Source: Syntrophobacteraceae bacterium
Lineage (GTDB): Bacteria; Desulfobacterota; Syntrophobacteria; Syntrophobacterales; Syntrophobacteraceae
Assembly: GCA_013314815.1 (NCBI GenBank)
Contig: JABUEY010000012.1
Location: 1-46,567, forward strand
Direction: 5' to 3'
Length of the DNA stretch: 46,567 bases
Shown here: one piece after another, positions 1 to 46,567 of the stretch
How the letters are laid out: each line of letters starts with the position of its first letter
How positions within the stretch are numbered: the first letter of the stretch is position 1
Program-made: the position numbers and the translations under genes
Notes under the pieces: generated by a model
Databases searched by the model: none
The model's input: only the letters and a program-made list of their open reading frames with translations
Told to the model about the DNA's origin: nothing

Positions 1-1151
1 GGGTTCTTGGAGAGCGAGGTCAGCACATTAATCAGCCGGGTTGCAGATTGAGCGGCGTCTTTAAGCTCTCCCAGAAAGACCGATCCCATCACGATTTGCA
101 GCGTCCCCCATGATCCAGACAGGCTCAAAAGCGCCCCCTTGAGGTCGTCCAGCATTCGTGCTGCAGTCTGTGCAGCCGATCCAGTGCTGTTCTGGATCTC
201 GCCCGCAAACGTCCTCACCTTGTCGATTCCTGTGTTGAGCAGAGCGTTTACGGCATTGATCGCATCGTCTCCGAATATCTTCTTGAGCTTCTCAGCCCTG
301 CTTGCCGTGCCCACTCCAGCCAGTGATGTTTCGAGTTTCCGCAGGATATCGAATATGGGCAGCATATTTCCGGAGGCATCCTTTACCGCAACGCCCATCT
401 TGGCCAGAGTCTTTGCGGCATCCCCGGTCGGCCCCTGCAGTCGCAGCATCATGGTCTTGAGTTGGGTCCCGGCCTCGGCCCCCTTGATCCCCATGTCGCT
501 CATCTTGCCGGCCATTGCCGATAGCTCTACCAACGACACATGAGCGGCTGCAGCTGTGGTGCCGGCATTTTTCAGGGTCTGACCCATTTGGGTCACATCA
601 GTGCTGGCCGCATTGGCTGTCTTCGACAGCACGTCGGCGACCATACCCATATCACTGGCGCTGAGCCCGAAGGTCTTGATCGTATCGCTCGCGATTTCCG
701 TGGCCTGGACTAACTCCAGGTCTCCAGCCGCTGCCAGAGAAAGCACTCCCGGCATGGCCCCGATGATCTCGCTCACCGCAAACCCTGCCTTGGCTAAATC
801 CTCCTGGGCTCGCAGTGTCTGTGCAGCACTAAAGGCTGTGGCAGCTCCCAGGTCTAGGGCCGATTGCTTCAGTTTTATCATTTCTGACTGCGTGGCATCG
901 CTCACAGCAGCCAGGCGGCTCAGGCCATGCTCGAAGTCCATGGCCACGTTCACGGCTTTTCCCATTCCGAGGAGGACACCAGAGGCGGCTGCAGCAACCG
1001 GCATCATCGATGAGGCCAGGTTTCCCATGCGCGTCGCAAGCGAAGTCGCAGCCGCACCTGTTCTGTTCAGATCCGAACGAATATGGCGAAGCGGACCGGT
1101 AATCATGTCCACCAGGCTCATGACCGCCTGAACTTCAAACGCTGCGTCCAT
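1..1151 (-). CDS. Phage tail tape measure protein, N-terminal part (cut by window edge)
   Basis: The minus strand is open from ATG at 1149-1151 to the window edge, giving at least 383 residues. The protein begins MDAAFEVQAVMSLVDMITGP and continues with Ala/Gly-rich helical sequence. It includes the TP901-type core pattern: SRLAAVSDATQSEM, KAGFAVSEIIGAMPGVLSLA, FGLSASDMGMVADVLSKTAN and GDDAINAVNALLN. Tape measure proteins set tail length and lie inside the tail tube during assembly. A GAGG ribosome site sits about 6 bases before the ATG. The gene follows the tail chaperones, its usual place in long-tailed phages. Apparent plus-strand frames here are shadows. The C-terminal part lies outside the window. 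Confidence 0.9.
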   Translation of the reverse strand, partial: MDAAFEVQAVMSLVDMITGPLRHIRSDLNRTGAAATSLATRMGNLASSMMPVAAAASGVLLGMGKAVNVAMDFEHGLSRLAAVSDATQSEMIKLKQSALDLGAATAFSAAQTLRAQEDLAKAGFAVSEIIGAMPGVLSLAAAGDLELVQATEIASDTIKTFGLSASDMGMVADVLSKTANAASTDVTQMGQTLKNAGTTAAAAHVSLVELSAMAGKMSDMGIKGAEAGTQLKTMMLRLQGPTGDAAKTLAKMGVAVKDASGNMLPIFDILRKLETSLAGVGTASRAEKLKKIFGDDAINAVNALLNTGIDKVRTFAGEIQNSTGSAAQTAARMLDDLKGALLSLSGSWGTLQIVMGSVFLGELKDAAQSATRLINVLTSLSKN

Positions 1152-1166
1152 TCACATCCTCGGAAA

Positions 1167-1187
1167 TTTGATCATTTTTACGCAATT
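1167..1187 (+). repeat. Bipartite motif TTTGATCA-N5-ACGCAATT, internal copy 1
   Basis: An exact copy of the motif also found at 17,177-17,197 and at 25,941-25,961. It lies across the end of the frameshifted chaperone frame and the leader of the tape measure gene. All three copies share both 8-base blocks and the 5-base spacer, while the spacer sequence differs. Its role is unknown; a transposase or regulator site is possible. Confidence 0.6.
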
Positions 1188-1640
1188 ATCTTGACCCGTT
1201 CACCCGCTCTTCGATCCACAGTGCTTCAGCCGCCTGCTGCATGAACTCTATGGGATCATCGGACGGTTCCCTGTGAGTCCAGTAGCGGATGAGCACACCG
1301 AGTTGCCGCAACCCGTTTAGCGACAGCGCTCGGCGTTCCGCCTCGATCACTTTCCCAGACTGCCGAACCCCATTCGCTCAAATATCTCGTTAGCGAATGT
1401 CGTCGCAACGCCAGGATATTGCTCCAGATGCTCCCTCAGCGACGCCTCATCATCGGGGCACACGCACGCCAGCAGGAGATTCCGGAACGATCGCAGCGGA
1501 GACTTCGCAGCTTCCAGGGTAGAGCGGGAGAGGTCCGATACGGTCGGCTGACGGAATCGGCACTCGATGCGCATCTGCTCTCCGGCGAAATTCCGGAACT
1601 CCGAAACCAGAACAATATATCCTTCCTGCTTCTCACTCAT
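1186..1640 (-). CDS. Tail assembly chaperone, long form made by -1 frameshift (gpGT-like role)
   Basis: Slipping back one base at GGGAAAG (1350-1356) opens a second frame that reads 54 further codons to TAA at 1186-1188: first VIEAERRALSLNGLRQLGVL, then IRYWTHREPSDDPIEFMQQA and a short tail. The fused product would be 151 residues. The extension has no start of its own and fills the gap before the tape measure gene. The geometry is that of the lambda G-T frameshift: canonical heptamer, immediate stop in the zero frame, and a long open -1 frame. The efficiency cannot be read from sequence. Confidence 0.82.
1332..1356 (-). promoter_or_regulatory. Programmed -1 frameshift signal: GGGAAAG plus downstream stem
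   Basis: The heptamer G GGA AAG is in the correct phase at 1350-1356 on the minus strand, the same heptamer as in lambda G-T. After a 7-base spacer that contains the TGA stop there is a small hairpin, GGCG-GAA-CGCC (1332-1342). Slippery sequence, spacer and stem together are a standard frameshift signal. Confidence 0.82.
1347..1640 (-). CDS. Tail assembly chaperone, short form (lambda gpG-like role)
   Basis: A 97-residue protein between the tail tube and the tape measure gene, where long-tailed phages encode their tail assembly chaperones. It starts MSEKQEGYIVLVSEFRNFAG and ends FERMGFGSLGK. Its last sense codons form the slippery heptamer GGGAAAG, followed at once by TGA. The product is thought to bind the tape measure protein during tail assembly together with the frameshifted long form. 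I recognise it by position, size and frameshift site rather than by a clear sequence family. Confidence 0.8.
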   Translation of the reverse strand: MSEKQEGYIVLVSEFRNFAGEQMRIECRFRQPTVSDLSRSTLEAAKSPLRSFRNLLLACVCPDDEASLREHLEQYPGVATTFANEIFERMGFGSLGK

Positions 1641-1670
1641 TTCTTCGCATCCTCTCGTTCATTATTGAAC

Positions 1671-2126
1671 CTATCTGCCCATCGCTCCGTCGCGGCCCGC
1701 CTTGTAGGCCGCCTTGCCGTTCCATTCGATGGGCGACAGAATGACGATATCGAGCTTCGTCTGCCCGGAATTCTCCTCGCCCTGCTTGGCGCTGTTGTCG
1801 CGCTTGGTGATATGGCAGTCCTTCAGCACATCCGTTATGGTCGCCTGGTCATGATTGGCATAGGAAACCACCACAGTGAAGGTGCTCTTGGTGTAGAAGC
1901 TCCCGCCCAGCGCCTTCTGGAGCCGGTCCGCCTCGTCCTTGTCGAGCGTCAGGCTCCCCGATGCTTCGTAGTTCTTCCGCCCATAGCCCCGGGGAATCGA
2001 CCCTCTCCCGTATCTCGCTTCGATCGGGCGCTCGTCGGAATAGCTCACTTCCTGCACCCCGATCACGATCCCGTGGGGCATGACGATTTCCACGGATTCC
2101 CAGTCGTATTGATTGCCATTGATCAT
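1671..2126 (-). CDS. Phage tail tube protein
   Basis: A 151-residue protein directly downstream of the sheath gene, corresponding in place to Mu gpM. It starts MINGNQYDWESVEIVMPHGI and has the GVQEVSYSDERPIEARYGRG segment and a YEASGSLTLDKDEADRLQ region typical of tail tube proteins of Mu-like prophages. It would polymerise into the inner tube through which DNA passes. Its ATG overlaps the stop of the small frame at 2123-2200, so the genes are probably translationally coupled. An ATTCTCC-type ribosome site (GGAGAAT on the minus strand) lies just before the start. Confidence 0.85.
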   Translation of the reverse strand: MINGNQYDWESVEIVMPHGIVIGVQEVSYSDERPIEARYGRGSIPRGYGRKNYEASGSLTLDKDEADRLQKALGGSFYTKSTFTVVVSYANHDQATITDVLKDCHITKRDNSAKQGEENSGQTKLDIVILSPIEWNGKAAYKAGRDGAMGR

Positions 2127-2200
2127 CTGTTATTCTCCTCAACCCAGCCCGCCCTCTCGGCCCGGTAAGCCTTCCTGCGGGCCTCAATTACGCCTTGCAT
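2123..2200 (-). CDS. 25-residue micro-ORF between sheath and tube genes
   Basis: A short frame reads MQGVIEARRKAYRAERAGWV and then EENNR. Its ATG overlaps the sheath stop (TGATG at 2198-2202) and its own stop overlaps the tube ATG. Two stop-start overlaps in a row and a basic, helix-like composition favour real translation over chance, either as a peptide or as a coupling device between two structural genes needed in fixed ratio. No family is recognised and the frame is very short. Confidence 0.45.
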   Translation of the reverse strand: MQGVIEARRKAYRAERAGWVEENNR

Positions 2201-3903
2201 CAGGCCGCTTCCTCCTTTAGACGAGGATCAAACCTGCTTCCGGCATACACGTAGCTCGCATACAACTTGATGGTCCGGATGATGGGTATTCCGATCAGCG
2301 TCACCTCCACCGCAACGCCGTTGTTGACGATGTCCTGATTCCCAGGGATGTGCACCACATGTGCCGCCAGCTCCTGCGGAATGGCCGACGTCATGGTGTC
2401 GAGGGCATTTTCGAGGTTCGCCTTGAGGTAGGCCAGCCCTGGAGCATCCGCACCGAGCAGCACATCACCGGCTTCGTCATACATGGATTTAAGCGCCTGG
2501 ATACGCAGCAGTCGCACGGCTTTGAACACCACCCGGAGCACCTCCAGGTATTGGTAATCGCTCGTCACGTCGGCCAGGGTCTTGGCATCACCCCAATAAC
2601 ACGATGCCAGGCTTGCATAGCGCTTGGCCGTCACGTAGCCGGCGTCTTCGAGCGTGGATTGCATCGACTCCGTGTAGAGATCCGGGAGTTTTAACTGAGA
2701 GATTCCACCGTCGCGAACGCGCCCGATGGCTCTCTGCACTGGAATGGACAGCAGCCGCCCGACCATCAGTCCACCTGCATTCCGGGTGAGACTCAAACCA
2801 CGGGTGTCGCTGATCTCACCGAAGGCAGAGCATACGGACACAAAACGGTGAGCATAGCCGGCTTTCTCCGCAACCAGCGATGAAACCCAGTCGTCAAGCG
2901 TTTCGTTGGGGTAAGGGAGCCGAGCCTCACAAGTGAAAAACGTTGGGCGATGCTTGTTCCACTGGCTGTCGGCCAAAGTCCCCAGTACGGCCCAGTCCGT
3001 TGAATTGGACGCGCCCACCACGTGCACGAATTCGGGGTCGGCAAGATGGAGCGGCTGTTCGATGGCTTCCACCACCGTGGAGATGGCCGCAACGGGGGCC
3101 AGCAGGCTGAAGGAATGCATATCCCCGGCCACCACCTCAGGGCTTACGGGCACGGTAATACTTACTCCGGTACTCCCCACCGGCACGACCCCGTCCAGGG
3201 GTACGGTCCGTTCAGGGCCGTAACTGTCACCTCCGTCCAGGCTCAACTGGTACGTGGCGGCATTTCTCAGTCCACCGGTCACCACCTTGAAAACCACGTC
3301 CGCTGCGCACTTCACAGTCCCTGAAACCGTAACGGCGGCCCCGGTCCCCGTCTTGGTGATTGCACCGATGGGAGCTTGCACGGCCACGGAATAAGTGTCG
3401 TCCATCACGTGAGTTCCGGCCGTCAGGGTAAGCGTCACCCCGGAAGTCCCCAGCGCGATCGCGCCGCCGGCATTCGTCGTGACTTCCGCTCCCCAGGTCG
3501 CTCCGCCGTCTTCTGAAAGCTTGTACTTGGCCGTTCCGAGCGCCCCACCCACCGCTATCTTGACCACGAAGCTCCCGCTTTCCGCCGCCGTGCCGCTCAC
3601 CACGGCCTCGGGTCCGGTCCCGACGTGCGTTACCGGCGTAATGAGCGAGGCCGGGCTCCCGGCCACAGGGACGGCGAGCACCGTCGCCTCCTGCCCCATG
3701 GTCGCGAAAATATCCCTCAGGCAATCCACGAGCGGACCCTGCCCGAGCAAACCCTCCAAGTTCGAGCTCTTCCCGAGATAATAGATTTTCCCCGGGGTCC
3801 CGAGCGAGCACACTCCGGCGATCATCGCCTTGCCGGAGATGTCGCCCGGGACCAGCCCGCTTGTTCCATCCACTATGAATTCAAAAACATCACGCAATCC
3901 CAT
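2200..3903 (-). CDS. Phage tail sheath protein with two inserted beta-sandwich-like repeats
   Basis: A 567-residue contractile sheath protein in the position of Mu gpL. Residues 1-90 and about 280-567 are sheath-like: the start MGLRDVFEFIVDGTSGLVPG, the central EFVHVVGASNSTDWAVL and the C-terminal GIPIIRTIKLYASYVYAGSR. Residues about 92-181 and 184-273 are two related segments. Each has the patterns (K/Q)LSxDGGxxxGxE and STGVxxT or TSGVTLT, and each ends in a V-APxxA strand. They look like two copies of an Ig-like or adhesin-like domain placed on the outside of the sheath. A GGGG ribosome site precedes ATG 3903. The sheath contracts to drive the tube through the cell envelope. Confidence 0.88.
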   Translation of the reverse strand: MGLRDVFEFIVDGTSGLVPGDISGKAMIAGVCSLGTPGKIYYLGKSSNLEGLLGQGPLVDCLRDIFATMGQEATVLAVPVAGSPASLITPVTHVGTGPEAVVSGTAAESGSFVVKIAVGGALGTAKYKLSEDGGATWGAEVTTNAGGAIALGTSGVTLTLTAGTHVMDDTYSVAVQAPIGAITKTGTGAAVTVSGTVKCAADVVFKVVTGGLRNAATYQLSLDGGDSYGPERTVPLDGVVPVGSTGVSITVPVSPEVVAGDMHSFSLLAPVAAISTVVEAIEQPLHLADPEFVHVVGASNSTDWAVLGTLADSQWNKHRPTFFTCEARLPYPNETLDDWVSSLVAEKAGYAHRFVSVCSAFGEISDTRGLSLTRNAGGLMVGRLLSIPVQRAIGRVRDGGISQLKLPDLYTESMQSTLEDAGYVTAKRYASLASCYWGDAKTLADVTSDYQYLEVLRVVFKAVRLLRIQALKSMYDEAGDVLLGADAPGLAYLKANLENALDTMTSAIPQELAAHVVHIPGNQDIVNNGVAVEVTLIGIPIIRTIKLYASYVYAGSRFDPRLKEEAA

Positions 3904-3922
3904 GGATTACATCCCCTTCCTC

Positions 3923-4117
3923 TCACTTCCCCATCGGGCGGTCGTTGAATTCCACTGCGGCCCTCAGGAAATCCTTCTCGGTTACCGATTTCCCTGGAGC
4001 CCACTTCTGATGACGCATGATGCCGGCAAGCTTCCACTTTCTAACCCCAAGCCGGGCCGCCAGCTCCTCCACCGGAATCAGATCTTCCATGGTCCGGGCG
4101 GTACGATCCTTTGCCAT
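3923..4117 (-). CDS. Small conserved phage protein upstream of the sheath, HTH-like
   Basis: A 64-residue basic protein, MAKDRTARTMEDLIPVEELA followed by ARLGVRKWKLAGIMRHQKWA. The VEELAARLGVRKWKLAGIM segment resembles a helix-turn-helix, but the gene sits in the tail operon where Mu-like phages often have small proteins of unknown role. The start is set at 4117 rather than 4123 because AGGAGG lies 6 bases upstream of the second ATG and directly abuts the first. Function unknown. Confidence 0.6.
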   Translation of the reverse strand: MAKDRTARTMEDLIPVEELAARLGVRKWKLAGIMRHQKWAPGKSVTEKDFLRAAVEFNDRPMGK

Positions 4118-4134
4118 TACCATCCTCCTCTCTC

Positions 4135-4407
4135 CTAATTCATCGATACCTTGAGGTTCTTTCCAGCCGCGAAGCGGACCACGCGCCGGGACGGAATACT
4201 GATGGCTTCCCCGGTCGAAGGGTTGCGCCCCTCACGCTCTCCGAGCTCCTTGACCTTGAACGTTCCGAATCCAACCAGCGTAACGCTTCCATCGATCTCA
4301 AGCCCTTCCCTGACTCCGTCCAGAAAGGCGTTCAGCGCTTCTCCGGCCTGCGCCCTGGTGATCTTGGCCTCTTCGGCCATCTTTCTTATCAGGTCCTGTT
4401 TCGTCAT
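4135..4407 (-). CDS. HU/IHF-family DNA-binding protein
   Basis: A 90-residue protein with the full HU fold: MTKQDLIRKMAEEAKITRAQ, the helical body to GEALNAFLDGVREGL, and the beta arm GFGTFKVKELGEREGRNPST followed by GEAISIPSRRVVRFAAGK. The GRNP(S/T)G arm signature is intact, so DNA bending activity is expected. The start at 4407 has GGGGGAAGTT before it; the longer frame to 4503 has no ribosome site. It lies between tail genes rather than in the early region, so it would be made late, with the virion proteins. It may compact phage DNA or help transposition or packaging; Mu itself relies on host HU and IHF. Confidence 0.92.
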   Translation of the reverse strand: MTKQDLIRKMAEEAKITRAQAGEALNAFLDGVREGLEIDGSVTLVGFGTFKVKELGEREGRNPSTGEAISIPSRRVVRFAAGKNLKVSMN

Positions 4408-4421
4408 AACTTCCCCCACTC

Positions 4422-5171
4422 CTACCATTCCGAATGCCCTTCCACCGCAACCACTGAATCCGGGCTCTCCCACGTCGCACCGTCTTCCCACCAGCCAAGC
4501 CATGACCGTTCGATGGCGGCAGATTCACTGCGGAAACGCCCGGAAAGCTCCGAGATCGGAGATGCATCTACGACAAAAACATCCGCCACGGACCTCGAAC
4601 GGTCGCCGGAGAGTACCGGCACCAGCTCGTAACAGGTCCGGATAACTTTCAGGAACCCTCCCCAATACGGGACAATGTGAGCGTCCCTGATCCACGGGAC
4701 AGACTCGTCACGGCTGATCATGCCGCGAAACACCACGTACACCGCGTTGGAACGCCTGCGCCCGACGTCCACCAGCCCGGATACGAACCCACTACGCACT
4801 GCGCGGTTCGCGGTCACCACTACCAGGTCGTTGTTGGAATCCCCAACCTTCCTGGGTAGGGCCAGGATGTATCGACGGTAAGCCTCTTCCACCCAATCCG
4901 GATCTTCGCTCACCAGCTCACAGCGCGCGGTGAGCTCCGCCGTGTAGAGCGCCCTCCGGACGGTTCTCGAACGCAGGGGATCGCTCCCGGCAACCACCGC
5001 CAGCCGGCGGCCGCTCCGCTTGAGGCTTTCCCCCATCCATTCGACTTCCATGCGGGGGTCCGGCAGCAGGATTGATCCACCCTTCTTCCAGGGCTTTTCG
5101 ATCACCGAGGCATCCTGGAGCCCAACCTCCTCCGCCGCCGTCTTGATGATGGAAAATGCAGTATCCCTCAA
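4422..5171 (-). CDS. Probable tail terminator/neck protein (position of Mu gpK or gp37)
   Basis: A 249-residue protein starting MRDTAFSIIKTAAEEVGLQD. The first part has a pattern seen in small phage tail-completion proteins (PDPRMEVEWMGESLKRSGRR, then YTAELTARCELVSEDPDWVEE). The rest is not recognised (RSNAVYVVFRGMISRDESVP and beyond). It stands between the virion morphogenesis gene and the sheath group, where Mu-like phages encode the protein that ends tail growth and joins it to the head. At 249 residues it is longer than most tail terminators, so an extra domain is likely. The assignment is mainly positional. Confidence 0.5.
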   Translation of the reverse strand: MRDTAFSIIKTAAEEVGLQDASVIEKPWKKGGSILLPDPRMEVEWMGESLKRSGRRLAVVAGSDPLRSRTVRRALYTAELTARCELVSEDPDWVEEAYRRYILALPRKVGDSNNDLVVVTANRAVRSGFVSGLVDVGRRRSNAVYVVFRGMISRDESVPWIRDAHIVPYWGGFLKVIRTCYELVPVLSGDRSRSVADVFVVDASPISELSGRFRSESAAIERSWLGWWEDGATWESPDSVVAVEGHSEW

Positions 5172-5200
5172 TTTGAACCCCTGGCCATTTCCAGACTACT

Positions 5201-5231
5201 GTTTAAAAACGTTCATAAACGGTTCAAAAAC
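5201..5231. repeat. Three tandem 10-bp repeats, consensus GTTYAWAAAC
   Basis: GTTTAAAAAC, GTTCATAAAC and GTTCAAAAAC follow each other at 10 and 11 base steps, one helical turn apart. They lie in the AT-rich gap just upstream of the minus-strand gene that begins at 5171 and downstream of a terminator-like hairpin. This is the layout of an operator or activator site for a separate tail-operon promoter. No clear -35/-10 pair was found. Confidence 0.5.
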
Positions 5232-5270
5232 TATTTAAATCCATTTTGCCTATCTCGATATGCCACAGAC

Positions 5271-5292
5271 CTAAAAATGCCTTCAAAGGGCA
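5271..5292 (-). terminator. Possible Rho-independent terminator after the head genes
   Basis: On the minus strand a 6-bp stem (TGCCCT/AGGGCA type with one G-T pair, loop of 3) is followed by TTTTTA. It lies 14 bases after the stop of the morphogenesis gene at 5306. The stem is short, so termination may be partial. Confidence 0.4.
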
Positions 5293-5305
5293 AAATACCG
5301 CCTTT

Positions 5306-5806
5306 TCAACTCACGACCCCGAAAGCCCTTTTCATACCCGAAATCATCGTCTCCCCGGCCTCCGCCATGTCCTCCTCGTTGATCCCGATGAAGGGGCGGG
5401 CCGGCATCGTCACCTTCTTGGTCGCAATCCATTTCCCTCCCACCTGGAACTTCAGCTTGGGGGCGCGTTGGGGTTCGATTTCCCCGCCGAACTGGTGAAT
5501 GGCCGCGTATTCCTTGTTCGTGCCCACCACAACCATGGTGGGGCTCGCCTCGTAGACGATGGAATTCTTGAGGCCTGCCGTTTCCGTAAGCGTCTGTCCG
5601 CCTTCGGATTCAGCGCGCGCGGACTCTTTCCACAGGTTCCCTTCCGGGTCGGTTTCGTCCTTGAACCGCTTCCGGGTCGAAGCGACCAGCGCCTCTCCCA
5701 CGGCCTCGGCCAGGTTCTGGGACTCACCCATGAGGCCTGCGGCCCGGCTCACGGCGTTCGCAAGCCGGCTCATATCCATCCTGAAGGATGCGCCCGTTTT
5801 ACTCAT
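5306..5806 (-). CDS. Phage virion morphogenesis protein (Mu gpG / phage_tail_S type)
   Basis: A 166-residue protein starting MSKTGASFRMDMSRLANAVS. The family pattern is clear: RKRFKDETDPEGNLWKESAR, then TAGLKNSIVYEASPTMVVVG, TNKEYAAIHQFGG and ARPFIGINEEDMAEA. Members act in joining tails and in completing the virion. The ATG overlaps the stop of the DUF1320-type gene (TGATG at 5804-5808); the much longer open frame to 6034 is read-through of that gene in another frame. In Mu this gene lies nearer the MuF gene, so the order is rearranged. Confidence 0.85.
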   Translation of the reverse strand: MSKTGASFRMDMSRLANAVSRAAGLMGESQNLAEAVGEALVASTRKRFKDETDPEGNLWKESARAESEGGQTLTETAGLKNSIVYEASPTMVVVGTNKEYAAIHQFGGEIEPQRAPKLKFQVGGKWIATKKVTMPARPFIGINEEDMAEAGETMISGMKRAFGVVS

Positions 5807-6234
5807 CAGAATTTGCTCCATATCTCTTCGGTGAACATCCGGTCCGGGGCGAGCACGTCCACGCCCCCCGCCTCGGGTTCCTTGCCGTCGAGTCCGTAGC
5901 CCGGCTTTCCTTCCCGGATGGCTTCCAGGTCCTTGACCGCCTGTTTGTAAAGCGTCTGGAGCGGAATCCATTCGTTGCCGCTCGACGCCTCCGTGTCCAT
6001 CAGGGTCGTGATCTCTCCCACAAGTCTCCAGCATACGATCACCGCGCAGATGCGCCGCACCGTAGCAGGGATGGACGCCAGGGGGAGCGTGCAGACGGCT
6101 CGCAGTGAATCATCGATTTCAGCGCTCACCTGGGAGATATGCCGCAACGCGCTGCCCGGGCTCAGTTGCTCGATCTTGTCCAGGTATTCCTGGTACAGGT
6201 AGTCGTTAAGGTCCGTTCCCTCGCAATAGTTCAT
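5806..6234 (-). CDS. DUF1320-type protein (Mu gp36-like)
   Basis: A 142-residue protein, MNYCEGTDLNDYLYQEYLDK followed by IEQLSPGSALRHISQVSAEI. It has the helical SAEIDDSLR and ICAVIVCWRLVGE segments of the gp36 family found between capsid and tail genes of Mu-like phages; head-tail joining is the usual guess. The start at 6234 is chosen because GAGG lies 8 bases upstream; ATG 6240 is too close to it. Confidence 0.8.
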   Translation of the reverse strand: MNYCEGTDLNDYLYQEYLDKIEQLSPGSALRHISQVSAEIDDSLRAVCTLPLASIPATVRRICAVIVCWRLVGEITTLMDTEASSGNEWIPLQTLYKQAVKDLEAIREGKPGYGLDGKEPEAGGVDVLAPDRMFTEEIWSKF

Positions 6235-6244
6235 TTCCATGCCC

Positions 6245-6463
6245 TCACAAGCCGAGGTCGAATTCAAAAATCCGGCTCAGTTCCCCCTTCTTTTGCACGA
6301 ACGCCTCGAAGGACTCCACGAACGGCTTGAACCTGCCGCGTGCATCGATGCCGCAGTTGGGGCATACCAGATCATCCTTGCTGAAAAGAACATCCGCGCG
6401 AAGCTCGAATGAGCATTCGCACAGGATACAACGCACCTTCACGGGATCATTGATCTGAATCAT
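6245..6463 (-). CDS. Zinc-ribbon protein between capsid and gp36-like genes
   Basis: A 72-residue protein, MIQINDPVKVRCILCECSFE and so on, with CxxC at about residues 12-15 and VCPNCG at about 34-38, enough for one four-cysteine zinc site. The C-terminal half (FKPFVESFEAFVQKKGEL) is helical. It lies where Mu has the small gp35. A GGGAG site is upstream. The role in the virion or assembly is unknown. Confidence 0.7.
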   Translation of the reverse strand: MIQINDPVKVRCILCECSFELRADVLFSKDDLVCPNCGIDARGRFKPFVESFEAFVQKKGELSRIFEFDLGL

Positions 6464-6481
6464 TCCGATCTCCCTTCGCGC

Positions 6482-7459
6482 CTAGCTCACTACCGTCGCC
6501 TTGCAGATCCCCTCCACGTTGGGCAAGGGGAATGGCTTGCTTTCAGCCACCAGCTTATATCCGCTCGGATCTTCGAGCTTGATGGGCTTAACGAAAAACG
6601 GCATGGGCTGAAGGTTCGCATCCAGGTCGTCCACGGCGCAGTACACGAGCCGGTGGCCGGCGTCGGTGGCGATCATCACTACGTCGTTATCCTCCACCGT
6701 AGCGGTCAGCGTTCCGGTCTGCGGGTTGCGGTTCTTTTCGATCCTCCGTTCCACGAGGTAGCCGCCGACATTGATCCCATGCTGCGTCATCTCCACACGC
6801 AGTTTGGCCGTGGTGACGCTCGCCTCCGCCAGGGTGAAGAGCTTTTCGTAGGCGGCCTTGCCGGCCCAGATCTTCACCGTCGAGCCGTATCCCTTTTCCT
6901 GCAGCGCCTCCTCCATGGCGGCCAGCGTCATGTATACGTCCTTCAGCTTGGCACCGGCCTCGCTCCAGAGCACATCCGGGGTCACGGAGAGCGGAGAGCC
7001 GAAGCTCACTTCGTAAGAATCGAACCCTCCCCCCTCCAGCTGCACGGGCCAGGCGAGCGTCCCGCTCAGCACCTTCGCGCACATGGCTTCCGTCGTCTTC
7101 CTCACCACCTGGCGCAGCAAGTCCGTTTTCTGGACCGCCCAGGCCTCCCGCCCTCCGGGTTTCAGCACCTGCAGGTTATTGAGGTCCTGGCCCGTCACCT
7201 GGCTGTTCGGGCGAATGGGGAGGGGCTCATAAAACGAGATGCTTCCGCTTTGCGACGTGGCGGGGATGGAAGGAGCCCCCCGCCTTACCACTGGAAGCGT
7301 GTTGGCCACCGAACGCACCAGGTCGGCGCCCACCACGGGCAGGCCCAGTTGTGGCCGGTCCGTGAAGATGTTGTCCATGACCGGTGTCAGGATCGGGGGC
7401 AGCGACGTCAGGTAACGCACGATGCAGTCCTTGGTGAATAACGATTTCAAATCGAACAT
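6482..7459 (-). CDS. Major capsid protein (HK97-fold, lambda gpE-type)
   Basis: A 325-residue coat protein starting MFDLKSLFTKDCIVRYLTSL. The order is that of E-type capsid proteins: an N-terminal arm, PVVRRGAPSIPATSQSGSI, a central helix (KLKDVYMTLAAMEEALQEKG) followed by KIWAGKAAYEKLFTLAEA, and the tail VAESKPFPLPNVEGICKATV. The start at 7459 has ACAGGAGAGACCC directly before it; the upstream in-frame ATG at 7495 lacks a site. It corresponds to Mu gpT and follows the decoration protein after a hairpin-containing gap. Confidence 0.88.
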   Translation of the reverse strand: MFDLKSLFTKDCIVRYLTSLPPILTPVMDNIFTDRPQLGLPVVGADLVRSVANTLPVVRRGAPSIPATSQSGSISFYEPLPIRPNSQVTGQDLNNLQVLKPGGREAWAVQKTDLLRQVVRKTTEAMCAKVLSGTLAWPVQLEGGGFDSYEVSFGSPLSVTPDVLWSEAGAKLKDVYMTLAAMEEALQEKGYGSTVKIWAGKAAYEKLFTLAEASVTTAKLRVEMTQHGINVGGYLVERRIEKNRNPQTGTLTATVEDNDVVMIATDAGHRLVYCAVDDLDANLQPMPFFVKPIKLEDPSGYKLVAESKPFPLPNVEGICKATVVS

Positions 7460-7501
7460 GGGTCTCTCCTGTTTTTCTGTATTTCGGGGCGACACGGCTC
7501 G

Positions 7502-7532
7502 GACCTACCCGGTATCGAAAATCGGGTAGGTC
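7502..7532. repeat. Perfect 10-bp hairpin between decoration and capsid genes
   Basis: GACCTACCCG and CGGGTAGGTC form a perfect 10-bp stem with an 11-base loop, between the stop of the decoration gene (7554) and the capsid start (7459). There is no T-run, so it is more likely an RNA processing or stability element, or a relative of the GTAGG-ended repeats further right, than a terminator. Confidence 0.6.
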
Positions 7533-7553
7533 TAAATCCACGTCCCCGCGCTG

Positions 7554-8150
7554 CTACATCGCCCAAATACCCTTTCGGGACAGGCGCTTCAATTCCGTGG
7601 CGGACGGGGCGGCCTTGGCGATCGCTCCAACCTTCAGCACGTCCCGGCGAACCGTACCGTGCGGAATGTATGTTGCCGAAGTCGTTTTCGTGGTATCTAT
7701 CGTTTCATCCAGCACGCCCACGAGCTCCCGCACGTAATCGGCCGTAACGGCCGCCGCGTTGGCAGGGGCCGCGTTGAACGTGACCGATAACGCCCCCGTC
7801 GTATAATTGATCGTCCCCGTTCCTCCCGCGGAACCGGTCAACCGGCCGTACCCGTCGTCTGTAAACGTCTCCACTCCATCCGTCACGGAAACGGTCCCCG
7901 GCTCGATGGATGCCTTGGCCAGAGTATCGGCGAAAGTCTTGTCTGTCCCGTTGCCGGTACCGACCGGTTCGTCGTTCACCGCCTCATAAGGAATCAGCTC
8001 GTCCGTTGCGTTGCGGCTCAGGAGCAGCCCCACTGGCAGGGCCCCCTGGCCGGCGGCCACCACCCCGGCCAGGATCATCGGTCCGTGCCCGTTGGCCCGC
8101 GCCCGCTCGTCGTCATAACTCACGGAACCCAATGCTGCATTGATCGTCAT
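7554..8150 (-). CDS. Head decoration protein (lambda gpD-like) with an inserted beta domain
   Basis: A 198-residue protein, MTINAALGSVSYDDERARAN and so on. Residues about 1-55 (ILAGVVAAGQGALPVGLLLS, DELIPYEAV) and the C-terminal LVGVLDETIDTTKTTSATYI / HGTVRRDVLKVGAIAKAAPS resemble phage head decoration proteins that stabilise the expanded capsid. Between them, about residues 60-140, is a separate Gly/Thr-rich segment with the VSVTDGVETFTDDGYGRLTG and INYTTGALSVTF patterns found in appended domains of phage structural proteins. Such domains are often displayed on the capsid surface. Confidence 0.78.
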   Translation of the reverse strand: MTINAALGSVSYDDERARANGHGPMILAGVVAAGQGALPVGLLLSRNATDELIPYEAVNDEPVGTGNGTDKTFADTLAKASIEPGTVSVTDGVETFTDDGYGRLTGSAGGTGTINYTTGALSVTFNAAPANAAAVTADYVRELVGVLDETIDTTKTTSATYIPHGTVRRDVLKVGAIAKAAPSATELKRLSRKGIWAM

Positions 8151-8190
8151 TCGTCACACCCCTTTCTCTCTCCGGCCCACGACCCACGAG

Positions 8191-8217
8191 CCATGAACCA
8201 TGAACCATGAACCATCA
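8191..8217 (+). repeat. Tandem CCATGAA repeats after the protease/scaffold gene
   Basis: Three perfect copies of CCATGAA and a partial fourth lie at the 3' end of the protease gene and just beyond. This looks like simple slippage; no function is inferred. Confidence 0.6.
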
Positions 8218-8628
8218 CACATACTTCGTAAGATCTATCAGCTTTCCGTCCTTGCCATCCTTGTCTTTGTCCGGCGACGAAAACTCGGAGGTGAGCTTCC
8301 GGTCCGGCATGCCGGAGAGCAGGTCGAAGAAATGCTCCACCGGGGGCTTCTTCCCGGACCCTTCCGAAAGCTCGATCTCGCCGGCAACCTTCCCAAACGA
8401 CAGGGCCAATGTTTTCACCAGGGCGCGGTCGGTCGGCAGGATGCGGTTTTCCTCGATGAGCTTTTCAATCCGCCCGTCTACCTCTTTTTCCCTCTGCTTC
8501 GCCTGGTATGCCGAAAGCTCCGCCGCCTGTCTTTTGGCCTCCTCTTTAGCCTGGGACGCCTCCGCCTCCATGGCTTCCCGTTTCCTTTTTTCCTCTTCCA
8601 GTTGCCTCTGCAGTTTTTCCACCGTCAT
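8215..8628 (-). CDS. Nested scaffold protein made from an internal start (Mu Z-like)
   Basis: Within the protease gene, ATG at 8626-8628 is preceded by AAGGGGGATGAA, a much better ribosome site than most true starts in this window. It begins exactly where the coiled-coil scaffold begins: MTVEKLQRQLEEEKRKREAM. The product would be 137 residues in the same frame. Phage Mu and lambda both make a free scaffold from the 3' part of the protease gene, so the same is inferred here. Confidence 0.7.
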   Translation of the reverse strand: MTVEKLQRQLEEEKRKREAMEAEASQAKEEAKRQAAELSAYQAKQREKEVDGRIEKLIEENRILPTDRALVKTLALSFGKVAGEIELSEGSGKKPPVEHFFDLLSGMPDRKLTSEFSSPDKDKDGKDGKLIDLTKYV

Positions 8629-9069
8629 TTCATCCCCCTTGTCTCCAAAATCCTCTTCCGAAAACTCGAATACCTTCGCATCACCTTCCTCCGCCTCGAA
8701 CTTCACGCTCCGAAGTCCGGAAACGGCCGGGGCCGCGGCCCCCAGCAGCCCCACATGCCGAAGTGTTTTCCCATCCGGGAAGAGGGCGATGGATACCTTC
8801 TTGTAGCGCCCCTGGGCCACCAGCTCCTTCACGCCGTCCGCCACCTGGGTGAACTTCCCCTGCAGGACGTCCCCGTTTCTCCGCAACGCCTCCACCCATC
8901 CATAGGCCGGAGCGTCGTCTTTCGGGTGGCCGAAGACGAGCGGGGCCTCACGTTTCTTAGGGTCGTAGCCCTCCACGATGGCGTCCAGGTCTCCGGCCGT
9001 AAACGTTACCTGGCAGCCGGACTTGGCCACCCATGTCCCGGTCCGACACAGATCGATCCATCCACTCAT
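8215..9069 (-). CDS. Prohead protease with C-terminal scaffold region (Mu gpI-like)
   Basis: A 284-residue protein starting MSGWIDLCRTGTWVAKSGCQ. Residues about 1-135 match the Mu I-type protease: FTAGDLDAIVEGYDPKKREA, PLVFGHPKDDAPAYGWVEAL, KKVSIALFPDGKTLRHVGLL and GAAAPAVSGL. Residues about 148-215 are a strong coiled coil rich in Glu, Lys and Ala, the usual scaffold. The protease matures the prohead and removes the scaffold. The start at 9069 has GGAGCTGAA before it; the longer frame to 9213 covers a GC-rich gap without a ribosome site. The Ser and His of PLVFGHP and KVSIALF are candidate catalytic residues from the family. Confidence 0.85.
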   Translation of the reverse strand: MSGWIDLCRTGTWVAKSGCQVTFTAGDLDAIVEGYDPKKREAPLVFGHPKDDAPAYGWVEALRRNGDVLQGKFTQVADGVKELVAQGRYKKVSIALFPDGKTLRHVGLLGAAAPAVSGLRSVKFEAEEGDAKVFEFSEEDFGDKGDEMTVEKLQRQLEEEKRKREAMEAEASQAKEEAKRQAAELSAYQAKQREKEVDGRIEKLIEENRILPTDRALVKTLALSFGKVAGEIELSEGSGKKPPVEHFFDLLSGMPDRKLTSEFSSPDKDKDGKDGKLIDLTKYV

Positions 9070-9213
9070 TTCAGCTCCGCTCTTGCATCCGCAATAAAAC
9101 CTGTTAAAATCCCTCTTGAGTGGCGGCGTACCCTGAACCTCTCCGGGGAGGGGGTAGAAGCAAGGGTGCCGCCCGCCCGCGCGGCCCCGGATCGTGCGGG
9201 CCACTCCCGGCAA

Positions 9214-10524
9214 TCATTCTTCCCTGTAAAGTAAAATCCCGGCCCTCTGCCGTTCCAGGTATTCCAGCATACCGGACTCATTCCCCGTCTTGGGAGTGAA
9301 CACGGTGGCCGCATGCCACACTTTCCCTTTCAACAGGTTGAAAACCGCGAATCCCCCTATTTCATGATTCCGAAACGAAAAGAGCCGTATCAGGCGGAGC
9401 ACGGCCATGGGTCTGCCCGACACTTCAGCCGGTACCCTCCACACCTCGTAGGGATTCAGGATCGTCCTGGCCAGGAGCTTCACGTAGCGTTCCCGTCCCG
9501 ATTTCTTGACTTTCCAGTCCCGCGTGGACTTGCCCACGAAGAACCCCTTGCCGATGACCACCGGCGTCCCGTCCGGAAGCTTGTGAATCCTGGTCCCATC
9601 GAGCTTTGAAATCCCGAACTCCTTGAGAAATGCCAGCACGTACTGTTCGTCCTTGAGTCCGCTCGCCATGATATCGTCATCGACTACCGGGAGCAGGTGC
9701 CGTGCATCGATGCCGGAGAGGGGAGGGCGGCACGATTCGGACGTGAGCTGGACCGTTCCTTTTCCCTTCCTACAGAGCGAACCCCGGAAGAGGTCCAGGA
9801 TTTCGCCGCCCTCGAGCTCCGAGGGCGTCAGCGTCGAAAGCCAGTCCTTCGCCGGGTGCGTCGAAAACCCGGGGTCGGGCATGAGCGGCCGGGCAATCGT
9901 CTTCTTGCCCGTCACAGGGTCGATGGGCTCTATGAGCATCCCGGTGATGTCCTCGGTTTCGACCGTCAGCCCCTCGCGCACCACCTGCCGCTCCGAAAGC
10001 GTCCTCACGCCGCATCTGCACCTGAAACCATTTGGCGGGTACCAGGTGTCCCAGAAGGGATGATCCGCCGGGTACACCTTGCCGTCCATGGCCCGGTGCG
10101 TGGGGCGGGTCCTGCGGTCGTTCACCGCGTCGTACTGCCAGTAGGGGCGAGACTCCTTCACCCTCTGCATCTGGGCGTAGCGCCCCACGTGGTAGGCCGT
10201 CTGGAGGTTGGTGCGAAAGATATTGTCGAGCCTGAAGGACCTCCCTTTTTCCGTCCAGCCGAGGGAATCCCACACTCCCTGGGTATCCTTCTTCCAGCTC
10301 CCGAAGCTCTGCCCCTCCTCAAGGGCCTTGCACATGGAACCGCAAAGCTCATCGAGGAGGTCCTCCCGGCTGACTCCGGAAACAGTGAAGGCCCGCGAGC
10401 GCGCCTCCAGCTCCAGCTCGTAGAACTCCCGCGCCTTCATGGGGACCTTGGTCTTCCAGTAGGCCATGGCCTCCCGGGGAGGCAGGGGAGTGACGGTCAC
10501 GTCCGCCGACTTGACTCCAGCCAT
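9214..10524 (-). CDS. MuF head protein with C-terminal PBECR-type nuclease toxin-like domain
   Basis: A 436-residue protein. Residues about 95-175 are the MuF domain of Mu gp30, with the family pattern VNDRRTRPTHRAMDGKVYPA, DHPFWDTWYPPNGFRCRC. Residues about 285-436 are a separate domain: GISKLDGTRIHKLPDG, LLARTILNPYEVWRVPAEVS, VLRLIRLF, WHAATVFTP and YLERQRAGILLYREE. This ending pattern is that of phage Barnase/EndoU/ColicinE5-D/RelE-like (PBECR) domains fused to MuF in many temperate phages, thought to act as polymorphic toxins delivered with the virion. Its ATG overlaps the portal stop (TGATG). The toxin call is by pattern; no immunity gene was identified. Confidence 0.82.
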   Translation of the reverse strand: MAGVKSADVTVTPLPPREAMAYWKTKVPMKAREFYELELEARSRAFTVSGVSREDLLDELCGSMCKALEEGQSFGSWKKDTQGVWDSLGWTEKGRSFRLDNIFRTNLQTAYHVGRYAQMQRVKESRPYWQYDAVNDRRTRPTHRAMDGKVYPADHPFWDTWYPPNGFRCRCGVRTLSERQVVREGLTVETEDITGMLIEPIDPVTGKKTIARPLMPDPGFSTHPAKDWLSTLTPSELEGGEILDLFRGSLCRKGKGTVQLTSESCRPPLSGIDARHLLPVVDDDIMASGLKDEQYVLAFLKEFGISKLDGTRIHKLPDGTPVVIGKGFFVGKSTRDWKVKKSGRERYVKLLARTILNPYEVWRVPAEVSGRPMAVLRLIRLFSFRNHEIGGFAVFNLLKGKVWHAATVFTPKTGNESGMLEYLERQRAGILLYREE

Positions 10525-12197
10525 CAGTTTTCACCTTCCGCCAGGACCGTGGTCCGTCCCCAAAGATTGGCCGCCAGGATACCCCTCAGCAGCACGTCTC
10601 CCAGCTCATCCTTCCGCCCGGCTTCCTCGAAGATTTCAGCCAGCAGTAGCAGGAGGTCTTCCGGGGTTTCGGCCCGTGCAATCGCCTCGTCCACCTTGTT
10701 CCGTAGATCTCGGGACACCGCCAACGCCTCGTCCAGGCACCTGGCCGCCAGGTCCTCTATGGCCTGCTGTTCCGGGGTGTACCCTCCCGGAGCGCCCGGA
10801 GGCGCTGCCATAGCCGTGCCTTCCCGCCCGCTCCGATTCCCGTCTTCCCGCCCTTTCTCTTCAGGGTCTCCTTCTTGATCTCCTTCAATATTCCCCACCC
10901 GATCTTCTTCAATATTCCCCCTTTGAGGGGGGGCAGGGGGGGTGTCCGAGGCCATAGTGAATTCGTCGCTCTCCAGGCTGTAACGCCGCTCGAAATGCAC
11001 GGGCAAAAACCGAACACCCACCGAATGCAGCTTACTGTCGAGCTCCGCCAGCTCCTTCAAATCTTCCGGCTCATCGAACTTGAACGCAGGCGTAATGGCC
11101 GAAGCATCGTTCACCTGCCCGTAGATCCAGGCCACTTCCTCCATGAAGGTGCAGATGAGCGCCTCGTCAGCCTCACGGTAGTCGTCCAGGACGCTCAGGT
11201 GAGTCTGTGACGCCGCGAGACTTCCGGCACTACCGATGTCCGCCGTAAGCGTCTGACCCATGAGAACGAAGGCGATCGCCTTGTCCATTCGGTCCACCAG
11301 CGCCGAATGCAGGTCTCCCGACGCCTTGCCGTCCGCCAAATGGATCTCGACTTCACTGCCGCCCGTCACTACCGCCACAGCGTCCCGCACCATGGCCGAA
11401 AGCCGCGAGAGCATTTCCGACCGCTCTTTCTCGTCCGCTCCCTGGCGCGCCTTCCCGATCACCCAGGGCATCCCGAATTTTTCGCACAGGGTCGCCCAGA
11501 ACCGTATGCCGCCCTTCTTGATGGCCACCGGCCACAGGCAGCGGCTCAGCAACCGCAGCCCGTAAGGGTTCGATGCGTCGGGAAAATGCCTGGCGACCAC
11601 CAGTTTCCCGAAGGGGACTTCGCCGGCCTCGTCGCCCAAAAACACGGGCCGGTGCGCCGCGTTGAAGCCGAACCATTCATGAGGGCGGGGTTTCAGGTCC
11701 TCGATGTGCATCCAGCCGCCCTCGGCCCGCCACAGGACCTCCACCGGGGTGAACCCGAAGTAGGGAGCGTCCAGCACCTGGGAAAAAACGTTGTAGAGGT
11801 CCACCCGCTCCAGGTCTTTTTCAAGGGCTTTCGTAAGGGCATCGAACCGGGAATCCATCTTGCCCCCATCGCCGCTCCCGGGCTTGAAGGCGAAATCGCG
11901 CTTTTTCAGGGTCCCGAACTTCCGGCTCTGAATGCACCCGATCACCTTGTCGTCGGAGAGAAGCTCCCGCAACACCCATACCCCGTCTCCCGACTTTCTC
12001 AGGACCGGGTCCGGATCGGGCATGGTCCCCAGCCACGACATGGGATCGAACCCCACGGACAGCGATGCGTAAAGCTCGCCCTGGAGACTCTCCAGCCTGG
12101 CGGATGCGCTCTCTCCCGAGGCGAACAGCCTGCCCTTGAACCTGTCCAGTATGTCCGTCAGTCTCTTCAATCGTTTCTCCTTTGGCTCACGGCTCAT
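10524..12197 (-). CDS. Portal protein (DUF935, Mu gp29-like)
   Basis: A 557-residue protein with the DUF935 order: LYASLSVGFDPMSWLGTMPD, a GVWVLRELLSDDKVIGCIQS region, PYFGFTPVEVLWRAEGGWMH, DLKPRPHEWFGFN, RHFPDASNPYGLRLLSRCLW and AIAFVLMGQTLTADIGSAGS. The C-terminal third is variable and Gly/Glu-rich (residues about 415-460), followed by helices. The portal is the ring at one capsid vertex for DNA entry and tail attachment. ATG 12197 has only a weak site; a TTG at 12170 lies 6 bases after AAAGGAG and may be the true start. Confidence 0.9.
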   Translation of the reverse strand: MSREPKEKRLKRLTDILDRFKGRLFASGESASARLESLQGELYASLSVGFDPMSWLGTMPDPDPVLRKSGDGVWVLRELLSDDKVIGCIQSRKFGTLKKRDFAFKPGSGDGGKMDSRFDALTKALEKDLERVDLYNVFSQVLDAPYFGFTPVEVLWRAEGGWMHIEDLKPRPHEWFGFNAAHRPVFLGDEAGEVPFGKLVVARHFPDASNPYGLRLLSRCLWPVAIKKGGIRFWATLCEKFGMPWVIGKARQGADEKERSEMLSRLSAMVRDAVAVVTGGSEVEIHLADGKASGDLHSALVDRMDKAIAFVLMGQTLTADIGSAGSLAASQTHLSVLDDYREADEALICTFMEEVAWIYGQVNDASAITPAFKFDEPEDLKELAELDSKLHSVGVRFLPVHFERRYSLESDEFTMASDTPPAPPQRGNIEEDRVGNIEGDQEGDPEEKGREDGNRSGREGTAMAAPPGAPGGYTPEQQAIEDLAARCLDEALAVSRDLRNKVDEAIARAETPEDLLLLLAEIFEEAGRKDELGDVLLRGILAANLWGRTTVLAEGEN

Positions 12198-12215
12198 GGT
12201 TGACTGCCTGAAGAA

Positions 12216-12257
12216 GTAGGTTGGGTTAGGCGCGTACTTTCGCGCCGTAACCCGACA
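12216..12257. repeat. Palindromic REP-like element (GTAGGTTGGGTTAGGCGCG type)
   Basis: GTAGGTTGGGTTAGGCGCG is followed after 6 bases by CGCGCCGTAACCCGAC, a long imperfect stem. It fills the gap between the terminase stop and the portal start. The motif is of the short palindromic kind common in bacterial chromosomes and is unusual inside a phage late operon. Confidence 0.65.
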
Positions 12258-12284
12258 AAGCCCCCTCGCCGTGAGCCGTCAACC

Positions 12285-13628
12285 CTAATATCCGGCCAGC
12301 ATCCGCACACTCTCACGCGGACCGGCCGTCAGCACCTTCAGCTCCTCGCCCGGATTCACACCGCCGTGGATGGCCAGCATGTGAGCCCAAAATTCATCGG
12401 CGTGCCCCACCTCGGAGCGGTCCGCGTCGAACCTGGGATTCCCGGCCGCCGTCATGATCTTCCGTACACTGTGGTGCGATTCCCTCACCGCCTTTTCCCC
12501 CGGAATGCGCACCAGCCGGTCCTCGAAGAGCTGCTTTCCAACCACGGCCAGCACCTGCTTGGCCGCCGCCGTGAAAAGTACCCCCTCGACGACCCACCCG
12601 TGCCGCCGTTTGGCGTCCTCAACCATCTTTTCCCCCATCCCCGTCTGGTCCATGCAAAGCCGGATCACCCGGTACGACCGCATCACCCGGTCCAGCTCCG
12701 CGTCCTGATCGGCAAAGCTCATATTCTTCATTCTCACCACTTCCCGCGTCCAGAACACGTCGCCCACCCGTTCGCACACCCAGATGACCGTGAGGTCCCT
12801 CCGGCGCCCGATGTCCATCCCGACGTAGCATTCCCCGCCGGCGTACATCTCCGGTTTGCCCGCGTCCACGTGCTCGGCGCTCGTGATCAACTCCCAGGTC
12901 AGCCAGGCCGTGGCCTCGTCTACCGGGTTGCACATGTACTCCTGCTGCCAGGTCTCTTCGTCTCCGGCCTGCTCGCGGCATTCCTCCAGCCATTGCCGCC
13001 GCTCGGCATCCGTCAGCACCCGCCCCATGATCCGGTCCGCAAGCCCCTGGGCCACCGCGTCCTCGATGGTGATCGAGTGCAGGCTCCAGGCGTTGCCCTT
13101 CTTCGCCTCCTCCACCATGCGGTAATAGCGGTTCCCCTTGCCGTTGTAGGTAGATAGCACCCGCACGGGGAATCCCCACGTGATGACCGGCAGGGCCGCC
13201 TTCCACAGCTCTTCGGGCTGCTTGTGGAAGGCGTATTCGTCCAGAACCAGCTTCCCGCCCTTGCTCCGGAATGCCTTCGGGTTGCTCGAAAGCGCGTTGA
13301 TCCGCTTCCCGTTCGCAAACTCTATGGTGAGCGCTTTTATGTCGTCCTCGCGACTGATCACCGTCTCGCCCAACGCCCTGGCCGCTATCTTATAGAGGTC
13401 CGTCCACTGCTCGCAGTAGCGGATATACTCCTTGGCGGCCGATTCATCCGCCGACGAAAACCAGATATCGAGCCCCCCGTCCCGCCTGGCGCAGTCCACC
13501 ACATCCTCGTAGCTCTGGGCGTACGTCATCCCTACCCGGCGCGACTTTTCCACGATCTTGAACCGCGAACGGTCCCCGATCCACTTCGCCTGGTAGGGCA
13601 GGAAATATTTAGAAATCCGGTCATCCAT
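12285..13628 (-). CDS. Terminase large subunit (Mu gp28-like)
   Basis: A 447-residue packaging ATPase/nuclease. Near the N-terminus is the Walker A-like KIVEKSRRVGMTYAQSYEDV, then the Walker B GGKLVLDEYAF and the coupling segment VLSTYNGKGNRYYRMVEEAK. The RNase H-like nuclease half starts at about residue 255 with YVGMDIGRRRDLTVIWVCER, then IRLCMDQTGMGEKMVEDAK and EVGHADEFWA, giving the three acidic sites expected. It cuts and pumps phage DNA from the integrated copies into proheads, with flanking host DNA in Mu-type packaging. It follows the gp27-like small subunit, from which palindromic repeats separate it. Confidence 0.93.
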   Translation of the reverse strand: MDDRISKYFLPYQAKWIGDRSRFKIVEKSRRVGMTYAQSYEDVVDCARRDGGLDIWFSSADESAAKEYIRYCEQWTDLYKIAARALGETVISREDDIKALTIEFANGKRINALSSNPKAFRSKGGKLVLDEYAFHKQPEELWKAALPVITWGFPVRVLSTYNGKGNRYYRMVEEAKKGNAWSLHSITIEDAVAQGLADRIMGRVLTDAERRQWLEECREQAGDEETWQQEYMCNPVDEATAWLTWELITSAEHVDAGKPEMYAGGECYVGMDIGRRRDLTVIWVCERVGDVFWTREVVRMKNMSFADQDAELDRVMRSYRVIRLCMDQTGMGEKMVEDAKRRHGWVVEGVLFTAAAKQVLAVVGKQLFEDRLVRIPGEKAVRESHHSVRKIMTAAGNPRFDADRSEVGHADEFWAHMLAIHGGVNPGEELKVLTAGPRESVRMLAGY

Positions 13629-13662
13629 GCTCGATACACCTCATGCCTTGCGTGACGCCCCT

Positions 13663-13734
13663 GTAGGGGGAATTAATCAATCTCCCCTACCCGGAATGGG
13701 CAAATTGTAGGGGCAATTGATCAATTCCCCCTAC
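13663..13734. repeat. Two copies of a 28-bp palindrome with GTAGGGG ends
   Basis: Copies at 13,663-13,690 and 13,707-13,734 start GTAGGGG and end CCCCTAC, with AT-rich palindromic centres (ATTAATCAAT and AATTGATCAATT). They sit between the large and small terminase genes; the second abuts the stop of the small-subunit gene. Related copies lie at 14,521, 16,261 and 17,494. Confidence 0.75.
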
Positions 13735-14258
13735 TATCTCACGATCCCCAACACCTGCTCCTCGATCTGGCGGATCAGCTCCTCGGACAAACCGCCCGAC
13801 CGGGCCGTTTCGACCACCTCGCCGGCCGTCTGCTCCACCTTGCCGCGAAGCTCCTTCTTGAGTTTTTCCCGCTGCACGCTTGAGGCTTGCAGCTGTGCCA
13901 CACCCTTCATGAGAGAGGCGCTCTCCTTCGCATCCAGCTCCCCGTCAAGCAGGCATTCCAGCGCCCTCTGCATCAGAATCTTGCTCGTGGCCTCCTCGAG
14001 CACCAGCCCCTCTCCGACTTCCGAAATCAGGGCCCTGGACTTGTCCTCGATCACCCTTAACCTCCGGTACGAATCCAGGAACTCCTTTCCGTACCGCCCT
14101 ATGGCCGAACGACTGATGTCGTACCCGGCCTCGTCCAGGAACGCCTTGATGTCGTCGTAGGTGTACCCGCCTTCGACGATCAGCCGGTCCACCTGTTCCC
14201 GGATCTCGACGGGGAGTTCGTCCTGGATGCGCCCGTGGCGCCGCACTTTCCCGGCCAT
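13734..14258 (-). CDS. DUF3486 protein, probable terminase small subunit (Mu gp27-like)
   Basis: A 174-residue protein starting MAGKVRRHGRIQDELPVEIR. It has the DUF3486 pattern: VDRLIVEGGYTYDDIKAFLD, an HTH-like EAGYDISRSAIGRYGKEFLD and a long helical C-terminus. In Mu-like phages this gene precedes gp28 and is taken to be the small terminase that recognises the phage end. The start at 14258 has AGGAG 8 bases upstream and overlaps the stop of the previous gene (TGATG). Confidence 0.85.
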   Translation of the reverse strand: MAGKVRRHGRIQDELPVEIREQVDRLIVEGGYTYDDIKAFLDEAGYDISRSAIGRYGKEFLDSYRRLRVIEDKSRALISEVGEGLVLEEATSKILMQRALECLLDGELDAKESASLMKGVAQLQASSVQREKLKKELRGKVEQTAGEVVETARSGGLSEELIRQIEEQVLGIVR

Positions 14259-14503
14259 CACTTAAGCTCCTGCTCCAGCTCGTCCACGTCGCGGCTCACC
14301 TGCAGGTATTCCTGTTTCAGCTCGTGCAGCTCCTTCATCAGCTCCAGCGCCTGGTCCGTCTTCAAGTCCTTGAGCGGAACGATGGATGCCGGCTGGATAA
14401 TATGTTTCAAGCCGGTGATCACCCCCTGTGCTCGTATGGCCAGGGTCATGCATTCCCGCTTCTTTTCATGCAGAGCGCCCTTCAGCATCAGCCTCTCACT
14501 CAT
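14258..14503 (-). CDS. Small coiled-coil protein before the packaging genes
   Basis: An 81-residue, mostly helical protein, MSERLMLKGALHEKKRECMT and so on, ending in a coiled coil (LMKELHELKQEYLQVSRDVD). It occupies the place of Mu gp25/gp26. It has no transmembrane segment. Its stop overlaps the ATG of the small terminase gene, so the two are coupled. Function unknown; an assembly or packaging accessory is the simplest reading. Confidence 0.7.
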   Translation of the reverse strand: MSERLMLKGALHEKKRECMTLAIRAQGVITGLKHIIQPASIVPLKDLKTDQALELMKELHELKQEYLQVSRDVDELEQELK

Positions 14504-14520
14504 TTCATCGATCTCCCACC

Positions 14521-14548
14521 ATTGGGACGAATAATCATTCGCCCCTAC
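14521..14548. repeat. Degenerate copy of the GTAGGGG-ended palindrome
   Basis: A 28-bp copy ending CGCCCCTAC, with a left arm changed to ATTGGGACG; the centre is AATAATCATT. It lies between two late genes and overlaps the last codons of the gene at 14545. Confidence 0.6.
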
Positions 14549-14868
14549 TTTTCGACATCATAGCCGTTTGCCCTCTTGTGCCTCACAAGCGGGCAAAACT
14601 GGTTCGTATCGATCTTCCCCTCCATGCGCACCAGGGCGGATGTCGCCATCAGGATCACCTCTTGCTGGTTCTCGCATATCCGGTTACAGGCCTTTACCAG
14701 CTCCACGTTGTTCTCGTACCATCGCTCCTGTTTGTTCATGTGCTCCCGGTACTGTTCCAACGCCTGGTGAAACCGCCTGGTATCCCACCACCACATGAAG
14801 AGCATCAGCCCGGGAAGCCCTGCGTTGCTCAGCACGGACAGGATTTCCTTGATCCCGATGGCTTCCAT
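14545..14868 (-). CDS. Small membrane-anchored coiled-coil protein, possible spanin or lysis accessory
   Basis: A 107-residue protein: a hydrophobic N-terminal segment (VLSNAGLPGLMLFMWWW, residues about 11-27), then a charged helical region (HQALEQYREHMNKQERWYEN). One transmembrane helix plus a periplasmic-type helix resembles an inner-membrane spanin, but many phages encode similar gp25-type proteins of unknown role. Its last codons include part of a palindromic repeat (VRHKRANGYDVEK), so the C-terminus may have changed by repeat insertion. Confidence 0.55.
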   Translation of the reverse strand: MEAIGIKEILSVLSNAGLPGLMLFMWWWDTRRFHQALEQYREHMNKQERWYENNVELVKACNRICENQQEVILMATSALVRMEGKIDTNQFCPLVRHKRANGYDVEK

Positions 14869-14871
14869 GCC

Positions 14872-15147
14872 TTACGCTTCCTTGACGAGCGCCACGGCCA
14901 TCTCGATGGCCAGGTTGATGGCCGACGTACTGATCTCTTTCCCCTCACGGATCGCAGCCTCCTTGATCCGCGAAAAAGCGATACTGCGTTTCTCCTCGCC
15001 AGTCAGATTACCTGCAGCCAGCTCCGATACCACCGCCAAAGCCAGGTCCCGGATGCTCTCCACGGCCTTTCCGGCCAACGTGGCGGCTACCCTCTGGAAG
15101 AGTCCGCTCCCCTTGATCCACTGGTAAATCTTTTGAAAAAATTCCAT
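14872..15147 (-). CDS. Small helical phage protein, holin-region type
   Basis: A 91-residue protein, MEFFQKIYQWIKGSGLFQRV and so on. The C-terminal half (EEKRSIAFSRIKEAAIREGK followed by EISTSAINLAIEMAVALVKE) has the repeating pattern seen at the ends of some phage holin-associated proteins. There is no long transmembrane helix. It lies three bases before the next gene inside the lysis group. Function not known. Confidence 0.55.
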   Translation of the reverse strand: MEFFQKIYQWIKGSGLFQRVAATLAGKAVESIRDLALAVVSELAAGNLTGEEKRSIAFSRIKEAAIREGKEISTSAINLAIEMAVALVKEA

Positions 15148-15156
15148 CCATTCACC

Positions 15157-15372
15157 TCATTTCATCTTTTCGTGGCAGTTTACACCCACGAAGAACGTCC
15201 CGATCTTCACATCACTCAACCGGGCCCCATCCTCCCATCTCGGGATTACCTTTACGAAAGGCCTGCATTCCCACGTACTTACGCACCCCTGCAACATGAG
15301 CAGGAAGGCCAAGGCAAGAAGGCGGAAGCGGAAAATAAAAATTTTTGCCTTCCCACTTCCACCTTCCCACAT
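15157..15372 (-). CDS. Small lipoprotein in the lysis group (possible outer-membrane spanin)
   Basis: A 71-residue protein with a basic start, the hydrophobic stretch IFIFRFRLLALAFLLMLQGC and a lipobox LLMLQGC giving a lipidated Cys at residue 30. The mature part is only about 40 residues. Its ATG overlaps the stop of the upstream holin-like gene (TGATG at 15370-15374). Small lipoproteins beside a holin and endolysin are often Rz1-type spanins, but the mature part lacks the usual proline richness. The much longer open frame to 15825 is a shadow of the two genes upstream. Confidence 0.55.
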   Translation of the reverse strand: MWEGGSGKAKIFIFRFRLLALAFLLMLQGCVSTWECRPFVKVIPRWEDGARLSDVKIGTFFVGVNCHEKMK

Positions 15373-15647
15373 CAGCTCCACGGGTCCTTCAGGTTCGGCT
15401 TCGAGATGATCGCGTTGGTGAAAAACCGCCTCGAAACCCAGATAAAAATGCCCAGCAAAGCCATGATCCTCGAAAACATCCCCTCCGGGACCGACACGTT
15501 GAAGTCCTTGGACAATCCCAACAAAAGCGACTGAGTGAACGGATCCTGTATCGCGGCCAGCAGAATGATGATCTTCGCCCCCCATTCGATCTTGCTCTTT
15601 GAGGGCGGCTTGGAGGGAAGCTCCACCTGTGCCGTTAACTGTGCCAT
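15372..15647 (-). CDS. Putative holin
   Basis: A 91-residue membrane protein with two hydrophobic segments: WGAKIIILLAAIQDPFTQSL (about residues 22-45) and FSRIMALLGIFIWVSRRFF (about 58-76). It directly follows the peptidoglycan hydrolase gene. Strong ribosome site AGGAGG, 5 bases before the ATG. Size, topology and place fit a holin that would time lysis, though no named holin family is recognised. Confidence 0.6.
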   Translation of the reverse strand: MAQLTAQVELPSKPPSKSKIEWGAKIIILLAAIQDPFTQSLLLGLSKDFNVSVPEGMFSRIMALLGIFIWVSRRFFTNAIISKPNLKDPWS

Positions 15648-16103
15648 TCAAACCTCCTTCCAGAACAGATGGCCACCGATCCTCCGGCAGAAGACCATCC
15701 TCAACGACTTCGTCCAGTAGGGCCGGATGGAAGCCGCGTGATAGTGCGTGGCCCCATGCGTCGGGTCGTCGGCTTTCCGTTCCTCCTGGGACATCTCCAA
15801 AAGACGCCGGGCAACGTCCCTGCAAACGGAAATGGCGTCATCATGCAGTTCCGGTTGCGTTAATTTGATAAAATTAGGATCGCCGGAATTGAAGCACGAG
15901 AACTGCCGGCGCCTCAAAATCACTCCCTTCAGCCCCTCCCCGTAGCCTCCCGCGTCGCAGCGGTTCAATATGACGTGCCCGACGGCGATCATGCCTTCGA
16001 TCCCCTCGCCGCGAGCTTCCCCGTAAATGCACCGGGCAAGCAACTCGGAATCCTCCAGTCCCCTCAAGAAAGACAAACCTCCCGGTTTTATGGCTGGCCC
16101 CAC
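15648..16103 (-). CDS. Cell wall hydrolase, SleB family (phage endolysin)
   Basis: A 151-residue protein with the SleB/CwlJ-type Hydrolase_2 pattern: LLARCIYGEARGEGIEGMIA, VGHVILNRCDAGGYGEGLKG, VILRRRQFSCFNSGDPN and DPTHGATHYHAASIRPYW. The catalytic Glu is in YGEARGE. It would cut the peptidoglycan glycan strand at lysis. The start is placed at GTG 16,103 because AGGAGGT lies 6 bases upstream. The longer open frame to 16,193 would put this site inside the coding region and includes simple-sequence DNA. Confidence 0.88.
   Translation of the reverse strand: MGPAIKPGGLSFLRGLEDSELLARCIYGEARGEGIEGMIAVGHVILNRCDAGGYGEGLKGVILRRRQFSCFNSGDPNFIKLTQPELHDDAISVCRDVARRLLEMSQEERKADDPTHGATHYHAASIRPYWTKSLRMVFCRRIGGHLFWKEV
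15855..15875 (-). repeat. Looser copy of the bipartite motif inside the SleB gene
   Basis: On the minus strand TTTTATCA-AATTA-ACGCAACC keeps the 5-base spacer and matches 13 of the 16 consensus positions of TTTGATCA-N5-ACGCAATT. It could be chance within coding DNA. Confidence 0.3.
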
Positions 16104-16220
16104 AAACTGACCTCCTTCCATGGTTGATGATTGATAGTTGAAGGTTGATATCCCATGCGTACAGCTATCAACCATTATCCACAGGGCTATCAACCATCGG
16201 CCCTACAGGATGGACAAAAC

Positions 16221-16258
16221 GAATAAAAAAAGGGCGACCCGCAATGGATCGCCCTTTT
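16221..16258 (-). terminator. Strong Rho-independent terminator ending the early/middle operon
   Basis: On the minus strand a stem AAAAGGGCGATCC / GGGTCGCCCTTTT with a 5-base loop is followed by T-rich DNA. The A and T runs on both sides make it able to work in both directions. It separates the early and middle genes (above 16,340) from the lysis and structural genes. Confidence 0.85.
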
Positions 16259-16260
16259 CC

Positions 16261-16288
16261 GTAGGGGCAAATGATTATCCGCCCCTCC
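16261..16288. repeat. GTAGGGG-ended palindrome next to the terminator
   Basis: A 28-bp copy starting GTAGGGGCAAATGATTATCC and ending GCCCCTCC. It directly follows the terminator hairpin. Confidence 0.65.
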
Positions 16289-16339
16289 ACAAAACCGATT
16301 TTCCCATTTCCCGCAGGGGGAGAGCGACCGGCCTGCGGT

Positions 16340-16675
16340 TCATATCCCCATGAGCCTTCGCACTGAGTCGCTCTTGATCCTCACGCTCTTTCTGATCTTC
16401 ACGAAATCGATCACCCCCTCGGCGCACAGCTCATACACCTTGCTTTGGCAGATCCTCAGAATATCCGCCACCTCGTCCGGACGCAGCAAATATTTCAACC
16501 GCAGGATACGCTCATCCGGAATGGATTCACCCCTCCTCGAATTATCCATCATAAAAATGGGTGCGTAAGCCCGCGAGATTCCCCCGGCGGACCTCTTGTT
16601 CATCAGCTCGTCGTCAGAAATACAGATCTTCGCCATATCCGCCTTCCATTCCTTGCCTGTTGGGGCGTCCGTCAT
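16340..16675 (-). CDS. Excisionase-type helix-turn-helix protein at the end of the early operon
   Basis: A 111-residue protein whose C-terminal half (about 60-111) is a MerR/excisionase-like HTH_17 domain: LLRPDEVADILRICQSKVYE, then the wing LCAEGVIDFVKIRKSVRIKS. The N-terminal half (MAKICISDDELMNKRSAGGI) is not recognised. ATG 16,675 overlaps the previous stop (ATGA); ATG 16,636 has its own AAGG site and is a second candidate. It is the last gene before the early terminator, where Mu has the late-gene activators Mor and C. No Mor/C-type gene was seen in the window, so this may be the late regulator (inference). Confidence 0.75.
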   Translation of the reverse strand: MTDAPTGKEWKADMAKICISDDELMNKRSAGGISRAYAPIFMMDNSRRGESIPDERILRLKYLLRPDEVADILRICQSKVYELCAEGVIDFVKIRKSVRIKSDSVRRLMGI

Positions 16676-16941
16676 CGTCTCGCCTTGTCGCTTCCAGATT
16701 GTCTCCCCTTGCGGTCGTAATAAATCACGCTGCCGTCGGGGCGGATCACCGCGCTTCCGGCTTTGCGCCCGTGGCGGTCGTAGTATTGGACCGATCCGTC
16801 TTCCCGTATTATCGTCGTTTCCACCTGGCGCCCATCGCGATCCCGCGTGTAAATCACCCGGTCCCCGGCGTGAGAAACAGATCTCGACGCCACGACCAGC
16901 GCCACGACGGCAACCACCAAAACCGCGAACATGCCTTTCAT
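16672..16941 (-). CDS. Small secreted protein with repeated YDRxGR units
   Basis: An 89-residue protein with a signal peptide (MKGMFAVLVVAVVALVVASR, cleavage probably after SHA at about 25). The mature part is about three copies of a 20-22 residue unit: VIYTRDRDGRQVETTIIRED, then VQYYDRHGRKAGSAVIRPDG, then VIYYDRKGRQSGSDK. The units resemble the short Tyr-Asp repeats of secreted bacterial proteins. It is translated with the HTH gene downstream (ATGA overlap). An exported protein within the early operon of a Mu-like phage is unusual; a cell-envelope or superinfection-exclusion role is possible but unproven. Confidence 0.75.
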   Translation of the reverse strand: MKGMFAVLVVAVVALVVASRSVSHAGDRVIYTRDRDGRQVETTIIREDGSVQYYDRHGRKAGSAVIRPDGSVIYYDRKGRQSGSDKARR

Positions 16942-16984
16942 TTCCCCCTTCTCCTTCCAGCCCGTGCAGGCCTAATCGGTTTTT

Positions 16985-17016
16985 AAAACGGTAGCGCCGT
17001 CTTCCATGGCGGCGCT
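16985..17016 (-). terminator. Weak terminator-like hairpin after the GemA-like gene
   Basis: AGCGCCG and CGGCGCT form a 7-bp stem with a 10-base loop, followed on the minus strand by ACCGTTTT. It lies directly after the stop at 17,022. A 15-codon frame also starts here, so it could be a short coupling frame instead. Confidence 0.35.
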
Positions 17017-17021
17017 CATTG

Positions 17022-17456
17022 CTACGTTCCCCCCAGCGCCGCGTCGGACTTTCGCCCCTTGCGCTCCTCGTGCTCCATCACCCGCACCAGCCCGGTGATC
17101 ACTCGGCGCGCCGAGGGAACATCCAAAAACCGCTCGTGCTCCATTTTCGTCACGCGCTTGATATATCCCCTCAAATTTTGATCATTCCAACGCAATTTCC
17201 TCTGAAGCCACTTAATCTTCCGCCACTGCTCCGGGCTGCATCCCGGCAGACAATCGTCTTTCGCGGCCGCCTTGGGCAGCAGACACATCCTGCGCCGGAC
17301 CTCCTCCAGCTCCGAGCCGCTCATGTCCGAGCAGCTCGCCTTGCCGGTCCATTCCTCCAGGCACGTGATATACTCCAGATCACTCATCCCGACGTCCTTC
17401 TTCAAAATATGAATTTGAGCCACCAGGCTTCTGCGGCTCGACTCTATACGGCCCAT
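17022..17456 (-). CDS. GemA-like protein (Mu gp16/DUF1018 family)
   Basis: A 144-residue protein, MGRIESSRRSLVAQIHILKK and so on. The family pattern is visible: IHILKKDVGMSDLEYITCLE, EEVRRRMCLLP, SPEQWRKIKWLQRKLRWNDQ and LRGYIKRVTKMEHERFLD. In Mu, GemA affects host gene expression and DNA supercoiling. The start at 17,456 has AGGGGAG 8 bases upstream; the longer frame to 17,534 would translate a palindromic repeat. The gene contains an exact copy of the TTTGATCA-N5-ACGCAATT motif. Confidence 0.8.
   Translation of the reverse strand: MGRIESSRRSLVAQIHILKKDVGMSDLEYITCLEEWTGKASCSDMSGSELEEVRRRMCLLPKAAAKDDCLPGCSPEQWRKIKWLQRKLRWNDQNLRGYIKRVTKMEHERFLDVPSARRVITGLVRVMEHEERKGRKSDAALGGT
17177..17197 (+). 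repeat. Bipartite motif TTTGATCA-N5-ACGCAATT, internal copy 2
   Basis: Lies inside the GemA-like coding region. Compared with the left-end copy at 25,941 it is identical over both blocks and extends one base outward on the left (TTTTGATCA) and two on the right (ACGCAATTTC), with a different 5-base spacer. Confidence 0.6.
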
Positions 17457-17493
17457 TTTCAAGACTCCCCTGGCAGTTGCAGGTCTCTTTGAG

Positions 17494-17522
17494 TAGGGGC
17501 GACCGGCCGGGTCACCCCTACA
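17494..17522. repeat. GTAGGGG-ended palindrome with GC centre
   Basis: A 29-bp copy: GTAGGGGCGACC, centre GGCC, then GGGTCACCCCTAC. It lies in the gap between the Gam-like and GemA-like genes. Confidence 0.75.
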
Positions 17523-17544
17523 ACGACATCTCATTTATCGCCAT

Positions 17545-17584
17545 GTAGGGTGTTGCGTTTCATTCCATTCAACGCAACCTACAA
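17545..17584. repeat. Long palindrome TGTAGG...CCTACA in the same gap
   Basis: A 40-bp imperfect inverted repeat, with outer arms TGTAGG/CCTACA and inner arms GTTGCGTT/AACGCAAC separated by 11 bases. It ends three bases before the stop of the Gam-like gene. Confidence 0.75.
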
Positions 17585-17586
17585 TC

Positions 17587-18096
17587 CTACGTTATCTCTA
17601 CTTTGAACGGCTCCACCACAAAATCCTCGCTCTGGGCGATGGAAATTCCTTTTACCATCACCACCGCCTCGGGCTCTGACAGGATGGCCTCTTTGTTCAC
17701 CTCCTCCTTGAGGCGGATGAAGCGCATCAGGCCTAAGCTACGGAGCTGCTCGATCACCTGGTCCACGCCGCGAACGATCACCTTGGGAGGAGTAGTGCGC
17801 CACCTGACTTCGCCCGTTTCGAACGAAGCATACTTGACCTTACCCCCCTGGGTGAGCACGTTCCGGTTGGCCTCGCACCAGATCTGCACCCCTGTCGTCA
17901 GCGCCTTCACGGCCTCCACGTGCGGCCTGGCCATCTCCTCATACCTGGCCTTGATCGCCGAAAGCTCCTCGTTCATCTCCGTTTCGATCCGGTCCCGTTC
18001 CCGCTGCCGGCGCCCGATTTCGGCTATCGCCTCGATCACCGCCTCACGGGTCTGGGGCACCCCGACGTCCACAGCCTTCTGCTTTATTCTCTTCAT
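17587..18096 (-). CDS. Gam-like host-nuclease inhibitor
   Basis: A 169-residue protein close in length to Mu Gam. It has the family order: a long N-terminal helix (EAIAEIGRRQRERDRIETEM followed by NEELSAIKARYEEMARPH), then KALTTGVQIWCEANRNVLTQ, VKYASFETGEVRWRTTPPKV and RFIRLKEEVNKEAILSEPEA. Gam is related to Ku and binds DNA ends, protecting phage DNA from RecBCD-type nucleases. The start at 18,096 has GGGG 7 bases upstream and overlaps the previous stop (ATGA). Confidence 0.9.
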   Translation of the reverse strand: MKRIKQKAVDVGVPQTREAVIEAIAEIGRRQRERDRIETEMNEELSAIKARYEEMARPHVEAVKALTTGVQIWCEANRNVLTQGGKVKYASFETGEVRWRTTPPKVIVRGVDQVIEQLRSLGLMRFIRLKEEVNKEAILSEPEAVVMVKGISIAQSEDFVVEPFKVEIT

Positions 18097-18662
18097 GCGG
18101 CATCCCCTTTTCTGAGTGTATGGAAATTCCTCCTGAGCCACCACCGGATTTGAGCTTCCACCGTGCGTTCCTCATTTTCGGCGATCCGTTCGATTTCCTT
18201 CAGGAGATCCGGGTATCTGGACAGATCGATCCACACCCCGTGGGGACACGCCGCATTTTCCTTTGTTTTTTTAACATCCACCCTGCTGAGTTTATAGCAT
18301 TTATAGCAATCACGGCACCAGTAATCCAACCCATCCTTGCTGTTTTTGTTGTGGGAGAATTCCTCGATGCTTTTGATCTCTTTGCACTTGCTGCAGCGCT
18401 TCATCCCATCCTGAACACTGCCCTTTGAGACTGCTCTCCCCAACGCTTGACTCATCATCGTTCCTCCCTTGGCGAGATGACCACTCTGTCCCAGAACTAT
18501 TAGTTTCAGCTCCTCCACATCCTTGTCGTCAAATTTACCCTCGCGCGCGGCGATCCCCTCGCTGCACCCCCAGCAACTGGGGAGTCCACGTTTGATATGA
18601 ACTCGGCTCTCCCGATACTCTTGGTTGGCGATGCATGACGCAACGGTGATCGTGGCATGCAT
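18093..18662 (-). CDS. Early zinc-finger protein
   Basis: A 189-residue protein with two cysteine-rich parts. The first, MHATITVASCIANQEYRESR, continues to LPSCWGCSEG (residues about 10-40). The second is a treble-clef-like segment, KRCSKCKEIKSIEEFSHNKN then GLDYWCRDCYKCYK (about 88-125). That segment is the kind often found before HNH nucleases, but no HNH motif follows. The C-terminal helix (LLKEIERIAENEERTVEAQI) may be an oligomerisation or DNA-binding part. ATG 18,662 is chosen for the GAGG 9 bases upstream. Role unknown. Confidence 0.65.
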   Translation of the reverse strand: MHATITVASCIANQEYRESRVHIKRGLPSCWGCSEGIAAREGKFDDKDVEELKLIVLGQSGHLAKGGTMMSQALGRAVSKGSVQDGMKRCSKCKEIKSIEEFSHNKNSKDGLDYWCRDCYKCYKLSRVDVKKTKENAACPHGVWIDLSRYPDLLKEIERIAENEERTVEAQIRWWLRRNFHTLRKGDAA

Positions 18663-18666
18663 TCTC

Positions 18667-18882
18667 TCACACCTCACGGCCTACCCTCCGTCCATGCGGG
18701 ACAACGAGAAACCTGCAGCTCCCGATGATTTTCACAACCGAGAATTCCTGCATGCCCACCCGGATGCTGTCTCCGGTCTGCAATTCCAAGACTCTCACTC
18801 CTCGTCTTGACCGGTCGGTTTTCCAACCTGGCTCCAATGTCAGTTTCAGCTCTCCCTGCACCATTACCCCACTATCGCCCAT
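18667..18882 (-). CDS. Hypothetical early phage protein
   Basis: A 71-residue protein, MGDSGVMVQGELKLTLEPGW and so on, predicted to be mostly beta-strand (VRVLELQTGDSIRVGMQEFS, then VVKIIGSCRFLVVP). No family recognised. The start at 18,882 has GAGGGG 8 bases upstream and overlaps the end of the gene before it by 19 bases. Confidence 0.65.
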   Translation of the reverse strand: MGDSGVMVQGELKLTLEPGWKTDRSRRGVRVLELQTGDSIRVGMQEFSVVKIIGSCRFLVVPHGRRVGREV

Positions 18883-19079
18883 TTTTCAGACCCCTCCAGC
18901 CTCTGCAGCGCGCGCCCATTTCGCAGCGCCCACGCGATCGCGTCGTAGTAATCAGGGGCATCCATGTAGGTCTCGAAGCTTACCCCGACATACATCCCCG
19001 CCAGGCTCCTGCGGTATCGATGATGATCGTCCTTGCGCTGGATCAACCTCCTGAAAACACGTATCAACCCTCTTCTCAT
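18864..19079 (-). CDS. Hypothetical early phage protein, basic N-terminus
   Basis: A 71-residue protein with a strongly basic N-terminus (MRRGLIRVFRRLIQRKDDHH) and a helical C-terminal part (APDYYDAIAWALRNGRALQR). Its ATG overlaps the stop of the zinc-ribbon gene (ATGA at 19,076-19,079). No family recognised. Confidence 0.6.
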   Translation of the reverse strand: MRRGLIRVFRRLIQRKDDHHRYRRSLAGMYVGVSFETYMDAPDYYDAIAWALRNGRALQRLEGSEKWAIVG

Positions 19080-19255
19080 TTCCCATCCTCCTTTTTCACG
19101 TCCATACAGTTATTCGGGAACACCTGGATATACGGCCTGATGCCTCGAAAATCGCACGCCATGCAGTACCAGTATTTGACCGGTTCATTGTGCGACTCAT
19201 ACCATCCCCACCTCATCAGCCTCTTTCCACAGTTCTTGCAATGTGGCGCCCTCAT
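19076..19255 (-). CDS. 59-residue zinc-ribbon protein
   Basis: The frame reads MRAPHCKNCGKRLMRWGWYE, SHNEPVKYWYCMACDFRGIR and a 19-residue tail. C6xxC9 and C31xxC34 make one four-cysteine zinc ribbon of the kind used by small nucleic-acid-binding proteins, and resembling Mu Com-type zinc fingers in layout. It fills the gap between the MuB-like gene and the next frame, with an ATGA overlap at its 3' end. Confidence 0.65.
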   Translation of the reverse strand: MRAPHCKNCGKRLMRWGWYESHNEPVKYWYCMACDFRGIRPYIQVFPNNCMDVKKEDGK

Positions 19256-19272
19256 CTGTGCTTCGTCTCCCC

Positions 19273-20163
19273 TTAGGCACCCGATGGCCTAAACATGAGG
19301 CCCAGCGCCTCTTCCACATCTCCGGAAAAGAGCCTCACCAGATCTGCAAGCTTTTCGAGGTACCGGAAGAAGCCGGCTCTCCGCGCCTGGTAAACCACCG
19401 GACCCGCCTTTTCCATCGCCTCCGGGTAGTCGTCGACCAGGCTCTTCCAGTACATGGCCAAAAAATCATCCGTCGGAGACCCAACCTGTCGCAGATAGCC
19501 TATCCGGCTGAATACGTACGTTTCCCCAGCTGCGCTCAAGGCTTTATGCAGGACAGGAAGTCCAACCAGCACCACGCCACACCCAGATTCGTACAGCTGC
19601 CGGAACACCTCCACCAGACGCAGCACGTTCCGGCGCGTTCGGTTCCCCATGAGCAGGTCGGCCTCGTCAACAATCAGGAACCGTCCCATGGCAGCCTCGC
19701 ATAGCCTGGCCATTTTGGCGTCATTGCCGCCGTCAGAGCTCAGATTCCACAGCCGGCAAAGGTCCCCGAGTAATCCACCAAGAGACTGACTCATCCTGGC
19801 CGTGTAAACGTCGGCCCCGTAACCGTGCCCATACCGGTTCACCACCCATGTCTTTCCAACCCCGGACGCCCCGACCAGTACCGCGAAATCGTGCTGTTTT
19901 CTCACCAGATCCATGAGTACCCATGCCTGCTTCTGTCCGGGCGTGATCATTGGCGCATCCTCGCGGCCACACTCAGCTCCGCCGCCTCCACTCGGCCCGA
20001 TCCTTGATTCAAGAAGGCTCCGGATCTCTTCCACCACCTCGTCTCTTCCATGGTACTTGCCGTTGATAACCTGGCTCACGGTCGCCTTGGATCTACCTGT
20101 AGCCTGTACGACCTCCGCCACGCTCATTCCGCTCGCTCTAAACAATCCAAGCATCGCCGCCAT
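19273..20163 (-). CDS. MuB-like AAA+ ATPase, target selector for transposition
   Basis: A 296-residue protein. Residues about 1-55 are a small HTH (MSVAEVVQATGRSKATVSQV), as in MuB. The ATPase core has Walker A VLVGASGVGKT at about residue 98 and Walker B FLIVDEADLLMGNRTRRNVL at about 165. A sensor-like GCGVVLVGLPVLHKAL region follows. The C-terminal helices match the part of MuB that contacts MuA. MuB coats target DNA in an ATP-dependent way, activates MuA and takes part in target immunity. The start at 20,163 follows AAAGGAGGAAGC; an upstream ATG at 20,178 overlaps the transposase stop (ATGA). Confidence 0.93.
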   Translation of the reverse strand: MAAMLGLFRASGMSVAEVVQATGRSKATVSQVINGKYHGRDEVVEEIRSLLESRIGPSGGGGAECGREDAPMITPGQKQAWVLMDLVRKQHDFAVLVGASGVGKTWVVNRYGHGYGADVYTARMSQSLGGLLGDLCRLWNLSSDGGNDAKMARLCEAAMGRFLIVDEADLLMGNRTRRNVLRLVEVFRQLYESGCGVVLVGLPVLHKALSAAGETYVFSRIGYLRQVGSPTDDFLAMYWKSLVDDYPEAMEKAGPVVYQARRAGFFRYLEKLADLVRLFSGDVEEALGLMFRPSGA

Positions 20164-20174
20164 GCTTCCTCCTT

Positions 20175-22244
20175 TCATTTGCCTGCGGTCATCGCCTCAA
20201 ACATCCGCTCAAGCTTCTTCCCGGCTTCGGCCGTCTTGGGCTTGAGCTCGCTTCTCGCCTTCGCATCATCCGCGGCCTGCTTTGCCGCACGGCTCGCGGG
20301 AACCACCCTTATCACCTCGGCCCTCCTGGCATTCGAGGCCGAGGCCTCATCGGCCTTGAGGAGACCGAATCCGTCAAAGACAGAAACCATTTGCTCCTTC
20401 CACCAGCGCCGAAGCTGCGCCTGGCGGATAAGCTTCTGCCTCAATCCCGCCGTGTCCCTGGGGTCTTGAACGTTCCACGGCTCCGCCAGGTCGATATAGG
20501 ACCCGTCGAGGTCCGTGATTATGGCTGGCGCCTCCACGTCATACGGATCCACGCTCACCTGCACCCGATCCTTCCTCCCCGACAGCAGCGGGGAGTAGTA
20601 GCATCTCCGGTCTCCCTTTCGGACCATCAGTTCGACCACGCTCTGTCGCGGAGTGCGCAGATAGCGGGGCAGGAAGAGATAGTCGAGCGTCCGGTCGTCG
20701 AACACCGGGCGGTTCTGTTCCACCAGGCCGTTGAAGAAGACCTTCTCCGGCACGATCTTTTCTATCTGCTCCTTCACCCGGCATTCCGATCGATTGTGGC
20801 TCCGGATCACATCGAAGAACGCTTCCAGGAATTCCTCGATCGAAAGGAGCTTCCCCTGCAGCCGCTCCTGTTTCAGGTGCCGGTTCCGCTCCTTGTTTAT
20901 CCAGGCGTCCGCGTCCCGCTTCCGGTACCCAGGAGTGAAACGGTTCGCCAACTCGCGCTCCAGGATGTTCATCTGGTTTTCGATCGGCTTGTTCCAAGGC
21001 ACGCCGGCCTGGGCCTTCCGGTGGGATATCTCTCCATGCAGAGTGGTCGAGCTCCCGACCATCCGGTCGCCGATGATCCCGCTTCCTCTGCCATCGCCAT
21101 TTCCTGCTTCACTAATCTCCCCGTACTTCAGCTTCCAGTCCAAGGCTCCGCCACACACCGCATACCCGGACAGCCCGGAAAGTATTTGGGCGACATGTTT
21201 CGATCCTTCCGGCTTCCCCCAGTCCGTGAAAATTTCATCGGGGATTCCCCACCGGAGAGCCTCCCGAAGACTGTGTCCGACGGTGAAGCTGTTGTAGTGG
21301 CCCATCTCCGGCCACACACCGGCCCAGTAACGGCTCGTGCAGTCCATCCAGATGTAGCACTCCGGGGTCATCGCCTCCCCGGTCTCCATGTCGAATACCT
21401 TGTAATCGAAGATGTGCTGGTCCCCGCAGAGCACCGTCATGACGGGCAGGCTCAGCCAGGAACGAACGATCTTGGGGATATAGTCTCGGTCGAAACCGAT
21501 GGTCCCGCGCCGGATTCGGTCCCACACCCCACGAGGGATCTTGCCCACCGCACGCGTGAAGTTCGTGTAATCACCGATCTCCCAGCCCCGGCGCGCGGCT
21601 TCGGCGCACAGGTCCTCGTATGCCGCTCGCTTCCCGTTGCGGATGTTCCTGGCGTACGTCATGATCCCGTAGGCCATGGCTTCCTGGTCGAATTTCCGGG
21701 TCCGCGGGATTTCCACTTTGACCAGAGGCACCCCCGCAGAACTCGATAGCTCGACCATCTGTTCGCAGGCATTTGCGATGCGCCAGCTCTCCACCTCCTC
21801 TGCCCACCGCCTGATGGTGGGATCCGACCTGCCGTATTTCGTGGCCAGCATACTCACAACCGAGCCCTTATCGCCCCAGTCCGCTTCCTCCAGGGCTCTT
21901 GCACATTCCAGTTTTGCCTGAACCTCTGGATCGGCAAGCTTTGGAGGGCTCAGCTTCTTCGCCCTAAGCCATGCCTGCATCGAATCCATGTCAGGCTCTG
22001 CGAGCTCAGGGCGAATGAGTCCAAGAGCTTCGCGAATGTCGCTAGGAAGGTCTTGGAACTCAAACGTGAGGTCCCCTCTCTTGTTCAGGGCATGGCCCTT
22101 CCAGCCTTCCTCCCTGGCGAGCCGCCTAATGTACCGCGCGCTACATCCCTTGGCTTTCGCGATCTCGCTTACCGTGTACCGCCTCACGCCCCCCCCAACA
22201 CCAGATCTAGGTCGGCATCCCAGCATGCCCCTGGCGAAAATCAC
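20175..22244 (-). CDS. MuA-like DDE transposase
   Basis: A 689-residue transposase. Residues about 20-75 are a Mu-type N-terminal HTH (RRYTVSEIAKAKGCSARYIR, then RLAREEGWKG). Two more DNA-binding regions precede the catalytic core. The core has Asp in VLCGDQHIFDYKVF (about residue 274), Asp in DEIFTDWGKPEGSKH (about 340) and Glu in KPIENQMNILERELANRF (about 421), the DDE triad order of MuA. The C-terminal third ends in basic helices expected to contact MuB. GTG 22,244 is taken as the start because AGGAGG lies 7 bases upstream and it is coupled to the Ner-like gene. It joins the phage ends to target DNA. Confidence 0.94.
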   Translation of the reverse strand: MIFARGMLGCRPRSGVGGGVRRYTVSEIAKAKGCSARYIRRLAREEGWKGHALNKRGDLTFEFQDLPSDIREALGLIRPELAEPDMDSMQAWLRAKKLSPPKLADPEVQAKLECARALEEADWGDKGSVVSMLATKYGRSDPTIRRWAEEVESWRIANACEQMVELSSSAGVPLVKVEIPRTRKFDQEAMAYGIMTYARNIRNGKRAAYEDLCAEAARRGWEIGDYTNFTRAVGKIPRGVWDRIRRGTIGFDRDYIPKIVRSWLSLPVMTVLCGDQHIFDYKVFDMETGEAMTPECYIWMDCTSRYWAGVWPEMGHYNSFTVGHSLREALRWGIPDEIFTDWGKPEGSKHVAQILSGLSGYAVCGGALDWKLKYGEISEAGNGDGRGSGIIGDRMVGSSTTLHGEISHRKAQAGVPWNKPIENQMNILERELANRFTPGYRKRDADAWINKERNRHLKQERLQGKLLSIEEFLEAFFDVIRSHNRSECRVKEQIEKIVPEKVFFNGLVEQNRPVFDDRTLDYLFLPRYLRTPRQSVVELMVRKGDRRCYYSPLLSGRKDRVQVSVDPYDVEAPAIITDLDGSYIDLAEPWNVQDPRDTAGLRQKLIRQAQLRRWWKEQMVSVFDGFGLLKADEASASNARRAEVIRVVPASRAAKQAADDAKARSELKPKTAEAGKKLERMFEAMTAGK

Positions 22245-22468
22245 ACCTCCACCTCCTCCGGAAGGCCCAGGATCTCGGTCGGACACCCCTTTTCAAGCAG
22301 GTAGCCGAGCACCCTGCGGTTATTCTTTCTCCCATGGATCGTACAGGTTACAAGAGCCCGTCCAACCCCAAGCTCCCTGGCGATCTTGGCCGGACGGTTT
22401 CCGCTCCTGATCATCCAAACCCATATTTCATCAACGTCCCTTTTCCCGGCCTTAAGCTTCACAGCCAC
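22241..22468 (-). CDS. Ner-like early regulator (HTH)
   Basis: A 75-residue DNA-binding protein with the HTH segment SGNRPAKIARELGVGRALVT, then CTIHGRKNNRRVLGYLLEKG and CPTEILGLPEEVEV. The layout (scanning helices, then a short basic loop, then a predicted final turn) is that of Ner/Nlp-type regulators, which in Mu repress the early and repressor promoters. Start GTG 22,468 is chosen because TGGAGG lies 6 bases upstream; the longer frame begins at GTG 22,495. It directly precedes the transposase. Confidence 0.75.
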   Translation of the reverse strand: MAVKLKAGKRDVDEIWVWMIRSGNRPAKIARELGVGRALVTCTIHGRKNNRRVLGYLLEKGCPTEILGLPEEVEV

Positions 22469-22491
22469 AACAAACCTCCATTTGTCTCCGA

Positions 22492-22797
22492 TCACGATTT
22501 GAGCCGCCTCAAGCGCGCCTTCAGGTTCTTCTCTTCGCGCTTGAGCTCTTCAAGGCTCCCGGAAATGCGCTTGACTTCATCTTCGAGCTGGCGCTTTCTT
22601 GCTTCGAGGCATCGATCCCCTTTTGCCCAACGCAGCATGAAGTCAAAGGGGTCGATTGCGGCCCCGCATACATCACATTCAAGCGAACGGCTTTTCTCGC
22701 AAACAATGATTCTTGGATGCTTGCACCACTTCGCCTCGCGAATCCGAATCAGCGCCCTGTCCGGGTCAAAGCGGATAACCTTTGTGCCATCTTCCAT
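22492..22797 (-). CDS. Early zinc-finger/coiled-coil protein
   Basis: A 101-residue protein starting MEDGTKVIRFDPDRALIRIR. A cysteine cluster (AKWCKHPRIIVCEKSRSLEC, then DVCGAAIDPFDFMLRW) looks like a zinc ribbon with CH and CxxC ligands. The C-terminal half is a coiled coil (EARKRQLEDEVKRISGSLEE, LKREEKNLKARLRR). Related small proteins occur in early operons of Mu-like phages, but the job is unknown. The open frame extends to 22,851, without a ribosome site there. Confidence 0.7.
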   Translation of the reverse strand: MEDGTKVIRFDPDRALIRIREAKWCKHPRIIVCEKSRSLECDVCGAAIDPFDFMLRWAKGDRCLEARKRQLEDEVKRISGSLEELKREEKNLKARLRRLKS

Positions 22798-22801
22798 CAC
22801 A

Positions 22802-23224
22802 TCAAAGCTCCGCTTCGATCTGGCGCATTCTCTTGCGGCTCTTGCGCGCATTGTGATATTCCCTGGCCCATTCCAGGAGCTTCACATCATCGGAATCGAT
22901 CACCATTGCCCCAAGCGGCCTTACAAGAGCCTGTATTCCGCCGTTGTCTCCCACTACCGCGCAAAAAATGGGCAGTGCCTGGACGGTCGGCACATACTCA
23001 AGAGCCTTCGGGTTGAGCCATTTTTCAAACGTGTCTCGCCCGAGATCCCCGTTTCCTTTGACCAGGCGCACCCCGAAGCGTCTTGCCAGCTCATTCATGC
23101 GTTCAAGAATTTCGTCGCGGGAAAGACCGCACATCTTGGCCGAAACATTCATCGCCTCCTTGATGCCGGCGACCACATTCAGGCTCGTTGACGAAAACAT
23201 GTTGAGCTGCACCGGTCTTTTCAT
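22802..23224 (-). CDS. Early regulatory protein, CII/CP76-like
   Basis: A 140-residue protein, MKRPVQLNMFSSTSLNVVAG and so on. The middle (LSRDEILERMNELARRFGVR, GRDTFEKWLNPKALEYVPTV, then ALPIFCAVVGDNGGIQALVR) resembles phage regulatory proteins of the CII/CP76 kind, which have an N-terminal HTH and a KWxNP turn. The C-terminus is basic (NARKSRKRMRQIEAEL). GAGGG lies 7 bases before ATG 23,224; a GTG at 23,242 is the alternative. Second gene of the early operon. Confidence 0.65.
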   Translation of the reverse strand: MKRPVQLNMFSSTSLNVVAGIKEAMNVSAKMCGLSRDEILERMNELARRFGVRLVKGNGDLGRDTFEKWLNPKALEYVPTVQALPIFCAVVGDNGGIQALVRPLGAMVIDSDDVKLLEWAREYHNARKSRKRMRQIEAEL

Positions 23225-23241
23225 TGACATTCCCTCTGGCA

Positions 23242-23451
23242 CTAGACTTGTGGAACAAATCCGTACTGCTTTTGCAGCGGCCGATCAAAATTCGTTTCCC
23301 CATCTGGACTCTGGGGGAATATCTCCAAGGTGTCTATGTACGTGGTTCGATTAAGCCGACTTAGCCGATTCCTGATTGCCTTCCGGGTACCCTTGACGCA
23401 GGTGAGGGAAAAGTATCCGTAGAACGCAACAAACCTTGGCTTCCTCTTCAT
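23242..23451 (-). CDS. First gene of the early operon, basic protein of unknown function
   Basis: A 69-residue basic protein, MKRKPRFVAFYGYFSLTCVK and GTRKAIRNRLSRLNRTTYID in its first 40 residues. GGGAG precedes the ATG. It lies about 130 bases downstream of a good early promoter. No family recognised; small basic first genes of early operons often take over host or phage regulation. Confidence 0.6.
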   Translation of the reverse strand: MKRKPRFVAFYGYFSLTCVKGTRKAIRNRLSRLNRTTYIDTLEIFPQSPDGETNFDRPLQKQYGFVPQV

Positions 23452-23525
23452 GGCCGATCTCCCAAAATCCGTCCGCCGTAACCCTCATTTACCGTCCGAT
23501 CTTTTCCTTTTTCGGATGTTGACCC

Positions 23526-23570
23526 GTACACCATCCTTGAAGTAATGTTGCGCTGTGCAGGGTGGTGTAC
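23526..23570 (-). promoter_or_regulatory. Inverted repeat in the early leader
   Basis: Arms of 11 bases (GTACACCATCC and GGGTGGTGTAC, one mismatched pair) enclose 23 bases, just downstream of the predicted start of the early transcript. It could form a leader hairpin or be a palindromic operator for the Ner-like protein. Confidence 0.5.
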
Positions 23571-23586
23571 GTGTTCACCATGGATA

Positions 23587-23615
23587 CCTATACACACCTG
23601 AATGGGTGGAGTCAA
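23587..23615 (-). promoter_or_regulatory. Early promoter (Pe-like)
   Basis: On the minus strand -35 TTGACT (23,610-23,615), a 17-base spacer and -10 TATAGG (23,587-23,592). A repressor-type half site, GTTCCCAAAA, lies at 23,639-23,648 just upstream of the -35. It would drive the whole early operon from 23,451 leftward. Confidence 0.7.
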
Positions 23616-23732
23616 GGTCAAAGATAGATATTTGGGTGGTTCCCAAAACAAATAATTGCCTTATGCCACCCGTTTGGAGGTTATTCTTAGTTATCTCCTG
23701 ATGTTACTGTGCTGGTTCCGCAAATTTCCTTG

Positions 23733-23773
23733 GTTCCCAATTTAGTTCCCAATTTTGTGTTCAGATTGGGAAC
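23733..23773. promoter_or_regulatory. Operator module 1, upstream of the repressor gene
   Basis: GTTCCCAAT at 23,733-23,741 and again at 23,745-23,753 (12-base step), then inverted ATTGGGAAC at 23,765-23,773, 11 bases on. Further half sites are GTTCCGCAAAT at 23,715 and GTTCCCAAAA at 23,639. It lies between the early promoter and the repressor start, as expected for repressor binding. Confidence 0.78.
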
Positions 23774-23817
23774 TAAATCTGGACTCCTTGGTTGGTCTAG
23801 ACTGGACACCCGAATAG

Positions 23818-24249
23818 ATGTTAGCCTCAAGAATGAAAACAGTCAGAGGAGACCTTCCGCAGAAAGCTTTCGCCAACCGGCTTGCTGTACACGTGAACAC
23901 TGTCCAGCGATGGGAAGCGGGCACAAGGCTTCCCTGCGCCGACGACCTACTCAGAATGCAGCAACAGTTTGACATCAACATCAACTGGCTGCTCAGCGGG
24001 GATGGTCCAAAGCATCTGAGCGAGCTGGAGCAGCCCAGGCCTGCGGAAGTGGTCCCCATCGAGAATGGCTTCATTGAGTCATTCAGGACTTGGGTGGCCG
24101 AGCTGATCAGCGAGGATTCTGCGTATAGGGGATGGTTCAAGGTCCAATTAATGAAGTGTTTCCCTGAATTTAAGGAATGGGTCGAAAAAAAACAGGGAGG
24201 GAGGTCATCTGAGAATAGTAGTCCCATGACCCACGAGAACAGCGCATAG
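23818..24249 (+). CDS. Phage repressor, XRE-type (immunity repressor)
   Basis: A 143-residue protein on the plus strand, opposite to the early operon. Residues about 6-62 are an XRE helix-turn-helix: MKTVRGDLPQKAFANRLAVH, then VNTVQRWEAGTRLPCADDLL and the INWLLSGDGP ending typical of phage repressors. The remaining 75 residues are helical (ESFRTWVAELISEDSAYRGW), probably for oligomerisation; no LexA-type protease motif is seen. It differs from the Mu c repressor, which shares its DNA-binding fold with MuA. No strong ribosome site precedes ATG 23,818; ATG 23,833 is an alternative start. Confidence 0.85.
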   Translation: MLASRMKTVRGDLPQKAFANRLAVHVNTVQRWEAGTRLPCADDLLRMQQQFDININWLLSGDGPKHLSELEQPRPAEVVPIENGFIESFRTWVAELISEDSAYRGWFKVQLMKCFPEFKEWVEKKQGGRSSENSSPMTHENSA

Positions 24250-24366
24250 GGGCGCTCTTGGTGGGAAAATTTGGTTCGTAATCGAGTTTTTCGTGTTTTT
24301 AGGCGCAGACTCTTATATATTCATGGATGTTAGCGTCTTACGCTTCCTGTTCGCAAAGATCAGGTG

Positions 24367-24407
24367 GTTCGCAATTCGGTTCGCAATCGGAGTGAAAAAT
24401 TGCGAAC
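24367..24407. promoter_or_regulatory. Operator module 2, between repressor and cargo genes
   Basis: GTTCGCAAT at 24,367-24,375 and 24,379-24,387 (12-base step), then inverted ATTGCGAAC at 24,399-24,407 after 11 bases. The spacing is identical to module 1, with the central C of the half site changed to G. One more half site, GTTCGTAAT, is at 24,274-24,282. It stands just upstream of the DUF4352 gene and probably controls the cargo genes. Confidence 0.75.
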
Positions 24408-24460
24408 CAGGTAGCAACAGAAGGATCACCTTAAACATTCATACAAAAGGAGGTATAAAA

Positions 24461-25162
24461 ATGGCTCTGTCTAAATGTCGTGAATGTGGCAATCAGGTGA
24501 GCACCGAAGCCAAGACATGCCCGCAATGCGGCGCAAAGGTCAAACGACCGATGTCCAAGACAAAGAAGATCCTCCTCGGTCTATTTGCCCTGCTGATAGT
24601 TGCAGGCATATTTGCTCCCAAGGATAAAGACTCACAACAGAAAACCACTCAGACGGCGGCAACAGCCCCAGCCGCCGCCCCAGCTCAACCACCGGGCGAA
24701 AAGCCAGAAGATTCAACTAAGTCCACCGCTCCCGTCGCCGAGAAACCATCAAAACCGATTGCTGGCGTGGGCGACGAGGTGAATGTTGGTAACTTCATCT
24801 ACAAGGTGAATGGGGTTAAATTTTCAAAATCAGTCGGCAACCAATTCGCGCAAGAAAGGGCTGATGGCATATTTCTCCTTGTTGATCTAACCATAACGAA
24901 TACATCCTCTGAAACCCGATTAATTGATAACGCCCTATTCAAGCTCCAGGACCAATCAAACGTTTCATATGAGCCCTCATCCGAAGGCTCCACGGCACTT
25001 GAACTATCTGGAGCCAAGACACTATTCTTGAAGCAATGCCAGCCCAACATCCCAACCAAGGGTGTCCTTGTATTTGAAGTCCCCAACCAGAAGGAATCCT
25101 ACACCTTGAACTTGAGTGGTGGCTTTTGGTCTGCAAAAAACGCTCATGTTAAATTGAACTAA
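24461..25162 (+). CDS. Zinc-ribbon, membrane-anchored DUF4352 protein (cargo)
   Basis: A 233-residue protein. Residues 6-23 hold a zinc ribbon (KCRECGNQVS, then TCPQCGAK); residues about 35-51 are one transmembrane helix (KILLGLFALLIVAGIFAP). About 58-100 is a Pro/Ala/Gln-rich linker. About 105-233 is a DUF4352-like Ig-fold domain (VGDEVNVGNFIYKVNGVKFS, GIFLLVDLTITNTSSETRLI, KGVLVFEVPNQKESYTLNLS). Topology: zinc ribbon in the cytoplasm, Ig domain outside. AAGGAGGT lies 6 bases before ATG. It is not a Mu core gene and lies between the repressor and the phage end, a usual place for host-altering cargo. Function unknown. Confidence 0.8.
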   Translation: MALSKCRECGNQVSTEAKTCPQCGAKVKRPMSKTKKILLGLFALLIVAGIFAPKDKDSQQKTTQTAATAPAAAPAQPPGEKPEDSTKSTAPVAEKPSKPIAGVGDEVNVGNFIYKVNGVKFSKSVGNQFAQERADGIFLLVDLTITNTSSETRLIDNALFKLQDQSNVSYEPSSEGSTALELSGAKTLFLKQCQPNIPTKGVLVFEVPNQKESYTLNLSGGFWSAKNAHVKLN

Positions 25163-25231
25163 CAGCAGGTTATTAAAGGACCAATACCCATAACCAGCAG
25201 ACAGTCTACTTTCGGCCTTGCTATATCGCTC

Positions 25232-25879
25232 ATGTCTTTCTTGTGCGCCGTTACTCCGCTCTATGGCTGGCAGGGAAGGGTGGTCCAGGTAATTGACGGC
25301 GATACCATGGTGGTCATGAAAGGCGAAGAATCCGTGAACGTTCGACTCTATGGTATCGACTGCCCTGAAGGCAATCAGGCTTCCGGTCGAGAAGCTTGGA
25401 TCTTTGCCTCAAAGCTCGCGGACGGTAACCCGGTGGAAGTTCAGCCCATCGACATCGACCGATACGGGCGAACGGTTGCCACCGTCCACGTCAACGGCCG
25501 GTCCATAAACGAAGAATTGATCAGGTCCGGCCACGCCTGGGTCTATACTCAGTATTGCACAAACGACTTCTGCCGCGACTGGCTGAAACTCCAATCCGAC
25601 TCCCAGGGCGCGAGATCCGGCTTATGGGCAGCCAAAAACCCAACCCCACCATGGGATTTCAGGCACTCCTTCAAACTCGCCCAGGCAACACCTCAATCCT
25701 CAAAACCCAAGGCTCCTCCCGCAAGCGCCGCCTCATACCACGGCAACATATCATCCCGCATCTTCCACGACTCTTCCTGTCAACACTACGACTGCAAAGC
25801 TTGCACGGCCACCTTCACCACCCGCCAACAAGCCCTCGACGCAGGCTACAGACCCTGCAAGAAGTGCGGTGCAAAATGA
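25232..25879 (+). CDS. Secreted thermonuclease (SNase family) with C-terminal zinc-binding segment
   Basis: A protein of 215 residues from ATG 25,232. The SNase core runs from about 14 to 135: VVQVIDGDTMVVMKG, VNVRLYGIDCPEGNQASGRE, IDIDRYGRTVATVHVNGRSI and EELIRSGHAWVY. The family's catalytic Arg, Glu and Arg match R38, E46 and R80, with D22 and D43 for the metal. The C-terminal 45 residues hold SSRIFHDSSCQHYDCKAC, then ALDAGYRPCKKCGAK, an Ada-like four-Cys segment found behind many bacterial SNases. The signal peptide seems to begin upstream of the ATG (frame STFGLAISLMSFLCAV); in-frame ATA or ATT codons near AAAGGA at 25,175 may be the real start. Confidence 0.85.
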   Translation: MSFLCAVTPLYGWQGRVVQVIDGDTMVVMKGEESVNVRLYGIDCPEGNQASGREAWIFASKLADGNPVEVQPIDIDRYGRTVATVHVNGRSINEELIRSGHAWVYTQYCTNDFCRDWLKLQSDSQGARSGLWAAKNPTPPWDFRHSFKLAQATPQSSKPKAPPASAASYHGNISSRIFHDSSCQHYDCKACTATFTTRQQALDAGYRPCKKCGAK

Positions 25880-25890
25880 CCCCCACCCCA

Positions 25891-25911
25891 GTTTGCAAAC
25901 AGTTTATAAAC
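25891..25911. repeat. Two adjacent 10-bp palindromes GTTTGCAAAC and GTTTATAAAC
   Basis: Perfect palindromes at 25,891-25,900 and 25,902-25,911, one turn apart, followed by AGTTCGCAC. They lie between the nuclease gene and the phage end. They resemble the GTTYAWAAAC repeats at 5,201-5,231 at the head/tail junction. Confidence 0.5.
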
Positions 25912-25940
25912 AGTTCGCACCCCAAACACCCCTCCCCACT

Positions 25941-26095
25941 TTTGATCACCAAAACGCAATTTCAACCGCAAAATCCCCACCCTCAACCCACCCACGAATT
26001 GCGTTTTGATCACACCCAAAATCCCCCAATCCCACGAATTCACACCAAATCCCGCCAAATCCCAAAACATCCCCAAAATCATCAAACCCAATGCA
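25941..26095. promoter_or_regulatory. Prophage left end with putative transposase-binding sites
   Basis: Site 1, TTTGATCA-N5-ACGCAATT, is at 25,941-25,961 (plus). Site 2, minus strand, has TGATCA and ACGCAATT two bases apart at about 25,999-26,016. Site 3, near the end, is AATCATCA-N6-ATGCAATT at about 26,078-26,098. The DNA between them is strongly C/A-biased on the plus strand, with repeated CCCAAAAT words. Mu ends carry three transposase sites each, so three related sites here fit a left end. The boundary is placed after CA at 26,094-26,095. Confidence 0.6.
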
Positions 26096-26649
26096 ATTTC
26101 CTTGCTCTCAGCCTGATGGTCGCTGCGGCACCCGCGGCAGCTGCAAAGAAGAAGGAGGGAAACAAGCCGGGCGTGGTGATGACCGAAGTGGTGGTCGTCA
26201 AGGCCTCTGTCGAAGTTGTGGACCACGAGAACCGACTTCTGACCCTGAAAGGACCCGAAGGGAATGTTGTGACTGTGAGAGTGGGCGAAGAGGTCCGCAA
26301 CTTCCACCAGATCAAAACGGGTGACGAAATCGTGGCCGAATACTTCGATTCCATAGCGGTCTATGTGGAAAAGTCAGGAAGGAAACCGGCCGCAGGCGAG
26401 CTGGACATGGTGGAAGTGGCGCCGCTGGGAGAGAAGCCCGCGGGTATCGCCGTGAGCACTTCGGAAGTCAAGGCCCTGGTGAAGGATATTGACCACAAGA
26501 AACGCACGGTTACCCTCCAGGGACCCGAAGGTAGGTCGGTTTCCCTGAAAGTGGACAAAGGGGTCAAGAACTTCGACAGAGTCAAGAAAGGCGACGAAGT
26601 CGTTGTGGTCCACACCGAAGCCGTCGCGATCGCCGTCCGAGAGCCGTAA
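26096..26649 (+). pseudogene. Host secreted two-repeat protein gene cut off by the prophage
   Basis: The frame resumes inside a signal peptide (FLALSLMVAAAPAAAAKKKE) with no upstream host start. The mature part holds two copies of a ~55-residue unit: VKASVEVVDHENRLLTLKGP with GNVVTVRVGEEVRNFHQIKT, and VKALVKDIDHKKRTVTLQGP with SVSLKVDKGVKNFDRVKKGD. Each unit resembles a small beta-barrel found in secreted bacterial proteins. The first codons must lie on the far side of the prophage, outside the window. ATG 26,116 could still start a truncated product, but without the charged n-region it would not be exported well. Confidence 0.78.
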
Positions 26650-27032
26650 CGGGAGGCTTAGGCACTTGTGCTTTTGGGTCGAGTCATTATTTTATGAGCA
26701 TTGCCGATTTTATGCCTGTCAGAAGAGTAAGGCAGTGATCGACCGGCAGTTTTCAGGGATCCATCAAAGTGCCATGGTCCAGGATCTTTTGAAGAATGAA
26801 AATCCTTCCATGTCCGCTGTCGTCATTTCAGACCCTTTTATTCAAGGGGTTCGCAAATACCGGGAATATGTCTGCGTCTGCCGAGACGATGCGAGCATTC
26901 GCCGAAAAGCAGGGATCTGGATTCGGGGGAGGATTACTGCCACGCCTGGCAGACGCTCTCCATCGGTTGAGGTCGAAATGGCAAGGGAATGGATAATACG
27001 TGGAGCATGACGAACACAAAGGAGGTGCAAGG
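26650..27032. other. Gap without a convincing gene
   Basis: Open frames cross this stretch on both strands, but none has a good start, ribosome site or recognisable product. The promoter of the gene at 27,033 is expected near the right side; no clear -35/-10 pair was picked out. Confidence 0.5.
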
Positions 27033-27488
27033 ATGAAGAAATCCGCATGGATTATTGCACTGGGCGTGCTCGTGGCGTTGGGTCTCGTGGCAGGTTCAGC
27101 CATTGGAGCTTCCGTCGGGGGAAAGACCGGTTCGGGAGCCTATGAGCAGAGAATGCAGGATTCCTTCGGGATGCCGCTTCTCAGGGGAGATGTCTGGCTC
27201 AAAATGGACCACGATTCCAAGATTGCGTTTATCTGGGGTATGGGTCATGTCATGACCATCGAGCAGGAACTGGCTTCAAAACACCCCGAACTCAAGGCGG
27301 ACGACTTCTCGGCGAAAGGCGTTGAGGCCATGTCCAGCATGTCGATCAACGATGTGGTGGCAAAAGTGGATTCATTCTATCAGGCTAATCCCGACAAGGC
27401 CGAGATCCCCGTGATGCGCGTCGTGTGGGACAATGTCATTAAGCCGAACATCCAGACCGGAATCGCCGGCCGTCCTCTTTCCAAGTAA
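27033..27488 (+). CDS. Secreted protein of unknown function, possibly Rap1a-like
   Basis: A 151-residue protein with a signal peptide (MKKSAWIIALGVLVALGLVA, GSAIGAS). The mature part has VWLKMDHDSKIAFIWGMGHV, then EAMSSMSINDVVAKVDSFYQ and NPDKAEIPVMRVVWDNVIKP. A W-x-M-x-x-x-x-K-x-x-F-I-x-G-x-x-x-G core and a second helix with paired Asn-Pro and Val residues resemble small Rap1a/Tai-type periplasmic proteins, but the match is loose. AAAGGAGG lies 8 bases upstream. It is followed 50 bases later by another envelope protein. Confidence 0.65.
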   Translation: MKKSAWIIALGVLVALGLVAGSAIGASVGGKTGSGAYEQRMQDSFGMPLLRGDVWLKMDHDSKIAFIWGMGHVMTIEQELASKHPELKADDFSAKGVEAMSSMSINDVVAKVDSFYQANPDKAEIPVMRVVWDNVIKPNIQTGIAGRPLSK

Positions 27489-27538
27489 GCAACGCAGCTC
27501 CCGTGGCTGATTCCAACGGGAAACAAAGGAGGAATCGC

Positions 27539-27763
27539 ATGAAACGTGTAGCATATGTGCTTGTTCTTGTGGCGTTTGTTTTCACCCTGGGCTGCGCCGG
27601 GATGACCCCCACCCAGCAGAAGACCCTCAGCGGCGGAGCGATAGGCGCTGCGGGCGGAGCGGGGCTTGCCGCGATTGCGGGAGGCAATGCGGCTGTTGGA
27701 GCTGCGGTCGGTGGTGCGGCGGGAGCTCTCACAGGCTATATCATCGGAACGCAGGGCAAATAG
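27539..27763 (+). CDS. Glycine-zipper lipoprotein
   Basis: A 74-residue lipoprotein: signal peptide with lipobox FTLGC (MKRVAYVLVLVAFVFTLGCA), then a Gly/Ala-rich glycine-zipper domain (LSGGAIGAAGGAGLAAIAGG, then GAAVGGAAGALTGYIIGTQG). Such YMGG/SlyB-type proteins sit in the outer membrane and are often stress-related. AAAGGAGG precedes the ATG. It is probably cotranscribed with the gene before it. Confidence 0.82.
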   Translation: MKRVAYVLVLVAFVFTLGCAGMTPTQQKTLSGGAIGAAGGAGLAAIAGGNAAVGAAVGGAAGALTGYIIGTQGK

Positions 27764-28450
27764 CGCTCCTGTTTCGAACAAGAAACTGCGCCAGTGTGCC
27801 GCCCGTCCGGCAGGGGAGTGAACAGGCTTTCTCGCGGCCGGATCGGGGCGGTGCCGAAGGGGTGTATCTGAAAAGCGTTCGGGAAAGTCTTGCTGGTCAG
27901 GCGAGTCTCCCCGGGATCGACGTCCCGATTTGACAGGGATGGCGAGAACGGCACCTGCATGAATTCTGCATGGATTCGATGAACGTGATGTTGGGCGCAT
28001 GAGGGGGTCCCCCCACAAGTGCCTGCGTGGCTGAGCCAGCCGGGGGATTGCTCCGGCAGCACGGCAATCAGCTCGACTTCCGCCCGGCTGGTCGCATTTA
28101 CAAAAGGATCTGCCTGGCCGGAGTCGTTCCTGGATGGCTGCCGGTTTCCTGTCGAGAACCCTCAAACGATATCGTGGTGACGGTGCTGGAGATCGGAAGC
28201 GTTTTCGAGTCGGTGCCTCCGCATGTATGAGAAAATGCGGGAATGTTCAGCCCGTTATTCCAGGAGATCAGACTGATTACAAATTTCTTGTGCGCTTCAT
28301 AGTTGGTTGTGAGCCCACGGCTTATGGAAGTTTTCTGGAACGACTATGGTTCATCCGGCATCCTCTGCGCGAAAAGCACCGGAGCTCCTCTCGTTTGCCG
28401 GGTGAACTCAAACTCCCCGAAAGCCCAAGAGCCGATGGTGTGCTCCCCTG
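27764..28450. other. Intergenic stretch without a recognised feature
   Basis: About 690 bases between the lipoprotein (plus) and surE (minus), which converge here. Short overlapping frames on both strands lack ribosome sites and family patterns. No strong terminator was found. Confidence 0.5.
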
Positions 28451-29203
28451 TCAGATCTCCCATTTTTTCAGGACGTCGATCATCCCGTAATGAGTGAGAT
28501 CATGATGGATTGGCGTGATGGAGATATACTTTTCGGCCAGGGCGGAAGAGTCCGCGGACGGGTCCAGGTCCGGTTGGATGGCGGAGTTGCAGAGCCAGTA
28601 ATAGACGTGGCTGCGCGGGTCTACTCGGCGGTCGTATTTTTCCACGCACTTCATCCTGCCCTGATGAGTGATACGGATTCCGCTCACCTCCTCCGCGGGA
28701 ACATCCGGGACGTTTACGTTGAGGCACACGCCGGGCGGCATCCCTTCCTTTTCGATTGCCTTGAGAAGCCGCGGGATGAATTCAGTCGCCGAACTGAAAT
28801 CTCGTGGGGAAAAGGAATCGATGGACACTGCAACAGCGGGAATTCCCAGTATGGCGGCCTCGGTTGCGGCGGAGACCGTTCCCGAATAAATCACGTTCAC
28901 GCCGACGTTGGCTCCCATGTTGATGCCTGAAACGACCACGTCGGGAGGGGACGGCAGAAGTTCCGCAATGGCGATCTTGATGCAGTCGGCGGGTGTTCCG
29001 TTCAGAGCATGGCCGAAGAAATGACCGTTGCGGTTCACGGGGGTGACCCTGAGGGGATCGAGCCATGTAATGGCGTGCCCCACGGCGCTCTGTTCCGTTT
29101 CGGGTGCGACAACAGTCACCGCGTGATCGCGGCTCAAGGCGATGTAGAGGGATTCGATTCCCTTGGCGTAGATTCCGTCATCATTCGTCAGTAAAACTCG
29201 CAT
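28451..29203 (-). CDS. surE: 5'/3'-nucleotidase SurE
   Basis: A 250-residue protein with the complete SurE pattern: MRVLLTNDDGIYAKGIESLY (metal-binding NDDG at residues 7-10), VTVVAPETEQSAVGHAITWL, HALNGTPADCIKIAIAELLP and DVVVSGINMGANVGVNVIYS, the latter two containing the conserved Thr/Asn region. Then comes SGTVSAATEAAILGIPAVAV. It removes phosphate from nucleoside monophosphates and acts in stationary-phase survival and nucleotide salvage. It overlaps the end of the korC-type gene by 23 bases, so it is the last gene of that operon. Confidence 0.95.
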   Translation of the reverse strand: MRVLLTNDDGIYAKGIESLYIALSRDHAVTVVAPETEQSAVGHAITWLDPLRVTPVNRNGHFFGHALNGTPADCIKIAIAELLPSPPDVVVSGINMGANVGVNVIYSGTVSAATEAAILGIPAVAVSIDSFSPRDFSSATEFIPRLLKAIEKEGMPPGVCLNVNVPDVPAEEVSGIRITHQGRMKCVEKYDRRVDPRSHVYYWLCNSAIQPDLDPSADSSALAEKYISITPIHHDLTHYGMIDVLKKWEI

Positions 29204-29765
29204 GAGACTCTCTGGATAACCTCTCGTTCAGGAAGCCTCTGGCGGCTTCAATGCCCGCCGTCAGGGCTTTTCTATTCAGTTCCTCTGTGCCTGGCGGCAC
29301 CCGGTTCAACACGGCGGCCTCGATACTGTTCAGTGAAACGGCACCGGTCAGGGTGACAAGCGCTCCGAGTGCAATGATGTTGGCTACGATTTCCTTGCCG
29401 AATCTTTCCCGGGAAAGCTGGGTAAACGGAATGGAGATCGCGCGCGTGGTGGGCAGTTGCTTGACGAAGGTGGAGTCGACTACCAGCATGCCGTCGGGCT
29501 TCATGTCAAAAAAATAAGCATCGCATGCTTTCTGATTCATGGCCAGCAGGACGTCGGGTTTGATCGCCTTGGGGTAATCGATTTCCTCTTCACTGATCAC
29601 CACTTCCGCCTTGCTCGCGCCGCCGCGGGCTTCCGGGCCGTAGCTCTGAGTCTGGCACACATACTTGCCGTCGTGAATGCCCGCCGCCTCGGCAAGTATG
29701 ATGCCGGCAACAATCAAGCCCTGGCCGCCGGAACCACTTAAACGGATCTCGTACCTGTTCGCCAT
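29181..29765 (-). CDS. korC: 2-oxoacid:ferredoxin oxidoreductase, gamma subunit
   Basis: A 194-residue gamma subunit starting MANRYEIRLSGSGGQGLIVA. It has the family GSGGQG loop, then AEAAGIHDGKYVCQTQSYGP, EARGGASKAEVVISEEEIDY and DVLLAMNQKACDAYFFDMKP. With alpha, beta and delta subunits it forms the CoA-acylating oxidoreductase that turns a 2-oxoacid into acyl-CoA and reduces ferredoxin. The ATG at 29,765 is the only one with the family N-terminus; the open frame to 29,939 is an extension into the spacer. The kor or vor specificity cannot be told from sequence alone. Confidence 0.9.
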   Translation of the reverse strand: MANRYEIRLSGSGGQGLIVAGIILAEAAGIHDGKYVCQTQSYGPEARGGASKAEVVISEEEIDYPKAIKPDVLLAMNQKACDAYFFDMKPDGMLVVDSTFVKQLPTTRAISIPFTQLSRERFGKEIVANIIALGALVTLTGAVSLNSIEAAVLNRVPPGTEELNRKALTAGIEAARGFLNERLSRESHASFTDE

Positions 29766-29802
29766 GACCTTTCTCTTTTCCCCCGATGTCGATGCTGCAG
29801 AA

Positions 29803-30645
29803 TCATCGGATTCTGGACGGCGCCGCCCTGGCGGCCTCCCTGATCTTCCGGTATTCATGAGTATAGATCGGAAGATCCCTGTCGACCAGGATTCCGATGG
29901 TGAACCTGCCCTGCAGTTCCTCTTCCGACATGGATGCAACCTTTTCGATCTTCACGGCCGATTCTTTCTGCCGCCGCATCATCTCGACGGCGTCACCCAT
30001 AAGGTTTCTCCGCCCGTACTGGGTGTGGCAATGGCTGATGACCTCCACCACGGAGAAGCCGCGCTTCATAATCGCCTTTTCAATCAGGTCGTCGAGCAGA
30101 GAAGCATGGTAGACGGTACCACGCGCCACCATGCCGGCGCCTGCCATCACGGCGAGTTCCGCAATGGAAAAGGCGTGCTCGATATTCCCGTACAGAGCAG
30201 TCGTGGCCAGGGCTCCGTAGGGGGTCGTGGGCGAGTATTGCCCTCCCGTCATGCCGTAGATGCTGTTGTTGACCACGATTGCCGTAAGATTGAGGTTTCT
30301 CCGGGCCGCGTGGATGAAATGATTTCCCCCGATGGCTGTGGCGTCTCCGTCACCCATGATCACGATCACATGAAGCCTGGGATTGGCCAGCTTGATGCCG
30401 GTGGCAAAAGTGAGAGCTCTTCCGTGAGTCGTATGCAGGGTATTGAAGTCCACATAAACGGAAATCCTGCCCGAGCAGCCGATTCCGGATACGATGACGA
30501 TGTCGTCCTTTTCGAGGCCCGTTCGGTCGATTCCCCTGATGAGGGAGCCGAGCAGAATGCCGTTGCCGCATCCCGGGCACCAGACATGAGGAAATTTCTT
30601 GTCGTGCCTCAAGTACTTGTGAATCAACCTGGTGATCTCTGCCAT
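29803..30645 (-). CDS. korB: 2-oxoacid:ferredoxin oxidoreductase, beta subunit (TPP-binding)
   Basis: A 280-residue protein. It has FPHVWCPGCGNGILLGSLIR near the N-terminus, VSGIGCSGRISVYVDFNTLH, and the thiamine-diphosphate signature VIVIMGDGDATAIGGNHFIH with LNLTAIVVNNSIYGMTGGQY. The Gly-Asp-Gly and Asn-Asn residues bind diphosphate and Mg. The C-terminus (TIGILVDRDLPIYTHEYRKI) fits the KorB family. It stands between korA and korC, 17 and 37 bases away. Confidence 0.93.
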   Translation of the reverse strand: MAEITRLIHKYLRHDKKFPHVWCPGCGNGILLGSLIRGIDRTGLEKDDIVIVSGIGCSGRISVYVDFNTLHTTHGRALTFATGIKLANPRLHVIVIMGDGDATAIGGNHFIHAARRNLNLTAIVVNNSIYGMTGGQYSPTTPYGALATTALYGNIEHAFSIAELAVMAGAGMVARGTVYHASLLDDLIEKAIMKRGFSVVEVISHCHTQYGRRNLMGDAVEMMRRQKESAVKIEKVASMSEEELQGRFTIGILVDRDLPIYTHEYRKIREAARAAPSRIR

Positions 30646-30662
30646 GGCTGGATTCTTCCCTT

Positions 30663-31808
30663 TTACATCTTCATCAACCGGTTCAGGATTTCACCGGGCG
30701 TAATCAGCGAGCCGTCGATGCGGTTGAGAGTCTCGACGCGGGTCGCCCCCTGGTTGACTCGCTTCACTTCTCTCGACATCTGCCCCATGTTCAATTCCGG
30801 CACCAGCACTGCCTTCACCCGCCTCAACAGTGGCTCGACAATCTGGCGCGGAAAGGGCCACAAAGTGACCAGTTGAACCAAACCCGCCTTCACTCCCCGC
30901 AGCCTGGCATCCTTGACTGCCCGGCGGGCCGATCTGGCCACGGACCCATAGGCGATCACCACGATCTCGGCGTCGTCCATATGCTCCTCGCTGACCGTCT
31001 GAATGTCGAAGAAATGCTGGTTGATCTTCCTGAACAGCCGATTCATGAAGGCGACAATCTCGTCCGGGCGCTGCGTCGGAAACCCCCGCACATCGTGGAT
31101 AAGGCCCGTCACATGGCAGCGGTACCCTTCTCCGAAAGGACTCATGGGTGGGACTCCTCGGCTGTTGTCTTCGTAGGGGATGTACCAGTCCGGAGGCATG
31201 TTGGGACGAATGCGGTCCACTACTTCCACCTCTTCCTGGTGAGGTATGTAGATCTTTTCCCGGGTGTGAGCGACTACCTCGTCGGTCAGGATGATGACGG
31301 GAGTCCTGTATTTTTCGGAAAGATTGAATGCTCGCACCGTGACACTGAAACAGTCCTGGGTGGTGGATGCGGCAAGCACGATGATGGGGTGATCGCCATG
31401 GGTTCCCCAGCGGGCCTGCATCACGTCCCCCTGGCTCACGTGGGTCGGCAGCCCCGTGCTTGGACCTCCGCGCATGACGTTCACAATGACGCATGGAACT
31501 TCGGCCACGCACGCGAAGCCCAGGTTCTCCTGCATGAGGGAAAACCCGGGGCCGCTCGTCGCCGTCATGGCTTTCACCCCTGCCAGGGAGGCCCCGATGA
31601 CCGCTCCCAAACTGGCAATCTCGTCCTCCATCTGGATAAACGTGCCGTCTACGGCGGGCAGACGGTAAGACATGACCTCGCTGATTTCAGTGGCAGGAGT
31701 GATGGGATAACCGGCGAAAAAACGGCATCCGGCGGCCAGCGCCCCTTCCACGATCGCCTCGTTCCCCTGGAGGAGAACCTGGCGTCCGGGACTTTTCTTG
31801 GGAATCAA
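30663..31808 (-). CDS. korA: 2-oxoacid:ferredoxin oxidoreductase, alpha subunit
   Basis: A 381-residue alpha subunit: QVLLQGNEAIVEGALAAGCR, FFAGYPITPATEISEVMSYR, VKAMTATSGPGFSLMQENLG, PSTGLPTHVSQGDVMQARWG and GSVARSARRAVKDARLRGVK, the normal order. A TTG at 31,808, with AAGGAG 9 bases upstream, is taken as the start; TTG 31,826 is the longer alternative. The absence of ATG near the expected N-terminus is unusual and could lower expression against korB and korC. Confidence 0.92.
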   Translation of the reverse strand: MIPKKSPGRQVLLQGNEAIVEGALAAGCRFFAGYPITPATEISEVMSYRLPAVDGTFIQMEDEIASLGAVIGASLAGVKAMTATSGPGFSLMQENLGFACVAEVPCVIVNVMRGGPSTGLPTHVSQGDVMQARWGTHGDHPIIVLAASTTQDCFSVTVRAFNLSEKYRTPVIILTDEVVAHTREKIYIPHQEEVEVVDRIRPNMPPDWYIPYEDNSRGVPPMSPFGEGYRCHVTGLIHDVRGFPTQRPDEIVAFMNRLFRKINQHFFDIQTVSEEHMDDAEIVVIAYGSVARSARRAVKDARLRGVKAGLVQLVTLWPFPRQIVEPLLRRVKAVLVPELNMGQMSREVKRVNQGATRVETLNRIDGSLITPGEILNRLMKM

Positions 31809-31962
31809 GTGGGTCGGCTCCTTCAACCTGGGAAATTCCGTTCAATGACGACTGGTCAGGTCCGCTTCGATGGAGGATGAACGAAGAGGGGCTCTCACGG
31901 TCGATCAGCGGTGGATCTACGGGCGAGCGGACCCGGCGCGGGATATGCGTGCAGTTGCTCCA

Positions 31963-32295
31963 TCAATCGTTGTGTTCAGCAACCCCGTCTTTTCTCTCCT
32001 TGAGAGGCCGAACACTGATGGCGAAGTCCGGGCAATGAAGTTCACACCAGCCGCAACCGGTGCAACGGCTCGAGTCCTCGACAAAGGGAGAACCTTCTTC
32101 ATCGAGTTGAATGCAATGCCTCGGGCAGAACGCGGCGCAAATGCCGCACGCCTTGCACCAGTCTCTGAAGATGTCTATCTGGAACCTTTTTCGGCCGCCG
32201 TCCTGTTTTCCGGCATCTTTGTTTCCCTGAGCGGCCTGCGGGATTTTCGGCTCTTGTCGGTCCTGCGCTCCCGCGGTTTCTGAATCGTCGTTCAT
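31963..32295 (-). CDS. korD: Ferredoxin-type delta subunit with two 4Fe-4S clusters
   Basis: A 110-residue protein. Its C-terminal 70 residues hold two CxxCxxCxxxCP motifs: DWCKACGICAAFCPRHCIQL and SRCTGCGWCELHCPDFAISV. They pass electrons from the TPP site to free ferredoxin. The N-terminal 40 residues are a charged linker (QEPKIPQAAQGNKDAGKQDG). It is the first gene of korDABC-surE, 154 bases before korA. The start is placed at 32,295 after GGAGGAGAG. Confidence 0.88.
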   Translation of the reverse strand: MNDDSETAGAQDRQEPKIPQAAQGNKDAGKQDGGRKRFQIDIFRDWCKACGICAAFCPRHCIQLDEEGSPFVEDSSRCTGCGWCELHCPDFAISVRPLKERKDGVAEHND

Positions 32296-32557
32296 CTCTC
32301 CTCCAGCCATGGCACCTTTACCGTTGGTCGACCTTTTCAAAGTATAATGAATTTAGCCCGGTAAACAAAGCCCAACCTTTCCGGAGCATTCATCCATTTT
32401 TCCGGAAAGAAATCAAAGGACTGCTTGGGGAAAGGGGGCAGATTTCTCTTTCCATGTCATGAGAGGCCGGGTAAAGTATGGTCCGCTTCAGATGGCATTC
32501 CGCCACGCGACCACTCGACCTTTCGTGCGGTACAGGTTGTCAAGGCAGGATGAGGGC

Positions 32558-33487
32558 ATGGTTTCCGAACGAGCAGTCGAAGTGTTCATCGAGGAAAATA
32601 CCCCCCGGGACGGGATTCAGAACGAGGCCGTGCCGTTCACGATCGAGGAACGCGTCCACCTCGTGGACGGCCTTTCGGAATGCGGCTTCAGGCGTATCCA
32701 GATCGGTTCGTTCGTCGACCCGCGCAGGCTGCCTCAGATGGCTCACACCGAGGAGGTGTGCGAGCGGATCCGCCACAGGCAGGGAGTGGTCTATTCGGTC
32801 CTGGTTCTGAACAGGAAAGGGCTTGCACGGGCTCTCGCCTGCGGGATCAAACACCTGTCTGTGTATGTGTCCGCCAGCGAAACGCACAGCAGGAAGAACG
32901 CGGGGTGTTCCGTCGGCGACGCCATGGCGGAGGTGCTGGGTTTGATCCAGGAGGCGAAAGGGAAGGGGTTGAGTGTTCGCGCCGGGGTCATGAATGCATT
33001 CGGGTGCCGCTTCGAGGGGCACGTGCCTCCGGAAGTTGTCGTAAAGATGGTGAAACGATTCATCGTGCATGGAGCTGATGAAATCAGCCTGGCAGATACT
33101 CCGGGAGTCGGCCGCCCGGAAACGGTCACGGATCTGGTCCGCAGGACAAAAGACGCCTGCGATGCTCCCGTTTCATTGCATCTGCACGATTCGTCGGGAA
33201 TCGGATTGGCCAATGTGCGGGCTGCGTGGAAGGCGGGAGTCAAGTCGTTTGATTCCAGCTGTGGAGGCCTGGGGGGATGTCCCTTCGTTCCCTCGGCTCC
33301 CGGGAATATACCCACGGAGGACCTGGTGCACCTGTTCGAATCCATGGGCGTCGAGACGGGGATATCTCCTTCCATGCTTTCCTCGGTCGTTCAGGAGCTC
33401 GAACGGAAACTTGGGCGGCCCCTGGGCAGTAGACACTGCGGACTGGAGGCGGACGGTCTGCACGCCCCCGGCACGCTTCTGGAGTAA
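32558..33487 (+). CDS. HMG-CoA lyase-like enzyme (HMGL/DRE-TIM family)
   Basis: A 309-residue TIM-barrel lyase. The start MVSERAVEVFIEENTPRDGI has the RDG(I/L)QNE active-site motif (Arg and Asp contact metal and substrate). Further on are GFRRIQIGSFVDPRRLPQMA, YVSASETHSRKNAGCSVGDA and ISLADTPGVGRPETVTDLVR. VSLHLHDSSGIGLANVRAAW and FDSSCGGLGGCPFVPSAPGN follow; the latter contains the conserved Cys of the GLGGCP loop. It would split HMG-CoA into acetyl-CoA and acetoacetate, the last step of leucine breakdown, or act on a related hydroxyacyl-CoA. Divergent from korDABC, with a 262-base gap. Confidence 0.88.
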   Translation: MVSERAVEVFIEENTPRDGIQNEAVPFTIEERVHLVDGLSECGFRRIQIGSFVDPRRLPQMAHTEEVCERIRHRQGVVYSVLVLNRKGLARALACGIKHLSVYVSASETHSRKNAGCSVGDAMAEVLGLIQEAKGKGLSVRAGVMNAFGCRFEGHVPPEVVVKMVKRFIVHGADEISLADTPGVGRPETVTDLVRRTKDACDAPVSLHLHDSSGIGLANVRAAWKAGVKSFDSSCGGLGGCPFVPSAPGNIPTEDLVHLFESMGVETGISPSMLSSVVQELERKLGRPLGSRHCGLEADGLHAPGTLLE

Positions 33488-33725
33488 AGACGACGATCCT
33501 TCGCTTCTTTTATTGCGGAATGTCGAGTGACGACGTTGACGTTTCTAAGAATCATGATTCCCTTTAGATCGTAAGCCCTTGGATGGAACGATTCGTCGTC
33601 CGGATGTGTGGATGAAGGCAGGGGCTTGGTCTGTTCGAGTGGATGAGGGAAAAAGCGGGGATATGCCTGGGATCGGGAATGCCGGGGATGGGGTGAATGT
33701 GTGGAATGGAAGGAAAGGAGAAGAC

Positions 33726-34250
33726 ATGCCTTCGAGTTCTGCCATAAAGTGGATCTTGCTGCTGGGGTTGTTGTTCGTTGCTTCGTCTTGCAGTACCTTC
33801 AGTTTTCCCCCTCTTTCTCATGAACCGGTAAGGCTGGTCAGCCTTCAGATGCCCGATGTCGTCAGGGAAGAACTGCCCTACGATGCCATTCTGACCTACA
33901 ACGCGGACGAAGAACCGGAGTTCAAGAATGTCTGTTTCAGGTGGATGGCGGAGCAGATCTACACTCGATCGCCTTCACTGTACTGCTATTCCGCGGAAGA
34001 CTGGAGTACCCAGCGACTGGATCCCACGTGCGTCGATTCCCTTGAGGATCTCAAGGGGCAGACTTCCCCCGTTTTCTGTGTAGGCAGGGAGAATATGAGG
34101 CTGGACTACCGGGGCCGGTTGATCGTAAGATTTCATCCAAGAGATGTGAAGCCTGTTCACAACAGGCTGGAGTGTTACGTCGAATACTACCAGGATGGCA
34201 AACTTCTGAGGACCAACAGGGTCAGCGCCCGTGTTGCCGTCGAGCGGTAA
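33726..34250 (+). CDS. Lipoprotein of unknown function
   Basis: A 174-residue protein with a signal peptide and lipobox (MPSSSAIKWILLLGLLFVAS, SCSTF, lipidated Cys about residue 22). The mature part is rich in aromatics and Cys (FKNVCFRWMAEQIYTRSPSL, YCYSAEDWSTQ, LDPTCVDSLEDLKGQTSPVF, CVGRENMRLDYRGRLIVRFH). It may be an Ig-like periplasmic domain. AAGGAG lies before ATG 33,726. Convergent with the next gene. Confidence 0.75.
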   Translation: MPSSSAIKWILLLGLLFVASSCSTFSFPPLSHEPVRLVSLQMPDVVREELPYDAILTYNADEEPEFKNVCFRWMAEQIYTRSPSLYCYSAEDWSTQRLDPTCVDSLEDLKGQTSPVFCVGRENMRLDYRGRLIVRFHPRDVKPVHNRLECYVEYYQDGKLLRTNRVSARVAVER

Positions 34251-34295
34251 ACGGTCTATCGAAGAATCCACCAGGAGGTTCCGCGGGGCCTGCTT

Positions 34296-34910
34296 TTACG
34301 CTCCATGTCTCGTCCAGACCACCGCAAGAGCTTTTGCGGGCTCCGAACTCAAACGCCTGAAGCTGTGACTCAGATCGGATTCGATGTAGATGCTGTCTCC
34401 CTGCTCCAATATCTCCACGCGATCGACGGTTCGAAATTCAAGGCGCCCCTCCATCACATAAATGAATTCCTCCCCTTCGTGGCTCATGAAGACCATTTGT
34501 TCCGAGTCCTGAACGGGGAATTCCACAAGGAAAGGTTCCATGTTCTTGTGAGTCTTCTTGGTTTCCAGTGCGGTGTAGATGTAATGCACCTTGCCTTTAT
34601 CCTGGTGAGGACGACGGTCGACCGTCACCCGCTCCTCCCGCCTGGTAATGGATATCTTGTCCGCCCCGCTTTCGTCTTCAAAAAAATGAGCCATGCTGAC
34701 GTTCAACCCCCTGGCGAGCCTCATCAGCGTCGGCACGGGGGGGATCACCCGGTTGTTTTCAATCTGGGAAAGAAACGGCTTGGAAAGCCCTGTTCTCGCC
34801 GCAAGATCCTGGAGAGTGAACTTGTTCTTCTGTCGGAGTTCCCGCACCTTGTTGCCGATCTTGAGAGCCTTGAGGGCAAGGTTGATATCGGTGTCGCCGG
34901 TCTGTGCCAT
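34296..34910 (-). CDS. XRE-cupin transcriptional regulator
   Basis: A 204-residue regulator. Residues about 12-70 are an XRE helix-turn-helix (KIGNKVRELRQKNKFTLQDL, AARTGLSKPFLSQIENNRVI). Residues about 125-200 are a cupin (MVFMSHEGEEFIYVMEGRLE, FRTVDRVEILEQGDSIYIES, DLSHSFRRL). Cupin parts in this group sense small metabolites. The start at 34,910 has GAGGAGACAAG before it. The target is not obvious; no operator was identified nearby. Confidence 0.88.
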   Translation of the reverse strand: MAQTGDTDINLALKALKIGNKVRELRQKNKFTLQDLAARTGLSKPFLSQIENNRVIPPVPTLMRLARGLNVSMAHFFEDESGADKISITRREERVTVDRRPHQDKGKVHYIYTALETKKTHKNMEPFLVEFPVQDSEQMVFMSHEGEEFIYVMEGRLEFRTVDRVEILEQGDSIYIESDLSHSFRRLSSEPAKALAVVWTRHGA

Positions 34911-35376
34911 CTTGTCTCCTCGCTTTTTCCCGAAGTCCCGTTCACTCGAACCGCCTGCCTGCGCTCTACAGTGTACGAGCGGGAACCGGATCACGATCAT
35001 CCCCATGCGTATTAAGCGATTGTAAACTAAGTTTCGCCAGATAAAAATAACAAATGCGCATCAGGCAGTCTCAGGGACGGGGTGGAGAAGAAAAGCTTCT
35101 CCATAAAAGCCTACCCTCAGAGAACCTTTCCTCCGTCGAACACCCACACAACAAGGTGTTCCACACAGCAACATCATTGCCTCTACAGCGAGATCTGCGC
35201 TCAGGCTGGATTCCCGCCTTTGCGGGAATGAGGTTGTTTAGCCTGACAAAGGCAGGCAGTGTTTGGGTGTCCCTTCGGGTGAGCAAGCAACGCGGGAGTA
35301 TCTCCCGGGGGGGTCGCGGGAGCAGGCGATTCCGGAGGATACTCCTGCGGGCGGGTCTGGTGGACGATACCGACTG
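34911..35376. other. Intergenic region with chromosomal REP-like repeats
   Basis: About 470 bases between two minus-strand genes. Beyond the palindrome at 35,210-35,229 it holds GC-rich repeated words (CGGGAGTATCTCCCGG, GGAGGATACTCCTGCGGG). No gene is supported. Confidence 0.5.
35210..35229. repeat. REP-like palindrome ATTCCCGC-CTTT-GCGGGAAT
   Basis: A perfect 8-bp inverted repeat with a 4-base loop, the widely spread chromosomal GGATTCCCGC type. Partial copies occur near 46,290 and 46,430. It differs from the GTAGG-ended repeats of the prophage. Confidence 0.75.
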
Positions 35377-35922
35377 TCAGAACCTGTCGCGATGAGTGAA
35401 TTCGGAGATCTCTTTTCTCTTGGGAGCCCCCGATCCACGGGCCGGGTATCCGATGGGAATGAGTGTGACCAGTTCGTACCCCGCGGGGACTCCAAGGATC
35501 TGCCCCGCCTTGTCGTGGTCGAACAACCCGACGATCACGGTTCCCAGGCCCAGGTCGTGTGCGGCAAGGCAGAGACTCTGGGTAGCGAGCCCAAGATCGA
35601 ACATGAACCAGTCACCGAACTTGGTGGTTACCTGTTCTTTGTAATAGCCGGAAATGTTCAGTCGGCCGCAGACGGCCAGGACCACCGGCGCCTCGACGAT
35701 GGCCTTTGACGCGGGATTTCCCTTGCCCATCGTTTCTTGGAGTTTCGATTTGATTTCCTGGTTCCTGACGATGATCAGTTCCCAGCATTGTGTGTTGGCC
35801 CACGAAGGAGTCCACTTTACGGCCTCCAGCACCTGGTTGAGCACATCTTCGGGGATGTCTTTTTCCTGAAGAAAATTACGGATGCTTCGCCTTTCCTTGA
35901 TGATCTGCATCAATTCGCCCAT
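35377..35922 (-). CDS. Nitroreductase family protein
   Basis: A 181-residue flavoprotein: MGELMQIIKERRSIRNFLQE with the FMN-binding RRSIRNF, then LEAVKWTPSWANTQCWELII, GDWFMFDLGLATQSLCLAAH, DLGLGTVIVGLFDHDKAGQI and YELVTLIPIGYPARGSGAPK. It fits the single-domain FMN nitroreductases that reduce nitro compounds, enones or quinones with NAD(P)H; the natural substrate is unknown. AGGAGG precedes ATG 35,922. Monocistronic. Confidence 0.9.
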   Translation of the reverse strand: MGELMQIIKERRSIRNFLQEKDIPEDVLNQVLEAVKWTPSWANTQCWELIIVRNQEIKSKLQETMGKGNPASKAIVEAPVVLAVCGRLNISGYYKEQVTTKFGDWFMFDLGLATQSLCLAAHDLGLGTVIVGLFDHDKAGQILGVPAGYELVTLIPIGYPARGSGAPKRKEISEFTHRDRF

Positions 35923-36020
35923 GGTTTTCCTCCTTGACCTGGTTGATGTATTCATGAAATGTACGGGTCAGCCCGGGTTTTCACGGGCAGGAAACGTCGA
36001 CGCGCGCGGGTTCGCGGTTG

Positions 36021-36827
36021 TCATTCTTTCACAGTCTCTGGAAATGGACAAGAGCCTGGAGGATGGAGCCACGGGGAAAGAAGCGGCCTGAGTTCAGTCC
36101 AGTTCCAGGGGGGAGCGGGTGAATCCGGGTGAAAGGAAGCGAGCCAGGGCCAGGAGCGGGGGAGAGGGGATAGGATTCGGATGCGTTCTTTGCTGACCGG
36201 GTGATCCACGGCGAGTTCCCTGGCTAGAAGAGCGATCTGCTTTTGCGGCAGCGCCGCGGAGGCTCCATAGCGCAGATCCCCGGCAACGGGATGTCCCAGG
36301 TGAGCGAACTGGGCTCGAATCTGGTGATGTCTTCCTGTTTCCAGATCCACCTCGATCAGGCTCAAACGCCGCTCCGGGTCGTAATCCAGGAGCGAAAACG
36401 AAAGGACGGCTTCCCGGCTGCCGGGAGTCGGCGTGTTCAGAACACGGGTCGATCTTCCCTCGATCCTTTCCAGGTGGTGCACGACCCGGCCCGACGCCTG
36501 TCGGATCTTGCCTTCCAAGACGGCCAGGTATGTCTTCCTGACCGTCTTGGCCCGGAACTGCAGGCTGAGGCGCCCGGCCGCCTTGGATGTCCGGCAGAAA
36601 AGTACGACTCCTGCAACGGGGCGGTCCAGACGGTGGATCATTCCGAGAAATACATTGCCGGGTTTTGCGTATCGATCCTTTAACCAGGCCCTGGCGAGTT
36701 CGAGCAGAGATTCTTCTCCCGTGCGATCTCCTTGAACAAGCAGTCCCGCTGGTTTATATAGACCGAGCAGGTGGTTGTCTTCATAGAGAACAGGCCACGA
36801 TGGATGGTAGAAAAAGTTGCTCCCCAT
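36021..36827 (-). CDS. RluA-family RNA pseudouridine synthase
   Basis: A 268-residue protein. The catalytic motif is in GMIHRLDRPVAGVVLFCRTS (HRLDxxxSG type, with Asp nucleophile; the usual Ser after the motif is replaced by Ala-Gly here). Then comes FRAKTVRKTYLAVLEGKIRQ and IEVDLETGRHHQIRAQFAHL with GHPVAGDLRYGA. It has no S4 domain. The frame is open to 37,022, but residues before MGSNFFYHPSWPVLYEDNHL do not look conserved; the start at 36,827 is inferred. Divergent from the methyltransferase gene. Confidence 0.85.
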   Translation of the reverse strand: MGSNFFYHPSWPVLYEDNHLLGLYKPAGLLVQGDRTGEESLLELARAWLKDRYAKPGNVFLGMIHRLDRPVAGVVLFCRTSKAAGRLSLQFRAKTVRKTYLAVLEGKIRQASGRVVHHLERIEGRSTRVLNTPTPGSREAVLSFSLLDYDPERRLSLIEVDLETGRHHQIRAQFAHLGHPVAGDLRYGASAALPQKQIALLARELAVDHPVSKERIRILSPLPRSWPWLASFHPDSPAPPWNWTELRPLLSPWLHPPGSCPFPETVKE

Positions 36828-37049
36828 TTCTGCTTTCTCGACCTGTCTGGTTCGTTCGGGTGCGTATCGGCCGCTGAGACTGCCCGATGCAATGCGATCG
36901 AGGAGACGGTTTTCCAGGGTCTGTGCGCAGATGTCACCGCCGGCCGTCCCGCTGGGTTTGGCCAGGCTTTCCAACCAACCAGGTAAGGCATTGTGCGAAT
37001 AAAAGGCGTTATCCCGACCCACACCTCCACCGGACCCGGCCCGGAAGCA

Positions 37050-38492
37050 ATGTCCGCCCTCCTCAGACGAAGCGGCATCGAACTGTCTCCGTTTCAGCTC
37101 GACCAGTTATGGACATACCACCAGCTCCTGCGAGATTTCAATCCCCAACTGAACCTCACCCGTATTCACAACTTTTCGAACATGGTGCTGAAACTCTACG
37201 TGGATTCCATGCTGCCCGCTCAAATGATCGATCTGCCATCTCCTTTACTCGATCTGGGCACCGGTGCGGGCATGCCCGGAATCCCGCTCAAGATTTTCAT
37301 GCCTCACCTGGAAATCCTGCTGGCTGAAAGCCGAAAGAACAGGTCGGAGTTTATCGAGGAAGCGGTCAGGAGGCTGAAACTGCAGGATGTGCAGGTGGTG
37401 GCGGAGGGAATTCATCCCGGTTCGGAATACCCGGTCAACGGGGTCATCACGCGCGCCGTCGAGTCTGTGAGTGCTACCTTGAATCGAATAGAAGGATGCC
37501 TTTCCCGGCGGGGGCTTGCCATTTTCATGAAGGGACCTCGCTGCGGCGACGAAATCGACGAAGCAGTCGAGCGGCACAGGCGAACTTACCGCCTGGTTCG
37601 GGATGTAGCGTATTCCATTCCGGGCACAGCCCATGAAAGAAGACTGGTGGTGTTCGAGCGGCTGGACGAGCCGGCGTGGAGTTCGAGGGCAGCGGCAATG
37701 AAAAGACATCCGTACCGCAGGATTGAAAGCGAGCATAACGAGATTTTCAAGGATCTCAAGAAGCTGCATGCCAGCCGGGGAATCAGGAAACAGGGGCAGG
37801 CCCTTGTTTGCGGGCGCAAGCTGATCGGAGAGGTGCTTCGAGACTTCCCCGAATTGTGCAAGGCATGGATCAGCTCCGACGACAGGAGTCCTCCTCCCGC
37901 CGATGCCCCGGCCCACATTGCCTGGATTCAGCTTGCCACGTCTCTGTTCCGAACCCTTGATCTTTTCGGCACCGGCGCACCGCTTCTGCAGGTCGAAACT
38001 CCTGAAATCAACGAGTGGGATCCGTCGTCGGGTTTTCCTCCAGGTTGCAGCATCTTGATTCCTTTTCAGGATCCGGAAAATGTGGGAACCCTGATCCGGT
38101 CCGCTGCCGCGTTCGGTGCAGCCCGGGTGATCCTGCTTTCGGAAAGTGCTCACCCCTGGCATCCCAGGGCACTGCGGGCCTCGGGGGGTGCCGTGTTTCA
38201 CGTTGAACTTTTACACGGTCCCTCAGTCCACGATCTGCCCGAGGATTTACCTGTCGTGCCCCTTTCGGCCGAGGGAAGAGACATATCCGGGTTTGACTTT
38301 CCCGAGGCCTTCGGACTTCTGCCCGGAATGGAGGGACCCGGCCTGCCCGACAGGTGGCGTAAACATTGCGTTTCCATACCGATCCTGCCCAGCGTGGAAT
38401 CCCTCAACGCCGCAACGGCTGCAGCCATCGCGCTCTTCGTCTGGTCCCGGGAAAAACGTCAAAGGGGAACGCCTGCAGAGGCGCAGCCCTGA
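37050..38492 (+). CDS. rsmG: RsmG-SpoU fusion: 16S rRNA G527 methyltransferase joined to an RNA 2'-O-methyltransferase-like domain
   Basis: A 480-residue protein with two enzymes in one chain. Residues about 1-210 are RsmG: LDQLWTYHQLLRDFNPQLNL, the SAM loop PLLDLGTGAGMPGIPLKIFM, LLAESRKNRSEFIEEAVRRL and NGVITRAVES, for N7-methylation of 16S rRNA G527. Residues about 235-480 are a SpoU/TrmH-type enzyme. Motif 1 is FQDPENVGTLIRSAAAFGAA, followed by RASGGAVFHVELLH. The loop LLPGMEGPGLPDRW is motif 2, and VSIPILPSVESLNAATAAAI is motif 3. ATG 37,050 follows GGAAGCA; GTG 36,993 is an alternative. The joint reads DEPAWSSRAAAMKRHPYRR. No stop or frameshift lies between the parts. Confidence 0.88.
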   Translation: MSALLRRSGIELSPFQLDQLWTYHQLLRDFNPQLNLTRIHNFSNMVLKLYVDSMLPAQMIDLPSPLLDLGTGAGMPGIPLKIFMPHLEILLAESRKNRSEFIEEAVRRLKLQDVQVVAEGIHPGSEYPVNGVITRAVESVSATLNRIEGCLSRRGLAIFMKGPRCGDEIDEAVERHRRTYRLVRDVAYSIPGTAHERRLVVFERLDEPAWSSRAAAMKRHPYRRIESEHNEIFKDLKKLHASRGIRKQGQALVCGRKLIGEVLRDFPELCKAWISSDDRSPPPADAPAHIAWIQLATSLFRTLDLFGTGAPLLQVETPEINEWDPSSGFPPGCSILIPFQDPENVGTLIRSAAAFGAARVILLSESAHPWHPRALRASGGAVFHVELLHGPSVHDLPEDLPVVPLSAEGRDISGFDFPEAFGLLPGMEGPGLPDRWRKHCVSIPILPSVESLNAATAAAIALFVWSREKRQRGTPAEAQP

Positions 38493-38963
38493 CCGGATGC
38501 GACGTAGACAGGGTACGATCGTCCGAGGTCGAATCTGTCGACTTTCCATCGAGTCGCAAAAAGAAGGTTTCTCATAAGCGCGCACCCGGACAACAGCTCC
38601 GGACAGTAGTTCCACAAAGCTGGAATGCACCCCCAACACCCTCATTCTCGCGAAGATCACAACGTCATTCCCGCAAATGGGTTGTGAGCTCACGGTCCAT
38701 GGAAGTCTGCGGGATGAACGGAAAAGAATACGCGGGCGTCCGGGGCCATTCGGCGGTAGAGGGGGTTACGAGTGTTGGGGGAAGGGGGGGTTGCGACGGA
38801 GAGAAGGTCCACGTGCACGGCGGAGAAGCTGATGCAGGGACCGCGGCATGCGGCCCCTGCATGGGGGGATGAAGATCAGTCCCTCCGGGGGGAACGTAGG
38901 CGTCCCTCCGGTACCGGTGCCGCGGCATGGACGGTTGCGCCGTGTAAGCGATTCTATTTCGGT
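38493..38963. other. Intergenic region between rsmG fusion and OmpA-family gene
   Basis: About 470 bases between convergent genes. It holds a G-rich stretch (38,770-38,800) and a long GC hairpin (38,833-38,861). Short frames have no ribosome sites or family patterns. Confidence 0.5.
38833..38861. repeat. 12-bp GC-rich hairpin
   Basis: TGCAGGGACCGC and GCGGCCCCTGCA pair with one mismatch around a 5-base loop. There is no T-run on either side. It lies about 100 bases beyond the stop of the OmpA-family gene and might stabilise or process a transcript end. Confidence 0.5.
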
Positions 38964-39620
38964 TCAGGCTCGGACCGGTATGATGGTGATGGTGACTCTG
39001 CGGTTCAGCTGCCTTCCCGCTTCGGTGGCGTTGGAGGCGATGGGCTTGGATTCCCCGAATCCGCGGGCGTTTATCCTGGCCGGGTGGACTCCCGCATTGA
39101 CCAGGGCATCCTTGACGGACAGGGCTCGAGCCTCGGACAGTTGGAGGTTATAGCGTTCGGAACCGGTGCTGTCCGTAAAGCCGTCTACCATGACCCGGGT
39201 GTCAGGGTAGCGCATGAGAATATCGGCCACGATGTCGATTTCGTCGTAGGCGCCGGGTTTGAGGCGAGTCGAATCCACGTCGAAGAGCACATCTGAGCGG
39301 AAGGTTACGGCAAGGTTGTCCTGCATGCGCTGCACGCTTGCCCCTTCAACCCTCGCAAGCCTCTGGTTGAACTCGCGTTCCTGCCTGTCCATGTATTCGC
39401 CGATCATCCCGCCGGCAATGCCTCCCACCGCTGCACCCGCTACGGCTCCAAGCACCGTTGAAGTGGTGTCCCGGCCTATGGCCTGGCCCAGGATCGCCCC
39501 AGTGGCGGCTCCCACGCCTACGCCGACCGCTGCTCCTTTTTCCTGTCGCGTCATGGGGGTGGCACAGGCCGAAAGGGCGAAAGCCACAGCAACGAACAGA
39601 AGCAAAACCTGTCTTTTCAT
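38964..39620 (-). CDS. OmpA-family lipoprotein with glycine zipper
   Basis: A 218-residue protein. Signal peptide and lipobox (MKRQVLLLFVAVAFALSACA, lipidated Cys about residue 19), then a glycine-zipper segment (EKGAAVGVGVGAATGAILGQ, VLGAVAGAAVGGIAGGMIGE). Residues about 105-218 are an OmpA-like peptidoglycan-binding domain: LFDVDSTRLKPGAYDEIDIV, VMVDGFTDSTGSERYNLQLS and RINARGFGESKPIASNATEA with GRQLNRRV. The Asp and Arg that bind diaminopimelate are present. It links the outer membrane to peptidoglycan (YiaD type). AGGAGG precedes the ATG. Confidence 0.93.
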   Translation of the reverse strand: MKRQVLLLFVAVAFALSACATPMTRQEKGAAVGVGVGAATGAILGQAIGRDTTSTVLGAVAGAAVGGIAGGMIGEYMDRQEREFNQRLARVEGASVQRMQDNLAVTFRSDVLFDVDSTRLKPGAYDEIDIVADILMRYPDTRVMVDGFTDSTGSERYNLQLSEARALSVKDALVNAGVHPARINARGFGESKPIASNATEAGRQLNRRVTITIIPVRA

Positions 39621-39766
39621 AAAAATCCTCCTTCATTTGATGCTCACCTGGCAGACCAGATAATCTTCGACTCCACAATGCAATCCTTATCCGCAGCAAA
39701 TAACAGACTTTGAAACAAAAAGCAACCCAACAGGAGAAGGATTCTCTGATTTATAGATGGTTAAGC

Positions 39767-39800
39767 GGTCGAACCTGATCAATAATGATCAGGTTCGACC
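39767..39800. repeat. Perfect 15-bp inverted repeat (GGTCGAACCTGATCA, loop ATAA)
   Basis: Both arms are identical without mismatch and the loop is four bases. There is no T-run, so it is not a classical terminator. It lies between the dsr terminator and the OmpA-family gene and could be a transcript-end hairpin, an operator or a remnant of a mobile repeat. Confidence 0.7.
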
Positions 39801-39897
39801 GAATATGAGGGCGAATAGATATTCAAAAGAGTGGAAATAGAAAGATATTGGACACATCTGAGGAGTGCAAATTCAGACAGGTGATACAGTAAGAAGG

Positions 39898-39931
39898 AAA
39901 AGGCCCGTACAGGTAAGGGTACGGGCCTTTT
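39898..39931. terminator. Strong terminator of the dsr operon
   Basis: AAAAGGCCCGTAC and GTACGGGCCTTTT form a 13-bp perfect stem with an 8-base loop. It lies 44 bases after the dsrP stop. The A and T flanks make it able to act in both directions. Confidence 0.9.
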
Positions 39932-39974
39932 GCTTACACATGACGGCTGTATCGATATGGAGGGACAGGCCGTA

Positions 39975-41129
39975 TCAGGCGACCTCTTCCTTTACCGAAG
40001 CAGCAATCTTATAGAGGATGGTCAGGACGAAGAAGCCGGTGGCCCAGACGCCCAAGGCGATCATGAGTTCGAGAATGGATGGAGTGTACTCACGTACCTG
40101 GTCGAAGGGATTGGGGATGAAACCGGCGACCACCAGCCCCAGGCCTTTCTCGAGCCACATGGAAAAGAAAACGGCGGCACAGGCGATTTTCAGAGTCCGG
40201 TCGTTCTTCCGGGTGCTCGGGTTAATGAGAAGGACCAGGGCCACGATGGCCAAGATGGCAAAGAGCCACATGAAGGGAACGAGGTTGCGATGTCCTTCCA
40301 GGCCGACGAAGAGGTACTGCAGGGCATGCATGTGGGACGGAATCCGGCTGTAGAAGGCGGTGAAGAATTCGAGTCCCACGAAAAAGACGCTGATGATCAT
40401 GGCGTAAGTGACAATTTGTGAAAGCTTGTCGATGGCTTCCCTGCCGGGGTCGAACCGGGTGTACCTCTTCACCAGGAAGGCCAGGAGGATGAGCAGGGCC
40501 GGACCGGAAGCGAACGCGGACGCGAGAAATCGAGCTGCCATGATGGCCGTCAGCCAGTAGTGCCTCGCAGGAAGACCGGCGTACAGAAACGCTGTAACGG
40601 TGTGAATACTGACTGCCCAGGGAATGGACAGGTAGATAAGGGGCTTGACCCAGTTCGGGTAATGCACACCCTTTCGCTCCGCTTCGAGGACGTTCCAGCC
40701 GATGAGGATGTTCAGGAACAGGTAACCGTTCAGAACGATCATATCCCAGAAGAGGATGGAATTGGGAGTCGGGTAGAGAAGGACGTTGAGAAGGCGCATC
40801 GGCTTACCAAGGTCGACAACGATGAACAGAAGACACATGGTCACGGAAGCCACGGCGAGAAACTCGCCGAGTATGGTGATCCTGCCGAACACTTTCACGT
40901 CATGTAGATAGTAGGGCAGCACCACCATCACCGCCGACGCGGCGACTCCAACCAGAAAAGTGAACTGGGCGATATAGAAACCCCAGGAAACGTCACGGCT
41001 CATACCGGTTATGGTGAGGCCTTTGTTCAGCTGCACGAGGTAGGCTGCAAAGCCGAGTCCCATGAGGATGAGCAGTGCCGTGATCCACCTATAATATTTT
41101 TGATCTCCAGTTAGCGCTCTTTCAAGCAT
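39975..41129 (-). CDS. dsrP: DsrP, NrfD-family membrane subunit of the DsrMKJOP complex
   Basis: A 384-residue integral membrane protein with about ten transmembrane helices. N-terminal features are MLERALTGDQKYYRWITALL and DVSWGFYIAQFTFLVGVAAS, followed by the NrfD/PsrC core (VSVTMCLLFIVVDLGKPMRL, SIPWAVSIHTVTAFLYAGLP, LASAFASGPALLILLAFLVK). It is expected to bind menaquinol and exchange electrons with the DsrO iron-sulfur protein and DsrJ cytochrome. Last gene of dsrMKJOP, 10 bases after dsrO, and followed by a terminator. Confidence 0.96.
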   Translation of the reverse strand: MLERALTGDQKYYRWITALLILMGLGFAAYLVQLNKGLTITGMSRDVSWGFYIAQFTFLVGVAASAVMVVLPYYLHDVKVFGRITILGEFLAVASVTMCLLFIVVDLGKPMRLLNVLLYPTPNSILFWDMIVLNGYLFLNILIGWNVLEAERKGVHYPNWVKPLIYLSIPWAVSIHTVTAFLYAGLPARHYWLTAIMAARFLASAFASGPALLILLAFLVKRYTRFDPGREAIDKLSQIVTYAMIISVFFVGLEFFTAFYSRIPSHMHALQYLFVGLEGHRNLVPFMWLFAILAIVALVLLINPSTRKNDRTLKIACAAVFFSMWLEKGLGLVVAGFIPNPFDQVREYTPSILELMIALGVWATGFFVLTILYKIAASVKEEVA

Positions 41130-41139
41130 AACCCACCCC

Positions 41140-41922
41140 TTATACTATGTAGTAAACGCTGGGCTGTGTCCCAAGCTCGGGTTTACGTCTGATGGTGAAT
41201 CGCGAGGCGAGAAGTTTGCGCACTTCCGAGTTGGGGTCTTCTATGTCACCAAAACAGAGTGCGCCGCACTTGCATGCCTCGACGCAGGCGGGGAGAAGAC
41301 CAACGGCAAGCCGTTCATCGCAGAAGCTGCACTTCTCGACAACACCGCGTTCTCTCGTCGGATATGTCATGTTGAGTTCCGTCTGGATATAAGGCCTGGG
41401 ATCCCTGAAATTGAAGCTTCTCGCTCCGTAGGGACAGCCGGCCATGCAGTAACGGCATCCGATGCACCGGTGATAGTCCATCATGGTGATGCCGTCCTTT
41501 CGCTTGAATGTTGCCTTGGTGGGGCAGACTCTCACGCAGGGGGGATTCGTGCAGTGGTTGCAGAGCACGATGAACGGTTTCTGCCTGATTTCCTCGGGGA
41601 GAAAATGATTCTCCTGGCCGGGAAAGGCGTGTTCATACTGCTCGTTCCAGATCCACTTGATCTCTTCCTTGATTGTCTTGATCTCGGGCACGTTGTGAAC
41701 GGAGTGGCAGGCGAGGAGGCAGTCCTTGCAACCCGGTTTGCCTTTCTCCCAGCATTTCTTCATATCAATCACCATGGCCCATTTCGTGGCGACCAGAGCC
41801 TTTGAATCAGGAGCGACCTGAGGTTTTTCATTCTTTGCATAGGCCTTGACAATCGGCAAGGCTCCCAGCCCCAACGCGCAGGCACCCCCGATTTTCATGA
41901 AGTTCCTTCTGCTACTTTCCAT
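41140..41922 (-). CDS. dsrO: DsrO, periplasmic iron-sulfur subunit with Tat signal
   Basis: A 260-residue ferredoxin-type protein. MESSRRNFMKIGGACALGLG is a twin-arginine signal (SRRNFMK). Four cysteine clusters follow: KCWEKGKPGCKDCLLACHSV, VLCNHCTNPPCVRVCPTKAT, YHRCIGCRYCMAGCPYGARS and KCSFCDERLAVGLLPACVEA with CKCGALC. They wire electrons between DsrJ and DsrP on the outer side of the membrane. The start at 41,922 overlaps the dsrJ stop (TGATG) and is preceded by AGGAGAAC. Confidence 0.96.
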   Translation of the reverse strand: MESSRRNFMKIGGACALGLGALPIVKAYAKNEKPQVAPDSKALVATKWAMVIDMKKCWEKGKPGCKDCLLACHSVHNVPEIKTIKEEIKWIWNEQYEHAFPGQENHFLPEEIRQKPFIVLCNHCTNPPCVRVCPTKATFKRKDGITMMDYHRCIGCRYCMAGCPYGARSFNFRDPRPYIQTELNMTYPTRERGVVEKCSFCDERLAVGLLPACVEACKCGALCFGDIEDPNSEVRKLLASRFTIRRKPELGTQPSVYYIV

Positions 41923-42335
41923 CACTTGTTCTCCTTCGGGGCAATGTGGCAAGTCCAGCAGTAGGGCGTTGCATCCGCCTGCAATCCTGCATAGATGTGG
42001 CATTGGTCACAGAACTGAGACTTGTTGGAATGGCAGTTCATGCACTCGTTCTGGAGACTCATGTTGTACTGCTTCCCATCGCTTGCCGTGTAGATCCTGT
42101 TGTTGTTGCGGACGACCTCGGTCCTCCAGTCGTTCAACAGCTGCATGTGCTCCGTTCTCATCTGGTCCTTGGGCATGATGCACTGCTTGACGGCCATCCG
42201 CTGGATGACGGGAGTATCGAGCTTCGGGTCCGGAGGAGGAGCGGCTTTGCCCATATTGAACCACAAGGGGAAAGTGGCCAGGCCGATAAAGATGGCGAGC
42301 CCAATGAGTATCGGTTTGGCATTATAGATCTTCAT
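41922..42335 (-). CDS. dsrJ: DsrJ, triheme cytochrome c
   Basis: A 137-residue protein with an N-terminal membrane anchor (MKIYNAKPILIGLAIFIGLA) and three heme c motifs: ECMNCH, FCDQCH and YCWTCH. A separate Cys in VKQCIMPKDQM is the known unusual heme ligand position in DsrJ. It lies on the outer side and takes part in electron flow linked to sulfite reduction. It overlaps dsrK by 14 bases; GGAGG lies 9 bases before the ATG. Confidence 0.95.
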   Translation of the reverse strand: MKIYNAKPILIGLAIFIGLATFPLWFNMGKAAPPPDPKLDTPVIQRMAVKQCIMPKDQMRTEHMQLLNDWRTEVVRNNNRIYTASDGKQYNMSLQNECMNCHSNKSQFCDQCHIYAGLQADATPYCWTCHIAPKENK

Positions 42336-43941
42336 CGTCACTATCCTCCATTCCAGGCAGAGGTTCACCGCGCAGATCGGTGGTCCTCTCCATCTCACCC
42401 TCCATCACCAGCGCATTGCCCACCAGTTCATGCACGCCCGAAACTTCGACTCCAGGCACCCAGTAGTTCATCGAAGCGGTGAGAACGGCCCTGTCGATGG
42501 CGCATATACAGGAAAGCATGTTGACCCCGTGCTGCTCGTGCACGTGCCTTACGGCATTGGCCCTCGGCAGACCGCCCCTCATTCTCATCTCCATGAATTC
42601 ATCGGTGTTGAGGCCCGATCCGCTGCCGCAGCAGAACGTTTGCTCTCGAATGGTATTGGGCGGCATTTCATAGAAATGGTTGCAGACGTTCTTGAGCACG
42701 TAGCGCGGTTCTTCGAAGAATCCCATCCCCCTGGCAGGATTGCAGGAATCATGGTAGGTGACCACGTGGTTGTCGTTGCGGCTCGGATCCAGTTTCAGCT
42801 TTCCGTGCTTGATGAGGTCTGCGGTGAATTCGACGATATGAGTCATCTTGGTGGATTTTGCGTTATCAAAAACCGTGCCCGTAATCGGGGACTTGGGCAC
42901 TTCAAGGAAGTCGGCGGGTCCGTTCATGGTATCCATGTACTGGTTGATTACGCGCCACATGTGGCCGCATTCGCCTCCAAGGATCCATTTGACGCCCAGC
43001 CGCCTGGCTTCCGCATACATCTTGGCGTTGAGGCGTTTCATCATCTCGTGGGAAGTGAACAGGCCGAAGTTGCCGCCTTCCGATGCGTAGGTGCTCCACG
43101 TGTAGTCGAGTCCTATTTCATGGAAGAGCATGAGGTAGCCCATCAGGGTATAGGTGCCCGGGTCCGCAAACACGTCTCCCGAAGGCGTTATGAAAAGAAT
43201 CTCGGCTCCCTTGCGGTTGAAGGTGGGTTCCACCCTTACGCCCGTTACGGCCTCGATCTCGTCCACGAAGAACTCGATCATATCTTTAAAGGCGTGGGGC
43301 TGAATGCCGAGATGGTTTCCGTTGTGGTAGCAGTTGGCCACGGGGCCCGCTATCCAGTCAATGTTGCATCCCAAAAGGTTGAGCAGTTCACGGCCTATGA
43401 TGGTGATTTCGGCGGTGTCGATGCCGTAGGGGCAGAAGAGGGAGCATCGGCGGCATTCCGTGCACTGAAAGAAGTAGTAGAACCACTCCTTGAACACGGA
43501 CATGGTCAGTTCCCTGCCTCCCGCGATCTTGCCCAGGATCTTTCCGGCCGTGGTAAAATTCCTGCGATACACGGATCTGAGCAGTTCGGCTCTCAGCACA
43601 GGCATGTTCTTGGGGTCGCCGGAACCGATGAAAAAGTGACACTTGTCGGAACACGCTCCGCATCTCACACAGATATCCATGAAGATGCGTAGGGAACGGT
43701 ATTTCTCGAGGCGCTCTCTCAGCCCTTCCAGGACAATCTGCTTCCAGTTGTCCGGGAGCTTCCAGTCGTCGTCGATGGGAGACCATTCCCGGGGGTTGGG
43801 GAGTCCGACAGCCTCCAGGTTCTTGGGCTTGGCGGCGTAGCACCACGTGCCCGGTCTGAATTCGACGGGTGTATCCATCCACCCGGTTGCCGGAGGCCTG
43901 TGGTCGATCACGAGTTCGTTGGGTTTGGGGACGTTTGCCAT
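42322..43941 (-). CDS. dsrK: DsrK, HdrD-like catalytic iron-sulfur subunit
   Basis: A 539-residue cytoplasmic protein related to heterodisulfide reductase HdrD. Two 4Fe-4S motifs come first: ICVRCGACSDKCHFFIGSGD and QCTECRRCSLFCPYGIDTAE. The C-terminal half holds the catalytic CCG-type cysteines: NHVVTYHDSCNPARGMGFFE and IREQTFCCGSGSGLNTDEFM. It is thought to reduce the DsrC trisulfide/disulfide with electrons from DsrM. AGGAG precedes the ATG, 9 bases after the dsrM stop. Confidence 0.96.
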   Translation of the reverse strand: MANVPKPNELVIDHRPPATGWMDTPVEFRPGTWCYAAKPKNLEAVGLPNPREWSPIDDDWKLPDNWKQIVLEGLRERLEKYRSLRIFMDICVRCGACSDKCHFFIGSGDPKNMPVLRAELLRSVYRRNFTTAGKILGKIAGGRELTMSVFKEWFYYFFQCTECRRCSLFCPYGIDTAEITIIGRELLNLLGCNIDWIAGPVANCYHNGNHLGIQPHAFKDMIEFFVDEIEAVTGVRVEPTFNRKGAEILFITPSGDVFADPGTYTLMGYLMLFHEIGLDYTWSTYASEGGNFGLFTSHEMMKRLNAKMYAEARRLGVKWILGGECGHMWRVINQYMDTMNGPADFLEVPKSPITGTVFDNAKSTKMTHIVEFTADLIKHGKLKLDPSRNDNHVVTYHDSCNPARGMGFFEEPRYVLKNVCNHFYEMPPNTIREQTFCCGSGSGLNTDEFMEMRMRGGLPRANAVRHVHEQHGVNMLSCICAIDRAVLTASMNYWVPGVEVSGVHELVGNALVMEGEMERTTDLRGEPLPGMEDSDDEDL

Positions 43942-43949
43942 TTCTACTT

Positions 43950-44942
43950 TTACTCCTTTTCCACTGGTAGTCCGGCCTCTATCATCTTATCTCTGAAATG
44001 ATCCTCGTATTCCGCGTAGGTATGTACCTTGACGGGATAGTTCCAGGGATTGATGTGCCTTTTCATTCTGGAGTCGTTGGGCAGATTCCTCGTGGGACTG
44101 AGGAACACGCCTCCAAGGTGCATGAGCTTGCTGAACGGGAAGTAGGCGAACAGGGTGCAGATGAGGAAGAAATGGATGTAGAACAGTACGCCTATTCCTT
44201 CGGGGACCTTGGGCTGGAAGGTGACCAGCCCCAGTGCCAGTTCCTTTACCTTCACCACGTCGACCTTGGTAAAGTAGCGCATGAGAACGCCGGTGAGGCC
44301 GAGGGCCATGAGGAGGAAAAGGGGGAAGTAATCGGCGGGCAGTGAGATGTAGCGCACTTGGGGAATGACGACTCGACGGATGAACAAATAGGTGACGGCG
44401 GCCAGGAAGAGCAGGTCCGTGATGTAGATCCCTGGCAGGCCGACCTGGAGGAAGCCGTCCAGTCTGTCGGTCATGTGTACGAAAAAGGGCACCGGCTCGG
44501 TGAAAAACCTCAAGTGCCTGACCAGGATAATGAAAAAGGACCAGTGGAAGGCCAGGCCGGCCAGCCAGAGCCATTTCTCCCACTGGTAGGCGATCTTCGG
44601 ACCTTCCCGGAGCTCCACCTTCGTGTTGCGGAAAAGGGACCGGAAGAGCAATACCTCAAGTGCCATTCTGGCGACGACTCCGGCAGTCGTCGACGGGTTG
44701 TCTATCTTGTTCTGTTTGATCCAGGGTAAGGATTTTTGCTGTCCGGCCGTGGTGGGTATGCGGAATGGAACAGGTGAGCGCGCCCATTTCAGGATTCTGT
44801 AAATGAATCCGACCAGAAAAATGAAGATGGCCGCGTAGGGGAAAATCACCCCGAAAAAGTATTGCAGGCCGGCCGCCTTCACTCCCAAAAAAACAGCCAG
44901 GACTAGCGCTACGACTGTGAGTAAGGAAAACTTGATGCCCAT
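43950..44942 (-). CDS. dsrM: DsrM, NarI-like cytochrome b membrane subunit
   Basis: A 330-residue membrane protein. An N-terminal helix pair (MGIKFSLLTVVALVLAVFLG, VIFPYAAIFIFLVGFIYRIL) precedes the NarI-like core: LWLAGLAFHWSFFIILVRHL, GLPGIYITDLLFLAAVTYLF, FPLFLLMALGLTGVLMRYFT and FYIHFFLICTLFAYFPFSKL. His residues in these helices are likely heme b ligands. It oxidises menaquinol and passes electrons to DsrK. First dsr gene, 38 bases after the RsbRD-like gene. Confidence 0.95.
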   Translation of the reverse strand: MGIKFSLLTVVALVLAVFLGVKAAGLQYFFGVIFPYAAIFIFLVGFIYRILKWARSPVPFRIPTTAGQQKSLPWIKQNKIDNPSTTAGVVARMALEVLLFRSLFRNTKVELREGPKIAYQWEKWLWLAGLAFHWSFFIILVRHLRFFTEPVPFFVHMTDRLDGFLQVGLPGIYITDLLFLAAVTYLFIRRVVIPQVRYISLPADYFPLFLLMALGLTGVLMRYFTKVDVVKVKELALGLVTFQPKVPEGIGVLFYIHFFLICTLFAYFPFSKLMHLGGVFLSPTRNLPNDSRMKRHINPWNYPVKVHTYAEYEDHFRDKMIEAGLPVEKE

Positions 44943-44980
44943 TTACAATCCCTCGTTTTAATGAATGAAGTGAGTTGTGT

Positions 44981-45526
44981 TTATGATATACCGCCTTTCA
45001 GCTTCCAGTCCTGCTCAGGGATTTCCGCAAGCAGATCGGCCCTCTGCAGGAGCCTGAATGTCCTGTTCTTGATTTCATCGACGCGTATTTCATACAGCTT
45101 TTCGCGACATTCCATATAGACGTTAAAGCCAAGGAGGACCAGTTCATCCACTTTGGAATCGAAGATCAGGATATCCTCGGAAGGCACCGCGTCCTGAGTC
45201 TCCGTCCGAACGATCTCCCGTACGATTTGCTTGATAAAGAAGATGAAGGCCATGGCTTGAGAGGGAGAAAAATCCTGGATTGCACGGATTCTGATGATCC
45301 TGTCAAGAAAGGAAGCCGTCTTCTGAGGGTCGGCCTTGTCTTGAAGCAATTGGTCGAACAGGCCTGTCAGTCCCTGTTGGATGTGATGGCCGACCGGATT
45401 TGCAAACTGGTTTCTTTCCCGCATCATGATCTTCGCGGTTTCCGGCGGGTAGGTCTCCATGACATGTGTAATCCATTGTTGCAGTATGACGCCTTTTTTC
45501 CTTAACAGAAGTTGATCAAGATTCAT
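44981..45526 (-). CDS. RsbRD-N-like protein leading the dsr operon
   Basis: A 181-residue helical protein, MNLDQLLLRKKGVILQQWIT and so on. The RsbRD/N-terminal-type fold is suggested by ANPVGHHIQQGLTGLFDQLL, LDRIIRIRAIQDFSPSQAMA and FIFFIKQIVREIV. It is fused to a tail (GFNVYMECREKLYEIRVDEI, KNRTFRLLQRADLL) found in proteins encoded just upstream of dsrMKJOP in sulfate reducers. These features suggest a sensor or partner-switch role at the dsr complex. The open frame runs to a TTG at 45,628, but the conserved part starts at ATG 45,526. Confidence 0.8.
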   Translation of the reverse strand: MNLDQLLLRKKGVILQQWITHVMETYPPETAKIMMRERNQFANPVGHHIQQGLTGLFDQLLQDKADPQKTASFLDRIIRIRAIQDFSPSQAMAFIFFIKQIVREIVRTETQDAVPSEDILIFDSKVDELVLLGFNVYMECREKLYEIRVDEIKNRTFRLLQRADLLAEIPEQDWKLKGGIS

Positions 45527-45726
45527 TTCCAGGATGTCCTTATCGACCTCGAAGGTCACCGAACGCTTTCGTTTAACCGATTTTTGTTCTTCCCTGTCCG
45601 AACCCGCCTGATCCCCCCTCTCATGCAAAGTTAAGCAGGTGCCTCAACACCGGCGCATCGAACCTGACAGGCCCTGTTGCATCCATCCAAGATTGACAAC
45701 AAATCCTAAATTAATATGAGTATCGA

Positions 45727-45755
45727 ACGCTAGACCAATTGATTCCGGGTGTCAA
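45727..45755 (-). promoter_or_regulatory. Promoter of the RsbRD-like/dsrMKJOP operon
   Basis: On the minus strand -35 TTGACA (45,750-45,755), a 17-base spacer and -10 TAGCGT (45,727-45,732). Transcription would start near 45,720, leaving a leader of about 190 bases before ATG 45,526. The -35 is perfect; the -10 is weak, as in regulated promoters. Confidence 0.6.
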
Positions 45756-46567
45756 GAATGAAACAAATTCACGATTCATCAGTCCAAAAGCCCAAATACC
45801 ACGCATGTTCCCGGCGGCCGGATTTATTCCTGCTCAGGCACAACACAGCGAAGAACTCCTGGAAATTCAGAAGAGCAAACTGAGGCGGGAATATTTATAA
45901 AATTCATCTCATTGCGTTGCCGTGCCGGGTCACGACACAAATCCCTTACCACGAACCGAGCCGGATTTCAACCACTAAGGCGGATTTCCCTGCACGTTGT
46001 TGAAAAACCCTTCTCCCGCAGGCGATGATCCCCGCGGCATACCATCGAACCGGATTCCTTTCGGTTTATCCGGCAAACTTCCAGGAGCCGTGGGGCCACA
46101 AGTCACTATGAAAGCACACAACAAACCTTCCATCAGCTGATCTCATGAAGCATCGAACCGAACAGTTCCAGTTCCAAAATTTCTTCATAATGCGTACCTC
46201 CCGTGCTTATCATGCCTCAGGCGCTTTTCACGCAAAAAATCGATGGCAACCCAATGTCATTGCCGAGAAGATCCCAACATCCTTCCCGCGAAGGCGAAAA
46301 TCCAGGAAGAGTAACTGTGGATGGCGAAACAGTTTCAAGAAACGATAATGAGCGTGAAAGATAAGATGGATAGATCAAAGCATTCCCGTGTGGAGAGATC
46401 TTTATGGCGCGATCTGTGTTTAGACTGGATTCCCGCCTTCGAGACCGTGTCGTATCGATTTATAACATTCGAGTTGGCGCGACGGCTATCCACCAGATGC
46501 CCAAGGGCGAGTTGGTTGATTGCCAAATCCAACCACCGGCAGGCGAGGAGAAGTCTGCAAGATGCTT
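45756..46567. other. Upstream region without a recognised gene
   Basis: About 800 bases at the window edge with stops in all frames. Parts of the REP-like word TTCCCGC occur near 46,285 and 46,430. The 5' neighbour of the dsr operon must lie outside the window. Confidence 0.5.

Follow-up and report, generated by a model that had tools for sequence, protein, structure and literature searches.

Immunity operators are usually viewed as evolving together with their repressor, with one set per phage. In phage Mu, the immunity region comprises the c repressor and the operators O1–O3, and the phage end lies just past the repressor gene. Arrays of short motifs occur with RcoLS20 of plasmid pLS20, whose operators OI and OII lie 75 bp apart around divergent promoters; this is a system of one regulator and one switch, for which DNA looping is supported by experiment (PMC4207663). 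ImmR of ICEBs1 has multiple sites at divergent promoters (PMC4207663). The bases of the stoperators of Cluster A mycobacteriophages differ between relatives, and the affinity of the repressor falls stepwise with changes in the site (PMC6550527).

We analyzed a stretch of 46,567 bp (the window), which is the entire contig C10 and holds most of a Mu-like prophage. The prophage extends over positions 1–26103 of C10 and positions 1 to about 10799 of a second contig, C117, which carries baseplate and tail genes and the right end; the join between the two contigs is unassembled. From 23242 downward, the minus strand carries Mu-like phage genes (early regulator, MuA-like, MuB-like, terminase, portal, head, and tail sheath), and they include the pair by which Mu-like transposable phages are recognized, a MuA-family transposase and a MuB-type AAA protein. 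The features of the region are as follows.

19273–20178, minus strand, MuB-like transposition protein (MuB-type AAA; phrog_296, E = 7.2e-33)
20175–22286, minus strand, MuA-like transposase (phrog_310, E = 1.6e-60)
22802–23242, minus strand, early transcription regulator (phrog_2345), also kept in the related phages L033 and L068
23639–23773, plus strand, module 1, five-half-site array of the GTTCC type between the early genes and the repressor
23818–24249, plus strand, gene of the 143-aa XRE/RstR-like repressor, recognition helix at about residues 26–34
24274–24407, plus strand, module 2, five-half-site array of the GTTCG type between the repressor stop and the cargo
24461–25162, plus strand, cargo gene 1, zinc ribbon and DUF4352 protein, with the ribosome-binding site AAGGAGG just upstream
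25232–25879, plus strand, cargo gene 2, staphylococcal-nuclease-like protein with a C-terminal Cys motif
25940–26103, minus strand, phage left end, terminus AAGGAAATTGCAT at 26103 with TGATCA/ACGCAA sites, laid out as in L033 and L068

The locus resembles Mu in its MuA/MuB-type genes, in the divergence of the repressor gene (plus strand) from the minus-strand early genes, and in the multi-site operator between them. Unlike Mu, it has an XRE repressor with five repeated half-sites, and the stretch from the repressor to the left end contains a second complete array; furthermore, the deduced target duplication appears to be 4 bp rather than the 5 bp of Mu, and the ends are 5'-AAG rather than 5'-TG. 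The structure model of the repressor was confident for the HTH and poor for the C-terminal half. The nearest solved relative of this HTH was ICEBs1 ImmR (7t8i), which is likewise a related HTH protein with multiple sites at divergent promoters, but the similarity is weak (E = 0.002) and the element is a different one. We know of no second array in ICEBs1.

Two 41-bp modules with the same geometry had been described in the initial annotation, and both were found, at 23733–23773 and 24367–24407, together with the extra half-sites reported at 23639 (GTTCCCAAA), 23715 (GTTCCGCAAA), and 24274 (GTTCGTAAT). A half-site at 24349 (GTTCGCAAA) had been overlooked; with it the two modules are equivalent, each being an array of five half-sites in which A, B, C, and D are direct and E is inverted.

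23639–23647, plus strand, module 1 half-site A, GTTCCCAAA
23715–23724, plus strand, module 1 half-site B, GTTCCGCAAA
23733–23741, plus strand, module 1 half-site C, GTTCCCAAT
23745–23753, plus strand, module 1 half-site D, GTTCCCAAT
23765–23773, minus strand, module 1 half-site E, inverted
24274–24282, plus strand, module 2 half-site A, GTTCGTAAT
24349–24357, plus strand, module 2 half-site B, GTTCGCAAA
24367–24375, plus strand, module 2 half-site C, GTTCGCAAT
24379–24387, plus strand, module 2 half-site D, GTTCGCAAT
24399–24407, minus strand, module 2 half-site E, inverted

The half-sites start at 23639, 23715, 23733, 23745, and 23769 (inverted) in module 1 and at 24274, 24349, 24367, 24379, and 24403 (inverted) in module 2. 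Counted from C, the geometry is thus −94, −18, 0, +12, and +36 in module 1 and −93, −18, 0, +12, and +36 in module 2. The reported difference in the half-site base extends to every site, with GTTCC in 5/5 half-sites of module 1 and GTTCG in 5/5 of module 2. The prophage therefore carries two complete arrays of near-identical layout with different half-sites, and this arrangement suggests that its passenger genes have a control signal of their own.

We examined how unusual these arrays are. Single half-sites were not enriched in the window (19 with at most one mismatch, against 23 expected), whereas four-site arrays occurred twice in the window and in none of 100 shuffles. When any 5-mer was allowed, modules 1 and 2 were the sole arrays on both strands of the window, and 200 random windows gave none. 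The array pattern matched only modules 1 and 2 in the 4.06-Mb host assembly. In a scan of viral contigs, 12 of the 13 matches were chance or coding sequence, and apart from the one real match, in the L033 contig, these contigs held no other array of either the GTTCC or the GTTCG kind. The sites share with stoperators the repetition of an asymmetric site and bases that vary between heteroimmune relatives. Stoperators, however, are dispersed over the genome as single sites that all have one specificity, whereas the sites here occurred only as two ordered arrays with two half-site types in one phage. The locus is also similar to that of RcoLS20 in having an HTH regulator, arrays of short motifs in mixed orientation, and two operator parts at a comparable distance: A and B are 74–76 bp apart in the window and L033 and 71 bp apart in L068, and the parts in pLS20 are 75 bp apart. 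It differs from pLS20 in having two switches with different half-site bases. To our knowledge, two full arrays of different specificity within one element are known neither in pLS20 nor in Cluster A mycobacteriophages.

Modules 1 and 2 were identical at 31/41 positions inside the half-sites and at 36/109 positions outside them, the latter being near the level of unrelated sequences. A change from C to G in all five half-sites with spacers at background is expected if the sites, and not the spacers, are selected. The retention of the half-sites beside diverged spacers suggests that module 2 is in use now or was so recently. The same observation bears on the possibility that module 2 is a functionless relic, namely, an operator that belonged to an earlier immunity region and stayed in place when the repressor region was exchanged. 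Recombination does exchange phage immunity regions, and such a history would account for the lack of a remaining cognate repressor, as cargo would have taken the place of the repressor once present downstream. The nearly perfect half-sites, set against the diverged spacers, suggest continuing selection instead, and the gene that immediately follows the array has a good ribosome-binding site; we consider a relic quite unlikely.

The layout was compared with those of two relatives, L033 and L068, whose transposases are 76% and 58% identical, respectively, to that of the window. L033 has one array between the repressor and the early genes (−92, −18, 0, +13, and +37) with the half-site GTTCC, and it lacks both module 2 and cargo in the stretch from the repressor to the left end. 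Its repressor is 49% identical to the 143-aa repressor and shares the recognition helix VHVNT[V/I]QRWEAG. With regard to L068, one array is present in the same place (−92, −21, 0, +12, and +36) with the half-site GGTTAATG; random five-site layouts came as near to the template as that of L068 once in 400,000. The L068 repressor has 262 aa and a peptidase S24 domain, and thus its class is unlike that of the window repressor. Two genes lie between this repressor and the left end, one of which begins with a similar zinc ribbon. A repressor gene divergent from the early genes with repeated sites between them was found in the window, L033, and L068. The array spacing, whose loss in close relatives the initial annotation had regarded as counter-evidence, was retained in both.

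Since the arrays of L033 and L068 lie at the same place, and that of L068 does so with a different half-site and an S24-type repressor, we regard the layout as the operator plan of this phage family, known in these two relatives. Judged from the three phages, the geometry of the module 1-type operator is more conserved than its bases or the class of its repressor; the array layout has persisted even though both the half-site and the class of repressor have changed. We searched 395 genomes of the phylum, an annotated phage collection, and genome contigs for the transposase without finding another close relative; a scan with the left-end pattern matched only L033 and L068; and no such array was found in L066, a more distant repressor relative, or in phage Fc02. 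As had been proposed, module 1 sits at the repressor/early region, with the repressor gene on one side and the divergent early genes on the other. Because the single arrays of L033 and L068 lie between repressor and early genes, module 1 is, on comparative grounds, the resident immunity operator of the Mu-like prophage.

The position of module 2 was judged from the ends of the phage. The left-end signature AAGGAAATTGCAT is common to the window (from 26103), L033, and L068, and ACGCAA occurs at +99 in all three. The right end on C117 bears TGATCA-N5/6-ACGCAA sites, of which the 4.06-Mb assembly has five copies, all in the prophage and none in host DNA; one copy lies at 25943–25959 of the window. 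The host flanks of C117 and C10, when joined in silico, encode an intact signal-peptide gene (MKKKWALMLALSLMVAAAPAAAAKKKEGN...), and the join implies GCTC as a 4-bp target duplication; homologues of the interrupted host gene are present in relatives. The ends deduced from these junctions are 5'-AAG[G/T]AAATTGC (window 26103 and L048 10799). End sites at both termini and a short target duplication, as expected of a Mu-like phage, were therefore found. As the left end lies at about 26103, beyond the zinc-ribbon/DUF4352 and nuclease genes, module 2 heads phage cargo and is not a terminus. This agrees with the earlier placement of the module before cargo genes, which lie inside the prophage. The genes share with repressor-controlled cargo (moron) genes a location inside the phage (left end, 26103) and, ahead of them, an operator built like that of the phage itself (24274–24407).

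We had also considered module 2 as a transposase-bound terminus (TGGTTCGCAATT..., ending at 24409), in which case the "cargo" would be host DNA. The sequence at 24409 starts with 5'-TG, and a position just past the repressor gene is that of the Mu end. The signature shared with L033 and L068 is nevertheless at 26103, the right end on C117 has the same end sites and the host flanks rejoin into one intact gene, and no GGTAG duplication was found beside a TGGTTCGC-like end. This candidate was rejected on the basis of the left-end signature and the host gene rejoined across C10 and C117, and we assign it almost no credence.

Several further observations were made on these contigs. Two internal TGATCA-N5-ACGCAA copies (window 1169–1185 and 17179–17195) lie within phage coding regions and could be internal transposase sites; the remaining TGATCA/ACGCAA copies genome-wide are all at phage ends. 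Genome-wide, TGGTTCGCAAT occurs exactly once more, within a Lon-protease-like gene (C50); we took this match as chance. The tail-end protein at L048 9515–10582 has an FGE-sulfatase domain, and its C-terminus (FRGGNWYRG...SVRSGVHSAVGFRPAFVI) resembles the targets of diversity-generating retroelements. The host DNA at window 39764–39797 contains the inverted repeat CGAACCTGATCA-ATAA-TGATCAGGTTCG.

For the function of module 2, we favour the reading that it controls the cargo and has a specificity of its own, with little or no binding by the resident repressor, so that the cargo is on in the lysogen (probability about 0.45). In this model, the resident XRE repressor would bind the five GTTCC half-sites of module 1, shut off the early promoter, and also control its own gene through module 1. 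Module 2, a further full array built in the same way, would have entered between the repressor and the left end together with the cargo cassette; its half-sites would have changed to GTTCG in concert, and it would now control the cargo genes. It would properly be read by a repressor of different specificity, for instance one from a heteroimmune phage of the family, with weak or no binding by the resident repressor. In the lysogen the cargo would then be expressed, and its repression would require the other regulator. We infer from the sequence that module 2 has cargo promoter activity, that a protein binds it, and that this binding affects the cargo.

The specificity of module 2 is probably different because the half-site of L033, whose repressor carries the matching recognition helix, is GTTCC as in module 1; the concerted change from GTTCC to GTTCG suggests that the regulator is another one or acts more weakly. 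The same comparison weighs against the earlier proposal that the single 143-aa repressor gates both modules. The repressor might bind module 1 tightly and module 2 less so, and the cargo would then be turned on at a smaller drop in repressor than the lytic genes. A search of the host genome gave neither a GTTCG-type repressor, which counts against the favoured reading, nor a second close repressor of the 143-aa type, only three distant XRE proteins; both arrays retain TGGTTC and CAAT, and a mismatch of one base could be made up for by cooperativity among the five sites. The mismatch, however, is present in 5/5 sites, and the base concerned is the same in module 1 and L033, whose repressors share the recognition helix; random decay would not alter five sites alike. 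Control of both modules by one repressor is possible but, in our judgment, somewhat unlikely.

Promoter matches in module 2 were weak, which likewise weighs against the favoured reading, and a stricter scan of the module gave none. The best promoter-like match, TTGCGA-18-TAACAT, is leftward and overlaps half-site B; it is a consensus match only, scoring 8.7 where the background 90th percentile is 6.6. If this were a promoter, the unbound module could yield an RNA antisense to the repressor gene, and the switch would act on the level of repressor and not on the cargo. Given the outcome of the stricter scan, we hold such a role to be very improbable.

The favoured assignment of module 2 to another regulator can be extended, although we regard the extension as doubtful, to a phage family that holds the operator geometry fixed while swapping the half-site "word" together with its repressor, with the cargo, placed behind a second array with another word, reporting whether a heteroimmune repressor is present in or absent from the cell as a form of cross-phage signalling. 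If the geometry is the conserved part, unknown immunity specificities of phages could be found and decoded from sequence, and the arrays would provide a natural test case for the origin of a new specificity, namely, by duplication of an array followed by a change of all sites together.

Two observations concern the surroundings of the cargo. The AT-rich palindrome AACAGTTTATAAACTGTT, or a close form of it, occurs at window 25898–25918 and at L068 904–925, 1887–1912, and 2938–2965. In L068 it precedes both cargo genes, and in L068 as well as the window it stands at the edge of the cargo that faces the left end; it is perhaps another cargo operator or a cassette boundary. In the unrelated Paenibacillus phage Paisley (L084 2881–4360), a DUF4352 protein similar to that of cargo gene 1 adjoins a transcriptional regulator near a recombinase, a neighbourhood that fits a role in lysogens.

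Follow-up and report, generated by a model that had tools for sequence, protein, structure and literature searches.

Background

Only a handful of prophage DNases have been described that block natural transformation. According to the accessible parts of one report, the prophage DNase YokF makes transformation about tenfold lower, Dns of the element CJIE1 lowers it by three orders of magnitude, and the nucleases of CJIE2 and CJIE4 lower it by two orders (PMC4774983). CJIE1 is described, in the available portions of two reports, as a Mu-like element carrying an extracellular DNase (PMC7291426, PMC4774983). For the Mu-like phage Fc02, the part of the study available to us presents RNA-seq data in which an accessory gene behind the repressor belongs to the lysogen transcript (PMC9936078). 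A literature search for DUF4352 together with thermonuclease found no paper. Here we describe a gene pair of this composition that follows the repressor gene in a Mu-like prophage. The whole stretch of DNA that was analysed, referred to as the window, is one entire contig of the host genome (46,567 nt).

Results

The left half of the window is a Mu-like transposable prophage, whose minus strand encodes the portal, head, terminase, Mu B-like, and Mu A-like proteins. The prophage is assigned to the Mu-like group by a Mu A-type transposase (phrog_310) adjoining a Mu B-type ATPase (phrog_296). Past the Mu A/Mu B side, the plus strand carries a repressor-type HTH gene, then two cargo genes, then the left end. 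The features considered here are as follows:

19273..20178, minus strand: transposition ATPase, Mu B-like (phrog_296, E 7e-33)
20175..22286, minus strand: transposase, Mu A-like (phrog_310, E 2e-60)
22802..23242, minus strand: early regulator, used here as the family marker (phrog_2345, E 4e-21)
23638..23774, no strand: operator array OA of the resident repressor, GGTTCC type, boxes at 23638, 23714, 23732, 23744, and 23765 (minus)
23818..24249, plus strand: immunity repressor-type HTH protein (HTH_3, E 8e-5; phrog_8, E 6e-11)
24273..24408, no strand: operator array OB before the cargo, GGTTCG type, boxes at 24273, 24348, 24366, 24378, and 24399 (minus)
24461..25162, plus strand: protein with zinc ribbon, membrane anchor, and DUF4352 (Pfam, hydrophobicity)
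25163..25879, plus strand: predicted exported SNase-fold nuclease with a C-terminal Ada-type zinc module, start codon putative (Pfam)
25880..26104, no strand: left-end DNA of the phage (alignment with L109)

The initial annotation had placed two plus-strand, non-core genes between the repressor and the left end, and this observation is confirmed: both ORFs are present with matched domains, they follow the HTH gene, and they end where the left-end DNA shared with L109 begins. L109 is an IMG/VR contig whose transposase is 76% identical to that of the prophage (residues 36-358). The left end was fixed by aligning the two, with 225 bp (25880-26104) matching the corresponding L109 end. The common sequence runs to 26104 and the prophage left end lies at about 26095-26104; the usual TG rule would put it at 26095. 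Of the two ends that a 5-bp target duplication would flank, the window contains the left one; the right end is beyond the contig. A host gene pair outside the prophage was rejected as an explanation of the cargo since left-end DNA lies beyond it. Past that DNA, the signal-peptide coding of a host gene resumes, and the sequence at 26104-26649 shows that the prophage interrupts this gene and has removed its start; the product appears to be exported and has a RimM PRC-like match (E 3e-6). The transposase had no match among named phages, and a scan of the genome collection with it returned only five relatives, at 29-36% identity.

In the protein encoded by the first cargo gene, a zinc ribbon (PF13240, residues 5-27, E 2e-7) is followed by a hydrophobic segment at about residues 34-52, and a Pro/Ala-rich linker then leads to a DUF4352 domain (PF11611, residues 102-227, E 2e-24). 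Its single-sequence fold, of low confidence (mean pLDDT 51), has a helix at 33-50 and a beta domain at 106-216, and no solved structure was matched by sequence. DUF4352 is scarce in the phylum, with a match in 10 of 395 genomes, above the cut-off in six.

The second gene encodes a nuclease matching PF00565 (SNase, E 1e-19), with an Ada-type zinc module at the C-terminus that falls just under its cut-off (E 9e-5). Aligned to the solved thermonuclease PDB 6u0x, it keeps the DGDT, RL..(V/I)D.PE, and YGR motifs, and with them the catalytic Asp/Arg/Asp/Glu/Arg set of the SNase fold. Because these motifs are conserved, the nuclease looks catalytically competent. The two genes share one reading frame and are separated by a single TAA. 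In the nuclease frame, there is no ATG, GTG, or TTG from the DUF4352 stop (25160-25162) up to the first ATG at 25232, and the 69 bases before that ATG encode most of the signal-peptide-like segment. The start codon is uncertain because no standard start precedes this segment; it is likely a rare codon (ATT at 25172, ATA at 25184 or 25190), or translation is coupled to the upstream gene. Given the missing standard start, weak translation of the nuclease or decay of the 5' end of its gene is also conceivable. A decayed pseudogene was rejected on the intact frame and conserved residues, with the start codon treated as putative.

Within the class, the closest nuclease relatives are 44-48% identical, and the 20 SNase stretches examined in class relatives had no Mu-like window proteins around them. 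In six class genomes (G007, G008, G009, G039, G040, and G043), the SNase relative is interrupted by a single in-frame stop. A single-protein scan of IMG/VR with the nuclease, in search of sister phages, gave no match. In PADLOC the pair matched no described anti-phage defence system: the nuclease hit only a generic SNase-domain model (E 1e-12), and the best E value for the DUF4352 protein was 0.016, with nothing above noise.

L109 offers a close comparison for the region behind the repressor. Its early regulator is 67% and its repressor 47-50% identical to those of the window. Past the repressor, it has about 420 bp of left-end DNA with no recognisable gene and neither cargo gene, so that the pair, being missing from a close relative and set between core genes, is a candidate moron (lysogenic-conversion gene). 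At L109 1-5060, read by eye, the sister phage appears to be set among ORFs of phage-structural type, perhaps as a nested prophage.

We surveyed this slot in 22 loci found through the early regulator (one of which, L116, is L109 again) and in L115, found through the transposase. Setting aside four loci truncated at the repressor and one in which no repressor was recognised, 18 loci (among them L109) had both a recognisable repressor and a slot that could be read. Judged by eye, 10 of these 18 slots hold clear cargo, which varies among loci; the other eight have doubtful ORFs or none. The slot of L135 (3362-4597), a related transposable phage, encodes a homologue of LmuA from Lamassu (E 2e-67), that of L122 a RelA/SpoT-type candidate defence protein (PDC-S33, E 4e-10), and that of L117 a DUF3800 protein with a weak PADLOC match (E 8e-4). 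L123 carries a zinc-ribbon protein homologous to residues 1-81 of the window DUF4352 protein. Across 10 cargo proteins from seven loci, PADLOC gave two clear matches (L135, L122), one weak match (L117), and seven proteins without a match. The slot behind the repressor is thus a variable cargo site in related phages, one that includes known and candidate defence genes.

An alignment scan of IMG/VR identified, among the first 600 pattern matches, at least 354 confirmed relatives of the nuclease, of which the best 80 loci were analysed. A repressor HMM was built from 22 repressors, including those of the window and of phages TJ1, Mae-JY22, and Mcat8, the last three found through their SNase neighbours. 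This HMM gave 34 matches in the best 80 of at least 354 loci. Within 2 kb of the SNase, 24 were upstream on the same strand and three were elsewhere. The remaining upstream matches comprised two farther out on the same strand and one on the opposite strand. Seven matches were downstream, three of them within 2 kb (two on the same strand, one opposite) and four beyond 2 kb on the opposite strand. After redundancy was removed from the same best 80, there were 14 loci with the repressor upstream on the same strand versus two placed otherwise.

Gene calls by a simple longest-ORF rule recovered the SNase ORF in 64 of the best 80 loci, and dropping ORFs at least 70% identical left 52 non-redundant SNases. 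Directly upstream of these 52 was the repressor in four cases, no same-strand gene within 250 bp in 11, and another gene in 37. The repressor precedes the intervening gene in eight of the 37, and in seven of these eight the intervening gene is envelope-type, compared with 148 of 549 control genes (p 7e-4), where envelope-type denotes a hydropathy threshold and not the output of a signal-peptide predictor. The eighth, in L276, has a signal-peptide-like start and falls short of the hydropathy cut-off. Among the 29 upstream genes without a visible repressor, 9 were envelope-type, a background level in this set drawn from the best 80 of at least 354. The intervening genes of L265 and L250 have Cys-x-x-Cys pairs and a membrane segment, like the window DUF4352 protein. 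Three named phages, Curvibacter TJ1, Microcystis Mae-JY22, and Moraxella Mcat8, have an SNase behind the repressor; in Mae-JY22 and Mcat8 the repressor carries no annotation, and its recognition relied on its position and on the HMM, to which both sequences had contributed. The nuclease matched 92 named records, mostly Staphylococcus phages, and its best named match, a Salmonella genomic island, is without the repressor-SNase layout.

The initial annotation had likened the layout of the locus to a lysogenic-conversion or phage-defence cassette, and the variable slot in relatives and the recurring SNase behind a repressor support the layout of a lysogenic-conversion cassette. It had also proposed looking for the two genes side by side in other prophages, and here the expectation failed: the exact DUF4352 and SNase pair was found nowhere else among the databases searched, no SNase match occurred at the 32 non-self DUF4352 or zinc-ribbon loci, and only the architecture recurs. 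In L044 (G034:C68), an overlapping pair of genes for a zinc-ribbon/membrane protein and an SNase was noted at 391-1619, directly beside a tRNA-Pro gene; this is an independent pair that may lie on an integrated element. Read by eye, the outer domains of L123 (223-1059), L274 (5507-5980), and L044 (891-1619) have a "DP.SA.F ... N.FG" pattern, which may mark a domain that repeatedly partners phage SNases; a BLAST comparison of L123 with L044 was not significant.

The initial annotation had further claimed a repressor-type operator before the pair. That claim held in that the array is real and beyond chance; as to its type, the boxes differ from those of the repressor at one fixed position. With OA box 23714 and OB box 24348 read by eye, the box intervals are 75/18/12/21 in OB and 76/18/12/21 in OA. 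A chance origin was rejected, as the core repeat GTTCNCAATN11ATTGNGAAC occurs at only two places across 55 genomes of the class, both in the window, and the GTTCGCAAT-type pair (GTTCGCAAN4GTTCGCAA) in one of 395 phylum genomes, the window's own. Position 6 is C in 14 of 14 boxes of OA (five) and of the two closest relatives, L109 (five) and L107 (four), versus G in 5 of 5 OB boxes, with a Fisher p of 9e-5 that is optimistic because the position was picked post hoc. By eye, relatives L106, L109, L117, L124, L135, and L136 follow a similar plan, each using a box sequence of its own, with direct copies spaced 12-13 bp and one more copy at a distance upstream. When 22 immunity regions, including the window, were scored for a second array behind the repressor, only the window was clearly above its shuffles. 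L132 scored slightly above its own shuffles with an A-rich match, as did L128 and L130 with a common 10-bp repeat.

In IMG/VR, the inverted-repeat operator was found on 14 contigs, none with any window protein. The GTTCGCAAN4GTTCGCAA pair was found on 73 contigs, mostly inside long ORFs. L180 has the only one of these occurrences directly before a gene recognised by eye as an HTH repressor. It is a transposable phage (phrog_310, E 6e-66; phrog_296, E 1e-60), and its operator includes a third box, inverted and almost identical in sequence, as well as an additional box upstream. The L180 repressor is 19% identical to the window repressor. Judging from these sequences, GTTCGCAAT likely serves as the immunity box in another transposable phage, one whose repressor differs, and OB is best read as a complete immunity-type array of foreign specificity. 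We infer that an immunity swap or recombination brought it behind the repressor.

Discussion

The reading we favour, and consider fairly probable, is that the pair forms a lysogenic-conversion operon, an exported cassette against DNA uptake or for exclusion that is on in lysogens. Its probable effect would be to keep foreign DNA out of the host. The nuclease would be exported through its signal peptide and cut DNA in or outside the cell envelope, and the DUF4352 protein would be anchored in the inner membrane, with the zinc ribbon inside and the beta domain outside, where it may hold, protect, or direct the nuclease. The net effect would be to block DNA entry, namely prophage-deleting natural transformation and possibly injected phage DNA. 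Expression in the lysogen could come by read-through from the repressor gene, from a promoter at OB, or both; no terminator-like site was found on the plus strand between repressor and cargo. The host genome encodes a ComEC-family protein, which is weak evidence for DNA uptake because the family is widespread (matched in 10 of 14 control genomes). As an interpretation, the initial annotation is partly supported.

Several alternatives bear on what the pair does and when. An envelope nuclease with an anchor could instead destroy injected phage DNA, making this superinfection exclusion and phage defence, not protection against transformation; membrane anchoring beside the DNA entry route and the LmuA and PDC-S33 proteins in the slots of L135 and L122 fit such a role, which we nevertheless consider rather unlikely given that PADLOC returns only the generic SNase domain, with the DUF4352 protein at noise level, and that a literature search on staphylococcal nuclease, periplasm, and superinfection exclusion yielded no paper. 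The pair might also be switched off in the lysogen by the resident repressor acting on OB, so that the nuclease, once induced, scavenges DNA or excludes competitors during the lytic phase. OB has the geometry of OA and a related protein could bind it, yet the change of position 6 from C to G in all OB boxes speaks against the resident repressor, and we regard silencing of this kind as quite improbable.

About equally improbable is that OB is a leftover from an earlier immunity module and that the cargo rides along passively, with little or no expression or function. The completeness and different box type of OB, its low G+C (0.43, with 0.49 in the DUF4352 gene, versus 0.59 for the phage), and the irregular nuclease start would all suit a relic. 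Against it stand intact reading frames of 233 codons (DUF4352 gene) and 215 or more (nuclease), the conserved catalytic residues, and the recurrent order of repressor, envelope protein, and SNase, which argues for selection. A more speculative and rather unlikely reading gives OB a present role: the cargo may be wired to a rival immunity type, with OB controlled by a heteroimmune repressor recognising the GTTCGCAAT box, as in L180, and not by the resident one. If so, an ordinary lysogen would express the pair, its expression would change when a heteroimmune phage enters or co-resides, and an operator left from an immunity swap would have turned into a switch by which the cargo responds to competitors. 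The second array of apparently foreign specificity would be an unusual record of immunity swapping, and may point to cargo escaping from, or sensing, phage repressors.

Returning to the lysogenic-conversion reading, the recurrence of the layout behind the repressor is what leads us to a recurrent lysogenic-conversion operon. The survey points to the order "repressor, envelope protein, exported SNase" as a lysogenic operon that is widespread among temperate and transposable phages, which makes the role of phage SNase genes directly testable.

With respect to known systems, Dns has another nuclease fold than SNase, and YokF is a membrane-bound SNase-family protein of a Gram-positive host that is not known to lie behind a Mu-like repressor. 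Both resemble the window nuclease, Dns as a DNase from a Mu-like prophage (CJIE1 of Campylobacter) and YokF of Bacillus subtilis as a prophage-encoded DNase. Unlike the window, Dns is reported, in the available parts of its sources, with neither a membrane DUF4352 partner nor a second operator array, and YokF is described in the accessible parts of its source as a single gene. The repc-e4 arrangement of Pseudomonas phage Fc02 likewise has an accessory gene directly behind the repressor on one lysogen transcript, and the Fc02 repressor is one of the closest phage matches to that of the window (35% over 89 aa); e4, unlike the window cargo, has no assigned function, and a second operator array is not described in the available part of that study. 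Phages TJ1 and Mae-JY22 share with the window the order of repressor, membrane or exported protein, and SNase on one strand. Unlike in the window, their intervening gene has no Pfam match, hence no DUF4352, and their SNase is without the Ada-type zinc module. The TJ1 cargo precedes lysis genes, whereas the window cargo runs up to the end of the phage.
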